Below, one piece after another: positions 1-64,000 of a stretch of DNA of 64,000 nucleotides. Both the position numbers and the translations under genes were made by a program. The first letter of the stretch is position 1. Each line of letters starts with the position of its first letter. Below the pieces are notes generated by a model. That model saw nothing but the letters and a program-made list of their open reading frames with translations. It had not been told where the DNA came from and made no database searches. This DNA is from Paenibacillus sp. FSL K6-1330 (GTDB taxonomy: Bacteria; Bacillota; Bacilli; Paenibacillales; Paenibacillaceae), in NCBI RefSeq assembly GCF_037976825.1, contig NZ_CP150269.1:6668501-6732500 (forward strand), in the 5' to 3' direction.

Positions 1-115
1 GTCGAACCAGATGATCGACTATATCTCGCACCACTTCCCGTTCATGGCTCTAAGAATAAACATCTACAGAGCCGGGCATACATAACTACAGTCACTTCAA
101 TGGAACAAAGCTAAT
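1..115. other. left-edge sequence downstream of rplQ
   Basis: No convincing gene is visible. On the minus strand a short open frame runs off the left edge from about position 50 and has GTG codons that could be starts. It is too short to identify. In Bacillales the gene after rplQ is normally ecfA1 (energy-coupling ATPase), but the few codons here do not show that family's start. No terminator with a T-run is seen after rplQ. Confidence 0.3.
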
Positions 116-481
116 TTACGCGCGATCTACCAGTTCCAAGTAAACCATTGGAGCTGCGTCACCACGACGAGGACCCAATTTCAGGATACGAGTGTATCCG
201 CCTGGACGCTCGGAGTAACGAGGAGCGATTTCGGAGAACAATTTTTGGATTGCATCTTGTTCACCGTCTACTGTTTCACGACGCACGAATGCAGCTACTT
301 GACGACGAGCGTGAAGATCACCTTTTTTTGCTTTTGTGATCAACTTCTCAGCGATCGAACGAACTTCTTTCGCCTTGGCTTCAGTCGTTTGAATGCGCTC
401 ATATAAGAAAAGGTCGGTTACCAGGTCACGGAACAACGCTTTACGCGCACTGGAATCGCGGCCCAACTTTTGGTATGCCAT
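116..481 (-). CDS. rplQ: 50S ribosomal protein L17
   Basis: Large-subunit protein L17, 121 residues, close to the usual Firmicute length of about 120. The N-terminus '[18 protein letters not shown]' is the typical L17 start, followed by the basic '[21 protein letters not shown]' core (about residues 32-52) and a C-terminal '[10 protein letters not shown]' loop. A GGAGGG site lies 8 nt before the ATG. It is the last gene of the alpha operon, 39 nt after rpoA, as in Bacillus. Confidence 0.98.
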
Positions 482-520
482 GTGTTTTTCCCTCCTTTGC
501 TAAGCTAAGCCGAATCTATG

Positions 521-1465
521 CTATTCTTCCGTACGAAGTCCCAGGCCCAACTCTTCAAGCTTCTCTTGAACTTCCTCCAAGGATTTGCGTCCGAGGTTCC
601 GAACTTTCATCATATCCTCTTCGGTTTTCGTGGTCAGCTCCTGTACCGTATTAATGCCGGCACGTTTCAAGCAGTTGTAGGAACGAACGGAAAGATCCAG
701 CTCTTCGATCGTCATTTCAAGTACTTTTTCTTTCTTGTCTTCTTCTTTCTCAACCATGATCTCTGCATCCTTCGCTTCGTCGGTCAGACCTACGAAGAGG
801 AACAGATGCTCAGTCAAGATTTTCGCGCCGAGACTAACAGCTTCTTCCGGGCGGATGCTGCCATCCGTCCAAATTTCAAGCGTCAGTTTATCGTAGTTGG
901 TTACTTGACCAACACGCGTATTTTCCACGCCGTAGTTAACACGGCTAATCGGAGTATAGATCGAATCGACGGGAATGACGCCGATAGGCTGGTCATCGCG
1001 TTTGTTCCGATCCGCCTGGACATAGCCACGACCGCGACTGGCAAAAATACGCATATGAAGTCTTGCACCAGGGCCGAGCGTTGCAATATGAAGATCTGGA
1101 TTCAGAATCTCCACATCACTATCCGCACGGATGTCACCAGCAGTAACAACCCCTTCACCCTCCGCATCAATCTCGAACACTTTCTCTTCATCGGAATGAA
1201 TTTTCAGAGACAAAGCTTTCAGGTTCAGGATGACCTCGGTCACGTCTTCCATGACACCCGGAATCGTGGAAAATTCATGCAGTACGCCATCGATTTGAAT
1301 CGATGTGACTGCTGCGCCCGGTAGTGAGGATAACAAGATGCGGCGAAGCGAGTTCCCCAGCGTCGTGCCATACCCTCTCTCCAGAGGCTCAACTACGAAT
1401 TTCCCATAGGTTCCATCTTCATTGACATCAACGGTCTCAATTTTCGGCTTTTCGATTTCAATCAC
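521..1465 (-). CDS. rpoA: DNA-directed RNA polymerase subunit alpha
   Basis: Alpha subunit, 314 residues, which dimerises to nucleate RNA polymerase assembly and contacts UP elements and activators. The N-terminal domain (about 1-228) contains '[20 protein letters not shown]'; the C-terminal domain (about 245-314) contains '[16 protein letters not shown]' and '[11 protein letters not shown]', the DNA-contacting helices. The start codon is GTG, with GGAGGGG 7 nt upstream. It sits between rpsK and rplQ, the canonical alpha-operon position. A 134-nt gap precedes it, in which no clear promoter was found. Confidence 0.99.
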
Positions 1466-1599
1466 GCAAGTACCCCTCCTTCAAACGTCGCTCCTATATG
1501 AAACTGTCATCTTATCCAGTAATCCATGTAGTAGTATGCCTAAACAACCATTATTAGCAGATTGCAACGGATTTATACCACATTAACAGGATGACTTCA

Positions 1600-1995
1600 T
1601 TATACGCGACGACGTTTTGGTGGGCGGCATCCGTTATGTGGAATTGGTGTAACGTCTTTGATCAGGTTTACTTCGAGACCTGCTGCTTGCAGAGAACGAA
1701 TTGCTGCTTCACGACCAGCACCAGGACCTTTAACCATTACTTCCACCGCTTTCATACCGTGTTCCATAGCCGCTTTGGCAGCTGATTCAGCAGCCATTTG
1801 CGCAGCGAACGGGGTCGACTTACGGGAACCTTTAAATCCAAGGCCGCCGGAGCTTGCCCAAGAAATCGCGTTTCCGTGAGGATCCGTAATCGTTACGATT
1901 GTATTGTTGAATGTGGAGCGGATATGAGCCACGCCACTTTCAATATTTTTGCGGTCACGACGTTTAGTACGTACGACTTTTTTTGGTTTAGCCAT
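1600..1995 (-). CDS. rpsK: 30S ribosomal protein S11
   Basis: Small-subunit platform protein S11, 131 residues, at the mRNA exit channel. Family marks are '[17 protein letters not shown]' (about 22-38), '[14 protein letters not shown]' and the C-terminal '[16 protein letters not shown]'. The ATG is preceded by an AAAGGGGG-type site. It lies 19 nt after rpsM. Confidence 0.98.
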
Positions 1996-2014
1996 TGTCT
2001 ATTATCCCCCTTTC

Positions 2015-2383
2015 TTATTTCTTCTTGTTCGCTACGGTACGACGAGGACCTTTACGTGTACGAGCATTCGTTTTAGTACGTTGACCACGAACAGGCAATC
2101 CACGACGGTGACGAATACCGCGGTAGCAGCCGATCTCCGTGAGACGTTTAATATTTAAGGAAATTTCACGACGCAGGTCACCTTCTACCTTAACCATACC
2201 GTCGATCGTTTCGCGCAATTTACTGACTTCATCTTCTGTCAAATCACGGACACGAGTGTCTGCATTGATTCCAGTTTCTTTCAATACTTTCTGGGAAGTC
2301 GTTTTACCGATTCCGAAAATGTAAGTCAAGGCGATCTCAACGCGTTTGTCACGTGGTAAATCCACACCAGCTATACGAGCCAT
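2015..2383 (-). CDS. rpsM: 30S ribosomal protein S13
   Basis: Small-subunit head protein S13, 122 residues, forming bridges to the large subunit and contacting P-site tRNA. It starts '[21 protein letters not shown]', has the helix-two-turn-helix '[17 protein letters not shown]' and ends in the basic tail '[21 protein letters not shown]' type that reaches the P-site tRNA. It is the second gene of the alpha operon after rpmJ. Confidence 0.98.
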
Positions 2384-2403
2384 TTTACGCTACACCCCCT
2401 TCT

Positions 2404-2607
<204 letters not shown>

Positions 2608-2648
2608 CGCTTCGCAGCTTTCCTTGATTCCCCAGGGGAACCTTAAAT

Positions 2649-2864
2649 CTATTTACGGTACGTGATACGACCTTTGGTCAAATCATACGGCGAGAGTTGT
2701 ACAACCACTTTGTCTCCTGTAAGGATACGGATAAAGTGCATCCGCAACTTTCCGGAAACATGAGCGAGAATCTGATGACCATTCTCCAGCTCGACTTTAA
2801 AGGTAGCATTCGGCAACGGCTCAATGACCGTTCCTTCGACTTCAATGACATCTTCTTTAGCCAC
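2649..2864 (-). CDS. infA: translation initiation factor IF-1
   Basis: IF-1, 71 residues, a single OB-fold that binds the 30S A site during initiation. It reads '[19 protein letters not shown]' with the S1-like core '[20 protein letters not shown]' and ends '[11 protein letters not shown]'. The start codon is GTG, with a GGAG site 7 nt upstream. It stands 2 nt after the KOW-domain gene and 131 nt before rpmJ. Confidence 0.98.
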
Positions 2865-2866
2865 AG

Positions 2867-3178
2867 TTAGTCTCCTTTCTGATCTGCTTTGGATTTATCG
2901 GATACAAACCGGTCCAGTGCGAAACGCAGTTTACCGTTTGTAACCCGACCGCTTTCTTGCAAACTGTTTACCACTTCACTGCTAATGTAGGATTGAGGTT
3001 CAAGATGAAGAACGTTCTTCTTCTTGGCCCCGTCAAACTTGCGTTTGTCCCCATCCGCGATCCACACGAACCTGCTGTCCTCAATCGAAACGATAACGGC
3101 ATACTGTCCGGCATCTCTGCCTTTCAGTATCTTAACAATCTGACCGGGTTGAAGCGTGAGTTCATTATTCAATTTCAT
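2867..3178 (-). CDS. KOW-domain RNA-binding protein (L14e/L27e-like)
   Basis: About 103 residues, with the KOW-type segment '[22 protein letters not shown]' near the N-terminus. B. subtilis has a similar small KOW protein (YbzG) at the same place between map and infA, so this is likely the homologue. The precise role is not known; RNA or ribosome binding is inferred from KOW. The start is ATG at 3178, although an in-frame GTG stands just before it. It begins 4 nt after the map stop, so translation is probably coupled. Confidence 0.85.
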
Positions 3179-3182
3179 CACC

Positions 3183-3935
3183 CTATTCCGGCAGCTTCGT
3201 CAAAATTTCCATGCCATCCGGCGTGACTGCTACCGTATGCTCGAAGTGAGCACATAGTGAGCCGTCTACCGTTACAACCGTCCAGTTGTCTTCCAGCGTC
3301 TTGACATTTCGCTTACCCGCGTTGACCATCGGCTCGATCGCGAGCACCATGCCCGGTTTGAGTCTTGGTCCACGGTCAGGGATGCCATAGTTCGGAATTT
3401 GCGGATCCTCATGCAGTTCGGTACCCACACCATGACCAACGTACTCCCGGACGACAGAGAAACCTGCATCCTCGATATGACGCTGTATGGCATGAGAGAT
3501 TGTAAACAAGCGGACATCGGGTTTGATTAGCGCAAGTCCAGCATAGAGCGATCCTTCCGTTACGTCCAGCAGACGCTGGGCCTCTTCGGAAATCTCTCCT
3601 ACCGCGTAGGTCCATGCCGAGTCACCATGGTAACCCTGGTACTGTGCACCGATATCAAACGTAACGATATCACCCTCGATTAATTTGCGTTTGCCTGGAA
3701 ATCCATGCACCAATTCTTCGTTGACTGATGCGCAAATGCTGGAAGGAAATCCGTTGTAGCCTTTAAAAGATGGCACAGCGCCTTGGCTTCGAATGAACTT
3801 GTCGGCCATAAGGTCAAGTTCCCCGGTCGTAATGCCCGGTTCTACATGAGCGGCAAGGAGTTTGTGGCATTCTGCCACGATCCTTCCTGCTTCTCTCATC
3901 AAGCTCAGTTCCGTTTCGGATTTACAAATGATCAT
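3183..3935 (-). CDS. map: type I methionine aminopeptidase
   Basis: Removes the initiator methionine from nascent proteins. Length is 250 residues, typical of type Ia. The five metal ligands are visible in order: Asp in 'VTFDIGA', Asp in 'YHGDSAW', His in 'EYVGHGVG', Glu in 'LAIEPM' and Glu in 'AHFEHTV'. It sits 5 nt after adk, in the usual secY-adk-map-infA run. Confidence 0.98.
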
Positions 3936-3940
3936 TATAC

Positions 3941-4585
3941 TTAACCTCTCAGTATAGACGCAATTTGTGATGAAACCGCGTCGATTTCCTGATCACCATC
4001 GATTTGACGCAAAAGACCTTTGTTCTCATAAAACGTGAGGAGTGGTGCTGTTTTGTTGATATATTCGTCTAAACGAATGCCGACGCTCTCTTCGTTATCA
4101 TCGGAGCGCTGGTACAATTCGCCGCCGCATTTATCACAAATGCCTTCCTGTTTAGGAGGATTAAAGATCACATGATAAGTCGAACCACAGTTTTTGCAAA
4201 TCCGGCGGCCAGTAAGGCGAGCCAGAAGCTTTTCCCGATCAACTTTCAGGTTGATGACGTGATCGAGACCAGTATTCAAGCGGGCGAGAATGTCATCCAG
4301 CGCTTCCGCTTGCGAAAGGGTTCTTGGAAAACCGTCCAATAAAAAACCTTTTTCGCAATCGGACTGCTGTAGACGCTCTTCCACAATACCAATCGTTACG
4401 TCATCCGGTACCAGCAGACCTTGATCCATGAATTCCTTCGCTTTAATCCCGATGGGAGTTCCTTGTTTGATCGCGAGACGAAATGCATCGCCCGTTGAAA
4501 TGTGAGGAATACCGAATTCATTCACGATGTTTTCTGCTTGCGTCCCTTTTCCTGCCCCAGGAGGACCCATGAATAAGATGTTCAC
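3941..4585 (-). CDS. adk: adenylate kinase, zinc-LID form
   Basis: Interconverts ATP + AMP and 2 ADP; 214 residues. The P-loop is '[12 protein letters not shown]' (about 7-18), followed by the AMP-site 'HISTGD' and '[16 protein letters not shown]'. The LID domain carries C-K-N-C and C-D-K-C pairs, the four-cysteine zinc site typical of Gram-positive enzymes. It follows secY by 89 nt. Confidence 0.98.
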
Positions 4586-4674
4586 CTTACGTCACTCCCT
4601 CCCCTTGATTGACTAGCAAGAACAACACAATAGGCGCCGGGAAGCGATACAGACCACTCGCCGGAACCTATCGC

Positions 4675-5973
4675 CTATTTATTGATAAAACCTTTGTAGT
4701 GACGTTTGATCAGTTGGCTTTCGATCTGCTTCATCGTATCCAGTGCAACACCGACGACGATCAAGAGTGAAGTACCACCGATCTGAACCGTACGCGGAAG
4801 ACCTGCAAGTGATCCAAAGAACACCGGAAGTACGGAGATCACGGCCAGGAACAACGCTCCTGTCATGGTCAGACGGGTCATAACCCGAGTCAGATACTTC
4901 TCGGTAGCTTTACCAGGACGAATGCCCGGAACATAGCCGCCGTTCTTCTTCATATTATCAGCCATTTGGTTCGGATTCATCTGCACGAAGGTGTAGAAGA
5001 ACGTGAAACCAATGATCATGAGCACATACAGTACCATTCCAAGCGGGCTGTCATAAGCCAGGTTCGCCGTAATCCACTTCGCCCAATTCATGTGTGCCCA
5101 GAAGCTGGCTAGGATAACCGGGAATTGCAGCAATGACATCGCAAAGATTACCGGGATAACGCCTGCACCGTTAATCTTGAGTGGAATGTGTGTGTTCTGT
5201 CCGCCGTACATTTTGTTTCCTACAACACGCTTCGCGTATTGAACCGGAATTTTACGGATACCTTGCTGAATGAATACAACACCGGTAATGATCAAAATCA
5301 AAATCAGAAGGATGATAACACCCTTCAGAATGTTCATAAACAATTGACCATCCTGAATGAAATTCGATTCAATCGTTGTCCGAATGTGCATTGGAATACC
5401 AGCAGCGATACCACCAAAGATTATGATCGAAATACCGTTACCGATTCCGCGTTCCGTAATCTGTTCGCCGAGCCACATCAAGAATGATGTACCTGCGGTA
5501 AGCACTATTGCGATCACGACAAAGTCGATAGTGGTTGCTCCAGGCACCATATCCATGCCATACAGGCGGTTAAACCCGACAGACATACCGAACGCCTGAA
5601 TCAATCCCAATATTACCGTACCATAACGAGTAATTTGAGCCAACTGCTTCTTCCCGTGTTCCCCTTGTTTGTTCCATTCCGCAAACTTTGGAATGACGTC
5701 CATCGACAACAACTGCACGATAATGGACGAAGTAATATATGGAAATATCGAAAGGGCGAAGATCGAAAACTGCGATAGTGCGCCCCCCGAGAACGTGTTA
5801 AGAAGACCGAACAACTCATTGCCTGCCTGATTCGTCTGGGTAAAAACATCTTTGTTAACGCCGGGAACTGGAACAAATGATCCAATACGGAAGATGATCA
5901 GAACGAATAAGGTGAACAAAATACGCTTGCGAAGGTCATCCACACGCCATATATTTTTCAGGGTCTTAAACAT
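4675..5973 (-). CDS. secY: protein translocase subunit SecY
   Basis: Channel subunit of the SecYEG translocon, an integral membrane protein of 432 residues with about ten hydrophobic helices. The N-terminus reads '[20 protein letters not shown]'. The plug and first loop contain 'RIGSFVPVPGVN', and the late cytosolic loop contains 'GGYVPGIRPGKATEKYL', a SecA/ribosome contact. Its ATG overlaps the rplO stop by one base (TAATG), implying coupled translation. Confidence 0.99.
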   Translation of the reverse strand: MFKTLKNIWRVDDLRKRILFTLFVLIIFRIGSFVPVPGVNKDVFTQTNQAGNELFGLLNTFSGGALSQFSIFALSIFPYITSSIIVQLLSMDVIPKFAEWNKQGEHGKKQLAQITRYGTVILGLIQAFGMSVGFNRLYGMDMVPGATTIDFVVIAIVLTAGTSFLMWLGEQITERGIGNGISIIIFGGIAAGIPMHIRTTIESNFIQDGQLFMNILKGVIILLILILIITGVVFIQQGIRKIPVQYAKRVVGNKMYGGQNTHIPLKINGAGVIPVIFAMSLLQFPVILASFWAHMNWAKWITANLAYDSPLGMVLYVLMIIGFTFFYTFVQMNPNQMADNMKKNGGYVPGIRPGKATEKYLTRVMTRLTMTGALFLAVISVLPVFFGSLAGLPRTVQIGGTSLLIVVGVALDTMKQIESQLIKRHYKGFINK

Positions 5974-6413
5974 TAGATCACCTCGGTTTTACCGCCGGCA
6001 GCCTCGATCTTCTCTACCGCAGATTGAGAAAACTTATTAGCTTTTACAGTCAAAGAAACGGTAACTTCACCGTTGCCAAGAATTTTGATTCCGCTCTTTG
6101 TATTGTTAACAATACCGCTCTCAACCAAAACTTCTGGAGTCACTTCAGTACCTGCTGCAAAGCTGTTAAGTTCTTCGATGTTCACAATCGCGTACTCTTT
6201 CCGAGTTGGGTTTACGAAACCGCGCTTCGGAAGACGACGGTACAATGGGTTCTGTCCACCTTCGAAACCTGGACGTACACCACCGCCGGAACGAGAGTTT
6301 TGTCCTTTGTGACCGCGACCCGATGTTTTACCCGTACCACTACTAGTACCGCGTCCAACGCGCTTGCGCTCTTTGCGGGATCCAGGTGCTGGGCTCAGCT
6401 CATGTAACTTCAT
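5973..6413 (-). CDS. rplO: 50S ribosomal protein L15
   Basis: L15, 146 residues from '[20 protein letters not shown]'. The frame is open four codons further upstream, but that start would overlap the AGGAGGTG site, whereas the ATG at 6413 lies 9 nt after it, so 6413 is chosen. The glycine-rich N-terminal extension '[19 protein letters not shown]' and the core '[14 protein letters not shown]' are typical. Spc operon, between rpmD and secY. Confidence 0.97.
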
Positions 6414-6459
6414 CGTTCGTTGCACCTCCTTAATATGTCCGGGAATACGTTGCCCGGGA

Positions 6460-6645
6460 TTAACCTTCGATTTCTTTAACAGAAACCAGGTGATTTACTT
6501 TCTTGATCATTCCGCGAATTGCAGCATTGTCGCTTTGAACCACGGAATGGTTGAGTTTACGAAGTCCGAGTGTTTTCACGGTTGCACGCTGATCCTCTGG
6601 ACGACCAATCACGCTGCGTACGAGGGTGATTTCAAGTTTAGCCAT
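6460..6645 (-). CDS. rpmD: 50S ribosomal protein L30
   Basis: L30, 61 residues, the short bacterial form. '[19 protein letters not shown]' and '[11 protein letters not shown]' are the family signature region. A GGAGG site precedes the ATG, and it starts 12 nt after rpsE. Confidence 0.97.
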
Positions 6646-6657
6646 GAGATTCCCTCC

Positions 6658-7155
6658 TTAACCCAACAGCTCTTCGACGGATTTGCCGCGAAGCTTGGCA
6701 ACATCTTCAACACGCTTCAGGCGGGACAATCCCTCCAAAGTCGCATTGACCATGTTCATGGAGTTCGAAGAACCTAGAGATTTTGTCAAAATGTCGCCTA
6801 CGCCAGCCAGTTCAAGTACTGCACGAACCGGTCCGCCAGCGATAACTCCAGTACCTTCAGATGCCGGCTTCAACAATACTCGGCCTGCTCCGAAGTGACC
6901 TGTTACGAGGTGAGGAATAGTTGTTCCAACAAGTGGAATGTGAATCAGGTTTTTCTTAGCATCTTCAATACCTTTGCGGATTGCATCCGGTACTTCGCCT
7001 GCTTTACCGATACCTGCTCCTACCCAACCTTTGCCATCACCGACAACTACCAGTGCGCTAAAGCTAAAGCGACGTCCGCCTTTTACAACTTTAGCAACGC
7101 GGTTAATGTTTACTACTCTTTCAGTCAGTTCTAAAGTGTTAGGATCTACACGCAA
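6658..7155 (-). CDS. rpsE: 30S ribosomal protein S5
   Basis: S5, 165 residues, involved in translational accuracy and mRNA unwinding at the entry site. The S5 double-stranded RNA-binding part contains '[19 protein letters not shown]' (about 18-36), the loop where spectinomycin resistance changes map. The loop has the ordinary K-G-G-R-R form, as in sensitive strains. C-terminal '[16 protein letters not shown]' is typical. Confidence 0.98.
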
Positions 7156-7181
7156 GTCGTTTACCTCCTTTTGAAAATATC

Positions 7182-7550
7182 TTAGAATTCAAGGCCTGCC
7201 TCGCGAGCTGCCTCTGCAAGTGCTTGAATACGTCCATGATACAAGTATCCACCGCGATCGAATACGATCACTTTGTAACCTTTGTCTGCAGCACGTTTTG
7301 CAACGAGTTCGCCGACTTTACGAGCGGATTCAACGCTTCCGCCGTTCTTGATATCAGTAGCCAATTCTTTATCCAACGTAGAAGCTGATGCCAAAGTCAC
7401 GCCAGCCACATCGTCGATCAATTGAGCATAGATGTGTTTCGAAGAACGGAACACGTTCAGACGTGGACGTTCTGCTGTGCCTTGGATTTTCTTACGGACA
7501 CGCAGGTGTCTTTTCAGACGAGCTTTGTTCTTGTCTTGTTTCGTGATCAT
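7182..7550 (-). CDS. rplR: 50S ribosomal protein L18
   Basis: L18, 122 residues from '[19 protein letters not shown]', the 5S rRNA-binding protein. The frame extends 29 codons upstream, but a GGAGG site 10 nt before the ATG at 7550 and the family length support this start. '[16 protein letters not shown]' and '[20 protein letters not shown]' are conserved family stretches. Confidence 0.97.
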
Positions 7551-7661
7551 GTTTCCATTTCCTCCCTTCAGTTTTGCCTTAAGAGCTTCGCTTTTAGACG
7601 CATCGGGTAAGTATGGGAGAAGAAGTAAGTTATCCACCAGGTGAGACCCCGGTTAGCTAAC

Positions 7662-8204
7662 TTATTTCTTCTTACCAGCTTTACCTTCCTTACGGATAAT
7701 GCGTTCACCTTCGTATTTAATACCTTTACCTTTGTATGGCTCAGGCTCACGTACGGAACGGATCTTAGCTGCGTATGCACCTACGCGCTCTTTATCGATA
7801 CCGCGAACGGTGATTTTTGTGTTTGTTGGTACTTCGAATTCGATACCAGCTTCCGGTGTAATTTCAACTGGGTGGGAGTAACCCACGTTCAGAACGATTT
7901 TATCTCCGGTTTTGCTTGCACGGTACCCGACACCTACCAACTCAAGGTTTTTCGAGAATCCTTCAGTTACACCGTTGACCATATTTGAGACAACGCTGCG
8001 GGTCGTGCCGTGAAGAGAGCGATGTGTTTTGTTGTCGGAAGGACGAACAACATTGATCTCGTTGTTTTCTACTGTAATTTGCATGTCTTTATGCAGTTCA
8101 CGAGTCAAGGTACCTTTAGGTCCTTTTACAGTGATTACAGTGTTATCCAGTGTGACTTCCACACCGTTAGGAATAGCAATTGGTTTACGACCAATACGGG
8201 ACAT
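7662..8204 (-). CDS. rplF: 50S ribosomal protein L6
   Basis: L6, 180 residues, two tandem L6 folds near the factor-binding site. It starts '[20 protein letters not shown]'; the signature '[18 protein letters not shown]' lies near the C-terminus, followed by the lysine-rich end '[10 protein letters not shown]'. A 111-nt gap to rplR includes rplR's ribosome site. Confidence 0.98.
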
Positions 8205-8233
8205 TCATTACACCTCCTATCTTGTGACGTTGA

Positions 8234-8632
8234 TTACCATACGTAGCAGAGAACTTCTCCGCCAGCTTTGGATTGACGAGCTTCTTTGTCGGTCATAACT
8301 CCCTTAGACGTGGAGATGATCGCAATACCCAAACCACCAAGTACGCGAGGTACTTCGTTGCTCTTCGTGTAAACGCGAAGACCTGGTTTGCTGATTCTTT
8401 TCAGACCTGTGATTACACGTTCGTTGTTGGAACCATATTTCAGGAATACACGAATGATCCCTTGTTTATTGTCTTCCACAAACTCTGCATCACGGATGAA
8501 GCCTTCACGCTTCAAAATGTCAGCGATTTGTTTTTTAATCGTCGAAGCAGGCATTTCTACTGTTTCGTGGCGAACCGTGTTCGCGTTACGAATACGAGTT
8601 AGCATATCTGCAATTGGATCGGACATAGTCAT
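8234..8632 (-). CDS. rpsH: 30S ribosomal protein S8
   Basis: S8, 132 residues, a primary 16S rRNA binder and, in E. coli, translational regulator of the spc operon. '[14 protein letters not shown]' opens the protein, and the C-terminal signature '[19 protein letters not shown]' is present. It starts 33 nt after rpsN. Confidence 0.98.
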
Positions 8633-8665
8633 GTAGGATAAACCTCCTTCCCGTTTATAAACTTC

Positions 8666-8851
8666 TTACCAGCTTGCTTTTTTCACGCCAGGAATCTGGC
8701 CTTTATAAGCTAATTCACGGAAACAAATTCTGCAAATTTTAAACTTCTGCAGTACCGAATGTGGGCGACCACAACGTTCACAACGGGTATATGCCCGTAC
8801 TTTATATTTCGGTGTACGTTGTTGTTTAACTTTCATCGAAGTTTTTGCCAC
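8666..8851 (-). CDS. rpsN: 30S ribosomal protein S14 type Z (zinc form)
   Basis: S14, 61 residues, the short zinc-binding type also called RpsZ. Two Cys pairs, C-E-R-C (residues 24-27) and C-R-I-C (39-42), form the zinc ribbon. '[19 protein letters not shown]' and the end '[11 protein letters not shown]' match the Bacillales type Z form. Any zinc-free paralogue would lie outside this window. Confidence 0.97.
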
Positions 8852-8897
8852 TTAGCCTGACACCTCCTAAATAGTTTCGGAGAAAAGGACAACCGTC

Positions 8898-9440
8898 TTA
8901 TTTCGCGAAAGGCATGCCCAGTTGAGCAAGCAGTTCACGGGATTCTTCGTCGGTTTTAGCAGTCGTTACGATAACGATGTCCATACCGCGAACTTTATCC
9001 ACTTTGTCATACTCAATTTCAGGGAAAATGAGTTGCTCTTTCAGACCGAGCGTATAGTTACCGCGTCCGTCAAATGCTTTCGTGGACACGCCTTGAAAGT
9101 CACGTACACGTGGAAGTGTAACGTTGAACAGCTTGTCGAGGAAGTAGTACATACGCTCACCGCGCAGTGTTACCTTCACACCGATAGGCATGTTCTCACG
9201 CAGTTTGAATCCCGCGATGGATTTCTTCGCACGGGTGATAACCGGTTTTTGACCAGCAATCAGCTGCATGTCGTTCACAGCGGAATCAAGCACCTTCGAG
9301 TTAGCTACAGCGTCACCTACACCCATGTTGACGACAACCTTCTCGATTTTTGGTACTTGCATTACTGTCTTATAGCTAAACTTCTGCATCAGAGCAGGAG
9401 TTACTTCGTTCAAAAAACGTTCTTTCATTCTTGCTGCCAT
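8898..9440 (-). CDS. rplE: 50S ribosomal protein L5
   Basis: L5, 180 residues, binds 5S rRNA and contacts P-site tRNA. '[22 protein letters not shown]' type signature lies at about 21-42, with '[22 protein letters not shown]' and the end '[15 protein letters not shown]'. It precedes rpsN by 46 nt, in standard spc order. Confidence 0.98.
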
Positions 9441-9468
9441 GATTCAAGGACCTCCTTTCTAAACCGTC

Positions 9469-9825
9469 TTATTTATCGATAACTTCTCCGGATCTTTTTG
9501 CTACGCGAACTTTTTTACCGTTGTCCAGTACTTTGTAACCGATACGGGTTACTTTTCCGCTCTTCGGATCAACGTGCATAACGTTCGATACATGGATCGG
9601 AGCTTCCTTCTCGATGATACCGCCTTGTGGGTTCATTTGGTTTGGCTTCTGGTGCTTCTTGATCATGTTCACACCTTCAACCAAAACACGATTTTCACGA
9701 GGGTACGCTGCGATGACACGGCCTTTTTTGCCTTTGTCTTTACCGCTGATGACGATAACAGTATCATCCTTTTTCACGTGCAGTTTGTTGCTATGGGATT
9801 CCAGATCTTTTTTCACTTTAGGCAT
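9469..9825 (-). CDS. rplX: 50S ribosomal protein L24
   Basis: L24, 118 residues, an early assembly-initiating protein. The KOW motif '[21 protein letters not shown]' spans about 21-41, followed by '[13 protein letters not shown]'. It is longer than the 103-residue B. subtilis protein because of a charged N-terminal extension ('[16 protein letters not shown]'); the ATG has an AGGAGGTG site 6 nt upstream, so the extension looks real. Confidence 0.96.
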
Positions 9826-9870
9826 TCGTTACACCTCCTATGACTAGCCAGTTCAACTATTTATCGGGTT

Positions 9871-9896
9871 CCCGAAAAGTTACGTCACTTTTTGGG
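9871..9896. repeat. hairpin in the rplN-rplX gap
   Basis: A 10-bp stem (CCCGAAAAGT with ACTTTTTGGG, one G-T wobble) around a 6-nt loop, within a 78-nt gap. No clear T-run follows on the minus strand, so simple termination is unlikely. Its role as an internal mRNA structure of the spc operon is inference. Confidence 0.5.
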
Positions 9897-9903
9897 GTGT
9901 TAT

Positions 9904-10272
9904 TTAGATTACTTCCGGAGCCAAGGAAACGATTTTCATGTAGTCTCTTTCGCGAAGTTCGCGAGCAACTGGTCCGAAAATACGAGTTCCGCGTGGGCTT
10001 CTGTCGTCTTTAACAACAACAGCTGCATTCTCGTCAAATGAGATGTAGGATCCGTCTTTACGACGTACAGAACGTTTCGTACGAACGACTACCGCTCTTA
10101 CTACATCACCCTTTTTGACAACGCCGCCTGGTGTTGCTTGTTTGACGGAACATACGATCAAATCACCGATTTGAGCTGTACGACGACCAGTACCACCCAA
10201 TACGCGGATACACATCAGTTCCTTCGCACCGGAGTTGTCAGCAACAGCTAAACGTGTAAATGGTTGAATCAT
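9904..10272 (-). CDS. rplN: 50S ribosomal protein L14
   Basis: L14, 122 residues, on the inter-subunit face. It starts '[20 protein letters not shown]' and ends '[19 protein letters not shown]', both standard. '[21 protein letters not shown]' covers the conserved C-terminal signature. It follows rpsQ by 36 nt with an AAGGAGGAAAT site. Confidence 0.98.
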
Positions 10273-10308
10273 TTAAATTTCCTCCTTCCATCAAAAACTG
10301 ATCATATC

Positions 10309-10575
10309 TTAGATGATAACCGCTTTTTCAACCACTTCTACCAATCTCCAGCGCTTGTCTTTGGAGAGAGGGCGAGTTTCCATGATTTTAACGGTATCTC
10401 CGATTTGAGCTTGATTGTTCTCATCATGCGCTTTAAATTTTTTCGTGTATTTAATGCGTTTGTGATACAAGTCATGCTTCTTATAAGTTTCAACAGCTAC
10501 AACAATGGTTTTATCCATTTTATCGCTGACAACTTTACCAATTTGCACTTTACGAGCATTGCGTTCTTCGCTCAT
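10309..10575 (-). CDS. rpsQ: 30S ribosomal protein S17
   Basis: S17, 88 residues, an OB-fold primary 16S rRNA binder. '[17 protein letters not shown]' and '[21 protein letters not shown]' are the family signature stretches. AAGGAGG lies 7 nt before the ATG. Confidence 0.98.
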
Positions 10576-10619
10576 TTGTTAGCCTCCTTCCTGAATTCAG
10601 AACAGTGAGTTCCGTTTCA

Positions 10620-10817
10620 TTAACTAATCCCAAGTTCTCTTTCACGGATAACGGTTTTAGCACGAGCTATTTCTTTGCGAACGTCACGGATCCGAGTCGG
10701 GTTGTCAAGCTGGCCTGTGGCCAATTGAAAACGGAGGTTAAAGAGTTCCTCTTTAAATCCGGCGATTTTTTGCTCGATTTCTGCAGTGGTTAAGTTGCGC
10801 AGTTCATTAGCTTTCAT
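10620..10817 (-). CDS. rpmC: 50S ribosomal protein L29
   Basis: L29, 65 residues from '[17 protein letters not shown]', a helical hairpin at the exit tunnel that helps bind trigger factor and SRP. An in-frame GTG lies 4 codons upstream, but the ATG at 10817 fits the family start. It overlaps the rplP stop (10807) by 11 nt, implying coupled translation. '[20 protein letters not shown]' is diagnostic. Confidence 0.96.
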
Positions 10818-11241
10818 TTGCTTCACCACCCACTTCTTCTCGTTTCACAAACTTCGTTTTAACAGGCAGCTTGTGAGCGGCGAGACGCATCGCTTCGCGG
10901 GCGATTTCCTCGGACACGCCTCCAAGTTCAAACATGATCTTGCCTGGTTTTACAACGGCAACCCATTTCTCTACGTTACCTTTACCGCTACCCATCCGCA
11001 CTTCGAGAGGCTTTTGAGTAATCGGCTTATCTGGGAAAATCTTGATCCATACTTTACCGCCACGACGAATGTAACGAGTCATCGCGATACGAGCAGCTTC
11101 GATCTGACGGTTCGTGATCCAGCCTGGTTCTGTAGCTTGCAGACCGAATTCGCCGAAGTTCAGTTCAGTTCCGCCTTTAGCTTGACCTCTCATATGGCCG
11201 CGCTGTTGTTTGCGGTGTTTTACACGTTTTGGTACCAACAT
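10807..11241 (-). CDS. rplP: 50S ribosomal protein L16
   Basis: L16, 144 residues, needed for tRNA accommodation at the peptidyl-transferase centre. It starts '[19 protein letters not shown]'; '[20 protein letters not shown]' (about 68-87) contains the conserved loop with the arginine that can be hydroxylated in other bacteria. It starts 2 nt after the rpsC stop. Confidence 0.98.
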
Positions 11242-11243
11242 GA

Positions 11244-11909
11244 TTAGTTGCCTCCTTCCTGAGCAGCTTGTTTCTTAGCCGTAGGAAGAACCTCTCCACG
11301 ATAGATCCATACTTTCACGCCGATACGGCCGTAAGTCGTATGCGCTTCTGCTGTACCATAGTCGATGTCTGCACGAAGCGTATGAAGTGGAACAGTTCCT
11401 TCACTGTAGCCTTCCGTACGAGCAATCTCGGCTCCGCCAAGACGTCCGCTGACCGATGTTTTAATCCCTTTAGCTCCAGAGCGCATAGTTCTTTGAATCG
11501 CTTGTTTCAGTGCACGACGGAAAGATACACGACGTTCCAACTGTTGTGCAATGCTTTCAGCAACAAGAATAGCGTCCAGTTCAGGGTTTTTAATTTCAGA
11601 AATGTTGATGTGAACTTTTTTACCGCCGGCAATTTTAGTCACTTGTCCGCGCAGTACTTCTACTTCGGAACCACCTTTACCGATAACCATACCAGGCTTC
11701 GCAGTGTGGATCGTCACGTTCACACGATTAGCCGCTCTCTCGATTTCGATACGAGATACAGCGGAGTCTTTCAATTTATTTTTCAGGTATTCACGGATTT
11801 TCACGTCTTCCAGCAAAAGATCACCGAAGTCTTTGCCTGCATACCATTTGGATTCCCAATCACGGATAATACCGATACGGAGTCCTACTGGATTTACCTT
11901 TTGGCCCAC
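11244..11909 (-). CDS. rpsC: 30S ribosomal protein S3
   Basis: S3, 221 residues, at the mRNA entry channel with helicase activity. N-terminal '[21 protein letters not shown]'-type start, KH domain with '[17 protein letters not shown]' (GxxG, about 72-88), and C-terminal '[18 protein letters not shown]' with '[12 protein letters not shown]'. It follows rplV by 13 nt. Confidence 0.99.
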
Positions 11910-11922
11910 ACGTTTTCCCTCC

Positions 11923-12255
11923 TTATTTTTCAGCTACCACCAAAGTAATGTGGCTGGTGCGTTTATTGATCCGGCTTGCACGTCCCATCGCACGCGGGCG
12001 GAAACGTTTCATAGTCGGTCCCTGGTTGACATAAGCTTGCGTCACAACCAATTTAGTTACATCCAAAGAGTAGTTATGCTCAGCGTTTGCGATAGCCGAG
12101 TTCAAAAGCTTCTCAACAACCGGAGATGCAGCTTTCGGAGTGTGACGAAGAATTGCGATCGCTTCGCCCACTTGCTTACCGCGGATCAAGTCAACAACGA
12201 GTTGAGCTTTACGAGGAGCAATACGAATCGATCTAGCATGTGCTTTTGCTTCCAT
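11923..12255 (-). CDS. rplV: 50S ribosomal protein L22
   Basis: L22, 110 residues, its beta-hairpin lining the exit tunnel near the macrolide site. '[20 protein letters not shown]' opens the protein; the hairpin and C-terminal signature '[20 protein letters not shown]' looks wild type, with no insertion or deletion. GAGGAGG lies 8 nt before the ATG. Confidence 0.98.
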
Positions 12256-12291
12256 ATGTTTAACCTCCTCTCAAACAAAGAGCTTCATTAA

Positions 12292-12567
12292 TTATCTTCT
12301 TGTTTTCTTATCATCTTCATGACCTTTGTAAGTACGAGTTGGAGCGAACTCACCCAACTTGTGTCCTACCATGTCCTCTGTTACATATACAGGTACATGT
12401 TTACGGCCATCGTATACTCCGAACGTGTGACCGATAAATTGCGGGAAAATAGTGGAGCGGCGGGACCAGGTTTTGATCACAGCCTTTTTGCTTGCGCTGT
12501 TCATGTCCTCCACTTTTTTGAGCAGATATCCGTCAATAAAAGGTCCTTTTTTCAAACTACGGCTCAT
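12292..12567 (-). CDS. rpsS: 30S ribosomal protein S19
   Basis: S19, 91 residues, in the 30S head next to S13. '[20 protein letters not shown]' and the signature '[21 protein letters not shown]' type region are present, ending '[20 protein letters not shown]'. Standard S10 operon position between rplB and rplV. Confidence 0.98.
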
Positions 12568-12614
12568 ATTGAAATCCTCCCTTCACCAAATTGTCTCGTT
12601 ACCTTCGAGCCTGT

Positions 12615-12648
12615 CACGAAGTTATGCACAATCGCGCATTACTTCGTG
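12615..12648. repeat. hairpin at the rplB-rpsS boundary
   Basis: Inverted repeat CACGAAGT (12615-12622) and ACTTCGTG (12641-12648), extended inside by ATGC/GCAT with one mismatch. On the mRNA it covers the rplB stop codon (12639-12641) and the start of the 71-nt gap before rpsS. No T-run follows. It may limit read-through coupling or stabilise mRNA ends; this is inference. Confidence 0.45.
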
Positions 12649-13469
12649 CGGCGGCGAACGATATATTTGTCAGAAGCTTTACCTTTTTTACGTGTTTTGT
12701 AACCAAGGGTTGGTTTACCCCATGGAGACATAGGCGATTTACGTCCGATTGGAGCGCGGCCTTCACCACCACCGTGAGGGTGATCGTTAGGGTTCATTAC
12801 CACACCACGTACTTCAGGACGTTGTCCAAGCCAGCGGCTACGACCAGCTTTACCGATTTTGATCAACTCATGGTCTTGGTTACCCACAGAACCGATGGTT
12901 GCACGGCAAACTTTCAGGATGCGGCGAACTTCACCGGAAGAAAGACGAACAGTTACGTACTTATCTTCTTTACCGAGAAGTTGAGCTTCTGTACCAGCAG
13001 CACGAACCAATTGTCCGCCTTTACCTGGTTTCAATTCGATGTTGTGGATAACGGTACCTACCGGAATGTTTTCCAGTGGAAGTGAGTTACCAATCTTGAT
13101 GTCAGCACCTACTCCAGATACTACTTGGTCTCCAACTTTCAGACCTTTAGGAGCGATGATATAACGCTTTTCACCATCAACATAGTGAATCAGAGCGATG
13201 TTGGAAGTACGGTTCGGGTCGTATTCGATTGTAGCAACGCGACCTGGAATGCCGTCTTTATTCCGTTTGAAGTCGATGATACGGTATTTACGCTTGTGTC
13301 CGCCGCCATGGTGACGAACTGTAATTTTACCTTGATTGTTACGGCCAGCTGTTTTGCTCAGCGGAGCCAGCAACGATTTCTCCGGCTGATTCGTGGTGAT
13401 TTCTTCGAAAGTCGACACGGACATGTTGCGTCGAGCCGGGGATGTCGGTTTATACTTTTTAATAGGCAC
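12639..13469 (-). CDS. rplB: 50S ribosomal protein L2
   Basis: L2, 276 residues, essential for subunit joining and peptidyl transfer. '[19 protein letters not shown]' N-terminus, '[15 protein letters not shown]' and the C-terminal signature '[20 protein letters not shown]' (about 221-240) with the key histidine. It follows rplW by 29 nt. Confidence 0.99.
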
Positions 13470-13498
13470 TGAATTTTCCCTCCTTACTTAAGAAATTC

Positions 13499-13792
13499 TT
13501 ATTCAACCGATTCAAAGAACTCGAGCGGTTTGCTGTCTGGAGCCAAAGTCACGATCGCCTTTTTCCATTCGGTTGTGTAACCGGAATAACGGCCATAACG
13601 CTTTGGTTTAGCAGGGACACGCATCGTATTCACGTTCGATACTTTAACTTTAAAAATAGATTCGACAGCTTGCTTGATCTCGGTCTTGTTAGCGCGGATA
13701 TCCACTTCAAAAGCATATTTCAGCTCCGCCATGTAGTCAGCCGTACGTTCCGTGATCACCGGGCGCTTGATTATATCGCGTGGGTCTTTCAT
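13499..13792 (-). CDS. rplW: 50S ribosomal protein L23
   Basis: L23, 97 residues, docking site for trigger factor and SRP at the tunnel exit. '[17 protein letters not shown]' start and '[20 protein letters not shown]' core with '[12 protein letters not shown]'. Its ATG overlaps the rplD stop by one base (TAATG). Confidence 0.98.
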
Positions 13793-14415
13793 TACGCGAG
13801 CACCTCCTCTACCTTCTGAACTGCTTCCTTCGTAATGATCAGTTGATCGTACGACATTACGTCAAGAACATTAATGCCGTCAGCCGCTACGAATTTCACA
13901 CCAGGAATATTACGTGCGGAAAGGGCTACATTATCATCATAGCTTGGAGCAACGATCAGAGCTTTACGGCCTATTTTCAGGTTGCTAAGGATGTTAGCAA
14001 ACTCTTTCGTTTTCGGCGTATTCAGCGTCAATTGATCCAATACGATAATTGCGTTGTCAATCACTTTGGAAGACAATGCGGATTTGATAGCCAAACGACG
14101 AACTTTCTTAGGAAGTTTAAACGTGTAGCTGCGCGGAGTTGGTCCAAATACCACACCGCCGCCTTTCCATTGTGGAGAACGGATCGAACCTTGACGAGCA
14201 CGGCCAGTACCTTTTTGTTTCCAAGGCTTACGTCCGCCGCCGCGTACTTCAGAACGTCCTTTTACTTTGTGGGTACCACGACGAAGGGAAGCGCGCTGCA
14301 ACAATACTGCACTGTGCAGTACGTGTACGTTCGGCTCGATGCCAAACACAGCTTCATTCAATTCTACTTCGCCAACTTGGCTACCGCTGACATTATAAAG
14401 TGCTACTTTAGGCAT
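13792..14415 (-). CDS. rplD: 50S ribosomal protein L4
   Basis: L4, 207 residues, with a long loop reaching the exit tunnel; in E. coli it also controls the S10 operon. '[20 protein letters not shown]' and '[21 protein letters not shown]' form the conserved tunnel loop (about 54-92), without the changes linked to macrolide resistance. Confidence 0.98.
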
Positions 14416-14441
14416 TCTTTGTTCCTCCTTTCTTTAGGCGA

Positions 14442-15065
14442 TTATTTCTTCACCGTTTCTTTGATTTGAACGAAACCTTTTTTAGGTCCAGGAATGGAGC
14501 CTTTAACAAGGATTACGTTACGCTCTGTGTCGACTTTGACAACTTCGAGCTTTTGAATCGTAACTGTCTCATTGCCCATGTGACCTGGCAGGCGTTTTCC
14601 TTTAGGAACACGGTTTGCCTGGATCGAACCCATGGAACCTGGTCTACGGTGATAACGGGAACCGTGAGACATTGGTCCGCGGCTTTGGCCCCAACGTTTG
14701 ATCACACCTTGGAAACCTTTACCTTTGGAAATACCCGTTACGTCAACAAATTCGCCTTCTGCGAAGACATCAGCCTTCAGCTCTTGTCCAACCTCGACAC
14801 TCGCGAGGTCAACACCGCGAATTTCGCGAACGTAGCGCTTAGGCGCAGTGTTTGCTTTTTTCGCATGGCCTGCTTCTGGTTTGTTAGATCTGTTCTCTTT
14901 CTTATCAGAGAAACCGACTTGAATCGCTTCGTATCCGTCGTTTTCCAGATCTTTCTTTTGAAGAACAACACAAGGACCTGCTTCGATAACCGTTACAGGA
15001 ATTACAACACCCTCAGGGGTAAACACTTGAGTCATTCCGAGCTTTCTACCTAAGATACCTTTCAT
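14442..15065 (-). CDS. rplC: 50S ribosomal protein L3
   Basis: L3, 207 residues, an early assembly protein whose finger approaches the peptidyl-transferase centre. '[15 protein letters not shown]' start and the signature '[19 protein letters not shown]' (about 121-139) lead into 'YHRRPGSMG'. It follows rpsJ by 41 nt. Confidence 0.98.
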
Positions 15066-15106
15066 GTTGACACCTCTTTTCTCTTCTCTAATTCATTATG
15101 CAATGC

Positions 15107-15772
<666 letters not shown>

Positions 15773-15805
15773 AAAAGAGCCTGATCCAAAGGATCAGGCT
15801 CTTTT
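15773..15805 (-). terminator. intrinsic terminator of tuf / str operon
   Basis: Perfect 15-bp inverted repeat (15773-15787 and 15791-15805) with a 3-nt loop. The A-rich left end gives a T-run on the minus strand, so it ends transcription from tuf. It separates the str and S10 transcripts. Confidence 0.9.
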
Positions 15806-15874
15806 ATCAGAACATCACATTGTTGCTCGTTACAATACACTGTTGCTATATTCAAGGCTATTCGTAAGCCTTAA

Positions 15875-17065
15875 TTATTTAATGATGGAAGCAACGGAAC
15901 CAGCACCTACGGTACGGCCGCCTTCACGAATGGAGAACTTAGTTCCTTCTTCAATCGCGATTGGGTTGATCAGGTTAACCGTTACAGTGATGTTATCACC
16001 AGGCATAACCATTTCAGAACCCTCTGGCAAGTTGATCACACCAGTTACGTCCGTAGTACGGAAGTAGAACTGTGGACGGTAGCCAGTGAAGAAAGGCTTA
16101 TGACGTCCGCCTTCTTCTTTGCTCAGTACGTATACTTGAGCTGTGAACTCTGTGTGTGGTTTAACGGAAGCAGGCTTAGCAAGTACTTGACCGCGCTCGA
16201 TTTGAGTACGCTCAACACCACGAAGCAATGCACCGATGTTGTCACCAGCTTGTGCGGAATCCAGCAATTTACGGAACATCTCAACGCCCGTAACAACGGA
16301 TTTCTTAGTTTCTTCAGCGATACCAACAATTTCGATCTCGTCACCAACTTTGATCGTACCACGCTCTACACGACCTGTAGCAACGGTACCACGACCAGTG
16401 ATGGAGAATACGTCCTCGACAGGCATCAAGAAAGGCTTGTCAGTGTCGCGCTCAGGCAATGGGATGTACTCGTCGATTGTTTTGAACATTTCAACGATTT
16501 TTTGTGCCCATTCGCCATCTGGGTTTTGCAGAGCTTCACGAGCGGAACCACGAGTGATCGGAGTGTCGTCGCCTGGGAAGTCATACTCGTTCAGCAGGTC
16601 GCGAACTTCCATCTCAACCAATTCCAAGAGCTCTTCGTCTTCAACCATGTCGCATTTGTTCAAGAATACAACGATGTAAGGAACGCCTACTTGGCGGGAC
16701 AACAGGATGTGCTCGCGAGTTTGCGGCATTGGGCCGTCAGCTGCGGATACAACCAGGATTGCTCCGTCCATTTGAGCTGCACCAGTGATCATGTTTTTAA
16801 CATAGTCAGCGTGACCTGGGCAGTCAACGTGCGCATAGTGACGAGCGTCAGTTTCATACTCTACGTGGGAAGTAGAGATTGTGATACCGCGTTCGCGCTC
16901 TTCTGGAGCTTTGTCGATTTGATCGAAAGACATTGCAGCACCACCGTAAGTTTTGGACAATACAGATGTGATTGCAGCTGTCAAAGTTGTTTTACCATGG
17001 TCAACGTGACCGATAGTACCGATGTTAACATGGGGTTTCGTACGTTCGTATTTAGCCTTTGCCAT
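15875..17065 (-). CDS. tuf: elongation factor Tu
   Basis: EF-Tu, 396 residues, the GTPase that delivers aminoacyl-tRNA. G1 '[10 protein letters not shown]' (about 19-28), G3 '[10 protein letters not shown]', G4 'NKCDMV', G5 'GSAREAL'; domain 2 '[13 protein letters not shown]' and domain 3 '[14 protein letters not shown]'. AAGGAGGAATTG lies before the ATG. Last gene of the str operon. Bacillales normally have a single tuf. Confidence 0.99.
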
Positions 17066-17160
17066 TTGAACAATTCCTCCTTAAGGGGATATATATGTTG
17101 GGCCGGAAGCGGAGTTAACGGGATGTTGGTCCCGCCTCCTATCCAGCAGGTAAAACGTTA

Positions 17161-19242
17161 TTACTCTCCGCCTTTGATCTTGGACACAATTTCATCGGAG
17201 ATATTCTTAGGAACTTCTTCGTAGTGGGAGATTTCCATGGAGAACACACCGCGTCCTTGTGTACCGGAGCGAAGGGTAGTGGAGTAACCGAACATTTCGG
17301 AAAGAGGTACTTTCGCACGGATAATTTGAGTACCACCACGGGAGTCCATACCTTCGATACGTCCACGGCGGGAGTTCAGCATACCCATTACGTCGCCCAT
17401 GTATTCCTCAGGCACGGTAACTTCAACTTTCATAATAGGCTCGAGCAGGACAGGCTTACACTTGTCTTTAGCTGCTTTCAAAGCCATGGAACCGGCGATT
17501 TTAAACGCCATTTCATTGGAGTCAACATCATGGTATGAACCGTCGACGATTGTTGCTTTAACGTCAACAAGCGGGAAGCCGGCGAGTACACCGTTCTTCA
17601 TTTGCTCTTCAATACCTTGTTGAGCTGGACCAATGTATTCTCTTGGTACAGAACCACCGACAACCTTGCTCTCGAATTGATTACCGCTACCTGCTTCCAG
17701 AGGTTCGAACTCAACCCATACGTGACCGTATTGACCACGACCACCGGACTGACGAACGAATTTACCTTCAACGCGAGCTGGTTGACGGAATGTTTCGCGG
17801 TAAGCTACCTGTGGTTTACCCACGTTGGTTTCTACTTTGAACTCACGACGCATACGGTCGATGATAATGTCCAAGTGAAGCTCACCCATACCTGCCAGGA
17901 TCGTTTGGCCTGTTTCTTCATCAGTATGTGCACGAAGAGTTGGATCCTCTTCAGTCAACTTACCGAGAGCTACACCCAATTTATCTTGGTCAGCTTTTGT
18001 TTTAGGCTCAACTGCGATTTCGATAACCGGATCAGGGAAGTTCATGGACTCCAAGATAACCGGGTCCTTCTCATCACATAGTGTATCACCTGTACCCGTA
18101 TCTTTCAAACCTACGGCAGCTGCGATATCTCCGGCGAATACTTCGGAAATTTCTTGACGGCTGTTCGCATGCATTTGAAGGATACGACCAATGCGCTCAC
18201 GCTTACCTTTAGTTGCATTCAGTACGTAAGAGCCGGATTGCAGTACACCGGAATATACGCGGAAGAATGTCAGCTTACCAACATAAGGGTCCGTAGCGAT
18301 TTTGAATGCCAAAGCCGAGAACGGCTCTTCATCGGAAGAATGCCGGATAGCTTCAGTTCCATCTTCATGGGTACCCTTGATGTCTGGAACATCAGTTGGA
18401 GCCGGCAAATAATCGATTACGGCATCAAGCATCAACTGAACGCCTTTGTTACGGTAAGAAGATCCACAGATAACTGGGAAGATCTTAACTTCGACAACAC
18501 CTTTACGCAGAGCAGCTTTCAACTCAGCTATGGTGATTTCTTCACCTTCAAGATATTTCATTGTCAAGTCTTCGTCAAGTTCTGCTACCTTCTCAACAAG
18601 CTCGTTGCGAAGCTCTTCCACTTGATCCTTGAATTCTGCTGGAATTTCGGTTTCTTCGATGTTTTGACCAAGGTCATCCTTATACATAAAGGCTTTTTCC
18701 TCGATAACATCGATGATGCCAATGAAATCATTCTCTGCACCGATCGGAAGCTGAATCGCTACCGCGTTCGCTTGCAGACGCTCTCTCATATCTTTAACTA
18801 CGTTCAAGTAGTCGGCACCGATAATATCCATTTTGTTTACGTATGCGATCCGCGGTACACCGTAACGGTCTGCTTGTCTCCAAACCGTCTCCGACTGAGG
18901 TTCTACGCCCTCTTTCGCACTGAATACACCTACTGCCCCATCCAATACACGAAGGGAACGTTCAACTTCTACTGTGAAGTCAACGTGCCCCGGGGTGTCG
19001 ATAATATTAACGCGGTGACCCTTCCAAGAAGCGGTAGTCGCGGCGGAAGTAATGGTAATTCCGCGCTCCTGCTCTTGCTCCATCCAGTCCATAGTAGCGG
19101 AACCCTCATGGGTTTCACCGATTTTATGAGTACGGCCTGTGTAGAACAAAATCCGCTCTGTTGTGGTCGTTTTACCAGCATCAATATGCGCCATGATCCC
19201 GATATTACGTGTATTTTTCAAGGAGAACTCTCTTGTCGCCAT
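17161..19242 (-). CDS. fusA: elongation factor G
   Basis: EF-G, 693 residues, drives translocation and, with RRF, ribosome recycling. G1 '[16 protein letters not shown]' (about 16-31), G3 '[18 protein letters not shown]', G4 'NKMDIIGAD'. Domain IV carries '[12 protein letters not shown]'. It follows rpsG and precedes tuf by 95 nt. Full length with no disruption. Confidence 0.99.
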
Positions 19243-19290
19243 GCGAATAGTCTCCCTTCAAAATTAAAGTGTAAAATTAGTTGCTGAATC

Positions 19291-19761
19291 CTACCAACGG
19301 TAGTGAGCAAACGCTTTGTTCGCTTCAGCCATTTTGTGTGTATCTTCGCGTTTCTTAACGGAAGCGCCTGTGTTGTTGGAAGCATCGATGATCTCAGCCG
19401 CCAAACGCTCTTCCATGGTTTTCTCGCCGCGGTTGCGGGAGTAGTTTACGAGCCAACGTAATCCAAGGGATGTACGTCTCTCTGGTTTAACTTCGATTGG
19501 AACCTGGTAGTTAGCACCGCCGACACGACGAGCTTTAACTTCCAATACTGGCATGATGTTCTTGATAGCTGCTTCAAACACTTCCATCGGATCATTACCA
19601 GTACGTTCCTTGATGATGTTGAACGAATTGTAAAGGATGCTTTGAGCAACACCTCTTTTACCATCCAACATGATGCGGTTGATCAGACGAGTTACCAGCT
19701 TGCTGTTATACACTGGATCTGGCAGCACGTCTCTTTTAGTTACTGGACCTTTGCGTGGCAT
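19291..19761 (-). CDS. rpsG: 30S ribosomal protein S7
   Basis: S7, 156 residues from '[20 protein letters not shown]', an assembly initiator of the 30S head at the E site. The frame is open eight codons upstream, but AGGGGG lies 6-7 nt before the ATG at 19761. '[19 protein letters not shown]' type signature and the C-terminal '[16 protein letters not shown]' are present. Confidence 0.98.
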
Positions 19762-19814
19762 GGATATCCCCCTTTCTTCAGTCATGAGTCATGTTACGAA
19801 AACATGAGCATCAA

Positions 19815-20234
19815 TTAGCTTTTTGCTTTAGGACGCTTCGTGCCGTATTTGGAACGAGCTTGCATCCGGTTGTTTACACCAGCGGTATCAAGTGCGCCGC
19901 GAACGATATGGTAACGTACACCCGGAAGGTCTTTTACCCGTCCACCGCGAACCAATACAACACTGTGCTCTTGCAAGTTATGTCCGATACCCGGAATGTA
20001 AGCCGTCACCTCAATGCGGTTCGTCAAGCGAACACGAGCATATTTACGAAGTGCGGAGTTCGGTTTTTTCGGCGTCATTGTGCCTACACGAGTGCATACA
20101 CCGCGTTTTTGCGGAGCGCTCAAGTCGGTCTCCTCACGTTTCAAAGCGTTAAAACCTTTTTGAAGAGCTGGAGATTTCGATTTGTAAACTTTAGCTTGAC
20201 GGCCCTTGCGAACCAGTTGGTTAATTGTTGGCAT
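19815..20234 (-). CDS. rpsL: 30S ribosomal protein S12
   Basis: S12, 139 residues from '[15 protein letters not shown]', in the decoding centre. '[20 protein letters not shown]' and '[17 protein letters not shown]' keep the lysines that change in streptomycin-resistant mutants, so the protein looks wild type. A GGGGGTG site lies 6 nt upstream of the ATG; an in-frame GTG three codons upstream would overlap it. Confidence 0.98.
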
Positions 20235-20374
20235 GCTAGCCACCCCCTTCCCGTATTTATCATCCTAATTACAACCCCGTTTAAGTCCACAGACCCAGGC
20301 GGTTCATAAAAGGACAAATGAAAAGTTTTTGCCGAGAGAAGTAACGCCTTCTCCAACAAAAACGATTTCTCAAA

Positions 20375-20626
20375 TCATGATTTCAAGACAGCTACCATAG
20401 CTGCACCAACTTCAATACCGCATGCTTCTCCAAGCTCTATCATCGTGGGTACATAGTTGATATGCACACCATTCTTATCACACTCGGATACGACTTTTGA
20501 AATCAAACGTTGGTCGCAATCTTCAGCCACATAAACCTCTGCAGCCAAACCGGATTCAACGGCCTTCATCGTTTGTTTGGTGCCAATCTTGATGTGTGCA
20601 TCCTGTAATCCTTTATCATTAGACAC
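20375..20626 (-). CDS. rplGB: L7Ae-family K-turn binding protein (YbxF-like)
   Basis: 83 residues of the L7Ae/L30e/S12e/Gadd45 family. 'IKIGTKQTMKAVESGLAAEVYVAED' type N-terminal half and 'PTMIELGEACGIEVGAAMV' C-terminal half match B. subtilis YbxF, which binds K-turn RNA. It heads the str operon, immediately behind the str promoter and 140 nt before rpsL. The cellular role is not settled; K-turn binding is family knowledge. Confidence 0.93.
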   Translation of the reverse strand: MSNDKGLQDAHIKIGTKQTMKAVESGLAAEVYVAEDCDQRLISKVVSECDKNGVHINYVPTMIELGEACGIEVGAAMVAVLKS

Positions 20627-20680
20627 AAGTCATTCCTCCAAAAGAACAGGGAACAAAGAAACTATTCACGCACCTTTGCT

Positions 20681-20709
20681 ATATTAGCATCTGCCCTAAG
20701 CGATGTCAA
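20681..20709 (-). promoter_or_regulatory. sigma-A promoter of the str operon
   Basis: Minus strand: consensus -35 TTGACA (20704-20709), 17-nt spacer, -10 TAATAT (20681-20686). Start near 20674, about 48 nt before the YbxF-like gene. It should drive ybxF-rpsL-rpsG-fusA-tuf. Confidence 0.85.
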
Positions 20710-20734
20710 GCTATTAAATCAGGAAAAAGAAACA

Positions 20735-20781
20735 TTGGGACGGAGAAATTCAGCATCTTACGACGCGAAAATCTCCCCGTC
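20735..20781 (-). terminator. probable intrinsic terminator of rpoC
   Basis: Inverted repeat pairing GGACGGAGAAATT on the left with the segment around GATTTT...CCCCGTC (about 20770-20781), with mismatches and a fairly large loop. The minus-strand continuation is T-rich. It lies between the rpoC stop and the str promoter. Confidence 0.6.
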
Positions 20782-20794
20782 ACCTGACTGTCTC

Positions 20795-23700
20795 TTAATC
20801 TATAGAAGCTGTTTCGAGTTCCTGACTTTCGTCATTCACATCGTTTTGTCCCGCGAACTTCACGCTGCGATAACGGTTCATACCCGTTCCCGCAGGGATC
20901 AGTTTACCAATGATAACATTCTCTTTCAGACCAAGCAGTTGATCGACTTTACCTTTGATTGCAGCGTCAGTCAACACGCGAGTTGTCTCCTGGAAGGAGG
21001 CCGCTGACAAGAACGAATCGGTTTCGAGAGATGCTTTTGTAATCCCGAGGAGAACCGGTTTGGCAACTGCTGGTTCTTTCCCGGAGAGAATAGCGTCTTT
21101 ATTGGCTGTCTCGTATTCATGCATATCCACGAAGGAGCCTGGCAACAGGTTCGTATCTCCCGCATCAACGATACGGAATTTACGCAGCATCTGTCTGATC
21201 ATAACTTCAACGTGCTTATCGTTAATTTCTACGCCTTGGTTACGGTATACGCGTTGTACTTCCTGAAGGATGTAGTTCTGCACACCACGGATACCTTTGA
21301 TGCGAAGCATTTCCTTCGGATCAATGGAACCATCGGTCAGTTCATCCCCGGCTTCAATGTGCTTGCCTTCGCTTACGCGCAGACGGGAACCGTAGGTAAC
21401 TGCGTAAACCTTAGTTTCAGCTTCACCTTGAATTTCGATTTCACGACGGTCCTTCGTTTCGCGGATTTCTTTAACCACACCATCAATCTCACTAATGGTC
21501 GCTTGACCTTTAGGATTACGGGCTTCAAAGAGCTCCTGGATACGCGGAAGACCTTGTGTAATATCATCACCGGCAACGCCGCCTGTGTGGAACGTACGCA
21601 TCGTGAGCTGTGTTCCCGGTTCGCCGATGGATTGAGCTGCGATAATACCAACCGCTTCACCAATCTCAACATGCTTACCAGTAGCCAGGTTACGACCATA
21701 ACATTTTTTGCAGACGCCATAACGTGCACGGCAGCTCAAGATGGAACGAATTTGCAGTTTCTCAACACCAGCTGCTACGATTTCCTCAGCTTTGTCGGAA
21801 TCAATCAATTCGTTGCGATTCACGATGATCTCTTTCGTTTCCGGATGACGAACGGTTTCAAAGGCATAACGTCCCTCAATACGGTCATAGAGATCCTCGA
21901 TAACTTCTTTACCGTCCTGAATACGGCTAACCGTAAAGCCTTTATCCGTGCTGCACTCATCTTCGCGAACGATAACATCCTGGGCCACGTCAACAAGTCG
22001 ACGAGTCAAGTAACCGGAGTCAGCGGTACGAAGTGCTGTATCGGCAAGACCTTTACGCGCACCGTGCGTGGACAGGAAGTACTCGAGTACCGTCAGTCCT
22101 TCACGGAAGTTCGATTTGATTGGGAGTTCGATGATACGACCCGACGGGTTCGCCATCAGACCCCGCATACCACCGAGCTGAGTGATCTGCGATTTGTTAC
22201 CCCGCGCTTTGGAATCCACCATGAGCATGATGGAGTTAAAGCGGTCCATCGATTTCATGAGTACATCCGTAATATCGTCTTTGGTCTTGGACCAGATATC
22301 GATAACACGGTCATAACGTTCTTCATTCGTAATCAAGCCGCGGCGATATTGGTTCGTTACCACTTTAACCTTCTCGTCGGACTCTTTCAGAATTTCATTC
22401 TTCTCGTCAGGTACGATAACGTCGGATACCGCAACGGTTACGCCTGCACGAGTAGAGTATGTGAAACCGATCTGCTTGATTTTATCCAAAATCACAGAGG
22501 TTTCGGTTGTATGGTACGTTTCAAAGCAGCGTGCAATGATGGAACCCAGATATTCCTTACCAACAGCACCGCTGATTGGCAGTTCTTGGATCACTTTTTG
22601 AATATCTGCACCCTTCTCATATACGAAATACTTCTCAGGCGTACCTTGCAGCAGGTTCGTACGAGTCGCTTCATTGATATAAGGGAAGCTGGCAGGGAAA
22701 ATCTCGTTAAAGATAATCCGGCCGATCGTCGTAACCAACATCGCATTCTGCTGTTTTTCCGTAAAGCATGTTTTGCCCAGGGCTTTAACCGGAATCGCTA
22801 CGCGTGCATGCAGACCAGCTGCTTCACGCTGATAAGCGGAAACCGCTTCGTTCACGCTGCCCAGAATCATGCCGGTACCTTTCTCTTCCTTGTTATCCAT
22901 CGTGAGATAGAAGGAACCCAGTACCATATCCTGAGAAGGCGTAACAACTGGCTTACCGTCTTTCGGGTTCAGAATGTTACCCGATGCCAGCATCAAAAGA
23001 CGCGCTTCAGCTTGAGCTTCGGCAGACAAAGGAACGTGAACCGCCATTTGGTCACCGTCAAAGTCAGCGTTATATGCTGTACATACGAGCGGATGAAGAC
23101 GGATCGCATGGCCCTCAACCAGAATCGGTTCAAATGCTTGGATACCGAGTCTGTGAAGCGTCGGTGCACGGTTCAGAAGAACCGGATGCTCTTTAATAAC
23201 CTCTTCGAGCACATCCCATACTTCTGGACTTACACGTTCTACTTTGCGCTTCGCACTCTTGATATTATGTGCAAGGCCTTTGTTGACCAATTCTTTCATA
23301 ACGAACGGCTTGAAGAGCTCAAGCGCCATTTTCTTAGGCAGACCGCATTGGTACATTTTCAGGTAAGGACCTACAACGATAACGGAACGACCAGAATAGT
23401 CAACCCGTTTACCGAGCAAGTTCTGACGGAAACGTCCTTGTTTACCTTTCAGCATGTGGCTGAGGGATTTAAGCGGACGGTTACCAGGACCTGTGACCGG
23501 ACGACCGCGACGGCCGTTATCGATCAGTGCATCGACAGCTTCCTGCAGCATGCGCTTCTCGTTCTGTACGATAATATCCGGCGCACCGAGATCCAGCAAT
23601 CTTTTTAGACGGTTGTTCCGGTTAATAACGCGACGGTACAGATCGTTCAAGTCGGAGGTCGCAAAGCGTCCACCATCAAGTTGAACCATCGGACGAAGCT

Positions 23701-24409
23701 CCGGTGGAATGACTGGCAGCACATCCATGATCATCCACTCCGGATTGTTGCCGGAGTTACGGAACGCCTCAATCACTTCCAGGCGTTTGATGGCCCGGTT
23801 GCGGCGTTGACCCTGTGCAGTGCGCAGTTCTTCTTTAAGGAACTCAAGCTCTTTGTCAACATCGATGTCTTGAAGAAGCTTCTTAACCGCTTCAGCACCC
23901 ATGCCTGCTTGGAATCCGTAGCCGTACTTTTCTCTGTAGCTGCGGTATTCCTTCTCGGACAACAGCTGCTTCTTCTCCAGCGGTGTATCTCCTGGATCGG
24001 TTACAACATAAGATGCGAAGTAAATGATCTCCTCAAGAGATCTTGGGGACATATCCAGAGCCAGACCCATACGGCTTGGAATCCCTTTGAAATACCAAAT
24101 ATGCGATACAGGAGCCGCAAGCTCGATATGGCCCATCCGTTCACGACGGACTTTAGCGCGTGTTACTTCAACGCCACAGCGATCGCAGACTACTCCCTTA
24201 TAACGGACACGCTTATACTTACCGCAATGACATTCCCAGTCCTTCTGCGGACCGAAAATCCGCTCACAGAACAGGCCTTCTTTCTCCGGCTTCAATGTAC
24301 GGTAGTTAATCGTTTCAGGCTTCTTCACCTCTCCGCGAGACCAAGAGCGAATTTTTTCCGGTGAAGCAAGACCGATTTTCATGTACTCAAAATTGTTAAC
24401 GTCCAACAA
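20795..24409 (-). CDS. rpoC: DNA-directed RNA polymerase subunit beta'
   Basis: Beta' subunit, 1204 residues. N-terminal zinc site '[20 protein letters not shown]' (about 60-79), the catalytic '[14 protein letters not shown]' Mg-binding motif (about 447-460), bridge-helix region '[19 protein letters not shown]', and second zinc cluster '[19 protein letters not shown]'. Length and order match Firmicutes, without the large inserted domain of proteobacteria. It starts 93 nt after rpoB. Confidence 0.99.
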
Positions 24410-24502
24410 GGAGCAACCCTCCTCAACCTAGTCCTATTTATGTGCTATACGACCATAACACCACCGCCGACCTATAAGCCGACGGGGGTGAATGATTGAC
24501 CG

Positions 24503-27500
24503 TTATTCCACTCCGACTTCAGTGCCTTCCAAGTTAAGGCTCAGTTTATCACCTTGAGCATCGTCTTCGTCATCGAGTTCTTTCATCTCGATTTCCTCTT
24601 CATTCTCGCTCAGGATTTTGACATCCATACCGAGAGACTGAAGCTCTTTAATCAATACCTTGAACGATTCAGGAACACCCGGTTCCGGAACGTTCTCGCC
24701 CTTGACGATGGATTCGTAGGTTTTCACCCGGCCGACCACGTCATCCGACTTGACGGTAAGAATTTCTTGCAGCGTATAGGCAGCACCGTAAGCTTCAAGT
24801 GCCCATACTTCCATCTCACCGAAGCGCTGTCCACCGAACTGAGCTTTACCACCCAGCGGCTGCTGCGTAACGAGTGAGTATGGTCCCGTAGAACGGGCGT
24901 GAATTTTATCATCAACCATGTGCGCGAGTTTGATCATATGCATGACGCCGACGGTAACTTCACGTTCAAAACGTTCACCCGTCCGTCCGTCGTACAATAC
25001 GGTCTTACCATTGCGCTGCATGCCTGCTTCTTCCATCGTATCAAACACGTCATACTCGCTTGCGCCGTCAAATACCGGTGAAGCCACGTGAATGCCGAGC
25101 TGGAGCGCGGCCATACCCAAGTGAACCTCGAGCACCTGACCGATGTTCATCCGTGATGGAACCCCTAGAGGGTTCAACACAACTTGAACCGGTGTGCCAT
25201 CTGGCAGGAACGGCATATCTTCTTCAGGCAAAATACGGGCAACGACACCTTTGTTACCGTGACGTCCGGCCATTTTGTCACCTTCGGAGATTTTACGTTT
25301 CTGTGCGATGTAAACGCGAACCAGTTGGTTAACGCCCGGCGGCAATTCGTCACCGTTCTCACGTGTAAACACCTTCACATCCACAATGATCCCGTCACTA
25401 CCGTGAGGAACGCGCAGCGAGGTATCGCGCACTTCGCGAGCCTTCTCACCAAAGATCGCATGCAGGAGACGCTCTTCCGCCGTCAGTTCGGTTACACCCT
25501 TAGGCGTTACCTTACCCACGAGGATGTCTCCGGCGCTGATTTCGGCACCGATGCGGATAATTCCGCGCTCGTCAAGGTTCTTCAGCGCTTCTTCCCCTAC
25601 GTTAGGAATATCACGCGTAATTTCTTCTGGTCCGAGCTTCGTGTCACGAGCTTCGGATTCGTACTCCTCGATATGAATCGAAGTGTACACGTCCTCTTTG
25701 ACCAGTTTCTCGGAGAGAAGAATCGCATCCTCGTAGTTGTAACCTTCCCAAGTCATGAACGCCACAACGACGTTGCGGCCCAGTGCCAATTCGCCCATCT
25801 CCGTGGATGGACCGTCTGCGAGAATATCACCTTTTTTGATGACATCGCCGCGTTTAACGATTGGACGCTGATTGATGCATGTTCCTTGGTTCGAACGCAT
25901 AAATTTGTGTAATTTATGTTTAATAAGATCGCCTTTGACTTCTTGTCCGTCGACATTTTCCACACGGCGGACCCAGATTTCATTAGCGGATGAACGTTCA
26001 ATAATCCCGTCATGTTTGGACACAATACATACACCGGAGTCTTTTGCAGACTTGTGTTCCATTCCAGTTCCGACCAGCGGAGCTTTAGGAATAAGAAGTG
26101 GAACAGCCTGCCGCTGCATGTTGGATCCCATCAGCGCGCGGTTGGAGTCATCGTTCTCAAGGAACGGAATGAGCGCCGTCGCTACCGACACTACTTGCTT
26201 CGGCGAAACGTCCATGTAATCTACACGGTCGCTCGGCATAGGAAGGATGTTATCGGATTGCTTGTTATAACGGACGATAACCATTTCGTCAGTGAAGGTA
26301 CCATCTTCGTTAAGCTCGGCGTTCGCCTGGGCAACGATATAGTTATCCTCTTCGTCTGCAGTCAGGTAATCGATTTGGTCCGTTACTTTACCGGTCTTCG
26401 GATCCACCCAACGATACGGAGCTTCGATGAAGCCATATTCGTTGATGCGCGCAAATGTCGACAAGGAGTTGATCAGACCGATGTTCGGTCCCTCCGGTGT
26501 CTCGATTGGACACATACGGCCATAGTGACTGTGGTGAACGTCCCGCACTTCAAAGCCCGCACGCTCACGCGTCAAACCGCCGGGTCCGAGAGCTGACAGA
26601 CGACGTTTATGCGTCAGTTCCGCAAGCGGGTTGGTCTGATCCATGAACTGGGACAGCTGGGAGCTGCCGAAGAACTCTTTAATCGATGCGATAACCGGAC
26701 GTATGTTGATGAGCGCCTGCGGCGTAATCACATTAGCATCCTGAATCGACATTCTTTCACGAACGACACGTTCCATCCGGGACAAACCGATACGGAACTG
26801 ATTTTGAAGCAATTCGCCTACGGAGCGCAGACGACGGTTACCCAGGTGGTCGATATCATCCGTGTTGCCGATTCCATGCAGCAAGTTGATGAAGTAGCTG
26901 ATGGAAGAAATGATATCTGCCTGCGTAATATGCTTCACGGATTTATCAATGTTTGCGTTCGCGATGACCTTCACGACTTTTGCATCCTCGATTGGAGAGA
27001 ATACGTCGATCGTTTGCAGCGGGATATCCTCGCTGTCCATCACGCCGCCGGTAACATGATAATTCTTAAAGCCCACGCTCTTCTCAAGGTAAGGCATGAT
27101 CTCGTCCAAAAGACGGCGATCTACGGTTTGACCAGCTTCCGCAATGATCTCACCCGTATCGGTGTCTATCAAACTCTCTGCCAAACGTTGATTAAAGAGA
27201 CGGTTCTTAATATGAAGCTTCTTGTTGATCTTGTAACGACCAACGTTAGCCAAATCATAACGCTTCGGATCGAAGAAACGGGCAACGAGAAGGCTCTTCG
27301 CATTCTCCAGTGTTGGCGGCTCGCCCGGACGAAGACGTTCATAGATTTCGATGAGCGCTTTTTCCGTAGAGTCGGTGTTGTCTTTATCCAGCGTATTTTG
27401 AATATATTCATCATTGCCCAGAAGATCCAGAATCTCGGCATCTGTACCAAAACCAAGTGCACGTAAAAGTACCGTTACAGGGATTTTACGGGTACGGTCG

Positions 27501-28048
27501 ATCCGGACATAGATAATGTCCTTCGCGTCCATCTCCAGTTCAAGCCAAGCGCCGCGGTTAGGGATAACTGTTGCAGTGTACGTCGTCTTACCGTTTTTAT
27601 CCACTTTTGTGCTGAAATAGACGCTGGGAGAGCGAACCAACTGGCTGACAATAACCCGTTCGGCACCATTGATAATGAATGTTCCGGTTTCCGTCATTAA
27701 CGGGAAGTCTCCCATGAACACTTCCTGCTCCTTGACCTCTCCGGTCTCCTTGTTAATGAGCCGGACTTTCACGCGGAGCGGCGCCGCATAAGTAACGTCG
27801 CGTTCTTTCGCGTCATCGACGGTGTATTTCGGTTCTCCAAGGCTGTAGTCAATGAACTCTAGTACCAAATTACCTGTGAAATCCTGAATCGGCGAGATGT
27901 CCTGGAACATTTCGCGGAGTCCTTCCTCCAAAAACCATTCATAAGATTTTTGTTGGATTTCAATCAGGTTCGGAACTTCGAGTACCTCGTTAATACGAGC
28001 ATAACTCCGCCGAGTGCGTCGACCATATTGAACAAGATGTCCTGCCAA
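24503..28048 (-). CDS. rpoB: DNA-directed RNA polymerase subunit beta
   Basis: Beta subunit, about 1181 residues. A TTG at 28048 ('[18 protein letters not shown]') is chosen as start because AGGGGTG lies exactly 8 nt before it; an in-frame ATG six codons upstream overlaps that site. The rifampicin region '[20 protein letters not shown]' followed by '[11 protein letters not shown]' keeps all usual sensitive residues. '[19 protein letters not shown]' and '[18 protein letters not shown]' mark the active-site lobes. The first of the rpoBC pair, behind a long leader. Confidence 0.98.
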
Positions 28049-28096
28049 CTTAAACTCACCCCTCATGTCTACTCACTTTAAAAATTTCATTGCGAA

Positions 28097-28132
28097 CCTC
28101 TGTTTGTAACACTATAATGGAACATACAGAGG
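28097..28132 (-). promoter_or_regulatory. hairpin in the rpoB leader
   Basis: Inverted repeat CCTCTGT (28097-28103) and ACAGAGG (28126-28132), continued by TGT/ACA after one mismatch. It lies about 50 nt before the rpoB start, inside the roughly 295-nt leader. A second weaker pairing (GAAAAG with CTTTTC) lies at about 28150-28180 and is flanked by runs of A/T. Possible attenuation control of rpoBC; inference. Confidence 0.5.
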
Positions 28133-28349
28133 ACACTCCCATAAATAGAGAAAAGCCCTTATCGAATACCTTTTCGAAAAAAGAGCAGCTTATCCATGGT
28201 TATGATAATCATCTCATATCCTGTAGATTTGCCCAAAATGTACATATTATACGTCAATATGATCGACTTTATGCATCTTTCCACACATTAAGTCTTGACA
28301 TTTCAGCCAACTAAAGACAAAGAGACCATCCTAATACTGACATTTTATA

Positions 28350-28378
28350 ATAATACCATACCAGCAAACCCAAGTCAA
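28350..28378 (-). promoter_or_regulatory. sigma-A promoter of rpoBC
   Basis: Minus strand: -35 TTGACT (28373-28378), 17-nt spacer, -10 TATTAT (28350-28355). It sits directly behind the methyltransferase stop (28397). The predicted start near 28343 leaves about 295 nt of leader before rpoB. Confidence 0.8.
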
Positions 28379-28396
28379 CAGCCTAGTCGAACTATT

Positions 28397-29002
28397 TTAA
28401 GAAGATTTAGTCGCTCTGAATATCCGGTATCCTTTATCCTTCGTTACTTCCTCAACCTGATGAAATAAACTCTCCAGTTTCGCTTTCGCTGAAGGTGCGC
28501 CTTGCTTCTTCTGAATCACAACCCACAGTTGCCCATTCTCACGCAAATGCTTCCACGATTCTTCGAATATAGCATGTACCGTCTCTTTCCCGGCACGGAT
28601 CGGCGGATTGGTTAGAACCACGTCAAATTGCTGATCCTGAACCGCGGCAAACAAATCGCTCTCCAAGATGGTCACATTGGATATACCATTACGTTTCGCA
28701 TTCTCCTTGGCTAATTCGACAGCGCGACTGTTGATGTCGATCATCGTCACATGTCCTTGCGCAGCCATTCTTGCCGCCGACAGACCGATCGGACCATATC
28801 CACAGCCTACATCCAACACTTCAACATGCTGGTTAAAATCCATAGCCTCTATTAATACCTTGCTGCCATAATCCACGCCACTCTTAGAGAATACGCCCGC
28901 GTCACTGATAAAGTTGAAAGTCTGCCCCCGAAGCTCCGTCTTTAACTCCTTACGGTCATGAGCAATTTCCGGCTGATTCGAGTAATAATGTTGATTCGGC
29001 AT
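28397..29002 (-). CDS. class I SAM-dependent methyltransferase, RsmC-like (YbxB)
   Basis: About 201 residues. SAM-binding motif I 'DVGCGYG' (about 64-70) and the catalytic 'NPPI' (about 132-135) mark a guanine-N2 type RNA methyltransferase. It corresponds to the C-terminal half of E. coli RsmC (16S rRNA G1207), and B. subtilis YbxB holds the same place before rpoB. Substrate is inferred. GGAGG lies 5 nt before the chosen ATG (29002); another ATG directly upstream is less well spaced. Confidence 0.88.
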   Translation of the reverse strand: MPNQHYYSNQPEIAHDRKELKTELRGQTFNFISDAGVFSKSGVDYGSKVLIEAMDFNQHVEVLDVGCGYGPIGLSAARMAAQGHVTMIDINSRAVELAKENAKRNGISNVTILESDLFAAVQDQQFDVVLTNPPIRAGKETVHAIFEESWKHLRENGQLWVVIQKKQGAPSAKAKLESLFHQVEEVTKDKGYRIFRATKSS

Positions 29003-29122
29003 CATTTCCTCCGTCTTGAATCAAAGTCTACCCGCCTAAGATATTTCACTCTTAAGCGCTCTTATTTCAGTATAACCTTAGTTGCGGAGAATCAGTACCT
29101 TGTGGTCTCCCCGCCACAATAA

Positions 29123-29154
29123 CAAACCCCTTGAACAAATATTCAAGGGGTTTG
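29123..29154 (-). terminator. hairpin terminator after rplL
   Basis: 13-bp inverted repeat (29123-29135 and 29142-29154) with a 6-nt loop, 31 nt downstream of the rplL stop. The T-run on the minus strand is short, so efficiency is uncertain; it probably reduces transcription into the methyltransferase gene. Confidence 0.7.
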
Positions 29155-29185
29155 ATTCTTGCTGACGTGAATCTCAAGAAGCTAA

Positions 29186-29548
29186 TTACTTAACTTCTAC
29201 GGATGCGCCTGCTTCTTCCAATTTAGCTTTAACAGCTTCTGCTTCTTCTTTAGCTACTTTTTCTTTCAATGGTTTTGGAGCGTTGTCAACCAGTTCTTTT
29301 GCTTCTTTCAAGCCAAGACCTGTGATTTCGCGAACCACTTTGATTACGTTGATTTTGGACGCGCCTGCGCTAGTCAGGATTACGTCGAATTCGGATTGCT
29401 CTGCTTCAGCAGCTGCACCAGCGCCACCTACAACAGCTACTGGAGCTGCAGCAGTTACACCAAATTCTTCTTCGATTGCTTTTACAAGATCGTTCAGTTC
29501 CAGAACAGACATACCTTTAATTGCTTCCAAGATTTGCTCTTTGCTCAT
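29186..29548 (-). CDS. rplL: 50S ribosomal protein L7/L12
   Basis: L7/L12, 120 residues, the stalk protein that recruits GTPase factors. N-terminal dimerisation helices '[20 protein letters not shown]', an Ala/Val/Gly-rich hinge (about 34-50), and the factor-binding domain '[20 protein letters not shown]'. Cotranscribed with rplJ, 68 nt downstream. Confidence 0.98.
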
Positions 29549-29616
29549 TTAAGTTGAACCTCCATTTATTATTAAGATTTTATAGTTGTTGTTACACAGC
29601 TTCAGCAAGACAAAGC

Positions 29617-30120
29617 TTATGCGCCTTGTTCTTCCTTCTCAGCAACAGCTTTAACTGCAAGCGCGAAGTTGCGCACTGGAGCTTGAAGCACGCTGAGGAG
29701 CATGGAGAGGAGACCTTCGCGGGACGGAAGTTCTGCCAGAGCTTTGATTTCGCTCTCTCCGATTACACGGCCTTCTACTACGCCGCCTTTCAATTTCAAC
29801 GCGTCGTTTTTCTTAGCAAAATCATTAAGGATTTTTGCTGGAGCGACAGCGTCATTGGTACCAAATGCAACAGCTGTTGGACCAGTCAGGACTTCGTCCA
29901 GATCAGACAGCTCTGCTGCCGCAGTTGCACGGCGAAGCAGTGTGTTTTTCAGTACTTGGAACTCGACGCCAGCTTCACGAAGCTGTTTACGAAGTTCAGT
30001 TACTTGCGCAACGTTCAGTCCGCGATAGTCAGCAACTACTGTCGATACGCTTTCGCGCAGTTTAGCAGCAACGACATCAACCGCTTCTTGTTTCGCTTGG
30101 ATCACTTTTGCGTTTGCCAA
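29617..30120 (-). CDS. rplJ: 50S ribosomal protein L10
   Basis: L10, 167 residues, anchors L7/L12 dimers on the stalk base. N-terminal '[20 protein letters not shown]' and '[10 protein letters not shown]' bind 23S rRNA; the C-terminal helix ends '[12 protein letters not shown]'. In other bacteria L10-(L12) represses its own operon through the leader, which is recognisable here. Confidence 0.98.
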
Positions 30121-30368
30121 TGATTACACCTCCTGGTTGTATTAGTAGCGTAAGAGCACCAGGCTCTCCGCTCTTCCTACGGGCACTAAAAAAGCCTCCG
30201 TAGAATCACGAAGGCCTGATGAATCATCATTTGGCCGGTGTAACCGGACAAATTGTTGACGTTCTATCATAACACCTCGGTAGGAAATTAAGCCTGCTTA
30301 GGGCACCTACTGTCTACGGTAAGCATATTCAACTTTAAGGGTCAGTCTCGAAGACTCACAACTGTTAC
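30121..30368 (-). promoter_or_regulatory. L10 leader with attenuator
   Basis: Untranslated leader of about 240 nt between the rplJL promoter and rplJ. It includes a terminator-like stem (about 30193-30217; AGGCCTTCGT pairing with ACGGAGGCT) followed on the minus strand by six T's (30188-30193). A stem before a T-run, ahead of rplJ, is the layout of the known Firmicute L10 leader. The assignment rests on position and this stem, not on a covariance model. Confidence 0.75.
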
Positions 30369-30398
30369 ATAATATCAAACTTTATTGACCAAAGTCAA
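30369..30398 (-). promoter_or_regulatory. sigma-A promoter of rplJ-rplL
   Basis: Minus strand: -35 TTGACT (30393-30398), 18-nt spacer, -10 TATTAT (30369-30374), directly behind the rplA stop. Gives rplJL its own transcript in addition to read-through from rplKA. Confidence 0.75.
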
Positions 30399-30406
30399 TG
30401 GTAATA

Positions 30407-31099
30407 TTATCTGTAAACGGTTGTGTTCACGCGAGCGCTTGGTCCCATAGTCGAGGAAACAGCGATACCTTTCAGGTAAACACCTTTAGCAGCAGCTGGT
30501 TTCGCACGATTCAATGCATCGATGAGAGCTTTGAGGTTCTCATTCAATTGAGCTGCATCGAAAGACACTTTACCGATTGGCGCGTGAATTTGACCTGCTT
30601 TGTCCAGACGGTACTCGATTTTACCGGCTTTGATTTCTTGAACAGCCTTAGCAACATCGAATGTAACCGTACCAGCTTTAGGGTTAGGCATCAGGCCTTT
30701 ACCACCGAGCAGACGGCCAAGTTTACCGACTTCACTCATCATATCAGGTGTAGCTACGCAGACATCAAACTCGAACCAGCCTTGTTGAATTTTGTTGATC
30801 ATGTCTTGATCGCCAACAAAATCAGCGCCAGCCGCTTCTGCCTCTTTCGCTTTTTCACCTTTTGCAAATACCAGAACGCGTTGTGTTTTACCTGTGCCGT
30901 GAGGCAAGACAACAACACCACGAACAGCCTGGTCTTGTTTACGTGGGTCTACACCCAAACGTACAGCCGCTTCAACAGTTTCGTCGAATTTGGCAGTTGC
31001 AGCCTTCTTCACAAGCTCTACAGCTTCCAAAGGCTCATAAGTTGCTTCGCTGTCAATCAGCTTCGCAGCTTCAACGTATTTCTTACCGTGTTTAGCCAT
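30407..31099 (-). CDS. rplA: 50S ribosomal protein L1
   Basis: L1, 230 residues from '[20 protein letters not shown]', on the mobile L1 stalk at the E site. The frame is open 23 codons upstream, but AAGGAGGAAAAC lies just before 31099. The signature '[21 protein letters not shown]' type region (about 145-165) is present. It follows rplK by 80 nt. Confidence 0.98.
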
Positions 31100-31179
31100 G
31101 TTTGTTTTCCTCCTTTGTGGTGTTAGCGGAAATTCCTCCCACATAATCCGAACCTCGTTCGGTTTCAATCGAGAAACAA

Positions 31180-31605
31180 TTAGTCTTCGATTGTGATACC
31201 CATACTACGGGCAGTACCTTCTACCATCTTCATTGCAGCTTCAACAGATGCAGCGTTCAGGTCAGGCATTTTTGTTTCAGCGATTTGACGAACAGCGTCA
31301 CGCTTAACAGTAGCCACTTTCTTCTTGTTAGGCTCGCCGGATCCTTTTTCGATCTTAGCAGCCACGCGAAGCAGAACAGCAGCCGGTGGAGTTTTAGTGA
31401 TGAATGTAAAGGAACGATCTTCAAACACCGAAATTTCAACCGGAATGATCAGACCAGCTTGATCAGCAGTACGTGCGTTGAATTCTTTACAGAATGCCAT
31501 GATGTTGACACCCGCTTGACCCAATGCAGGACCTACTGGAGGAGCCGGATTCGCTTTACCTGCAGGAATCTGCAGTTTCACAATCTTGATAACTTTCTTA
31601 GCCAT
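31180..31605 (-). CDS. rplK: 50S ribosomal protein L11
   Basis: L11, 141 residues from '[20 protein letters not shown]', at the GTPase-associated centre and needed for RelA activation. Proline-rich '[20 protein letters not shown]' (about 21-40, the thiostrepton region) is unaltered. C-terminal '[14 protein letters not shown]'. Confidence 0.98.
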
Positions 31606-31675
31606 GGTTGACACCTCCTTGCATCAATAGTGGTAGCGGACGCTTTGATACGCCTCCCACAAGAAACCTGAAGAA

Positions 31676-32209
31676 TTAAATCTTCTCCACTTGAGTATAA
31701 TCCAACTCCAGCGGGGTTTCCCGTCCAAACATGTTGACGTGAACTTTCAACTTGCTCTTTTCAGCCAAAATCTCTTCCACGGAGCCCACAAAATTCGCAA
31801 AAGGACCAACCTTGATACGAACGGATTCCTTGATGTCGAATTCGATCTTCGGTTTCGGCTCTTCCATGCCCATATGCTTCAGAATCTGTTCTACTTCTTC
31901 TGGAAGCAAAGGCGTCGGTTTAGAACCGGACCCTGTCGAACCAACAAAACCGGTCACTCCTGGTGTATTGCGGACAACATACCAAGAATCATCGGTCTGA
32001 ATCATTTCGACCAAGACATATCCCGGGTAAACTTTACGCATGACGGTTTTTTTCTTGCCGTCTTTGTTTACGATTTCTTCTTCCATCGGAACAAGAACGC
32101 GGAATATTTTGTCCTCCATGCCCATGGACTCGACACGTTTTTCCAAATTGGCTTTGACTTTATTCTCATACCCAGAGTAGGTATGAACTACGTACCATCT
32201 TTTTTCCAT
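31676..32209 (-). CDS. nusG: transcription termination/antitermination factor NusG
   Basis: NusG, 177 residues, binds RNA polymerase through its N-terminal NGN domain ('MEKRWYVVHTYSGYENKVKA') and S10/Rho through the KOW domain ('SVRIKVGPFANFVGSVEEIL', about 126-146). In Bacillus NusG promotes pausing. It lies 21 nt after secE. Confidence 0.98.
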   Translation of the reverse strand: MEKRWYVVHTYSGYENKVKANLEKRVESMGMEDKIFRVLVPMEEEIVNKDGKKKTVMRKVYPGYVLVEMIQTDDSWYVVRNTPGVTGFVGSTGSGSKPTPLLPEEVEQILKHMGMEEPKPKIEFDIKESVRIKVGPFANFVGSVEEILAEKSKLKVHVNMFGRETPLELDYTQVEKI

Positions 32210-32230
32210 ATCAAGCCACCTGGGACCCTT

Positions 32231-32422
32231 CTAAATTATCGCTTCGATCACAGCGGAAATGCCGATGTCTACAACCCAAAAATAAATCGTGACAAACACT
32301 ATGGTGCCGAGAACAATTAAAGTATAGTTCGTCAGTTCTTTACGATTGGGCCAGCGAACTTTTTTAAGTTCCGCCCAGCTTTCAGAGAAAAAGGAAAACA
32401 GAGACTTGAAACCACGTTTCAC
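32231..32422 (-). CDS. secE: preprotein translocase subunit SecE
   Basis: SecE, 63 residues, single-span form typical of Gram-positives. The amphipathic segment 'ESWAELKKVRWPNRKELTNY' precedes one transmembrane helix (about 34-58). Clamp subunit of the SecYEG channel. It lies between rpmG and nusG as in B. subtilis. Confidence 0.97.
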   Translation of the reverse strand: MKRGFKSLFSFFSESWAELKKVRWPNRKELTNYTLIVLGTIVFVTIYFWVVDIGISAVIEAII

Positions 32423-32446
32423 GCCGACTACACCTCCAAAAGAAAA

Positions 32447-32596
32447 CTATCTGGTTTCGCGATGAGGAGTTTGCTCGTTACAGAACTTGCAAAATTTCTT
32501 CATCTCCATGCGGTCGGGGTGATTTCGCTTGTTTTTGGTGGTTGTGTAGTTTCTTTGTTTGCAGCTTGTACAAGCCAAAGTGATAATTACCCGCAT
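32447..32596 (-). CDS. rpmG: 50S ribosomal protein L33 (zinc form)
   Basis: L33, 49 residues, translated by hand: '[20 protein letters not shown]' through '[20 protein letters not shown]' to a TAG stop. Two Cys pairs (C9/C12 and C36/C39) indicate the zinc-binding form. GGAGGTG lies 6 nt before the ATG. First gene behind the secE-nusG promoter. It is unrelated to the plus-strand open frame that covers it. Confidence 0.96.
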
Positions 32597-32772
32597 GATG
32601 TGCACCTCCCGAAGACGTCCTTCTTTGTCAGAAGAATCGATATTGATCCTAGTAGAAACAACCTTGTTCTCATCGAAACTCGGTTATTTCTGCGAGATGA
32701 ATAAAACCGTTGTTCCAAAAACTGTAACAACGATCCATTCATAAAACACGCGAATTTAGGCCTACCTAAAAC

Positions 32773-32801
32773 ACTTTATCACAAGGGTAGCGCCATTTCA
32801 A
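32773..32801 (-). promoter_or_regulatory. sigma-A promoter of rpmG-secE-nusG
   Basis: Minus strand: -35 TTGAAA (32796-32801), 17-nt spacer, -10 TAAAGT (32773-32778). Start near 32766, leaving about 170 nt of leader before rpmG. Probably also feeds rplK-rplA. Confidence 0.75.
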
Positions 32802-33120
32802 GCCTTTTTCTCTCTGATTGTGGGCTGCAATAAATGCCATTGCCAGCTAGACCAGGGAATTCGTCCCCGGAATATTGTAAACACCTCGCTGTAAAAAACT
32901 GTGGCGTTTCACAGTCTTTGTCCATCCTGCATAGCATTTAGTCTATATCCAGTATGTTCAATCTTTCAACAGATGAAACACCAAATATTACACATTTTGC
33001 TTTTGCGAAAATGGACATCCTTGATTATCGTCCTATCCTGTCTGCCAACTAAAAATAATGGCGACAAAGTATACGGAGATCCTTCGCCGGCCATCCTGAT
33101 TTAAAAAACGATCAGGCAAT
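32802..33120. other. non-coding gap between sigH and the rpmG promoter
   Basis: About 320 nt without a supported gene on either strand. No tRNA-like T-arm or cloverleaf was found. A short GGGGACGAATTCCC-like palindrome lies near 32855-32870. The sigH terminator closes the region on the right. Confidence 0.5.
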
Positions 33121-33145
33121 TAAAAAAAGGCTCTGATTGAGCCTT
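33121..33145 (-). terminator. intrinsic terminator of sigH
   Basis: 7-bp stem AAGGCTC (33127-33133) and GAGCCTT (33139-33145), 5-nt loop, followed on the minus strand by seven T's. It lies 25 nt after the sigH stop. Confidence 0.9.
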
Positions 33146-33169
33146 CTGCTTCTTATCCGACACTTGCTA

Positions 33170-33814
33170 TTAATTATCCCTGACTTCCAGATAACGTTCA
33201 AGCTTGCGCTTTACCCGCTGGAGTGCATTGTCAATCGATTTTACATGACGCCTTAAATCTACCGCAATCTCTTGATAGGATCGACCGTCCAAATAGAGCA
33301 TCAGGACTTTCCGTTCCAGATCGCTTAAGATTTCTGACATCTTGTCTTCCAGGCCGACAAATTCCTCTTGATTAATAATCAGTTCCTCCGGATCGCTTAC
33401 CGCAGTGCCACAAATGACATCCAACAGTGTACGGTCCGAATCCTCATCATAAATCGGCTTGTCCAATGAGACATACGAATTGAGCGGAATATGCTTCTGT
33501 CTCGTAGCGGTCTTAATTGCCGTAATGATCTGTCTAGTAATGCAGAGCTCGGCAAAGGCCTTGAACGAAGACAGCTTATCCCCTTTAAAATCACGAATTG
33601 CCTTGTACAGCCCGATCATGCCTTCCTGGACAATATCTTCCCGGTCAGCACCAATCAGAAAATAGGAGCGGGCTTTAGCACGTACAAAATTCCGGTATTT
33701 ATTGATCAAATACTCCAGCGCCCCGCTATCACCCTCGCGGACCGCCTCGACAATGTCTTCATCGCTTATCACATCATACCCTGACAACATGACTTCCTTG
33801 AGGTCCACACTCAA
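33170..33814 (-). CDS. sigH: RNA polymerase sigma-H factor
   Basis: Sigma-H (Spo0H), about 214 residues, an alternative sigma factor for the transition state and early sporulation. Region 2 'FLIGADREDIVQEGMIGLYK' and 'FKAFAELCITRQIITAIKTA' are almost identical to the Bacillus protein; region 4 is 'LDGRSYQEIAVDLRRHVKSI'. TTG at 33814 is chosen as start (GGAGGG 6 nt upstream); a GTG two codons later is possible. The frame is open 13 codons further upstream without a ribosome site. Confidence 0.96.
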   Translation of the reverse strand: MSVDLKEVMLSGYDVISDEDIVEAVREGDSGALEYLINKYRNFVRAKARSYFLIGADREDIVQEGMIGLYKAIRDFKGDKLSSFKAFAELCITRQIITAIKTATRQKHIPLNSYVSLDKPIYDEDSDRTLLDVICGTAVSDPEELIINQEEFVGLEDKMSEILSDLERKVLMLYLDGRSYQEIAVDLRRHVKSIDNALQRVKRKLERYLEVRDN

Positions 33815-33872
33815 TAGAATCCCTCCGGCCCGGAACGCACGGTAGCCCGTCACTCTCTTGAAATATATGACA

Positions 33873-33901
33873 AGTATATATGATGTCTACTAGACCGTCA
33901 A
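33873..33901 (-). promoter_or_regulatory. sigma-A promoter of sigH
   Basis: Minus strand: -35 TTGACG (33896-33901), 17-nt spacer, -10 TATACT (33873-33878). The spacer contains a perfect 11-bp palindrome GTCTA-C-TAGAC (33885-33895) that could be an operator. In B. subtilis sigH is transcribed by sigma-A and repressed by AbrB. Confidence 0.75.
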
Positions 33902-34019
33902 CCACGTTCTACCTAAAATAGACCGATAATAACATTTAATGTAAACTTTTCCGTAGATTCATATACCGTTTTCATTCTCCAAATGAGCCGACCTTTCGTC
34001 CCTATTGTGTAAAACAGTT

Positions 34020-34541
34020 CTATTCCCTTCGCCAGCGCTCGAACATCTGTCTCACATCCGGCGGCAGCTTCCCGTCAAGTGTATTCCGGCTCTTGGTCTG
34101 CTCTTTCGTTATTTTCTGCTTCACTTCGCGCTCGCTCTGTTCCACTTCGTTTAGCAATTCCCGGGCGGACAACCTGAGTGCTCCCCGAGCAAAAATCACA
34201 TGCTGCTCAATTAAATCGCTGGTCGCCACATAAATTTTTCGCCGGCGGTGGCTGAACTCTCCGACTAGTCGTTCAATGCACTCATCTGCGGTTTCTTTTT
34301 CCTTAGTAAAAAACACCTGAACCTTGCCTTGCGTGTAGGATTTCCCCAGCCCAGGGACCCGGTATGCGTCAAAAATCACCACGACTCTGAGGCCGGAATA
34401 CGCCTGGTAATCCGCTAATTTCTCCAGCAGCAGGTCTCGCGCATCATGCATGCTGCTATTGGCGAGCTTCGCAAGATATGGCCAGCCGCCGATCATATTA
34501 TAACCGTCGACCAGCAGCACATCCCGCCAATCGGCCATCAT
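34020..34541 (-). CDS. rae1: NYN-domain ribosome-dependent endoribonuclease Rae1 (YacP)
   Basis: 173 residues of the NYN/PIN-like nuclease family. N-terminal 'VLLVDGYNMIGGWPYL' (about 8-23) carries the first catalytic Asp; 'VVVIFDAYRVPG' and 'YVATSDLIEQ' supply further acidic residues. B. subtilis Rae1 cleaves mRNA in the ribosomal A site. Starts 2 nt after rlmB, so the two are translated together. Confidence 0.9.
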   Translation of the reverse strand: MMADWRDVLLVDGYNMIGGWPYLAKLANSSMHDARDLLLEKLADYQAYSGLRVVVIFDAYRVPGLGKSYTQGKVQVFFTKEKETADECIERLVGEFSHRRRKIYVATSDLIEQHVIFARGALRLSARELLNEVEQSEREVKQKITKEQTKSRNTLDGKLPPDVRQMFERWRRE

Positions 34542-34543
34542 TG

Positions 34544-35296
34544 CTAACCTTGAAGGCGGCGACGGCGAAGCACTTCGTACATAACGACACCTGCGGCAAC
34601 AGAGGCGTTAAGCGAGTTGATTTTTCCGGCCATCGGCAGTTTCACAAGCACATCGCATTTTTCACGGATCAGACGCCCCATTCCTTTACTTTCATTACCG
34701 ATAACGATAGCAACCGGCCCGTCAAAAACTTCAGTGTCATACAATTCCTGAACAGCATCAACGACCGTCCCGACAACCCACACGCCCATTTCTTTCAGCT
34801 GATCGATGGTTTGGCCCAGATTGGTCACTCTGGCTACGGGTACATACTCTACTGCGCCAGCAGATGTTTTGGATACCGTTGCCGTTACTTGTGCGGATCT
34901 GCGCTTAGGCAGTATGACGCCATGAGCACCCGTGCAGTCTGCCGTACGGAGAATCGAGCCCAGATTGTGCGGATCCTCGATCTCGTCAAGCAGCAGCAAG
35001 AAAGGTGGTTCACCCTTTTCCTCCGCAACCTTCAGCAAATCTTCCACTTCCACATAGGCATACGGTGCCGCTTGGGCAACCACGCCTTGATGCTGTACCC
35101 CTGGAACCATCTGATCCAGCTTGCGTTTGTCCACATGCTGAATAACAATGCCCAGTTTCTTCGCTTCCGCGATGATCGGCAGGGTCAGATGTTTTTGCGC
35201 ATTTTCGGCAATCCATATTTTATTGATCGTACGTCCTGATTTGAGCGCTTCCGTTACGGAGTGCTTACCAGCTACTACTTCCTCTTCTTGCAACAT
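34544..35296 (-). CDS. rlmB: 23S rRNA (guanosine-2'-O)-methyltransferase RlmB-like
   Basis: SPOUT-class TrmH/RlmB family enzyme, 250 residues from 'MLQEEEVVAGKHSVTEALKS'. The ATG at 35296 has AGGAGGAG 6 nt upstream; the frame is open 21 codons further. N-terminal L30e-like substrate domain (about 8-80), then the knotted SAM fold with 'LDEIEDPHNLGSILRTAD', 'IVIGNESKGMGRL' and 'INSLNASVAAGVVMYE'. In B. subtilis (YacO) the exact target is uncertain. Confidence 0.9.
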   Translation of the reverse strand: MLQEEEVVAGKHSVTEALKSGRTINKIWIAENAQKHLTLPIIAEAKKLGIVIQHVDKRKLDQMVPGVQHQGVVAQAAPYAYVEVEDLLKVAEEKGEPPFLLLLDEIEDPHNLGSILRTADCTGAHGVILPKRRSAQVTATVSKTSAGAVEYVPVARVTNLGQTIDQLKEMGVWVVGTVVDAVQELYDTEVFDGPVAIVIGNESKGMGRLIREKCDVLVKLPMAGKINSLNASVAAGVVMYEVLRRRRLQG

Positions 35297-35383
35297 GTAG
35301 GTCTCCTCCTGCATATCAGCCGGCGTCCCCTTTGAGAAACACCGGCTGTATCGTTTCAATGTTGATCTCTATTGCCTGACGGT

Positions 35384-35827
35384 CTATTTAACAGACCCCT
35401 CAATAAACTCGATGCTCTTCCCAATGAGCTCGCGGAGACGATCCTGCTCCCCCGTATAATATAAATACCCAACGAGCGTCTCAAATGCCGTTGCATGCCG
35501 ATATTCGAGCACGTCGGCATTTTTGGGGATGCTGCCTGATTTGGCATTGCGTCCTTGACGCACAACATCGCGTTCTTCTTCCGTCAGCTCCGGATCCAGA
35601 TAAGCCAATATTCGGCTCTGTGCCTTCGCCGACACAAATCCTGTTGCTGTCCGGTGCAAGTGATGGGGGCGGAGATTCGCTCTTGATATCAAAAACTGCC
35701 GCACCGCCACCTCATAAATGGCATCTCCGATATAGGCAAGCACGATGGGCGGGATTAACCGGGCCGGCTTCGACGGCGGAAAATCGAACCAGCCTACCGC
35801 GGGATCATGATGCTCAGGCCCGCTCAT
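35384..35827 (-). CDS. mrnC: Mini-ribonuclease III
   Basis: 147 residues, an RNase III catalytic domain without a double-stranded RNA-binding domain. In Bacillus it matures 23S rRNA ends. 'PPIVLAYIGDAIYEVAVRQF' (about 26-45) is the catalytic signature with the acidic residue in 'GDAIYE'; 'AFETLVGYLYYTGEQDRLRE' is the second signature helix. Overlaps the cysS stop by 4 nt (ATGA). Confidence 0.95.
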   Translation of the reverse strand: MSGPEHHDPAVGWFDFPPSKPARLIPPIVLAYIGDAIYEVAVRQFLISRANLRPHHLHRTATGFVSAKAQSRILAYLDPELTEEERDVVRQGRNAKSGSIPKNADVLEYRHATAFETLVGYLYYTGEQDRLRELIGKSIEFIEGSVK

Positions 35828-37230
35828 TTACGCCGCCAGCGCATACCTTGCGCCGTATCCTCAAGCACGATGCCTTCGTCCGCCAGCTTGTCGCGGATTT
35901 CATCCGCTCGCGCCCAGTTTTTATTCTTCCGGGCTTCGATACGTTCGGCAATCAGAGCTTCAATCTCCTCATCCAGCAATTCATCCGTGCCTGTATTTAC
36001 GATGCGCAGCACGCCGTTCATTTCGTTGAAAGCACGCAGCACTTCATGCAGGTCAGCCGCAGGAATCGAGGCTTCCTTCAGCAGCTGATTCGCCTCGCTG
36101 GCCCATTGGAACATGGCGGTGATGGCATCCGGCGTGTTGAAATCATCCTGCATTTTCTGGTGGAATTCGACAAGGACGGCCGATATTTTATCCGCAACTT
36201 CCTGGCTTACGTTATCGTCCTTCGAACCGATCGCGGTACTCAATCGATGCTCGACATTAGCCGCCGCATTCGCCAGACGTTCCACGCTGTTCTGTGCCTG
36301 CTCCATCACCTCATCGCTATAATTCAGCGGGTTGCGGTAGTGGGTGGACAACATGAAATAGCGGACAGCTTCTTTTGTATATTGTTCACGAAGTTCCTTA
36401 ACCAATACACCATTACCTAGCGATTTCGACATTTTCTCGTTATTGATGCGGATATAACCATTGTGCATCCAATAGTTCGCCAGCGGTTTGCCTGTCAGCG
36501 CCTCGGACTGCGCCACTTCGCATTCATGGTGCGGAAACTGGAGGTCTTGACCGCCGCCATGGATATCCAGCGTATCCCCGAGATAACGACGGGCCATGGC
36601 GGAGCACTCAATATGCCAGCCCGGGCGGCCGTCGCCCCAAGGGCTGCTCCAGTAGATCTCTCCGGGCTTCGCAGCTTTCCATAGCACGAAGTCCTCCGGG
36701 TTTTCTTTCCGCTTATCCACTTCAATCCGGATACCAAATTGCAGCTCATCGAGATTTTGCTGGGACAGCTTGCCGTAATCGTCAAATTTGCGGGTCCGGT
36801 AAAAGACATCTCCCCCGTTCTCATAAGCAAAGTCGCGGTCAATGAGCTCCTGGATAAATTCAATAATGCTCTCCATATTGTCCGTTACCCGCGGATTTAA
36901 TGTCGCTCTCGGTATACCGAGACCGTCCAGATCTTCGTAATAGGCGTTAATAAACTTATCCGCGACCTCCGGAACGGTAGTACCGGTTTGCTCCGCTTTC
37001 CGGATCATTTTGTCATCTACATCCGTAAAGTTCACCACGTAATTCACATCATTACCCTGATTCTCAAAATAAGCTCGAACCACGTCGAAAAAGATCATCG
37101 GACGGGCATTCCCGATATGGATATAATCGTACACGGTAGGACCGCACACGTAGATCTTTACCTTTCCAGGTTCCTGAGCAACAAACGTTTCTTTCATACG
37201 GGTTAACGTGTTATAGATTTGAAGTGCCAT
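35824..37230 (-). CDS. cysS: cysteinyl-tRNA synthetase
   Basis: Class I aminoacyl-tRNA synthetase, 468 residues. Class signature 'HIGN' in 'YDYIHIGNARPM' (about 34-45) and 'KMSKS' in 'NEKMSKSLGN' (about 265-274); zinc-ligand Cys in 'YVCGPTVYD' and 'WHIECSAMA', with His in 'FPHHECEVAQ'. DALR-like anticodon domain at the C-terminus. It follows cysE by 58 nt in a T-box-controlled unit. Confidence 0.98.
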   Translation of the reverse strand: MALQIYNTLTRMKETFVAQEPGKVKIYVCGPTVYDYIHIGNARPMIFFDVVRAYFENQGNDVNYVVNFTDVDDKMIRKAEQTGTTVPEVADKFINAYYEDLDGLGIPRATLNPRVTDNMESIIEFIQELIDRDFAYENGGDVFYRTRKFDDYGKLSQQNLDELQFGIRIEVDKRKENPEDFVLWKAAKPGEIYWSSPWGDGRPGWHIECSAMARRYLGDTLDIHGGGQDLQFPHHECEVAQSEALTGKPLANYWMHNGYIRINNEKMSKSLGNGVLVKELREQYTKEAVRYFMLSTHYRNPLNYSDEVMEQAQNSVERLANAAANVEHRLSTAIGSKDDNVSQEVADKISAVLVEFHQKMQDDFNTPDAITAMFQWASEANQLLKEASIPAADLHEVLRAFNEMNGVLRIVNTGTDELLDEEIEALIAERIEARKNKNWARADEIRDKLADEGIVLEDTAQGMRWRRK

Positions 37231-37288
37231 AAGGTATCATCTCAATCCTTTCATTCCATCGCTTATTGTTCCTTCACGGCTTGCGGGT

Positions 37289-37978
37289 TTACTCTTCTTT
37301 GGCCGAAGACACAACGACCTCGGATACCATGCCTTTAGGCTGGTTTCGTTTGCTCTCATGAAGCTCCGCCCGGAGCTGATCGATCTCCTTCTGCATTGAA
37401 CGCAGCATATCCACAATCGGATCGGGCAGATTCGTGTGATCCAGCCGGTCGCGCACCCGCTCCCCGTTCTGTTTCACAATTTTTCCCGGATTGCCGACAA
37501 CGGTGCTGTTTTGGGGGACTGGTCTTAGTACGACTGCATTGGAACCAATGTTACAGTTATCCCCAATCGTAAAGGAACCTAGCACTTTCGCCCCCGATCC
37601 GATGACCACGTTGTTGCCGATGGTCGGGTGCCGCTTGCCTTTCTCCTTACCGGTTCCACCAAGCGTAACCCCTTGGTAGATCACCACGTCATCCCCAATC
37701 TCACAGGTCTCTCCAATGACAACCCCCATCCCATGGTCTATGAACAGCCGATGCCCGATACGGGCTCCCGGATGAATCTCAATCCCTGTCATAAACCGGC
37801 TGAACTGGGAGATCAACCGGGCCAGCGTATACCATCGCCGCTTAAATAATGCATGAGCTACCCGGTGCGCCCACAGTGCGTGAAGCCCCGAGTAGGTGAA
37901 TACCACTTCAAAAAGTCCCCGGGCAGCCGGGTCATTCTCGAACACTGTCCGAATATCCGATTTCATCTGTTTAAACAT
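37289..37978 (-). CDS. cysE: serine O-acetyltransferase
   Basis: First enzyme of cysteine synthesis: serine + acetyl-CoA to O-acetylserine. 229 residues from '[19 protein letters not shown]'; GAGGGAG lies 5 nt before the ATG at 37978, while the frame is open 17 codons further. The hexapeptide beta-helix runs from '[20 protein letters not shown]' through '[20 protein letters not shown]'. The C-terminus carries a hydrophilic extension after '[12 protein letters not shown]'. Confidence 0.97.
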
Positions 37979-38045
37979 GAACGCTCCCTCTTTCCCCTCT
38001 TCCAATCGCGCATGCAACTTGCCATCCATCGTTATTCCTGTAAAT

Positions 38046-38080
38046 AAAAAACGCCCCTGCAGCTTATCGCTGCAGAGGCG
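38046..38080 (-). terminator. T-box terminator before cysE
   Basis: Stem CGCCCCTGCAG (38052-38062) with CTGCAGAGGCG (38070-38080), one wobble pair, then six T's on the minus strand (38046-38051). It lies just after the T-box sequence and 68 nt before cysE, so it is the regulated terminator. Confidence 0.9.
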
Positions 38081-38345
38081 CTAGACCGCGGTTCCACTCT
38101 GCTTAGAACCGGCACAAGCCTCCTCCCTTCGTCAGGGACGGATTCTACCGATTCTCTTCATGTCATTAACGGCAGACGACCGGCATGATCTAACGATTGT
38201 GTTCGCTTCAACCATGCAGCTCACAGGTGCATTTCCGCTGCAGGCGACGGGACAACTCTCAGCCGGCAAATTCAAGTGGTCCTTGTCTTCTGCCGATTGT
38301 CCTCTCTGGAACGTGCCTGTTTTACGCGTACTTCTCCTGATCGTA
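38046..38345 (-). promoter_or_regulatory. T-box riboswitch of the cysE-cysS operon
   Basis: The minus strand carries the T-box consensus variant AGAGTGGAACCGCG at 38087-38100, which pairs with the acceptor end of an uncharged tRNA to form the antiterminator. The regulated terminator follows. Upstream, a Stem I-like region (about 38230-38345) includes an AGAGAGG motif near 38305. The tRNA-Cys specificity is inferred from the downstream genes; the specifier codon was not resolved with confidence. Confidence 0.9.
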
Positions 38346-38400
38346 GCTTTTGTACGTTTATATTTGTTGATCTATGTGAAGGAAACAACGCTCTATAGAA

Positions 38401-38529
38401 CGCTGCGCTGACGGATTGTGCTTCCGATCGCTGTTGCCTTCCGATTTCTTTAACGATATCACATAGGTGGAAATCGGAAGACAAAGGCGAACGCTTCGCT
38501 TCTACAGCACAATTCCGTCCTCTCCGCTG
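38401..38529. repeat. structured dispersed repeat, copy A
   Basis: 129-bp element between gltX and the cysE T-box. Outer stem: CGGATTGTGCT (38412-38422) with AGCACAATTCCG (38506-38517), one bulge. Inner stem: CTTCCGATTTC (38438-38448) with GAAATCGGAAG (38470-38480), 11 bp, loop 21 nt. Conserved unpaired blocks CGATCGCTGTT and AAAGGCGAACGC, and tail TCCGTCCTCTCCGCTG. A second copy lies at 46900-47027. Confidence 0.8.
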
Positions 38530-38651
38530 CTTCTCCGTATGAGTTGTTGCTACCTAACCTAGATCAAAGAATATTTCACTTATAGTTTGGTGTAATTATA
38601 ACTGATGATATACGGGCTGACAAGGAACGTTTATTCGAAGAAGCGCCCGAA

Positions 38652-40115
38652 TTATGCGCCCTTGATCTGAGAACGCAAACGGTCAAGCACACGATCCTTA
38701 CCAAGCAGCCAAATCGTCTGGTTCAGGTCCCGGCCATGAGTTTGTCCCGTCAAGGCTACGCGGATCGGCATAAAGAGCTGTTTGCCCTTAAATCCGGTCT
38801 CCTTCTGGACTTCCTTGATCAGTGCCGCAATCTTCGGAGCGTTAAACTCATCCGACTGCTCGATCTTCGCAAGGAATGCCGACAATACGGCGGGCACCTG
38901 CTCGCCGCCCATCACTTCAATCCCTTCGGAATCCAGCTCCAGATGTGTGCGGAAGAACACTTCCGACAGATCCACGATATCCGAAGCAGCAGTCAACTGC
39001 TCCTGATAGAGCGCCACGAGCGCGCGTGCCCATTCCTCTTGCTCGGCCGTAAGCTCGGACGGCAAGCGACTGGCTTTCTGCAAATGCGGAATGGCTAGAT
39101 CGGCAATCCGATCCGGATCCGCATTCTTGATATACGTGTTGTTCAGATGAGCCAGCTTGTTTGTATCGAATACCGCCGGGCTCTTGGATAATCGATGCTC
39201 ATCAAAGATCGAGATCAACTGCTCTTGGGAGAACACTTCCTCTTCCCCTTCCGGAGACCAGCCAAGCAGCGAGATGAAGTTGAACAGCGCTTCAGGCAAA
39301 TAGCCAAGCTGGTCATACTGCTCAATGAACTGAATAATCGATTCATTACGCTTGCTCAGCTTCTTATGATCCTCGCCCACGATCAGGGTCATATGTCCGA
39401 ACTGAGGCGGCTCCCAGCCAAAGGCTTCATAGATCATCAGCTGACGCGGCGTATTGGAGATATGATCCTCCCCGCGGAGCACATGGCTGATCTTCATCAG
39501 ATGATCGTCCAAAGCTACAGCGAAATTGTAGGTAGGAATGCCGTCTTTTTTAACGATGACGAAGTCGCCCGTCTCTTTGCTGTTAAACGAAATCGTGCCC
39601 TTCACCATATCATCGAACGTGTAGATACGATCTTCTGGAACGCGGAAGCGGATGCTGGCCACACGACCTTCAGCCTCAAGTGCCTGACGCTGCTCTTCCG
39701 TCAAATCCCGGTGCTTCCCGGAATAGCGCGGTGTTTCGCCGCGAGCCATCTGCTCTTCCCGCTCCTGCTCCAGCTCTTCCTCCGTGCAATAGCAGCGGTA
39801 AGCAAGCCCGCGATCCAGAAGGTCCTGCCAATACTCTTTATAAATATCAAGACGCTCGGTCTGGCGATAAGGTCCGTACTCGCCTCCGACATCCACGCTC
39901 TCATCCCAGTCCATACCCAGCCACTTCAAGTATTTCAGCTGGCTTTGCTCTCCGCCTTCTACGTTGCGTTTTACATCTGTATCCTCGATGCGGATAATGA
40001 ATTTCCCGTTGTTCTTGCGGGCAAATAAATAATTGAATAATGCCGTTCTGGCATTGCCGATATGTAAATGTCCCGTTGGACTCGGTGCATAGCGCACGCG
40101 GACTTCTCCGGTCAT
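38652..40115 (-). CDS. gltX: glutamyl-tRNA synthetase
   Basis: Class I synthetase, 487 residues. '[20 protein letters not shown]' (about 9-28) contains the HIGH-type motif HIGN and 'KLSKRN' (about 253-258) the KMSKS-type loop. '[10 protein letters not shown]' and the C-terminal anticodon domain follow. In Bacillales without GlnRS it is non-discriminating and also charges tRNA-Gln; no glnS is seen here. It follows ispF by 69 nt. Confidence 0.98.
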
Positions 40116-40184
40116 TGTAACCCCTCCGCTTCCCTATTCTTTCAAGATTCCTCGCTCAAAAAACTCCCTTATTGAACACATACT

Positions 40185-40673
40185 TCAAGATGATAGCATA
40201 CCTTTTACGAGGCAGACAACCGATTGCGCGGCGATACCTTCGCCCCTGCCAGCAAACCCGAGCTGCTCGGTGGTGGTCGCCTTCACGTTAACCTGATCCA
40301 CCTCGGCATCCAGCGCTTTGGCGATCACTTCCGCCATTTGCGGAATATATGGTGCCATCTTCGGCTTCTGTGCAATTATCGTAGAATCGATATTACCAAG
40401 TGTATACCCGCGTTCCTTCGCCATGACCCATACCTGTTCCAAAAGCTTCAGGCTGTCGGCGTCTTTAAAGGCAGGATCGTTATCGGGAAAGTGACGACCA
40501 ATGTCGCCAAGCCCAAGCGCTCCCAAAATCGCGTCCGTTACGGCGTGCAGCAGCACGTCGGCATCGGAGTGCCCGAGAAGCCCCTTGTCATAAGGAATCG
40601 TGACGCCTCCGATGATGCACGGCCTTCCTTCTACGAGCTGATGTACGTCAAACCCCTGTCCTACTCGAATCAT
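40185..40673 (-). CDS. ispF: 2-C-methyl-D-erythritol 2,4-cyclodiphosphate synthase
   Basis: MEP pathway enzyme IspF, 162 residues. '[20 protein letters not shown]' carries the metal-binding Asp and His (D9, H11), '[20 protein letters not shown]' the third ligand His and the signature, 'GDIGRHFPD' the substrate loop. Its start overlaps the ispD stop by 4 nt, so IspD and IspF are translated together. Confidence 0.98.
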
Positions 40674-41365
40674 CCCATGTCCTCTCCCTTACGTTTCTGT
40701 AAAAAAGCTGCATATTCCAGATCCTCCGGTGTGGTGATCTTAATATTGCTGTATTTCCCCTCCACCACGGTTACCGGATGTCCTGCTCGCTCCATCAGCA
40801 TGGCATCGTCAGTGCCTGTAAACCCATCCTTCGCAGCAGCCTCATGTGCAGACAGCAAGTCGGAAAGACGAAAAGCCTGTGGGGTCTGGACGGCCCACAG
40901 ACTTTGACGGTCGGGGGTGCCTGTAATCAGCCCCTTACCGTTCACCTGTTTAATCGTATCCTTCACGGGGACCCCAAGTACCGAGGCGCCCTCACGGATT
41001 GCCGCATCGCGGCAGGCTTCAATTTCCTCTTGCGTTACAAACGGCCTTACGCCGTCATGTATCATTACCCACTCTGAAGAAATTTGCTTGATGCCCTGGT
41101 ATACGGACTGCTGCCTCTCGCTTCCCCCGGGGATTACAGCGGACACCTTGTTCAAACTGTATTCCTGAATCCAGGATTCGCAGCGAGGGACATCCTCTAT
41201 CCCCGTCACAAGCACAATTTCCTGCAGCCATGGTATCCGGCTGAATGCTTCAAGCGTATGAACGATAATGGGCTTTCCATTCAGAGCCAAGTACTGCTTG
41301 CTCTCCCGGGTGCCCATCCTCGTTCCTTTTCCCGCCGCTACAATAACAGCGCCGAAGTTACTCAT
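40670..41365 (-). CDS. ispD: 2-C-methyl-D-erythritol 4-phosphate cytidylyltransferase
   Basis: MEP pathway enzyme IspD, 231 residues from '[18 protein letters not shown]'. The nucleotide-binding '[12 protein letters not shown]' is at the N-terminus, with '[16 protein letters not shown]' and '[11 protein letters not shown]' later. CAGGAG lies about 11 nt upstream of the ATG at 41365; a TTG directly before it is an alternative start. Confidence 0.97.
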
Positions 41366-41442
41366 CAAGCACCAAACTCCTGTCTCACCCAACACGTCCC
41401 AAACGGACGAATAGCGGATATGTATATCCCCATCATACCCCT

Positions 41443-42531
41443 TTACTGGGCTTTTTCCAACAGTTTTGGTTTCGCGAAGATCATCCGGCCCGCCGAGGTT
41501 TGCAGTACGCTGGTAACGAGCACCTCCATCATCGTGCCGATGTACTCGCGACCGCCTTCCACGACGATCATCGTGCCGTCATCCAAATAAGCGACGCCTT
41601 GACCATGCTCCTTGCCGTCCTTGATAATCTGTACCAGAATTTCCTCCCCTGGCAGAACCACCGGCTTCACCGCGTTGGCGAGATCATTAATGTTCAGTAC
41701 CGACACACCCTGCAGCTCACATACCTTATTCAAGTTGAAATCATTCGTGACCACTTTGCCTTGAAGCACTTTGGCCAGTTTCACCAGCTTGCTGTCGACT
41801 TCGGATATTTCCTCAAAGTCCCCTTCATAAATGAGCACCTTGACGTCCAGCTCTTTCTGGATTTTGTTCAAAATATCAAGACCCCGCCGGCCGCGATTTC
41901 GCTTAAGAAGGTCTGAGGAATCCGCAATATGCTGAAGCTCCTCCAGAACAAACTCAGGTATGACAATCGTTCCTTCGATAAATCCGGTCTTGCAAATATC
42001 TGCAATTCTCCCGTCAATGATGACACTCGTATCCAAAATTTTATGTTCCTCTATGCGCCGGCCCTCAGGCTCAGCAGCTTGACTCCACTTGCCCGACATC
42101 CATAGAGAAGCCAGTTCATCCTTCTTTTCCAGTCCAATGCGAAACCCGATGTAACCACCGAGCAGCGTAATGCCAACCTGGAGCAGCTGCCCTGCTTGTC
42201 CGAGCAAGGACAACCCTGGTGACAGCAATACAGACAGCAGCAGGCCGCTCAACAGTCCGGCAGTACCCGCAGCCAGCTCATTCATCGGAATCCGGGAGAA
42301 CGAAGAGATCAGGCTGTGCAGCCATCTCGTTACCCGATCCGCTGACAGCACGCCGATCATGCCAAACAATAATCCTCCAAGCACCGCGAAGGCTCCGCTT
42401 CCCGCTGCAAATAAACCTTGTCCAAAAATAGGCGAGAGCTCTAAGAAAGACCGTTCCATTGTATGATATAACGTATACCCGCCCCATGCTCCGCATAATA
42501 CTGTAAATGCTAAAATAGCTTTTTTTACCAT
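41443..42531 (-). CDS. yacL: membrane-anchored PIN/TRAM-domain protein (YacL family)
   Basis: 362 residues. Four hydrophobic helices in the first about 140 residues anchor it in the membrane; a PIN nuclease-like domain starts with 'HKILDTSVIIDGRIADICKT' and contains 'KVVTNDFNLNKVCELQGV', holding the expected acidic residues. A TRAM domain ('GEEILVQIIKDGKEHGQG') ends the protein. Function in Bacillus is not established. The ATG at 42531 is chosen because the upstream GTG overlaps AGGAGGTG. Confidence 0.9.
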   Translation of the reverse strand: MVKKAILAFTVLCGAWGGYTLYHTMERSFLELSPIFGQGLFAAGSGAFAVLGGLLFGMIGVLSADRVTRWLHSLISSFSRIPMNELAAGTAGLLSGLLLSVLLSPGLSLLGQAGQLLQVGITLLGGYIGFRIGLEKKDELASLWMSGKWSQAAEPEGRRIEEHKILDTSVIIDGRIADICKTGFIEGTIVIPEFVLEELQHIADSSDLLKRNRGRRGLDILNKIQKELDVKVLIYEGDFEEISEVDSKLVKLAKVLQGKVVTNDFNLNKVCELQGVSVLNINDLANAVKPVVLPGEEILVQIIKDGKEHGQGVAYLDDGTMIVVEGGREYIGTMMEVLVTSVLQTSAGRMIFAKPKLLEKAQ

Positions 42532-42543
42532 GAGCTTCCGCAC

Positions 42544-42850
42544 ACCTCCTTTTTATACATAAATATCTTTGCTTCTATTTTCCAGTATGGTCCAATTTAT
42601 AAAGTCGTAATCGTGCCGACCCATCTTTTTTAAGATAAAAGTTTTCAGTGAATCCAAATGAATTGGATAATCGTAAGAAAAACATCCTCAAATATGCAGT
42701 CTATCTTCTGTAAAAGTGCGCCTATTGACGCTTTTTTATCCTATTTCCATATCCCCATATCCTACCGGTTTTGCCTACCCCCATCAGGCTTTGACGTGTA
42801 CTTACATCAACCTCACAAATGGAATTGACCGCCTTCGGACACCTGAAATT
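42544..42850. other. gap upstream of yacL and the plus-strand gene
   Basis: AT-rich divergent region of about 380 nt. The plus-strand promoter is listed separately. A TAAGATAAAAG / CTTTTTTAAG-like stretch near 42625-42645 may belong to yacL's control region, but no well-spaced minus-strand promoter was found. Confidence 0.4.
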
Positions 42851-42852
42851 GG

Positions 42853-42882
42853 TTGAAATCGCCTGAAGTAGTGGAATATAAT
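42853..42882 (+). promoter_or_regulatory. sigma-A promoter of the lone plus-strand gene
   Basis: -35 TTGAAA (42853-42858), 18-nt spacer, -10 TATAAT (42877-42882), about 34 nt before the start codon, with GAGGTG as ribosome site at 42902-42907. Confidence 0.75.
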
Positions 42883-42916
42883 GAACTCAATTCATAATAT
42901 CGAGGTGGATGTATAA

Positions 42917-43312
42917 ATGAGCGCTCCTAGTTTACAGGCTTTTCAGGACCAAGTTTCCGAATTGTTGCTCCGTCACCGCAGTCTCTTGGATGTTCTGTCT
43001 AAAAATGGTCAAAGCAATGCTTCAGTCAACCGGGCCGTAACCAAGGCCATCACAGAATGCGGATGCATCGAGCTCCACGCCACAAAGCAATCCTTCGATA
43101 TGGGCGCTGATCTCGAATCAGCCCGGGAATTAGCTGGCACGCACGTCGAAGGCCATCTGTGCGAGAATTGCCGTGAAGCGGTAAGCACCGAGCTTGGCCG
43201 CAACCTATTTTATATGTCTGCTCTTGCGAATCTTCTGGACATTCAACTGGATGAGGTTGTTGACAAGGAGTCGCAGAAATGCTCCACATTGGGTATTTTC
43301 AACCTGTCGTAA
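42917..43312 (+). CDS. conserved protein of unknown function, cysteine-rich
   Basis: 131 residues, not recognised with confidence (databases may label such Paenibacillus proteins with a DUF name such as DUF1573; unverified). It looks mostly helical and soluble, with no signal peptide. Cysteines C48, C50, C82, C85 and C122 with H54 suggest a metal or redox site: 'ECGCIELH', 'LCENC', 'KCSTLG'. It has its own promoter, ribosome site and terminator, and opposes all its neighbours, so it is an independent unit. Confidence 0.85.
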   Translation: MSAPSLQAFQDQVSELLLRHRSLLDVLSKNGQSNASVNRAVTKAITECGCIELHATKQSFDMGADLESARELAGTHVEGHLCENCREAVSTELGRNLFYMSALANLLDIQLDEVVDKESQKCSTLGIFNLS

Positions 43313-43363
43313 AGCCGCTAACATGAAAACGGTTCGTAACGGCAAGGTACTCCATGCATACAA

Positions 43364-43409
43364 AAAAAGCATTTATCTCGCTGCGCTAGCAGGGAAATAA
43401 ATGCTTTTT
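43364..43409. terminator. bidirectional terminator
   Basis: Perfect 13-bp inverted repeat AAAAAGCATTTAT (43364-43376) with ATAAATGCTTTTT (43397-43409), with A-run on the left and T-run on the right. It ends both the plus-strand gene and pssA. Confidence 0.9.
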
Positions 43410-43434
43410 ATTTGGATTATGTCACAAATCTGTC

Positions 43435-44169
43435 CTATCGGTCAGAGGATTGAAAGGCCTCATCTGATTTGGGATCATCCTTTTTACGACGTTTTTTGCG
43501 GTTCAGCCTGCGGAAATTCTGTTGCAAGCCATAACCTGCGTACAGGACCAATGGCAAGAATATCAGCTTGGAGGTCTGCTCTGGTAAGAACACGGCAACC
43601 ATGACTGCGCCAATGATGACGAGCGGTGTAAATTTAATCGCTGTTTTCGGAATGCCAATCTTCTTGAAGTTCGGATACTTGACTGCGCTAACCATGAGGT
43701 AAGAAAGTAGAAGTACGGCAATAATCATATAAGTTGCTGTAATCTCTTCATGAAATAACGCCAAGGTTGCCAGCACGCCTCCCGCAGCGGGGATCGGCAG
43801 GCCGATAAAATATCCCGGTATGCCCGGACGAACATTAAATCTTGCAAGACGCAATGCGCCGCACATCGGAAATATGGCGGTCACTGTCCAAGCCAGTGCT
43901 GTATTAATATCCGTAAACGCTACGGTATACATAATGAGTGCCGGTGCTACGCCAAATGATATTACATCGGATAATGAGTCAAGTTCCTTGCCGAGCTCGC
44001 TTTGGGCATTCAATGCCCGAGCTACCCGACCGTCCAGTCCATCAAGAAGCATGGCAATGATAATCATTATGGCGGCCATACTCGTTCGACCTTCCGTCGC
44101 CAAGATGATACCAATCATTCCGAGAAACAGATTACCTAAAGTAAACATATTCGGAATTGATTTCGTCAT
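43435..44169 (-). CDS. pssA: CDP-diacylglycerol-serine O-phosphatidyltransferase
   Basis: Integral membrane enzyme of phosphatidylethanolamine synthesis, 244 residues. The CDP-alcohol phosphotransferase motif D-G-x2-A-R-x8-G-x3-D-x3-D is visible in 'DGRVARALNAQSELGKELDS'-'LSD' (about 46-68). Hydrophobic helices follow, then a charged tail 'RRLNRKKRRKKDDPKSDE'. No psd gene is adjacent. It replaces the B. subtilis direct link between disA and yacL. Confidence 0.95.
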   Translation of the reverse strand: MTKSIPNMFTLGNLFLGMIGIILATEGRTSMAAIMIIIAMLLDGLDGRVARALNAQSELGKELDSLSDVISFGVAPALIMYTVAFTDINTALAWTVTAIFPMCGALRLARFNVRPGIPGYFIGLPIPAAGGVLATLALFHEEITATYMIIAVLLLSYLMVSAVKYPNFKKIGIPKTAIKFTPLVIIGAVMVAVFLPEQTSKLIFLPLVLYAGYGLQQNFRRLNRKKRRKKDDPKSDEAFQSSDR

Positions 44170-44220
44170 TTTTTTTATTCACCTCATTAATGTTACGTAC
44201 GAACATCGATTGTAGGTCTT

Positions 44221-45297
44221 TTAGATTTGTCTGTCAATAAATACTTGTTCTTGCAATCGTTTCAGGCCTTCTTTAATGGTCCGTGCGCGAACTTCACCAA
44301 TCCCGTCCACTTCATCAAGTTCATGGATGGAAGCGATCATAATGCTGGATAAATCATGGAACTGGTCGACCAGATTACGTACGATCACATTCGGAAGGCG
44401 CGGGATTTTGTTCAAAATCCGGTAACCACGCGGCAGTATTTCTTCCTCTGAAGCAGCGGCGGAAGCCGGATAGCCAAGAAGCCTTACAATATGATGAATG
44501 TCCAGCAGTTCCTCATCCGTTGAACGCTTCAACGCAAGAATGATCTCGCGGATCTTCTCCTCGCTGTACTCCCGGGCATAGTCCGCATACAGCAGCCAAG
44601 CCTCTTCCTCTATGTTGCTTACAAGCTCATCCATCTGCATGCTGATCAAACGACCTTCGTTGCCGAGCTCGTTGATATAGCGCTTGATCTCCTTCTTGAT
44701 GCGGAGCACCATCTCGACGCGCTGAATCACATTCACGACTTCCGGAATGGTGACCAATTCTTCAAATTCAGATGCCGAGAGGTTGGTAAGCGATTGATTA
44801 AGCACCACTCGGTATCGCTCCAAGGTCTGTATAGCCTGATTCGCCTTGGTTAAGATTACGCCGATTTCCTTCAATGCATACCGCAGCGATCCTTGATACA
44901 GCGTAATAATGTTTCGGCGCTGCGAGATGGACACAACCAGCTTGCCTGTCTGTTTCGCTACCCGCTCCGCTGTTCTGTGCCGTATCCCCGTCTCGATGGA
45001 AGAGATCGAAGAATCCGGAATCAACTGGGTATTCGCATATAAGATACGTTTCAAGTCTTCACTCAGGATGATGGCCCCGTCCATCTTGGCCAGCTCGTAT
45101 AAATAGTTTGGCGAAAAATCGCAGTTAATGGAGAAGCCGCCGTCAACAACTTCCATTACTTCCGGGCTGTAGCCCACAACGATCAGGGCGCCCGTCTTTG
45201 CCCGCAGCACGTTCTCCAGTCCGTCGCGAAACGGCGTTCCCGGTGCTACCAGCTTTAGCAAATCATTCATTTTGTCCAGTTGGCTCGTTTCTTTCAC
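44221..45297 (-). CDS. disA: DNA integrity scanning diadenylate cyclase
   Basis: DisA, 358 residues, makes c-di-AMP from two ATP and pauses at branched DNA to report damage before sporulation. DAC domain with DGA (73-75) and RHR (106-108), the catalytic motifs. A helical linker follows, then a C-terminal helix-hairpin-helix domain ('[20 protein letters not shown]'). It starts 13 nt after radA and is probably cotranscribed. Confidence 0.98.
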
Positions 45298-45310
45298 CTT
45301 CGTATGCCCC

Positions 45311-46678
45311 CTAATCTAACGCAACCGCTAATGCATCTGCAACGGTGTTTACTCCTATAATTTGTATTCCTTTCGGATGCTTCCATCCCTTTAAACTCTT
45401 CTCCGGCATGAGTACGCGCTTAAAGCCCAGCTTCTCGGCTTCCCTTACCCTTTGTTCCGCTCTGGAAACGGCACGAACCTCGCCGGTCAGACCAACCTCG
45501 CCAAAGATGACATCATACGGCTTGGTCGGAATGTCGCGGAAGCTGGATGCAATGCTAACCGCTATGGCCAAATCCACCGCTGGCTCATCGAGCTTCACGC
45601 CGCCGGCAACATTCAGATAGGCGTCTTGCGTTTGCAGGTACATGCCCATCCGTTTCTCCAGCACGGCAATGATCAGATTCATGCGGTGGTGGTCCACCCC
45701 TGTGCCCATCCGGCGCGGGGACGGGAAGTGGGTTGTGGAGATGAGCGCCTGCAGCTCGACCAGAACCGGACGAGTTCCCTCCATGCTTGCAACAACGGTC
45801 GAACCGGCTACCCCTAAGGGCCGTTCAGATAAAAACAGTTCCGATGGATTCCCGACTTCCCGAAGTCCGTCCTCACCCATCTCAAAAATGCCAATCTCAT
45901 TCGTCGAACCGAAACGGTTCTTTACCGCACGAAGCAAACGGTAAGTATGGTGACGCTCTCCTTCAAAATAAAGCACACAGTCCACCATGTGCTCCAGCAT
46001 CCTTGGGCCAGCAATAGCGCCTTCCTTGGTCACATGACCGACCAGGACGGTCGCTATGCCCTTCACCTTCGCCAATCGCATGAAGCGTGCCGTACACTCC
46101 CGCACCTGGGAAACGCTGCCAGGCGCACTGGTTACCTCCGGCAAATACACCGTCTGAATGGAGTCAATGACAACAAAGCCAGGTTGCACGTTCTCAATGG
46201 CTTCCTCAATCGATTCCAGATTGGTTTCACACAGGACAAACAGCTCCGGAGACAGCGCCCCGAGCCGATCTGCACGCAGTTTGGTCTGGCGTACGGATTC
46301 CTCACCGGAAATGTACAGAACGCGAATGCCGTTCTGGGCCAATCGATTGGAGGCTTGCAGCAGCAGCGTGGATTTGCCGATGCCGGGGTCACCGCCGACT
46401 AACACCAGCGAGCCCGGAACAAGCCCGCCGCCGAGCACGCGGTTCAATTCCGCAATGCCCGTCTGGATTCTGGGTTCTTTACCGCTTTCTATATTTATGA
46501 TCGAAAGGGGTTTTTCTTTACTATGAAAAAGAGGGGAATTCATCCCCTGCGTCTTGATTACCGTCTCGGTCTCTTCTACCATGGAGTTCCATGATTGGCA
46601 GCCCGGACATTTTCCGAACCATTTAGGCGCTTCATAGCCGCACTCGGTACAGAAAAATTTCGTTTTAGTTTTTGCCAT
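45311..46678 (-). CDS. radA: DNA repair protein RadA
   Basis: RadA/Sms, 455 residues from '[20 protein letters not shown]'; AAGGAG lies 6 nt before the ATG. N-terminal C4 zinc finger (C10, C13, C24, C27), RecA-like core with Walker A '[10 protein letters not shown]' (95-104), the RadA-specific 'KNRFGS' motif, and C-terminal Lon-protease-like domain ('[20 protein letters not shown]'). Helicase aiding recombination branch migration. Confidence 0.98.
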
Positions 46679-46899
46679 GTGAGTCTCCTTTATGTCGCAC
46701 ATCATTTGTCGGATTTCGTAAAACCCTGCAAAATCAGGCATTACTCAAAGTTTACCATTTCTTATAATTGGGCGTAAAGGTTAATTGGAAACTTTACGCG
46801 AGATGAGAAGGATTTGTTTCAAATTTGAAGGGTCCGGGGCAGAACGACATTATTTTTGCTGCAATTTATCAAACATAATACATGTAAACCACACATGTC
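46679..46899. other. radA upstream region with hairpin
   Basis: Contains a perfect 8-bp inverted repeat GCGTAAAG (46772-46779) and CTTTACGC (46792-46799). A possible weak radA promoter overlaps it on the minus strand (TTTACG, 18-nt spacer, TAAACT). No open frame is supported. Confidence 0.4.
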
Positions 46900-47027
46900 C
46901 GCTTCGCTGCCGGATCGTTCTTACGATCGCTGTTAAAACCAGGAAACTGGAATTGATATTATGGTGGTTTCCCGGTTTTAAAGGCGAACGCTGTCGCTTC
47001 TTCAGAACGATTCCGTCCTCTCCGCTG
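46900..47027. repeat. structured dispersed repeat, copy B
   Basis: 128-bp second copy of the element at 38401-38529. Outer stem CGGATCGTTCT (46911-46921) with AGAACGATTCCG (47004-47015). Inner stem TTAAAACCAGGAAAC (46933-46947) with GTTTCCCGGTTTTAA (46967-46981), 14 of 15 pairs. Conserved blocks CGATCGCTGTT, AAAGGCGAACGC and TCCGTCCTCTCCGCTG are shared with copy A. It lies between the clpC terminator and radA. Confidence 0.8.
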
Positions 47028-47185
47028 GGTTGATACATGAGGGTTGTTTTCTTAATTCGCTTTTCATCCATATGCCTAATTATTTTATCGATAAAACAGC
47101 CTTGGTCATTGCATTCACTGACTTCTGAGCATCCAAGTCTCTGCCCCATACAAAACCTTCATCTTCCATTAACATTAAAATCAAA

Positions 47186-47216
47186 AACCCCCGCTGGTTT
47201 TAATCCAACGGGGGTT
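47186..47216 (-). terminator. intrinsic terminator of clpC operon
   Basis: Stem AACCCCCG (47186-47193) with CGGGGGTT (47209-47216), followed on the minus strand by a T-rich run. It lies 10 nt downstream of the clpC stop and closes ctsR-mcsA-mcsB-clpC. Confidence 0.9.
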
Positions 47217-47226
47217 GAAGTTACAC

Positions 47227-49683
47227 TTATTCCGTTTCGGCTGATGCGGCAGTGACGCTCTCGTTCTTGTGTACAACCAGCTCGCCATTTGCCTCATCAA
47301 TGGTGAGCGAGTCACCCTTGGCCACAGTACCTTTCAGCAGCTCCTCGGAGAGGCGATCCTCGATGTGCTTCTGGATAGCCCGGCGCAGTGGGCGGGCACC
47401 GAAGGCCGGATCGTATCCTTCCTTCGCAATGAAAGCCTTCGCTTTGTCTGTGAGCTCGAAATGCACCTCGAATTCCTTCAGACGTTTACGCAGCTCGTCG
47501 GACATCAATGTCACGATTTGGGCAATGTGTTTCTCTTCCAATGAGTGGAACACGATGATCTCGTCAATCCGGTTCAAGAACTCCGGACGGAAGCTCTTCT
47601 TGAGCTCATCCATCACTTTGCCTTTCATGTTGTTATAATCGCGACCTGCATCCGTCACTGCAGTAAAGCCAAGCGTAGAGTTCTTCTTGATGGCTTCCGC
47701 TCCCACGTTGGAGGTCAGGATGATCAGGGTGTTGCGGAAGTCCACCACGCGGCCCTTGGAGTCGGTCAAGCGTCCGTCTTCCAGCACCTGAAGCAAGATG
47801 TTGAATACCTCAGGGTGTGCCTTTTCGATTTCATCAAGCAGCACAACGGAATATGGTTTGCGGCGTACCTTCTCGGTCAGCTGACCGCCTTCTTCATAGC
47901 CGACATATCCCGGAGGCGCTCCGACGAGACGTGATGTGGAATGCTTCTCCATGTACTCGGACATATCGATCCGCACAACCGCATTCTCATCTCCGAACAT
48001 CGCTTCCGCAAGGGCGCGTGCCAGCTCGGTTTTACCTACCCCGGTAGGACCCAGGAAGATGAAGGAGCCCATTGGACGCTTCGGATCTTTCAGTCCTGCA
48101 CGTGCCCGGCGAACCGCACGGCTGACCGCTTTGACCGCTTCCTCTTGACCGATCACCCGGCTGTGCAGAATTTCTTCCAGATTCAGAAGACGCTCGGTCT
48201 CTTCTTCTTTCAGTTTATTTACAGGAATGCCAGTCCAGTTGGCTACAACGTCGGCGATATCCTCCGGAGTTACCTCGGAATCGGTACGTCCTTGTTTTTC
48301 TTTCCATTGATTCTTCGTAATTTCAAGCTCTTCACGCAGCTTCTGCTCCGTATCGCGCAGCGCTGCAGCTTTCTCGAATTCCTGGCTTTGGACAGCTGCG
48401 TCCTTCTCTTTGCGGATGTCCTCCAGATGCGCTTCTTGATCTTTCAGATTTGGCGGTATGGTATACGTATGAAGGCGAACTTTCGAACCGGCCTCGTCAA
48501 TCAGGTCAATCGCTTTATCCGGCAGGAAGCGGTCCGTAATGTAGCGGTCGGACAATTTCACAGCCTGCTCGATCGCTTCATCCGTAATTTTCACGCGGTG
48601 ATGCGCTTCGTAACGGTCACGCAGTCCATACAGAATCTGAATGGCTTCCTCCGGCGACGGTTGGTCCACCGTAATCGGTTGGAAACGGCGCTCGAGGGCA
48701 GCATCTTTTTCAATATATTTGCGGTATTCATCCAGTGTGGTTGCTCCGATGCACTGAAGTTCTCCGCGTGCCAATGATGGCTTAAGAATGTTGGAAGCGT
48801 CGATGGCACCTTCTGCACCGCCTGCGCCGATCAAAGTATGCAGCTCATCGATGAACAGAACGATGTTGCCCGCTTGACGAATCTCATCCATAATTTTTTT
48901 CAGGCGATCCTCAAACTCGCCGCGGTATTTCGTACCCGCAACAACTGAGCCCATATCCAGCGTCATGACGCGTTTGTCGCGCAGTGTCTCCGGAATTTCA
49001 TTGTTAATGATGCGTTGTGCCAGGCCTTCCGCAATCGCCGTCTTACCTACCCCTGGTTCACCAATCAACACCGGGTTGTTCTTCGTACGGCGGCTCAGTA
49101 CCTGAATCACGCGCTCAATTTCTTTGCTGCGTCCAATGACTGGATCCAGATTGCCTTCTTTGGCAATGGCGGTCAGATCGCGAGCGAGACTGTCCAGTGT
49201 AGGCGTGCTTACGTTTTGCGGCGTGCCATGATGGCTCGATACCGCTTCGCTGCTGCCGAGCAGCTGCAGTACTTGCTGGCGGGCTTTGTTCAGGCTAATG
49301 CCCAGGTTGTTCAGCACGCGTGCTGCAACCCCTTCACCTTCACGAATCAGCCCCAGCAGAATATGCTCAGTACCTACGTAGGTATGACCAAGCTTGCGAG
49401 CTTCGTCCATGGAGAGCTCAATTACTTTTTTCGCTCTAGGCGTATAAGCAATGTTGGTAGGCTGCTCTTGTCCGCGTCCGATTAATGTTTCGACTTCATC
49501 CTGAATTTTCTCAAGACCAAGTCCAAGTCCGATCAGCGCTTTGGCTGCAATGCCGTCTCCTTCACGAATAAGTCCTAGCAGGATATGTTCTGTGCCGATA
49601 TTGTTGTGACCCAGACGTACCGCTTCTTCCTGAGCCAATGCAAGCACCTTTTGTGCACGTTCCGTAAATCTGCCAAACATCAT
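47227..49683 (-). CDS. clpC: ATP-dependent Clp protease ATP-binding subunit ClpC
   Basis: 818 residues, AAA+ unfoldase that works with ClpP and the McsA/McsB adaptors. N-domain '[20 protein letters not shown]' with duplicated repeats, first AAA Walker A '[15 protein letters not shown]' (about 204-218), UVR-like middle region '[21 protein letters not shown]', second AAA '[17 protein letters not shown]', and a C-terminal D2 domain. GGAGGTG lies 7 nt before the first of two ATGs. Confidence 0.98.
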
Positions 49684-49731
49684 AGTATTGCACCTCCACG
49701 TTTCAATTAATATATTGAACCTCGCGGATTT

Positions 49732-49764
49732 CGGTGTATAGTCAGCTATAGGACGCTTACACCG
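49732..49764. repeat. hairpin in the mcsB-clpC gap
   Basis: Two stacked pairings, CGGTG/CACCG (49732-49736 and 49760-49764) outside and TATAG/CTATA (49737-49741 and 49746-49750) inside, in the 110-nt gap. No T-run follows. It may be an mRNA structure that tunes clpC level relative to mcsB. Confidence 0.35.
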
Positions 49765-49793
49765 TCATCCAACTGTAAAACGAGTATAGATCC

Positions 49794-50858
49794 TTAATGG
49801 GTACCCAGTGTTTCTCTGATGAGCTTAGCCCTGTACATGTCGCGTTCGGAAGGAGTCATTCCTTCTCCATAGGTCTTCTGCAGAAAGCCCGGCTGTGTCT
49901 TCACATTCAGTTCATTCATGACCGGGATTTCCGGGCCTTCCAAGAGGCCGAGATCCACACCAAGCCGAACATCGGATAAACGCTGGGCTGCTTCCTTGGA
50001 ATCCATCACCGCCGCATAGGACAGTATGCCATAGGAGCGCATGACCCGATCCGTAATCCGAAGCTTGGATTCACCCAAGAGCCGGGCTCTGGCATTCTTC
50101 TCATGCTCGATGATTTGCAGGGCGACGCTGTGAAGATTCTCAATGATCTCCGACTCGGTTTGACCGAGCGTAATCTGATTCGAGATTTGAAACAGGTTGC
50201 CTAACGCTTCGCTGCCTTCACCGTAAATCCCTCTTACCGTCAAGCCTACCTGCGATACAGCCGAGAGAATCCGGTTAATCTGCTGTGTCATAACAAGAGC
50301 GGGCAAATGCATCATGACGGATGCGCGAAGACCGGTGCCGACATTCGTCGGACAGCTTGTAAGATAACCTCGCTTGTCATCAAACGCATAATCGATCTCG
50401 GATTCAAAAACATCATCCAGCGCCGTCGCACGTGCCCATGCCTCACGAACCTGAAATCCGGGATATAAACACTGGATGCGCAGGTGATCCTCTTCATTGA
50501 TCATAATGCTGACGGATTCATCTTCAGTAAGGATGACTGCACCGTTTCGGGATTCATTCGCCAGATTGGGACTGATTAGATGCTTCTCAACAAGAACTTT
50601 CTTATCCAGCTCATCAATCTCACTTAATTTAATTACATGCAAATCCCCGAAATCCTGCAAATCGTCCTTATTCTTCAATACATCCGTCAGGCGCTCTAGC
50701 ACTTCTCCTGACTGCTGATCCGTTGCCAGCAGCGGGAAAGGAAGATGCTGCAGATTGCGCGCCACCCTGACACGGGTGCTGATGACAATGTCGGAATCCT
50801 GACCGTTCCCGCGCATCCACTCGCTCAGCGCCGAATCGGTAAACCGGAGATTAGACAT
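49794..50858 (-). CDS. mcsB: protein-arginine kinase McsB
   Basis: Phosphorylates arginines of misfolded proteins, marking them for ClpCP. 354 residues of the guanidino-kinase fold. 'DIVISTRVRVARNLQHLPFP' (about 24-43) and 'GYLTSCPTNVGTGLRASVMM' are the ATP- and substrate-binding signatures. AGGAGG lies 8 nt before the ATG; a GTG directly upstream is an alternative. Ends 110 nt before clpC. Confidence 0.97.
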   Translation of the reverse strand: MSNLRFTDSALSEWMRGNGQDSDIVISTRVRVARNLQHLPFPLLATDQQSGEVLERLTDVLKNKDDLQDFGDLHVIKLSEIDELDKKVLVEKHLISPNLANESRNGAVILTEDESVSIMINEEDHLRIQCLYPGFQVREAWARATALDDVFESEIDYAFDDKRGYLTSCPTNVGTGLRASVMMHLPALVMTQQINRILSAVSQVGLTVRGIYGEGSEALGNLFQISNQITLGQTESEIIENLHSVALQIIEHEKNARARLLGESKLRITDRVMRSYGILSYAAVMDSKEAAQRLSDVRLGVDLGLLEGPEIPVMNELNVKTQPGFLQKTYGEGMTPSERDMYRAKLIRETLGTH

Positions 50859-50896
50859 CACGCATTCCTCCTACTAAAGTGCAAAATCTTACAATC

Positions 50897-51421
50897 TTAT
50901 CCCTGAGCCATATTTCGCTCCAGCTCACGGATTTGGTCCCGTATCTCGGCAGCCGTTTCAAACTCCTCCTGCACGATCCGAATTTGAAGCTCCTTCTTAA
51001 GGTCATCGATTTGGCGTTTGATCTGAATCCGGCCACCCGTACGCTTCGGCACTTTGCCGACATGGGAAGTCCCCCCATGGACTCGCTTAAACAATGGATC
51101 CAATCGATCCGAGAAATATTTATAACACGAGCTGCAGCCGAACCGGCCAAGCTTGCTGAACTGGGAATACGTCATACCGCATTCTTCACATTGCAGCGTC
51201 TGAGCCATTTTTGCACCGGGGCTCTGGCCCTTGCCTGAAGGATCCAGATCCAGAAGACCTGACAGCAAACTGTGTATAGAAAAACCATTCGACGTGCCGG
51301 GGATCAATTCCCCTTTTTCACGGGCACAGGTTTCACAAAAATGAAACTCCGTTTTCTCCCCGTTCACAATTTTGGTGAAATGAAGTGTCGCCGGCCGTTT
51401 ACCGCATTCTTGGCATAACAT
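50897..51421 (-). CDS. mcsA: McsA, activator of McsB
   Basis: 174 residues. Four C-x2-C pairs ('CQEC', 'CETC', 'CEEC', 'CSSC') form two zinc sites, and a C-terminal UVR motif ('RQIDDLKKELQIRIVQEEFE'-'TAAEIRDQI') is present. In B. subtilis it activates McsB and senses heat and metal stress. AGGAGG lies 9 nt before the ATG. Sits between ctsR and mcsB, 25 nt after ctsR. Confidence 0.97.
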   Translation of the reverse strand: MLCQECGKRPATLHFTKIVNGEKTEFHFCETCAREKGELIPGTSNGFSIHSLLSGLLDLDPSGKGQSPGAKMAQTLQCEECGMTYSQFSKLGRFGCSSCYKYFSDRLDPLFKRVHGGTSHVGKVPKRTGGRIQIKRQIDDLKKELQIRIVQEEFETAAEIRDQIRELERNMAQG

Positions 51422-51445
51422 AATCCGATGCCTCCTTACACAGAC

Positions 51446-51907
51446 TCACTTACCTAATAAAGAAATAAGCATCGCTTTCATAATCCTTGCACGCAGCTCA
51501 TCCCGATAAGGAAGCTTCACATTCAGGCACTCCCTCGAAATGGCGGCCCGCATCAGGCTGGCCTCCCGCCTCGTTAAAAACCGGGATTCCTCCAGCTGGT
51601 AAATCAATCCTTCAGCCACCGTCTGATCAATCATGCTGCCAATGGTATGGTGAAGATGCTGCTGGAGTGCAGTATGCTGGGGAAGCTCGATACGCTGGAT
51701 GCGTATGTACCCGCCCCCGCCGCGCTTGCTCTCGACAAGAAAGCCCTTCTCCAGCGTGAACCGTGTACTGATCACGTAGTTGATCTGGGAAGGAACGCAA
51801 GAAAATTGCTCCGCCAGATCGTTGCGTTGAATTTCAACGGTACCCTCCGGACTTTCCTGCAGTATGCTCTTCAGGTATTGTTCGATAATATCAGAGATAT
51901 TACGCAT
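51446..51907 (-). CDS. ctsR: heat-shock repressor CtsR
   Basis: 153 residues from 'MRNISDIIEQYLKSILQESP'. Winged-helix DNA-binding part with the glycine-rich wing 'VESKRGGGGYIRIQRIEL' that senses temperature. It represses clp genes and is removed by ClpCP when McsB is active. The upstream ATG (four codons before) directly abuts GGAGG, so the ATG at 51907 is preferred. First gene of its operon, behind a CtsR box. Confidence 0.97.
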   Translation of the reverse strand: MRNISDIIEQYLKSILQESPEGTVEIQRNDLAEQFSCVPSQINYVISTRFTLEKGFLVESKRGGGGYIRIQRIELPQHTALQQHLHHTIGSMIDQTVAEGLIYQLEESRFLTRREASLMRAAISRECLNVKLPYRDELRARIMKAMLISLLGK

Positions 51908-52029
51908 TGGTCTGTTCATCCTCCACTGTTTGAAACGTTAAGACGGATAGTGATCTTACACGTCCGCACAGAGCCTTGCTTATACGTTAATTTTAACCAT
52001 AATCAAAATCAGCGAACCCTCTCGTTGAC

Positions 52030-52045
52030 TTTGACTTTCTTTGAC
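52030..52045 (-). promoter_or_regulatory. CtsR operator
   Basis: Minus strand reads GTCAAA-GAAA-GTCAAA (52030-52045), matching the CtsR heptad consensus; further GTCAA(C/A)-like half-sites flank it. It overlaps the expected transcription start of ctsR, so repression by CtsR is expected. Confidence 0.92.
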
Positions 52046-52054
52046 TTTGATCTC

Positions 52055-52082
52055 ATTATAGCACATTTTTTCATTTTGCCAA
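52055..52082 (-). promoter_or_regulatory. sigma-A promoter of ctsR operon
   Basis: Minus strand: -35 TTGGCA (52077-52082), 16-nt spacer, -10 TATAAT (52055-52060). It immediately precedes the CtsR box. Confidence 0.8.
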
Positions 52083-52184
52083 GAGGGTTCTTCTCAATTT
52101 ATCGCGGTTAGCAGTTATTCTTATTGTACCCAGTTCTTTGACCGCTTATAGCCTCTTTCCCAAGAACAATTCATTTCAGGGGCA

Positions 52185-52240
52185 ACAAAAAAGAAGCAGC
52201 CTTCATGCCGGGTGAAAACCGGTCTCAAGGCCACTTCTCC
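52185..52240 (-). terminator. terminator of the sugar-acid operon
   Basis: Imperfect stem (GAAG.GGCCTT with AAGGC..CTTC; about 52193-52236) with a GACCGG/CCGG inner pairing, followed on the minus strand by six T's (52187-52192). It lies about 30 nt after the GntR gene. The 52083-52184 stretch between it and the ctsR promoter shows nothing. Confidence 0.75.
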
Positions 52241-52268
52241 ATATCGTGCTCCTGTATCGTCTACATCT

Positions 52269-52985
52269 TCAAGCGTCATAACTGATCAAGTAGTGCTGTA
52301 ATTCCGTATTGTAATAACCGATGCTGTATTCAATGATACTGCCTGTCCCGTCATATGAGGATCTGAGCCGCTTCAGTAACGGCGCGCCTATACTTACTTC
52401 AAGCAAGGAGGCAATCTCCTCATTTGCCACGGTCGCCAGAAAACGGTCGCGGAAATTCTCCAGCGTAATTTGACTCTCCTCGATGCGGTCATACAGAGAC
52501 GGCAGTTCGGTGGAACCGAACTCTTCACCCATATCCACTTGGGATGACACATAGTGGGTGTAGTAAATGAAAGGGCTCCCGTCCAGTAAATACAAACGTT
52601 CAATAAGCAGGCACCGCTCCCCGAATTTTAAGAACAATTCGCTATCCGGCTCATTGAGCACCCATTCCGTCTTCAGGTGGCGTTTCCGAATCTGGTGTCC
52701 TTCTTCGACCAGAATCTCGGTGAACAGCTTGCCTTTGGAAAGCTTGGAGAAGGAAGTGTTCCGGGTCACAATCGTTCCTACCCCGCTCCGCTTCTCTACA
52801 TACCCTTCCTGATACAACTCCTGGATTGCATTGCGGACCGTCATTTTGCTAACGGTAAATTCCTGTTCCAGCTGCGGCTCGGAAGGAATATGGGAGCCAA
52901 GTGGATACTCCCCATGCAGAATCCGATCTTTTATGATCTTCTTGATTTGCAAGTATAACGGACCGTTCTTCCGCGTGATCGACAT
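52269..52985 (-). CDS. GntR-family regulator with UTRA domain
   Basis: 238 residues. N-terminal winged helix ('SEPQLEQEFTVSKMTVRNAI', about 34-53) and a UTRA ligand-binding domain (about 90-230; HutC subfamily) with 'IERLYLLDGSPFIYYTHYV'. Such regulators usually repress a linked catabolic operon and are released by a phosphosugar or sugar acid. It is the last gene of the operon, 8 nt after the kinase. A 12-bp palindrome upstream of the operon is a possible site. Confidence 0.93.
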   Translation of the reverse strand: MSITRKNGPLYLQIKKIIKDRILHGEYPLGSHIPSEPQLEQEFTVSKMTVRNAIQELYQEGYVEKRSGVGTIVTRNTSFSKLSKGKLFTEILVEEGHQIRKRHLKTEWVLNEPDSELFLKFGERCLLIERLYLLDGSPFIYYTHYVSSQVDMGEEFGSTELPSLYDRIEESQITLENFRDRFLATVANEEIASLLEVSIGAPLLKRLRSSYDGTGSIIEYSIGYYNTELQHYLISYDA

Positions 52986-52993
52986 GCTTCCTC

Positions 52994-54010
52994 CTACCTT
53001 TCCACGTCAGACATATGATGACTCATTGCCTGAAGCACTTCGCGTTCGCTCGCCGTCGGCGTATCCCCTGTTACGGTATGGGCAAGCATCGCCGCAGCTG
53101 CGGCAAAATCAACCGTCCGATTCGGTTCATATCCCTCCGAGATCCCGTGAATCACCCCACTGGCGTAGGCATCACCCGCGCCGATACGGTCATGGACGGA
53201 AAACGTCAAGGTTTTGGAAAAGTGAAACGCTCCATCCGTGTAGAGATAGCCTTGCAGGGAATGAGTGTTATCCCCGTTGATCTTGCGGTGGGTACCCGAC
53301 GCAACCGTAATATTATACTTCGCTGCCACCTTCGGGATCAACTCCTGCAGTTGTTCGCTCTGATCCTCCCGGGTCGTCTCCATGCCAAGGATATAGATGG
53401 CATCTTTCTCATTCATAAAAACGATATCCGCTAAAGACAGCATTTCCTCATAGTGCGGCTTGGCAAACTCGTAGCGGTCCGGCCCCCATAAAGTGGGACG
53501 ATAATTGCAATCGAACACAACGGTTCCGCCGTTTTTCTTAACTTCACGAGCCAGTGTCTTCATTTGGCCCCGTACGGTATCGTTCATGGAAAGGGTAATC
53601 CCGCAAAAATGGACCATGTCTATCTTTTCGGCAATCGCACCGAAATCGTACATGGCATCCTCCGCCGTATTAAAGCTGCTGCCCAGTCGATCCGTATAAG
53701 TTACACGTCCGGGTCTTACACCAAAGCCATTCTCCAAAAAGTACATGCCGACATATTTGCCTCCGCGGCTAATGAGTGCAGTGTCGATGCCAAGCTTGCG
53801 CAGGTAGGAAATCGCCGCTTCGCCAAGCGGGTTATCCGGCAGCGTGCTGACCAGATATCCGTTATGACCGAACCTTGCCACAGCCGAGGCGATGTTTACA
53901 CCCGTGCCGGAAAAGGAGTAATTCAGATGGCTCTCTTGAGCCAAGGAAGCATATCCCGGTACTTGAAGACGCATCATCACTTCGCCATATGCGGCAATCG
54001 TCTTAGGCAT
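52994..54010 (-). CDS. kdgK: 2-keto-3-deoxygluconate kinase-like (PfkB family)
   Basis: 338 residues from 'MPKTIAAYGEVMMRLQVPGY', ribokinase/PfkB fold. 'YSFSGTGVNIASAVARFG' is the first family signature and 'DRIGAGDAYASGVIHG' carries the catalytic Asp. Next to a KDPG-type aldolase, phosphorylation of 2-keto-3-deoxygluconate to KDPG is the likely reaction. The ATG at 54010 overlaps the aldolase stop by 8 nt; the upstream in-frame codon is TTG. Sugar specificity is inferred. Confidence 0.88.
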   Translation of the reverse strand: MPKTIAAYGEVMMRLQVPGYASLAQESHLNYSFSGTGVNIASAVARFGHNGYLVSTLPDNPLGEAAISYLRKLGIDTALISRGGKYVGMYFLENGFGVRPGRVTYTDRLGSSFNTAEDAMYDFGAIAEKIDMVHFCGITLSMNDTVRGQMKTLAREVKKNGGTVVFDCNYRPTLWGPDRYEFAKPHYEEMLSLADIVFMNEKDAIYILGMETTREDQSEQLQELIPKVAAKYNITVASGTHRKINGDNTHSLQGYLYTDGAFHFSKTLTFSVHDRIGAGDAYASGVIHGISEGYEPNRTVDFAAAAAMLAHTVTGDTPTASEREVLQAMSHHMSDVER

Positions 54011-54758
54011 ATTGATCAACCAGCGCTTTTAGCTTGAGATGCAGCTCTTGAACATCGCTAATGATCGTATCTCCACTGGCCGAGTCGATAATCGAAGAGT
54101 ACACGTGCGGGATGACCTGCTGCACTCCCGCTTCGAATGCGATGCGCACGATGGCTTCAAAATTCTCTTTATCAATCCCGCCTGTTGGTTCAAGCGCGAA
54201 TCCTTCCTCCACACATGCCTTCGCTACCGCGCGGTACTCATCCTCCAGCTCCAAGCCTTGCATCGGGAAGTACTTCAGTGCGTTACCGCCCATGTCGCGC
54301 ACAAGCGCGATGGCCGCTTTTACAGGTACGATGGCTTTGTCTGATCCAGCAGCGCTCACCGGTCCAGTTGAAATATTTACATAACCCACTTGACCTGAAG
54401 GAGACACAAGGCTGTTAATCCAGCTTTCTTTGCCATCCAGATTGGCACGTGTAGCACCAACTGCCGGGAACACCTGATTGATATGCGTGCCTGGGTAGCT
54501 CTTCACAATCTCGGCTACCACAGCAGCTTGACGGTTATCGCCAGCACCCAATCCGATCGATACCGCATCTTCGATAACGGCGCCATACTCCTTCATCGCA
54601 ATAACGGCCTCTTGCGCGTTCGGATAATTTTTGGACAATACGCCGACCACCACATGCCCTTCCGCAGCTTCAAAAATATCCTTCGCATTCTGAATGCTGC
54701 CTGCAAGTACGTTCAGTGCCGCGCGATTTCTGTAAAGACGTTTCTCCATATTTGCCAT
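54003..54758 (-). CDS. dgaF: DgaF-like 2-keto-3-deoxy-6-phosphogluconate aldolase
   Basis: 251 residues of the KDGP-aldolase-like family seen with DgaE. 'MANMEKRLYRNRAALNVL' start with AGGGGG 8-9 nt upstream (an in-frame TTG six codons before is less likely). The Schiff-base lysine is probably in 'GGNALKYFPMQG'; 'LEPTGGIDKENF' is the phosphate region. In Salmonella DgaF splits KDGP to pyruvate and glyceraldehyde-3-phosphate. Starts right after the dgaE stop. Confidence 0.88.
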   Translation of the reverse strand: MANMEKRLYRNRAALNVLAGSIQNAKDIFEAAEGHVVVGVLSKNYPNAQEAVIAMKEYGAVIEDAVSIGLGAGDNRQAAVVAEIVKSYPGTHINQVFPAVGATRANLDGKESWINSLVSPSGQVGYVNISTGPVSAAGSDKAIVPVKAAIALVRDMGGNALKYFPMQGLELEDEYRAVAKACVEEGFALEPTGGIDKENFEAIVRIAFEAGVQQVIPHVYSSIIDSASGDTIISDVQELHLKLKALVDQYA

Positions 54759-54759
54759 T

Positions 54760-55863
54760 TTAGTTTCCCCCTGCAATCTGTTGTATTCTCGTTATAATGA
54801 CTTGCAAATCATCCCCGGAAAGCGAGCGAGGATCGATATCAAAATACCCCTGGCGAACGCCGTAATCCCTGGTGTATACGGCAATATCGCCTTCGCGAAG
54901 CTGATCGTTCATGGACTTCGCACTAACCCCGGCCGCATGTTCATCGACTTTCACGCGCCCCCGGAAGATCGCCCTTCCCGCTTCGTCCTGCACAATGGTT
55001 ACCTCAATGCCCGGCAATTTCGATAAGGACTTCATTTCCTCCAGCGCCGCTTTCTCCTGCTCACTCTTATCTTCCTTCACCATATACTCGTCCAGCGCCT
55101 GAAGCAATCCAAACGTTGTTTCCTTGCCGACCTTCATACTGCGCCCAATACCATGCAGCTGCGCTTTCACCCACTCCACATATTGGCGTTTGCCGCCGAC
55201 AATGCCGGAGGTCGGGCCTTCAATTGCCTTGGATCCGCTGTATATGGCCAGGTCCCCGTATTTCACATATTTCTGGATATCCTCTTCAGCAGCAGCATCA
55301 ATGATTAGCGGAAGTCCATGCGCCTGAGCCACTTCTGCCGCTTCTTCCACCGAGATCATATTTTTCTGCACGCAGTGATGAGATTTCACGTACAAAATGG
55401 CTGCAGTACGCTCATTTATCGCTTCCGCGATATGCTCCTTACGCCCTTCGTTGGCATACCCGACTTCAACGACCTTGCCGCCTCCGAGATAAACCATCGT
55501 TTCAACAGGTGCCCCATATTGCACGTTATGTCCCTTAAACATGATAATCTCGTTCTTCGCGATTGGCTCCTGGTGTAATCGGTCACTGCGCCTGCGATTG
55601 CCTTCGGTGATGATTCCAGCGACGGAAAGAGCGATTCCGCTGGAAGCGGAATTGACAACAACCGCTGCCTCGGAACCGAGAATTCGCGCCATGTAATCGC
55701 CTGCTTTATCAACCAGATCCGCGATTTCCACGTAACTCTGCCCACCGATCCGCATCGCTTCCATGACGGTATCCGTCGGTGCCGATACGCCAAGAATACT
55801 CATGCGCCCGCTGGCATTAACTACGCGCTTCAACCCATATTTAGCATGTAATGAATGATCCAT
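54760..55863 (-). CDS. dgaE: DgaE-like PLP-dependent ammonia lyase
   Basis: 367 residues of the SelA-like fold-type I PLP family. Lys212 in 'YSGSKAIEGPTSG' is the expected PLP lysine, Asp189 in 'LPLIIDAAAEED' contacts the cofactor ring. Salmonella DgaE converts D-glucosaminate-6-phosphate to KDGP with loss of ammonia; the substrate here is inferred from neighbours. AGAGGAG lies 9 nt before the ATG, which overlaps the deacetylase stop by 23 nt. Confidence 0.9.
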   Translation of the reverse strand: MDHSLHAKYGLKRVVNASGRMSILGVSAPTDTVMEAMRIGGQSYVEIADLVDKAGDYMARILGSEAAVVVNSASSGIALSVAGIITEGNRRRSDRLHQEPIAKNEIIMFKGHNVQYGAPVETMVYLGGGKVVEVGYANEGRKEHIAEAINERTAAILYVKSHHCVQKNMISVEEAAEVAQAHGLPLIIDAAAEEDIQKYVKYGDLAIYSGSKAIEGPTSGIVGGKRQYVEWVKAQLHGIGRSMKVGKETTFGLLQALDEYMVKEDKSEQEKAALEEMKSLSKLPGIEVTIVQDEAGRAIFRGRVKVDEHAAGVSAKSMNDQLREGDIAVYTRDYGVRQGYFDIDPRSLSGDDLQVIITRIQQIAGGN

Positions 55864-56953
55864 TGACTACCACTCCTCTGGCTTCGATATATCGATCAGC
55901 GATCCGGGTCTCCCCTTCGGAATCCGTTAAACTCATAGCGCCCTGCTGCAGCGCAAACAGCGTCAGGTGAGCGGCATCGCCGACTTGGATTCGGCCAAGC
56001 TCCGGACGGCGTAGCCATCCTGCTGCATGGTCCGTTACCGCTGAGATCACCTCCTGCAAGCTGTATCCCAAATAAAGGAACTTCGTCAGGACATTAGCCA
56101 GGCTGTACACCGGGCCATTGATGCGATTCCCGCGATAGATATCAGTGCTGATCGTGTCAGGTTTAATCCCTTGGGTCTTGGCATACTCTGCCACCAAGAA
56201 CGAGAAGCTTGCCGTTCCATGGCCCACATCCAGATGAACGCCACGAGCTATCGCCTCCACCAGGGCAGGAATCGGCTTTCCGTCGGAATCAAATAAATTG
56301 TTGGCCTTCCCATTTAAATAATGAGTGATAATGTCGTCCTTCTGAAGCAATTCCAATACTTCCTCAATCGGCGGTGGCCCGGACCCGATATGTACCATTA
56401 GCGGCAACGACGTTTTTCCTGATATTTTTCTTGCAAGACGAAGCGGCTCTACCCCATTCTCCTTGACTACGCTTTTGCTGATTCTGGCCTTGAGCCCAAT
56501 GATCAGATCTGGATAGGTGCATACCGCCTTTGTTGCCTTCTCAGCATCGATCCATTCCAAACTGGACAACTCGTCGACACGCTGCAGACCGATATGGGAA
56601 ATATTCAAAAAAGCAAACACATTCGTCTTGGACCTTGCAACCTCGGCTGCCAGTTCTCCAATTGTATCCGCACCACAGCTCCCTGCGTCGATAATGGTGG
56701 CAACCCCTTGCTTTACGCCTATCTCGTCGATGGCATCTCCGTAAGGCTCCAGCTTAGCGACCGCATGGACGTGCATATCGATCCAGCCGCTGGACACATA
56801 TAGTCCCGTACCATCAAAACTGTTGGCACCGTGTGCCATGTTCGCATCCGTTATTTCGGTTATGAACCCGTTCTCCATGACAATGTCAAAAGGTTTATCC
56901 TCATGCACCGTCTTTACATTGCGTATAATAAAACGTTGTTCCAATATCTTCAT
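55841..56953 (-). CDS. amidohydrolase/deacetylase-family metallohydrolase
   Basis: 370 residues of the amidohydrolase superfamily (the EF_0837-like group usually next to DgaE/DgaF-type genes). Metal ligands: H61 and H63 ('DMHVHAVAK'), probable carboxylated K155 ('GLKARIS'), H188 ('MVHIGSG'), H211 ('ITHYLNG'), and a late Asp in 'DTISTDIYRGN'. It likely removes an acyl or amide group from the sugar-acid substrate before the lyase acts. AAGGAG lies 7 nt before the ATG. First gene of the operon. Confidence 0.88.
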   Translation of the reverse strand: MKILEQRFIIRNVKTVHEDKPFDIVMENGFITEITDANMAHGANSFDGTGLYVSSGWIDMHVHAVAKLEPYGDAIDEIGVKQGVATIIDAGSCGADTIGELAAEVARSKTNVFAFLNISHIGLQRVDELSSLEWIDAEKATKAVCTYPDLIIGLKARISKSVVKENGVEPLRLARKISGKTSLPLMVHIGSGPPPIEEVLELLQKDDIITHYLNGKANNLFDSDGKPIPALVEAIARGVHLDVGHGTASFSFLVAEYAKTQGIKPDTISTDIYRGNRINGPVYSLANVLTKFLYLGYSLQEVISAVTDHAAGWLRRPELGRIQVGDAAHLTLFALQQGAMSLTDSEGETRIADRYIEARGVVVNGSFITC

Positions 56954-57034
56954 AACTTCACTCCTTCAGCCTTGCCGGACCAGCCTTAGATCCTCTTATC
57001 CCGTCGGTTTACATTGTATAAGTTGAGTGTCGTG

Positions 57035-57040
57035 ATTATA
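57035..57040 (-). promoter_or_regulatory. possible -10 of the sugar-acid operon
   Basis: TATAAT on the minus strand with no good -35 at 16-18 nt (best GTAACG at 57058-57063), so activation or a weak promoter is suggested. It lies about 80 nt before the first gene. Confidence 0.45.
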
Positions 57041-57068
57041 GCATAGCACAGAACGTGCGTTACGTGAA

Positions 57069-57080
57069 TATAACGTTATA
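57069..57080. promoter_or_regulatory. palindrome, candidate GntR operator
   Basis: Perfect 12-bp palindrome TATAACGTTATA, about 30 nt upstream of the possible -10. HutC-type GntR proteins bind short AT-flanked palindromes, so the operon's own regulator is the first candidate. Confidence 0.5.
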
Positions 57081-57200
57081 ATGTTTAAATCCTATTTCTA
57101 TATTTATTAGAATGATGCAATGAAGGGTTGCGCTCTTGCTCAGTACCGGGTATGGGTATGGTTCTAGTTCTGTTTTCCCCGTGTTATCTCCTTCCATATG

Positions 57201-57226
57201 CAAAAAAACTGCCTTCGATAGGCAGT
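57201..57226 (-). terminator. terminator of the ABC operon
   Basis: 6-bp stem ACTGCC (57208-57213) with GGCAGT (57221-57226), 7-nt loop, followed on the minus strand by seven T's. It lies 68 nt after the last permease. Confidence 0.85.
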
Positions 57227-57293
57227 CTCTTTGTTCGTTCTATAGTCTAGACCTTCTTCATTCATCTTCCGGATTTCCAAGTACTCTTTTTTG

Positions 57294-58040
57294 TTAAACC
57301 TCAACCTTCCGGTCGATGAGGTAAACCGTTGCATACAAGATCAAGGCGGCCATGATTACTTCAAAAGCAAGTCCCCCCCATGCTAATGTATATTGCATTG
57401 TCGACACCGTAATGTCTGCTTCTTTCTCAAAAAATGAAATGTTAGCCATAGGGCCGACCCACGCTGCCTCATCTCCGAAGAGTTCTTGGCTAAGCCAGCC
57501 AAGAACATATTGCAATACGAAGAACACCAGAATGCCGATCCATGTACTGCCCTTCTTCGTGATGCTCCTGGACACGGTAATTGCAAAAAATATCGCAATC
57601 ATCAAATAGATGAATTTCCATACCATCAGCAGGGCAAACCCGACATAATACGAAACGGGAACATCAGCGAAATTGATAATTTCCCAAATGCCTGCTGAGC
57701 TCCAGTAATACCATAAATGCAGAGCCATCAGTATGCCAAGTGCCAGCAAGCTTACACATGCAAGTAAAAGTGATGAAACCACATTCCACACGGAACGTAC
57801 GGGGAGTAAACGCCGGTGATATGCCTTTATGTTATAGCCGAAGTTCTTGCCAGTGACTACAAGAAGCAGGACACTCACAGAGCCATAAGCCAGCATGCTT
57901 AAACCCAACTTTACTCCAAGCTCCCAATCTTTTATAGAGCCCGTTACGGTGATCGCTATCTGAACGATGAGAAGGATCGCGAAGGCGCCGAGCAGCGTGG
58001 TCGAGTTTCTCTTCCAGTCGTATTTGAACAGTTTCATCAT
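57294..58040 (-). CDS. ABC-2 type transporter permease
   Basis: 248 residues with about six hydrophobic helices ('TTLLGAFAILLIVQIAITV', 'SVLLLVVTGKN', 'LLLACVSLLALGILMALHLW', 'FALLMVWKFIYLMIAIFFAI', 'GILVFFVLQYVLGWL', 'MAALILYATVYLI'). No close family recognised beyond ABC-2 permease. Its start overlaps the ATPase stop by 4 nt. It likely forms an exporter with that ATPase; substrate unknown. Confidence 0.85.
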   Translation of the reverse strand: MMKLFKYDWKRNSTTLLGAFAILLIVQIAITVTGSIKDWELGVKLGLSMLAYGSVSVLLLVVTGKNFGYNIKAYHRRLLPVRSVWNVVSSLLLACVSLLALGILMALHLWYYWSSAGIWEIINFADVPVSYYVGFALLMVWKFIYLMIAIFFAITVSRSITKKGSTWIGILVFFVLQYVLGWLSQELFGDEAAWVGPMANISFFEKEADITVSTMQYTLAWGGLAFEVIMAALILYATVYLIDRKVEV

Positions 58041-58738
58041 TCCGCATACACCTCTTTAAACATCTCATCCACGCTTTTTCCGTGTTTTAGGCGGATGTTC
58101 TCAACTTCGTCATGCATCACTACTTCGCCGCCCTGAATAAAGATCACTTCATCAAATATCCGCTCAATATCCCGGACCAGATGGGTTGAAATAATAATGC
58201 TGCTATCCTCATTGTAGAATTCAACTATCGCATCCAAAATTTTGCCCCGGGCTACCGGATCCACTCCGCCAATCGGCTCATCCAGCATATACAGCTGGGC
58301 TTCACGGGACAAGGCCAGTGTTAACTGCAGGCGCTCATTCATTCCTTTGGACAAGGAACTGATGCGGTCTTGGGTCTTTAAATTCATGAATTCCAGCATG
58401 TTGCGGGCCTTCTCCACATTAAAGTCCTCATAAAAATCTTTAAAATATGCCACCGCATCCGATACCTTCATCCAAGATTCCGTCACGGGCCGGTCCGGCA
58501 TAAAGGAAACGATGGCTTTGGTTTCCAAGCCGACCGGTTTGCCATTCACGTAAGCCCCGCCCTTTGTCGGCTGCATCAACCCAGCCGCAATCTTCATGAG
58601 CGTACTCTTTCCGCTGCCATTGGTGCCCAGCAAACCAATGATTTTTCCACCGCTGATATCCAGATTGACATCCTGTAACGCTCTGCGACCACCGGCATAT
58701 GTTTTGGTCACGTTCCTTACCTGTAACAGATTCTCCAC
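58037..58738 (-). CDS. ABC transporter ATP-binding protein
   Basis: 233 residues from a GTG at 58738 ('VENLLQVRNVTKTY'), which has GGAGGTG 8 nt upstream; the frame continues nine codons to an ATG that overlaps the gntR stop. Walker A 'GTNGSGKST', signature 'LSKGM', Walker B 'LYMLDEP'. Its pairing and the YtrA-type regulator recall antibiotic or envelope-stress exporters, but the substrate is unknown. Confidence 0.9.
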   Translation of the reverse strand: MENLLQVRNVTKTYAGGRRALQDVNLDISGGKIIGLLGTNGSGKSTLMKIAAGLMQPTKGGAYVNGKPVGLETKAIVSFMPDRPVTESWMKVSDAVAYFKDFYEDFNVEKARNMLEFMNLKTQDRISSLSKGMNERLQLTLALSREAQLYMLDEPIGGVDPVARGKILDAIVEFYNEDSSIIISTHLVRDIERIFDEVIFIQGGEVVMHDEVENIRLKHGKSVDEMFKEVYAE

Positions 58739-58761
58739 CGTGATTTCACCTCCACTATGGA

Positions 58762-59127
58762 TCATGGCTGCTTCACAGCATCTTCCACGATCGATATGAT
58801 GTCCTGATCTTTAAAGCCAAGCTCCTGCATACCGCGAATAAAGCGTTCCAGCAGATCGCCGGCCATTTCTTTTTTGATTTCCATAATTTTGGACTCCTCG
58901 CTTGTCACGTATCGGCCCAATCCTCTCCGTGTCTCCACAATTCCCTCACGCTCCAATTCTTGAAAAGTTCGCTGCACCGTGTTTGGATTTATTTGAAGCT
59001 CACTCGCTAATTCTCGAACCGATGGGATTTTATCACCGGGCTGCAGTTTACCGATGATGATTTCTTTCTTTAGATACGTCATGATCTGTAAATAGATCGG
59101 CAGATTATTGTCGAATTCTATACTCAC
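58762..59127 (-). CDS. YtrA-type GntR-family regulator
   Basis: 121 residues, a short GntR protein with winged helix ('MTYLKKEIIIGKLQPGDKIP', 'PSVRELASELQINPNTVQRT') and a small C-terminal helix pair ('EEMAGDLLERFIRGMQELGF' type). This architecture is typical of regulators that sit inside ABC exporter operons. Here it is the third of five genes, which makes feedback on the whole operon plausible. Confidence 0.9.
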   Translation of the reverse strand: MSIEFDNNLPIYLQIMTYLKKEIIIGKLQPGDKIPSVRELASELQINPNTVQRTFQELEREGIVETRRGLGRYVTSEESKIMEIKKEMAGDLLERFIRGMQELGFKDQDIISIVEDAVKQP

Positions 59128-59172
59128 TGTCGGGTTGCTCCTTTCCGCCGCTCTACCTCGAACTCAGGTCCC

Positions 59173-59931
59173 TTATGCGACATCCCGTTTTTTAAACGTA
59201 ACAAAGCCTATCGCAAGAAACAAGAGGAGATATACAGCGAGCATCATCATTGAGAATGTTAAACTCATGCCTGGAATTGGGGAGCCTGCCCCTCCGCTGT
59301 ACATGGAGAGATCCACGTTCAGGAACAGCAGGTATTTAGACCAGGAGTAACGCGCAAGCAGCTGTACCACCATACTTTCCATAATGACCATGAACATGCC
59401 GATGCCGATTGCAGGACCGGTAGATCTCGTTAGAATGCCTACCATAAAGGTTAGCGTTACATAAACGATCGTATACACCAGGTTGTTCACTGCTCCAATG
59501 AGCACATCTCCAAGCGTAACGGAGCCGACATCCATACCGAACGTAATTTGACCAGTCAGCACGGCTACAGCAAACATGAAGGCCACCAGTGTTAAGATGT
59601 AAATCAATACGGCAACATATTTCGATGCCAAAATCTTGGTGCGGCTCTGTGCACGTATAAGCAGCAATTTGATCGTTCCCATGCTGTGCTCCTTCGCTAC
59701 GGCTCCGGCCGTCACAACAATGGCAAGCAAAGTCAGTACTTGCCCCATTCCCTTGGTTGTTACTGCTATCTCGGCAAATTCATAACCGGTACTGCCTCCA
59801 CCGGAAAACTTATAGAGCAAGAACGCCATGAAGATCACCATTCCGGCCAAAAGCGCATATGGAAGAAAGAAGCTGCGTTTCTTAAACATTTTGAGCCATT
59901 CATTCCAGACGAGATTTCCAAAGCTACGCAA
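59173..59931 (-). CDS. ABC-2 type transporter permease
   Basis: 252 residues with about six hydrophobic helices. 'MRSFGNLVWNEWLKMFKKRS' is the typical N-terminus of bacitracin/lantibiotic-type ABC-2 permeases. Its start overlaps the upstream ATPase stop by 8 nt, so the two proteins form one transporter. Confidence 0.9.
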   Translation of the reverse strand: MRSFGNLVWNEWLKMFKKRSFFLPYALLAGMVIFMAFLLYKFSGGGSTGYEFAEIAVTTKGMGQVLTLLAIVVTAGAVAKEHSMGTIKLLLIRAQSRTKILASKYVAVLIYILTLVAFMFAVAVLTGQITFGMDVGSVTLGDVLIGAVNNLVYTIVYVTLTFMVGILTRSTGPAIGIGMFMVIMESMVVQLLARYSWSKYLLFLNVDLSMYSGGAGSPIPGMSLTFSMMMLAVYLLLFLAIGFVTFKKRDVA

Positions 59932-60961
59932 TGCGGTTGCCTCCTGTCCATTTTAGGAATTCTTCTTCAAGTGACGATTTGATCTCTTCTACCCTGTAAA
60001 TCCGTACCCGTGCATCACACAGCGACTGGATTAGCGCAGGAATACCTTCTTCATGAAGTTGAAGGGTAATGGTTCCTTCCTCCATTTGGGTGTTGAGCAA
60101 TGTGATGTTTTGTAAGTGTCTAATCGTTTGTTCGGCCATAGCCACGTCATTCACGCGGAAGCTTACCGTGGTAAATTCTTCATTAACGACTGTCCCCCCG
60201 ATAGATCGCTCCGTTACAAATTTGCCTTCCTGGATAACGACCACACGGCTGCACATCAGTTCCATCTCCGACAGCAGGTGACTAGATACGAGAATGGCAA
60301 TCCCCTCATCTTTGGCGATTTGCTTCAAGTAATCCCGCATCTCGCGAATACCGGCTGGATCCAGGCCGTTCGTCGGCTCGTCAAGAATGAGGATGGATGG
60401 ATTATGCAGCAAGGCCTGCGCTATTCCAAGCCGTTGGCGCATTCCCAGGGAATAAGCACGCACCTTCTTGTGGATGGCATCCTGGAGCCCAACAAGCTTA
60501 ACAACCTCCATGATTCTCGTGATGGTCACACCCTCGGACATCCGCTGGTACTGTCTCAGGTTGTCATAACCGCTCATGTACGGGTAGAATTCCGGATTCT
60601 CGATGATGCCCCCGATATGACGAACGGCTTGAACGAAGTCCTTCTTGATACTGTGTCCTTTCACCTGTACATCGCCATGGGTCATCTCAATCAACCCTAC
60701 AATCATTCGAATGGTTGTTGTTTTGCCCGCGCCGTTCGGTCCAAGCAAACCAACGATTTCACCGCGATGAATGTCAAAGGAGAGTCCATCGACAATATTC
60801 TTCTTTCCAATCGTTTTGGTGACTTGTTCAACGGTCAGAACGACTGGTCCTTGCTTGACATTCTTCCTTTCCGTGGAGGCTGAAGCGTGTACTCCGTTCT
60901 TTAAATCCGTTGCGGCATTCTCTATATTGGTTGTTGCCTCATTTGATGCGTTCCTATTCAT
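59924..60961 (-). CDS. ABC transporter ATP-binding protein
   Basis: 345 residues, BcrA-like. Walker A 'GPNGAGKTTT', signature 'YSLGMRQRLGIAQA', Walker B 'ILILDEPTNGLDP'. An unusual polar N-terminal stretch of about 40 residues ('MNRNASNEATTNIENAATDL') precedes the domain. Whether this is real depends on the start; AAGGAG lies near the ATG. First gene of the five-gene operon. Confidence 0.9.
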   Translation of the reverse strand: MNRNASNEATTNIENAATDLKNGVHASASTERKNVKQGPVVLTVEQVTKTIGKKNIVDGLSFDIHRGEIVGLLGPNGAGKTTTIRMIVGLIEMTHGDVQVKGHSIKKDFVQAVRHIGGIIENPEFYPYMSGYDNLRQYQRMSEGVTITRIMEVVKLVGLQDAIHKKVRAYSLGMRQRLGIAQALLHNPSILILDEPTNGLDPAGIREMRDYLKQIAKDEGIAILVSSHLLSEMELMCSRVVVIQEGKFVTERSIGGTVVNEEFTTVSFRVNDVAMAEQTIRHLQNITLLNTQMEEGTITLQLHEEGIPALIQSLCDARVRIYRVEEIKSSLEEEFLKWTGGNRIA

Positions 60962-61002
60962 GGTTCTTCATTCACTCCTTCATGTATCGGTGTAATAGTT
61001 AA

Positions 61003-61031
61003 ATAGTACACTAGTGTCTTGGTTCTGTAAA
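61003..61031 (-). promoter_or_regulatory. sigma-A promoter of the ABC operon with palindrome
   Basis: Minus strand: -35 TTTACA (61026-61031), 17-nt spacer, -10 TACTAT (61003-61008). The spacer holds the perfect palindrome ACACTAGTGT (61008-61017), a likely site for the operon's YtrA-type regulator. Confidence 0.7.
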
Positions 61032-61058
61032 GCCCAATTTTTTGTTTAATATTTCGTA

Positions 61059-61087
61059 TTGACATCCAACCGTTGGATAATTATGAT
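61059..61087 (+). promoter_or_regulatory. sigma-A promoter of arsR-SRPBCC pair
   Basis: Consensus -35 TTGACA (61059-61064), 17-nt spacer, -10 TATGAT (61082-61087). The spacer holds the 13-bp palindrome TCCAAC-C-GTTGGA (61065-61077). Confidence 0.85.
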
Positions 61088-61097
61088 TAATTCATTC

Positions 61098-61117
61098 ATA
61101 TAACCAAAAGGTTATAT
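61098..61117 (+). promoter_or_regulatory. inverted repeat, candidate ArsR operator
   Basis: 8-bp perfect arms ATATAACC and GGTTATAT around AAAA, just downstream of the expected transcription start and 28 nt before the start codon. Position and symmetry suggest autorepression by the ArsR-type protein. Confidence 0.65.
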
Positions 61118-61144
61118 TTAAAAGAGATGGGAGGACTCCAACTC

Positions 61145-61453
61145 TTGAGTGATATGTACCGCGCCGTTTCAGATCCCATCCGAAGGAAAATCCTAAATAT
61201 GGTAGCTCATCGAGAACTTCCTCAGCTGGAAATCGTGAAGTCATTCCATATCTCACAGCCGGCTGTAAAAAAGCATCTTGCTATCTTGCTGGAAGAGGAG
61301 CTGTTACTAGAGCGAAGAGAAGGCAAGTATTGCTACTACCGATTGAATACCCCGACTTTTCAGCGAGGGTATGCGGAACTTCAACAAGAGCTTGGCTCTA
61401 TTCTGGAGAATAAGTTAAGCAGACTTAAACAATATCTTGAGGAGGAATCATAG
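61145..61453 (+). CDS. ArsR-family transcriptional regulator
   Basis: 102 residues from TTG ('-SDMYRAVSDPIRRKIL'), 10 nt after GGAGG. An ATG six codons upstream overlaps that site. Winged-helix core 'LPQLEIVKSFHISQPAVKKH' with recognition helix 'SQPAVKKHLAILLEEELLL' and wing 'RREGKYCYYRLN'. No metal-binding CxC is seen in the recognition helix, so it is probably not a metal sensor. Genes of this type often sit directly before SRPBCC genes. Confidence 0.92.
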   Translation: MSDMYRAVSDPIRRKILNMVAHRELPQLEIVKSFHISQPAVKKHLAILLEEELLLERREGKYCYYRLNTPTFQRGYAELQQELGSILENKLSRLKQYLEEES

Positions 61454-61455
61454 GT

Positions 61456-62166
61456 ATGGGCTCTATTTTTAACCATGTTCAGCGGGAGATTGTCATCCAT
61501 ACAACACCCGATCGTGTATGGAAAGCATTGACCGATCCGCAAGAACGCAATCAATGGGAGACTCGCCATTGTGAGATCGACCTGAAGGTAGGCGGTCAAG
61601 TCGCTCTTGATTACGGCTGGGGCGTATCCTATGTTGGTACGATTAAGGAACTTATCCCTTACAGAAAACTCACGCTCAAGGGAGAGGACCAAGAACTTAC
61701 TATTTGGACCATTGAACCACATACCGAGGGAACCTTGGTCCACATCGAGTACACGGGATCATGGTCCAATGAGCAAGAGTATATGATGATGGATAACATG
61801 GCCTTTGGTACATACCGATTCATGCGGAATATGAAGAGCGTGCTGGAGACGGACCAAGATATTCGGTCCACCTTCTGGTCCAGCTGGATCGGCATGAACC
61901 ATTATACATACTGCCGTGAGGGTATAGAGGGCGTCAAAGTCATTGAGGTGTTTCCCCATACACCAGCAGACGGTGTCATTGAGGAAGGCGATATCATTTC
62001 AAGAGCGGCTGGCCAGGTCATTCGGAGTTATGATGAGCTCGAGGATAAAGTCACATCGATGCAGCCTGGCCAGCAGATTGTCATCGAATTCGTCCGACAT
62101 GGCGAACCCAGCAGCGCTACCCTTACGGTGCTGCCTTATGGACAGCGGAACGTGGTTGAAGCATAA
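61456..62166 (+). CDS. SRPBCC (AHSA1-like) domain fused to PDZ domain
   Basis: 236 residues. The N-terminal part (about 1-150) is an AHSA1/SRPBCC fold: 'QREIVIHTTPDRVWKALTDP', 'WETRHCEIDLKVGG', 'GTLVHIEYTG'. The C-terminal part (about 155-235) is PDZ-like: 'GVKVIEVFPHTPADGVIEEG' followed by 'DIISRAAGQVIRSYDELE', the carboxylate-binding loop and ligand-facing helix pattern. No signal peptide, so probably cytosolic. It starts 2 nt after arsR. Fusion function unknown. Confidence 0.88.
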   Translation: MGSIFNHVQREIVIHTTPDRVWKALTDPQERNQWETRHCEIDLKVGGQVALDYGWGVSYVGTIKELIPYRKLTLKGEDQELTIWTIEPHTEGTLVHIEYTGSWSNEQEYMMMDNMAFGTYRFMRNMKSVLETDQDIRSTFWSSWIGMNHYTYCREGIEGVKVIEVFPHTPADGVIEEGDIISRAAGQVIRSYDELEDKVTSMQPGQQIVIEFVRHGEPSSATLTVLPYGQRNVVEA

Positions 62167-62218
62167 GTCATGAAGTGCAGTAAGTACTGAAGTAGTTCAA
62201 ATTATCTGCTTATAGGAA

Positions 62219-62250
62219 AAGACCGTTATCGAGTAATCGATAACGGTCTT
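62219..62250. terminator. bidirectional terminator between arsR unit and rRNA operon
   Basis: 14-bp perfect stem (62219-62232 and 62237-62250), 4-nt loop, with A-run and T-run flanks. It ends both the SRPBCC gene and the 5S rRNA side. Confidence 0.92.
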
Positions 62251-62261
62251 TATGGTTGTTC

Positions 62262-62378
62262 GCTTGGCGACGTCCTACTCTCCCGGGACCCTTCGGTCCA
62301 AGTACCATCGGCGCTGGAAGGCTTAACGGTCGTGTTCGGTATGGGAACGCGTGGAACCCTTCCGCCATCGCCACCAAA
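62262..62378 (-). rRNA. rrf: 5S ribosomal RNA
   Basis: About 117 nt on the minus strand. The sequence from TTTGGTGGCGATGGCGG to GACGTCGCCAAGC includes the conserved CCGAAC and the 5'/3' terminal stem. It lies 69 nt after the 23S 3' end, the usual order. Confidence 0.96.
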
Positions 62379-62446
62379 CGGTTCAGATGCTTGATCACCT
62401 GAAAACTAGATACGAAACGAATTTGCAGCACATTGAAATATGTTTT

Positions 62447-64000
<1,554 letters not shown>

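Follow-up and report, generated by a model that had tools for sequence, protein, structure and literature searches.

In appearance, the closest described relatives of the element reported here are the bcr repeats of the Bacillus cereus group. Dispersed elements of 100-400 bp, bcr1 among them, occur in Bacilli; bcr1 averages about 39 copies per strain and is regarded as mobile, a TTTAT motif having been linked to mobility (PMC6542083), and it is listed among stem-loop families (PMC2267715). As described, bcr1 is specific to the B. cereus group (PMC6542083), whereas the present family spans the Paenibacillales, and the two are set apart on the basis of that description.

In behavior, the closest systems are single-stranded DNA (ssDNA) elements of the IS608/REP type and integron attC sites, and by the tests made here the element is a member of neither. 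IS608-type elements act on ssDNA of the lagging-strand template (PMC6006769). REP and REPIN sequences with TnpA-REP (RAYT), as well as the ends of IS200/IS605 elements, resemble our element in being intergenic repeats with a hairpin on one strand and in their use of lagging-strand-template ssDNA (PMC6006769), which for our element would be the putative form. However, REP palindromes are described as 20-40 bp long (PMC3733652), compared to a multi-part fold of 130 nt here, and several genomes rich in our element lack a Y1 transposase. With attC sites it shares conservation of structure over sequence, an extrahelical base, and variable terminal structure (PMC2727003), but it is dispersed, its arrays as read contain no cassettes, and no R boxes were seen.

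Two further systems bear on the chemistry of the fold. GNA and GNNA loops (N being any base) on at least two G-C pairs form extraordinarily stable DNA mini-hairpins, and the GCGAAGC mini-hairpin has a Tm of 78 °C, according to the group that described such hairpins (PMC4686876). Our element comes close to this rule, with a 2-bp stem that covaries and is capped by a GNA or GNNA loop; d(GCGAAGC) is a short synthetic motif, whereas here the mini-hairpin is part of a larger genomic fold, sometimes has an A-T pair, and would fold as DNA. The authors of the structured motif STAXI considered that it might be ssDNA and weighed its tetraloop type (Weinberg et al. 2010, PMC2864571). STAXI elements, unrelated to ours, are pseudoknot repeats near DNA-handling genes, and their UUCG loops spoke for RNA (PMC2864571), whereas the GNNA loops here speak for DNA. 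Among open-access papers searched by title or abstract start, we found none about the present family.

Results

Two copies in a Paenibacillus genome

We analyzed a 64,000-nt stretch of Paenibacillus sp. FSL K6-1330 (the window; contig NZ_CP150269.1, positions 6,668,501 to 6,732,500). The genome is a single contig of 7.43 Mb with its origin, placed by dnaA, at coordinate ~0. A preliminary description of the window had reported two copies of an intergenic element, and a covariance model (R1) places both cores where it had located them. The structural strand, however, is the reverse complement of the strand read there; we refer to it as the R strand. Features of the two copies are as follows.

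38401..38531, minus strand: conserved core of copy 1, with a structural strand of 131 nt (cmsearch, model R1, 139.8 bits)
46900..47029, minus strand: copy 2 conserved core, 130 nt (cmsearch, model R1, 126.3 bits)
38493..38499, minus strand: copy 1 mini-hairpin GC-GAA-GC (from the sequence)
46990..46997, minus strand: copy 2 mini-hairpin GC-GACA-GC (from the sequence and alignment)
38366..38568, minus strand: probable full extent of the insertion at copy 1, comprising the core and, around it, the inverted arms TTTGATCTAGG...CATAGATCAA (boundaries inferred)
38595..38623, minus strand: promoter-like TTGTCA-N17-TATAAT upstream of copy 1 (from the sequence)

Copy 1 lies 372 bp before cysE in the gltX/cysE gap, and copy 2 lies in the clpC/radA gap; these four genes are what we take them to be from their translations. 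Located downstream of the promoter-like sequence, copy 1 would fall in the transcribed cysE leader. Copy 2 is behind an apparent clpC terminator and has no comparable leader position. The outer arms of copy 1 (TTTGATCTAGG/CATAGATCAA) largely retain their complementarity in orthologues, as judged by eye. The unit is flanked on either side by AAATAT, and in an empty-site comparison the gaps compared gave no clean empty site. A partial T-box match below threshold (15.3 bits, window positions 38301-38353) lies upstream of cysE and adjoins copy 1.

An order-wide family

The preliminary description suspected a new repeat family and proposed a covariance-model search for further copies with paired changes, together with a comparison to Rfam. 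A single-sequence search of the genome gave 27 matches, in some cases with one copy split into two. Model R1, built from 21 own-genome copies with three partial copies omitted, gave 53 matches at E <= 1e-3, including several truncated copies and one antisense match to the palindromic inner stem; the genome holds about 50 copies. The same model found matches in all 24 other genomes of the genus, at 5 to 72 places each. When model R2, built from 56 matches from 51 sources picked for diversity, was applied with a cutoff of E <= 1e-5, the element was detected in 257 of the 296 genomes sampled from the order, representing 36 of 48 genera; because at most 11 candidates were scored per genome, this survey measures presence and not copy number. 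At gathering thresholds, the element in the window matches no family in Rfam release 15, and at E values up to 10 this stretch gave only four weak matches, the best with E 0.26. The suspected family was thus borne out at the level of the genome, the genus, and the order, and the further copies carry paired changes, so that the outcome named in the preliminary description as refuting its claim did not arise.

A conserved fold with one selected strand

On the R strand, from the outside in, the fold consists of a terminal helix, an outer stem with a bulged A, the mini-hairpin, a 6-bp stem with one pair that varies among G-C, T-A, and C-G, a constant CT/CA internal loop, an inner stem of ~15 pairs whose sequence is largely free, and a terminal loop of 20-odd bases. 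The terminal helix has 2 bp, the first being G-C in 13 and A-T in 7 of the 21 aligned own-genome copies, and in a wider set (39 pairs, 56 sequences) all 54 of its lettered cells are paired; it adjoins G.A-type positions, with G/A and A/G in 20 of 21 copies. In every one of the 21 copies both pairs of the mini-hairpin are formed and its loop starts with G and ends with A. The first of these pairs is G-C in 16, A-T in 4, and G-T in 1 (n = 21, alignment A1).

Pairing is maintained while the letters change. Among the 21 own-genome copies, 90.7% of cells are paired where shuffles reach 77.5%, and cells with changes on both sides number 106, compared to 30. In the wide set, 91.8% of cells are paired. 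Changes on both sides affect 491 cells there; shuffles give 124.9, and no slid structure gives more than 131. In the two window copies, the inner stems are near-perfect despite their different sequences, as the preliminary description had noted, and the outer stem shows the reported T-A to C-G and G-C to T-A changes and a bulge at the same place. Pairing is not kept throughout, as had been claimed, since one outer pair (A1 columns 14/128) is A-T in copy 1 and A.G in copy 2.

Several subtypes depart from the standard fold. One of ~172 nt contains an inserted extra hairpin, and another of ~116-121 nt has a different long outer stem. Forms of 69 nt lack the inner hairpin, with an apparent deletion between ACAGCG repeats, and distant subtypes have other mini-hairpin loops (AAC, CTG).

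Relative to dinucleotide shuffles, the reverse complement of the strand first read folds with z scores of -5.4 and -4.1, compared to -4.3 and -2.2 for that strand itself. The reverse complement folds better because wobbles are G.U there and A.C on the other strand. In the paired columns, 104 cells are G.U and 28 are A.C, and without two G.U-rich columns the counts are 64 and 28. With DNA energies the R strand is more stable in 42 of 56 copies and less stable in 4; with RNA energies the corresponding numbers are 40 and 9 of 56. The G.U excess and the difference in stability indicate that selection sees the R strand, and R is therefore the selected strand.

Very strong covariation and tolerance of G.U on one strand are what a structured RNA would be expected to show. 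Under this explanation, which we consider possible but doubtful, the family is a noncoding RNA or a processing or binding element borne on transcripts that has spread as a repeat, with its fold selected in RNA. The position of copy 1, between a good promoter-like sequence and cysE, fits such an origin. The lack of any Rfam match and the position of copy 2, behind the apparent clpC terminator and outside any such leader, do not. As a specific form of this idea, a leader RNA was rejected: of the two window copies only copy 1 is in a presumptive leader (that of cysE), and, an IS110 transposase apart, the neighbor families recurring in at least four of 100 loci are, as read from sequence, ordinary.

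Orientation relative to replication and genes

When R runs with the replication fork, it is the lagging-strand template. We counted runs of same-way copies as one locus, placed origins by dnaA, and assumed the terminus to be opposite; one antisense match of 53 in the own genome and two of 57 in genome G006 were dropped beforehand. The R strand runs with the fork at 37 of 46 loci in the own genome, 43 of 51 in genome G010, and 21 of 32 in G006, where the bias is weak (p 0.11). In a fourth genome, G014, inspection by eye gave 9 of 14 with the fork among the matches listed (of 68).

Because genes are also fork-biased, the two effects were separated statistically, using the 96 loci for which both neighbors were called (45 own, 32 G010, 19 G006). 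Given the genes, the fork has a strong effect (chi2 22.7, p 1.8e-6, a value that is optimistic because orthologous loci may be shared among the three genomes), whereas gene direction adds nothing once the fork is known (p 0.46). Even at loci whose two neighbors do not both follow the fork, 34 of 44 copies run with it (own 11/15, G010 16/19, G006 7/10), reaching significance singly in G010 only. By context, copies run with the fork in 10 of 10 divergent gaps, 19 of 27 convergent gaps, and 5 of 7 cases in which both genes run against the fork. Across the own genome, G010, and G006, the orientation of the element tracks the fork and not the flanking genes. The lagging-strand-template orientation expected of REP/RAYT or IS200-type elements is found here, more weakly in G006.

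These counts bear directly on the possibility of an RNA family. The gene on the 5' side has the same direction as the element at 74 of the 96 loci (47 + 27), in favor of a transcript-borne element, but the element is opposed to both neighboring genes at 12 of the 96, and gene direction has no effect beyond that of the fork.

Fork orientation would also suit sites of the attC type, recombined as single strands by a putative integron-type tyrosine recombinase. The plan described for attC sites, with one folded strand, an extrahelical base, unpaired central spacers, and variable terminal structure (PMC2727003), is that of our element as well. Nevertheless, we consider this explanation very improbable: most copies are solitary, no R box of the attC consensus was seen by eye, and no recombinase family recurs near the 100 loci covered. 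The eight arrays compared are tandem duplications and not series of different cassettes. Their spacers are near-copies of each other, 78-100% identical over the aligned parts, and integron-like arrays were rejected for this reason.

Mini-hairpin loop type

The RNA tetraloop rule is GNRA. Mini-hairpin loops could be parsed in 118 of 177 rows, with orthologous and tandem copies included in the counts; the other 59 rows, of which 20 are shorter than 110 nt and 19 longer than 142 nt, fall outside the reading pattern and were uncounted. GNA accounts for 67 of 74 triloops and GNNA for 41 of 44 tetraloops. In 31 of the 41 GNNA loops the third base is a pyrimidine, so that they are not GNRA, and therefore the RNA rule is not what is kept, a point against selection of the fold in RNA. 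With GNA and GNNA loops predominating, and with both pairs G-C in 16 of the 21 A1 copies, the loops match the rule for ultra-stable DNA mini-hairpins better than the GNRA rule. RNA is also able to form such loops. Neither fork orientation nor loop type is proof by itself, given that the copies are related and that RNA is not barred from these loops.

Turnover at orthologous loci

The copy 1 site is kept in the own genome and nine close ones, with element identities to ours of 78 to 96%. Across these ten orthologous elements, including ours, 95.6% of cells are paired and 8 pairs are changed on both sides. Two slightly more distant genomes (G021 and G047) are without the element at this site, and the gltX-cysE gap is ~220 bp shorter in Paenibacillus sp. 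DMB20, P. dakarensis, and P. faecalis. Among 80 orthologous yacL neighborhoods, 46 of them labeled Paenibacillus, five gave six matches, and none of the 80, several of which are incomplete, has a copy in the clpC-radA gap. One of the six (L073, P. brevis) lies in the gltX-cysE gap, at another place than ours and 88 bp before cysE. By protein landmarks, the others are in neighboring gaps: radA/disA in L100, ispF/gltX in L061 and L078 (twice in the latter), and ispD/ispF in L074. Since the copies in these five other Paenibacillus species are at other places, the region from radA to cysE has been hit repeatedly, by independent arrivals. A housekeeping RNA at a fixed locus was rejected, as none of the six matches from the 80 neighborhoods, several of them incomplete, is at the place of copy 1 or copy 2.

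A comparison over 400 kb with genome G087, whose blocks are mostly 87-97% identical to ours, found three copies that are full-length in both genomes and three with internal losses in one of the two, in one case clearly between 8-bp repeats ATCGGAGA. In addition, other sequence takes the place of a tandem pair, and one composite copy occurs in our genome alone. Retention of the fold among orthologues, together with loss and gain of copies, indicates that the fold is maintained where the element stays, while individual copies are dispensable.

The preliminary description left the choice between an RNA element and a recombining DNA element open. A DNA element is the better fit because of the fork-following orientation, the DNA-type loops, gain and loss, and MITE-like carriage; the word "recombining" is not borne out, as we obtained neither a recombinase nor a clean insertion or excision site.

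Carriers and multiplication

In G010, young copies resemble one another over as much as ~200 bp and terminate in inverted repeats, (C)TATATAGATTGAACTAAAGA ... TCTTTAGTTCAACTTATATAG. Other copies are found within a mosaic repeat whose ends resemble GGGGCTGTCCCAAAAG. From these sequences, we read the core as sometimes riding in MITE-type carriers. Copies outside MITE-like carriers have the core alone in common. Of 59 copies, 11 have flanks whose complementarity reaches a rank p <= 0.05, and outer arms conserved in all copies were rejected, since only these 11 exceed mismatched flanks. G014 contains 116 matches (63 + 53, at most 2 mismatches) to the terminal repeat of the young copies, and no terminal repeat was within 500 bp of a core copy among the matches listed (14 of 68 cores), suggesting that carrier and core are separable.

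Terminal inverted repeats, mosaic carriers, internal deletions, and tandem duplications are also the marks of ordinary MITE debris, that is, neutral hairpins moved by host transposases, in which paired changes would come from template-switch correction of quasi-palindromes without selection. Template switching, however, makes perfect palindromes, whereas the CT/CA loop, the bulged A, the mini-hairpin, and the wobbles recur at fixed positions across the order. Fork polarity and strand asymmetry also argue against this explanation, as do the common core of copies outside MITEs and the apparent separability of carrier and core in G014 (among the matches listed), and we regard it as unlikely.

Two observations concern the carriers themselves. 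In G014, a high-copy unit with terminal inverted repeats (TATAAGTTGAACTAAAGA ... reverse complement of TATAAGTTGAACCAATGA, often ~180-300 bp apart) has 27 of 32 exact matches to its terminal repeat fork-wise among the matches listed, with the origin based on dnaA. In the own genome, five 69-nt forms (L045-L049, at 1.77 and 3.24-3.45 Mb) are embedded in a mosaic repeat whose ends are MITE-like.

Associated genes and mobile elements

In a census of 100 loci, made with a simple gene finder that may miss small genes, the only mobility gene to recur in at least four loci is an IS110 transposase. The other families that reach this number are ordinary large ones (two-component, ABC transport), as read from sequence. 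Four own-genome copies are cut by the same IS110-family element at an identical point, after ...GGGGGCAACAG.

L039:1499-1630: IS110-interrupted copy
L040:1545-1676: IS110-interrupted copy
L041:1524-1655: IS110-interrupted copy
L043:1279-1409: IS110-interrupted copy (PF01548 and PF02371 in L043)

L039 and L040 share flanks, so these represent at least three independent hits, and the IS110 element appears to target this repeat. The right-hand junction of the insertions was not found in the sequence pieces examined.

The Y1 transposase domain (PF01797, Y1_Tnp) was found in 15 of 40 genomes; 12 of the 25 tested genomes of the genus lack it, and it was not found in the copy-rich G006, G011, G012, G018, and G020. 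Reverse transcriptase (PF00078, RVT_1) is absent from 8 of the 25, all of them carriers (G001, G005, G006, G007, G016, G017, G019, G021). G006, with 56-57 matches, has neither. These absences led us to reject Y1 transposase and reverse transcriptase as movers, as neither is needed for present-day carriage, and to reject a retro-element dependent on a group II-type reverse transcriptase (a bacterial SINE).

DNA similarity searches found no phage record and three plasmid records, all from Paenibacillus. A pattern scan of contigs from a viral collection found 15 with a full copy (L246-L260). Both prophage contigs that were read have the element on the phage gene strand, next to a holin gene (PF05105). 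In L250, a tail-fibre-type gene lies further upstream of the element, and in five viral contigs the element is 580-582 bases away from the beginning of the available sequence. A small conserved gene (78 aa, METTAQEVAEWMVKEIRF...) present in two species (L022:5977-6213 and L024:561-797) has diverging element copies or arrays on both flanks.

An RNA family retains genuine weight, given that copy 1 would be transcribed, that it and its nine orthologues keep the fold (95.6% paired, 8 both-side changes), and that the prophage copies read are codirectional with phage genes and adjoin a holin gene.

Discussion

The element described here is an order-wide, structure-keeping, and partly mobile repeat with one selected strand, oriented with the fork in the genomes checked. 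We think that the two copies in the window belong to a non-autonomous dispersed family whose selected form is one folded strand of DNA, and we put the probability of this reading slightly above one half (roughly 0.55).

If the selected form is folded DNA, passage of the fork would expose the R strand as lagging-strand template, and the exposed strand would fold into the hairpin and be recognized by a putative ssDNA-handling protein. Such recognition would give insertion or retention its fork polarity, and would maintain selection on the fold as its sequence diverges. Multiplication occurs by tandem duplication and inside MITE-like carriers. A more specific version, which we offer tentatively and consider rather unlikely, is that the element is an ssDNA "structured site" of the Paenibacillales, presented on the lagging-strand template at each fork passage as the substrate of a putative fork-associated protein. 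It could belong to a new system of ssDNA recombination or transposition without an HuH enzyme or an integron integrase, or could be the chromosomal counterpart of the single-strand initiation hairpins of phages and plasmids, marking lagging-strand events.

Large families of intergenic repeats with a complex conserved fold are usually classed either as RNA or as MITE debris. In this family the directions of fork and genes can be separated, the fork prevails, and the loop type agrees with it, which serves as a warning that covariation alone does not prove RNA. If our reading is true, a noncoding element in most of the sampled genomes of an order acts as folded DNA. Its protein partner could then be fished with a defined oligonucleotide, and the family would provide a large natural set of variants from which to learn what that partner recognizes.
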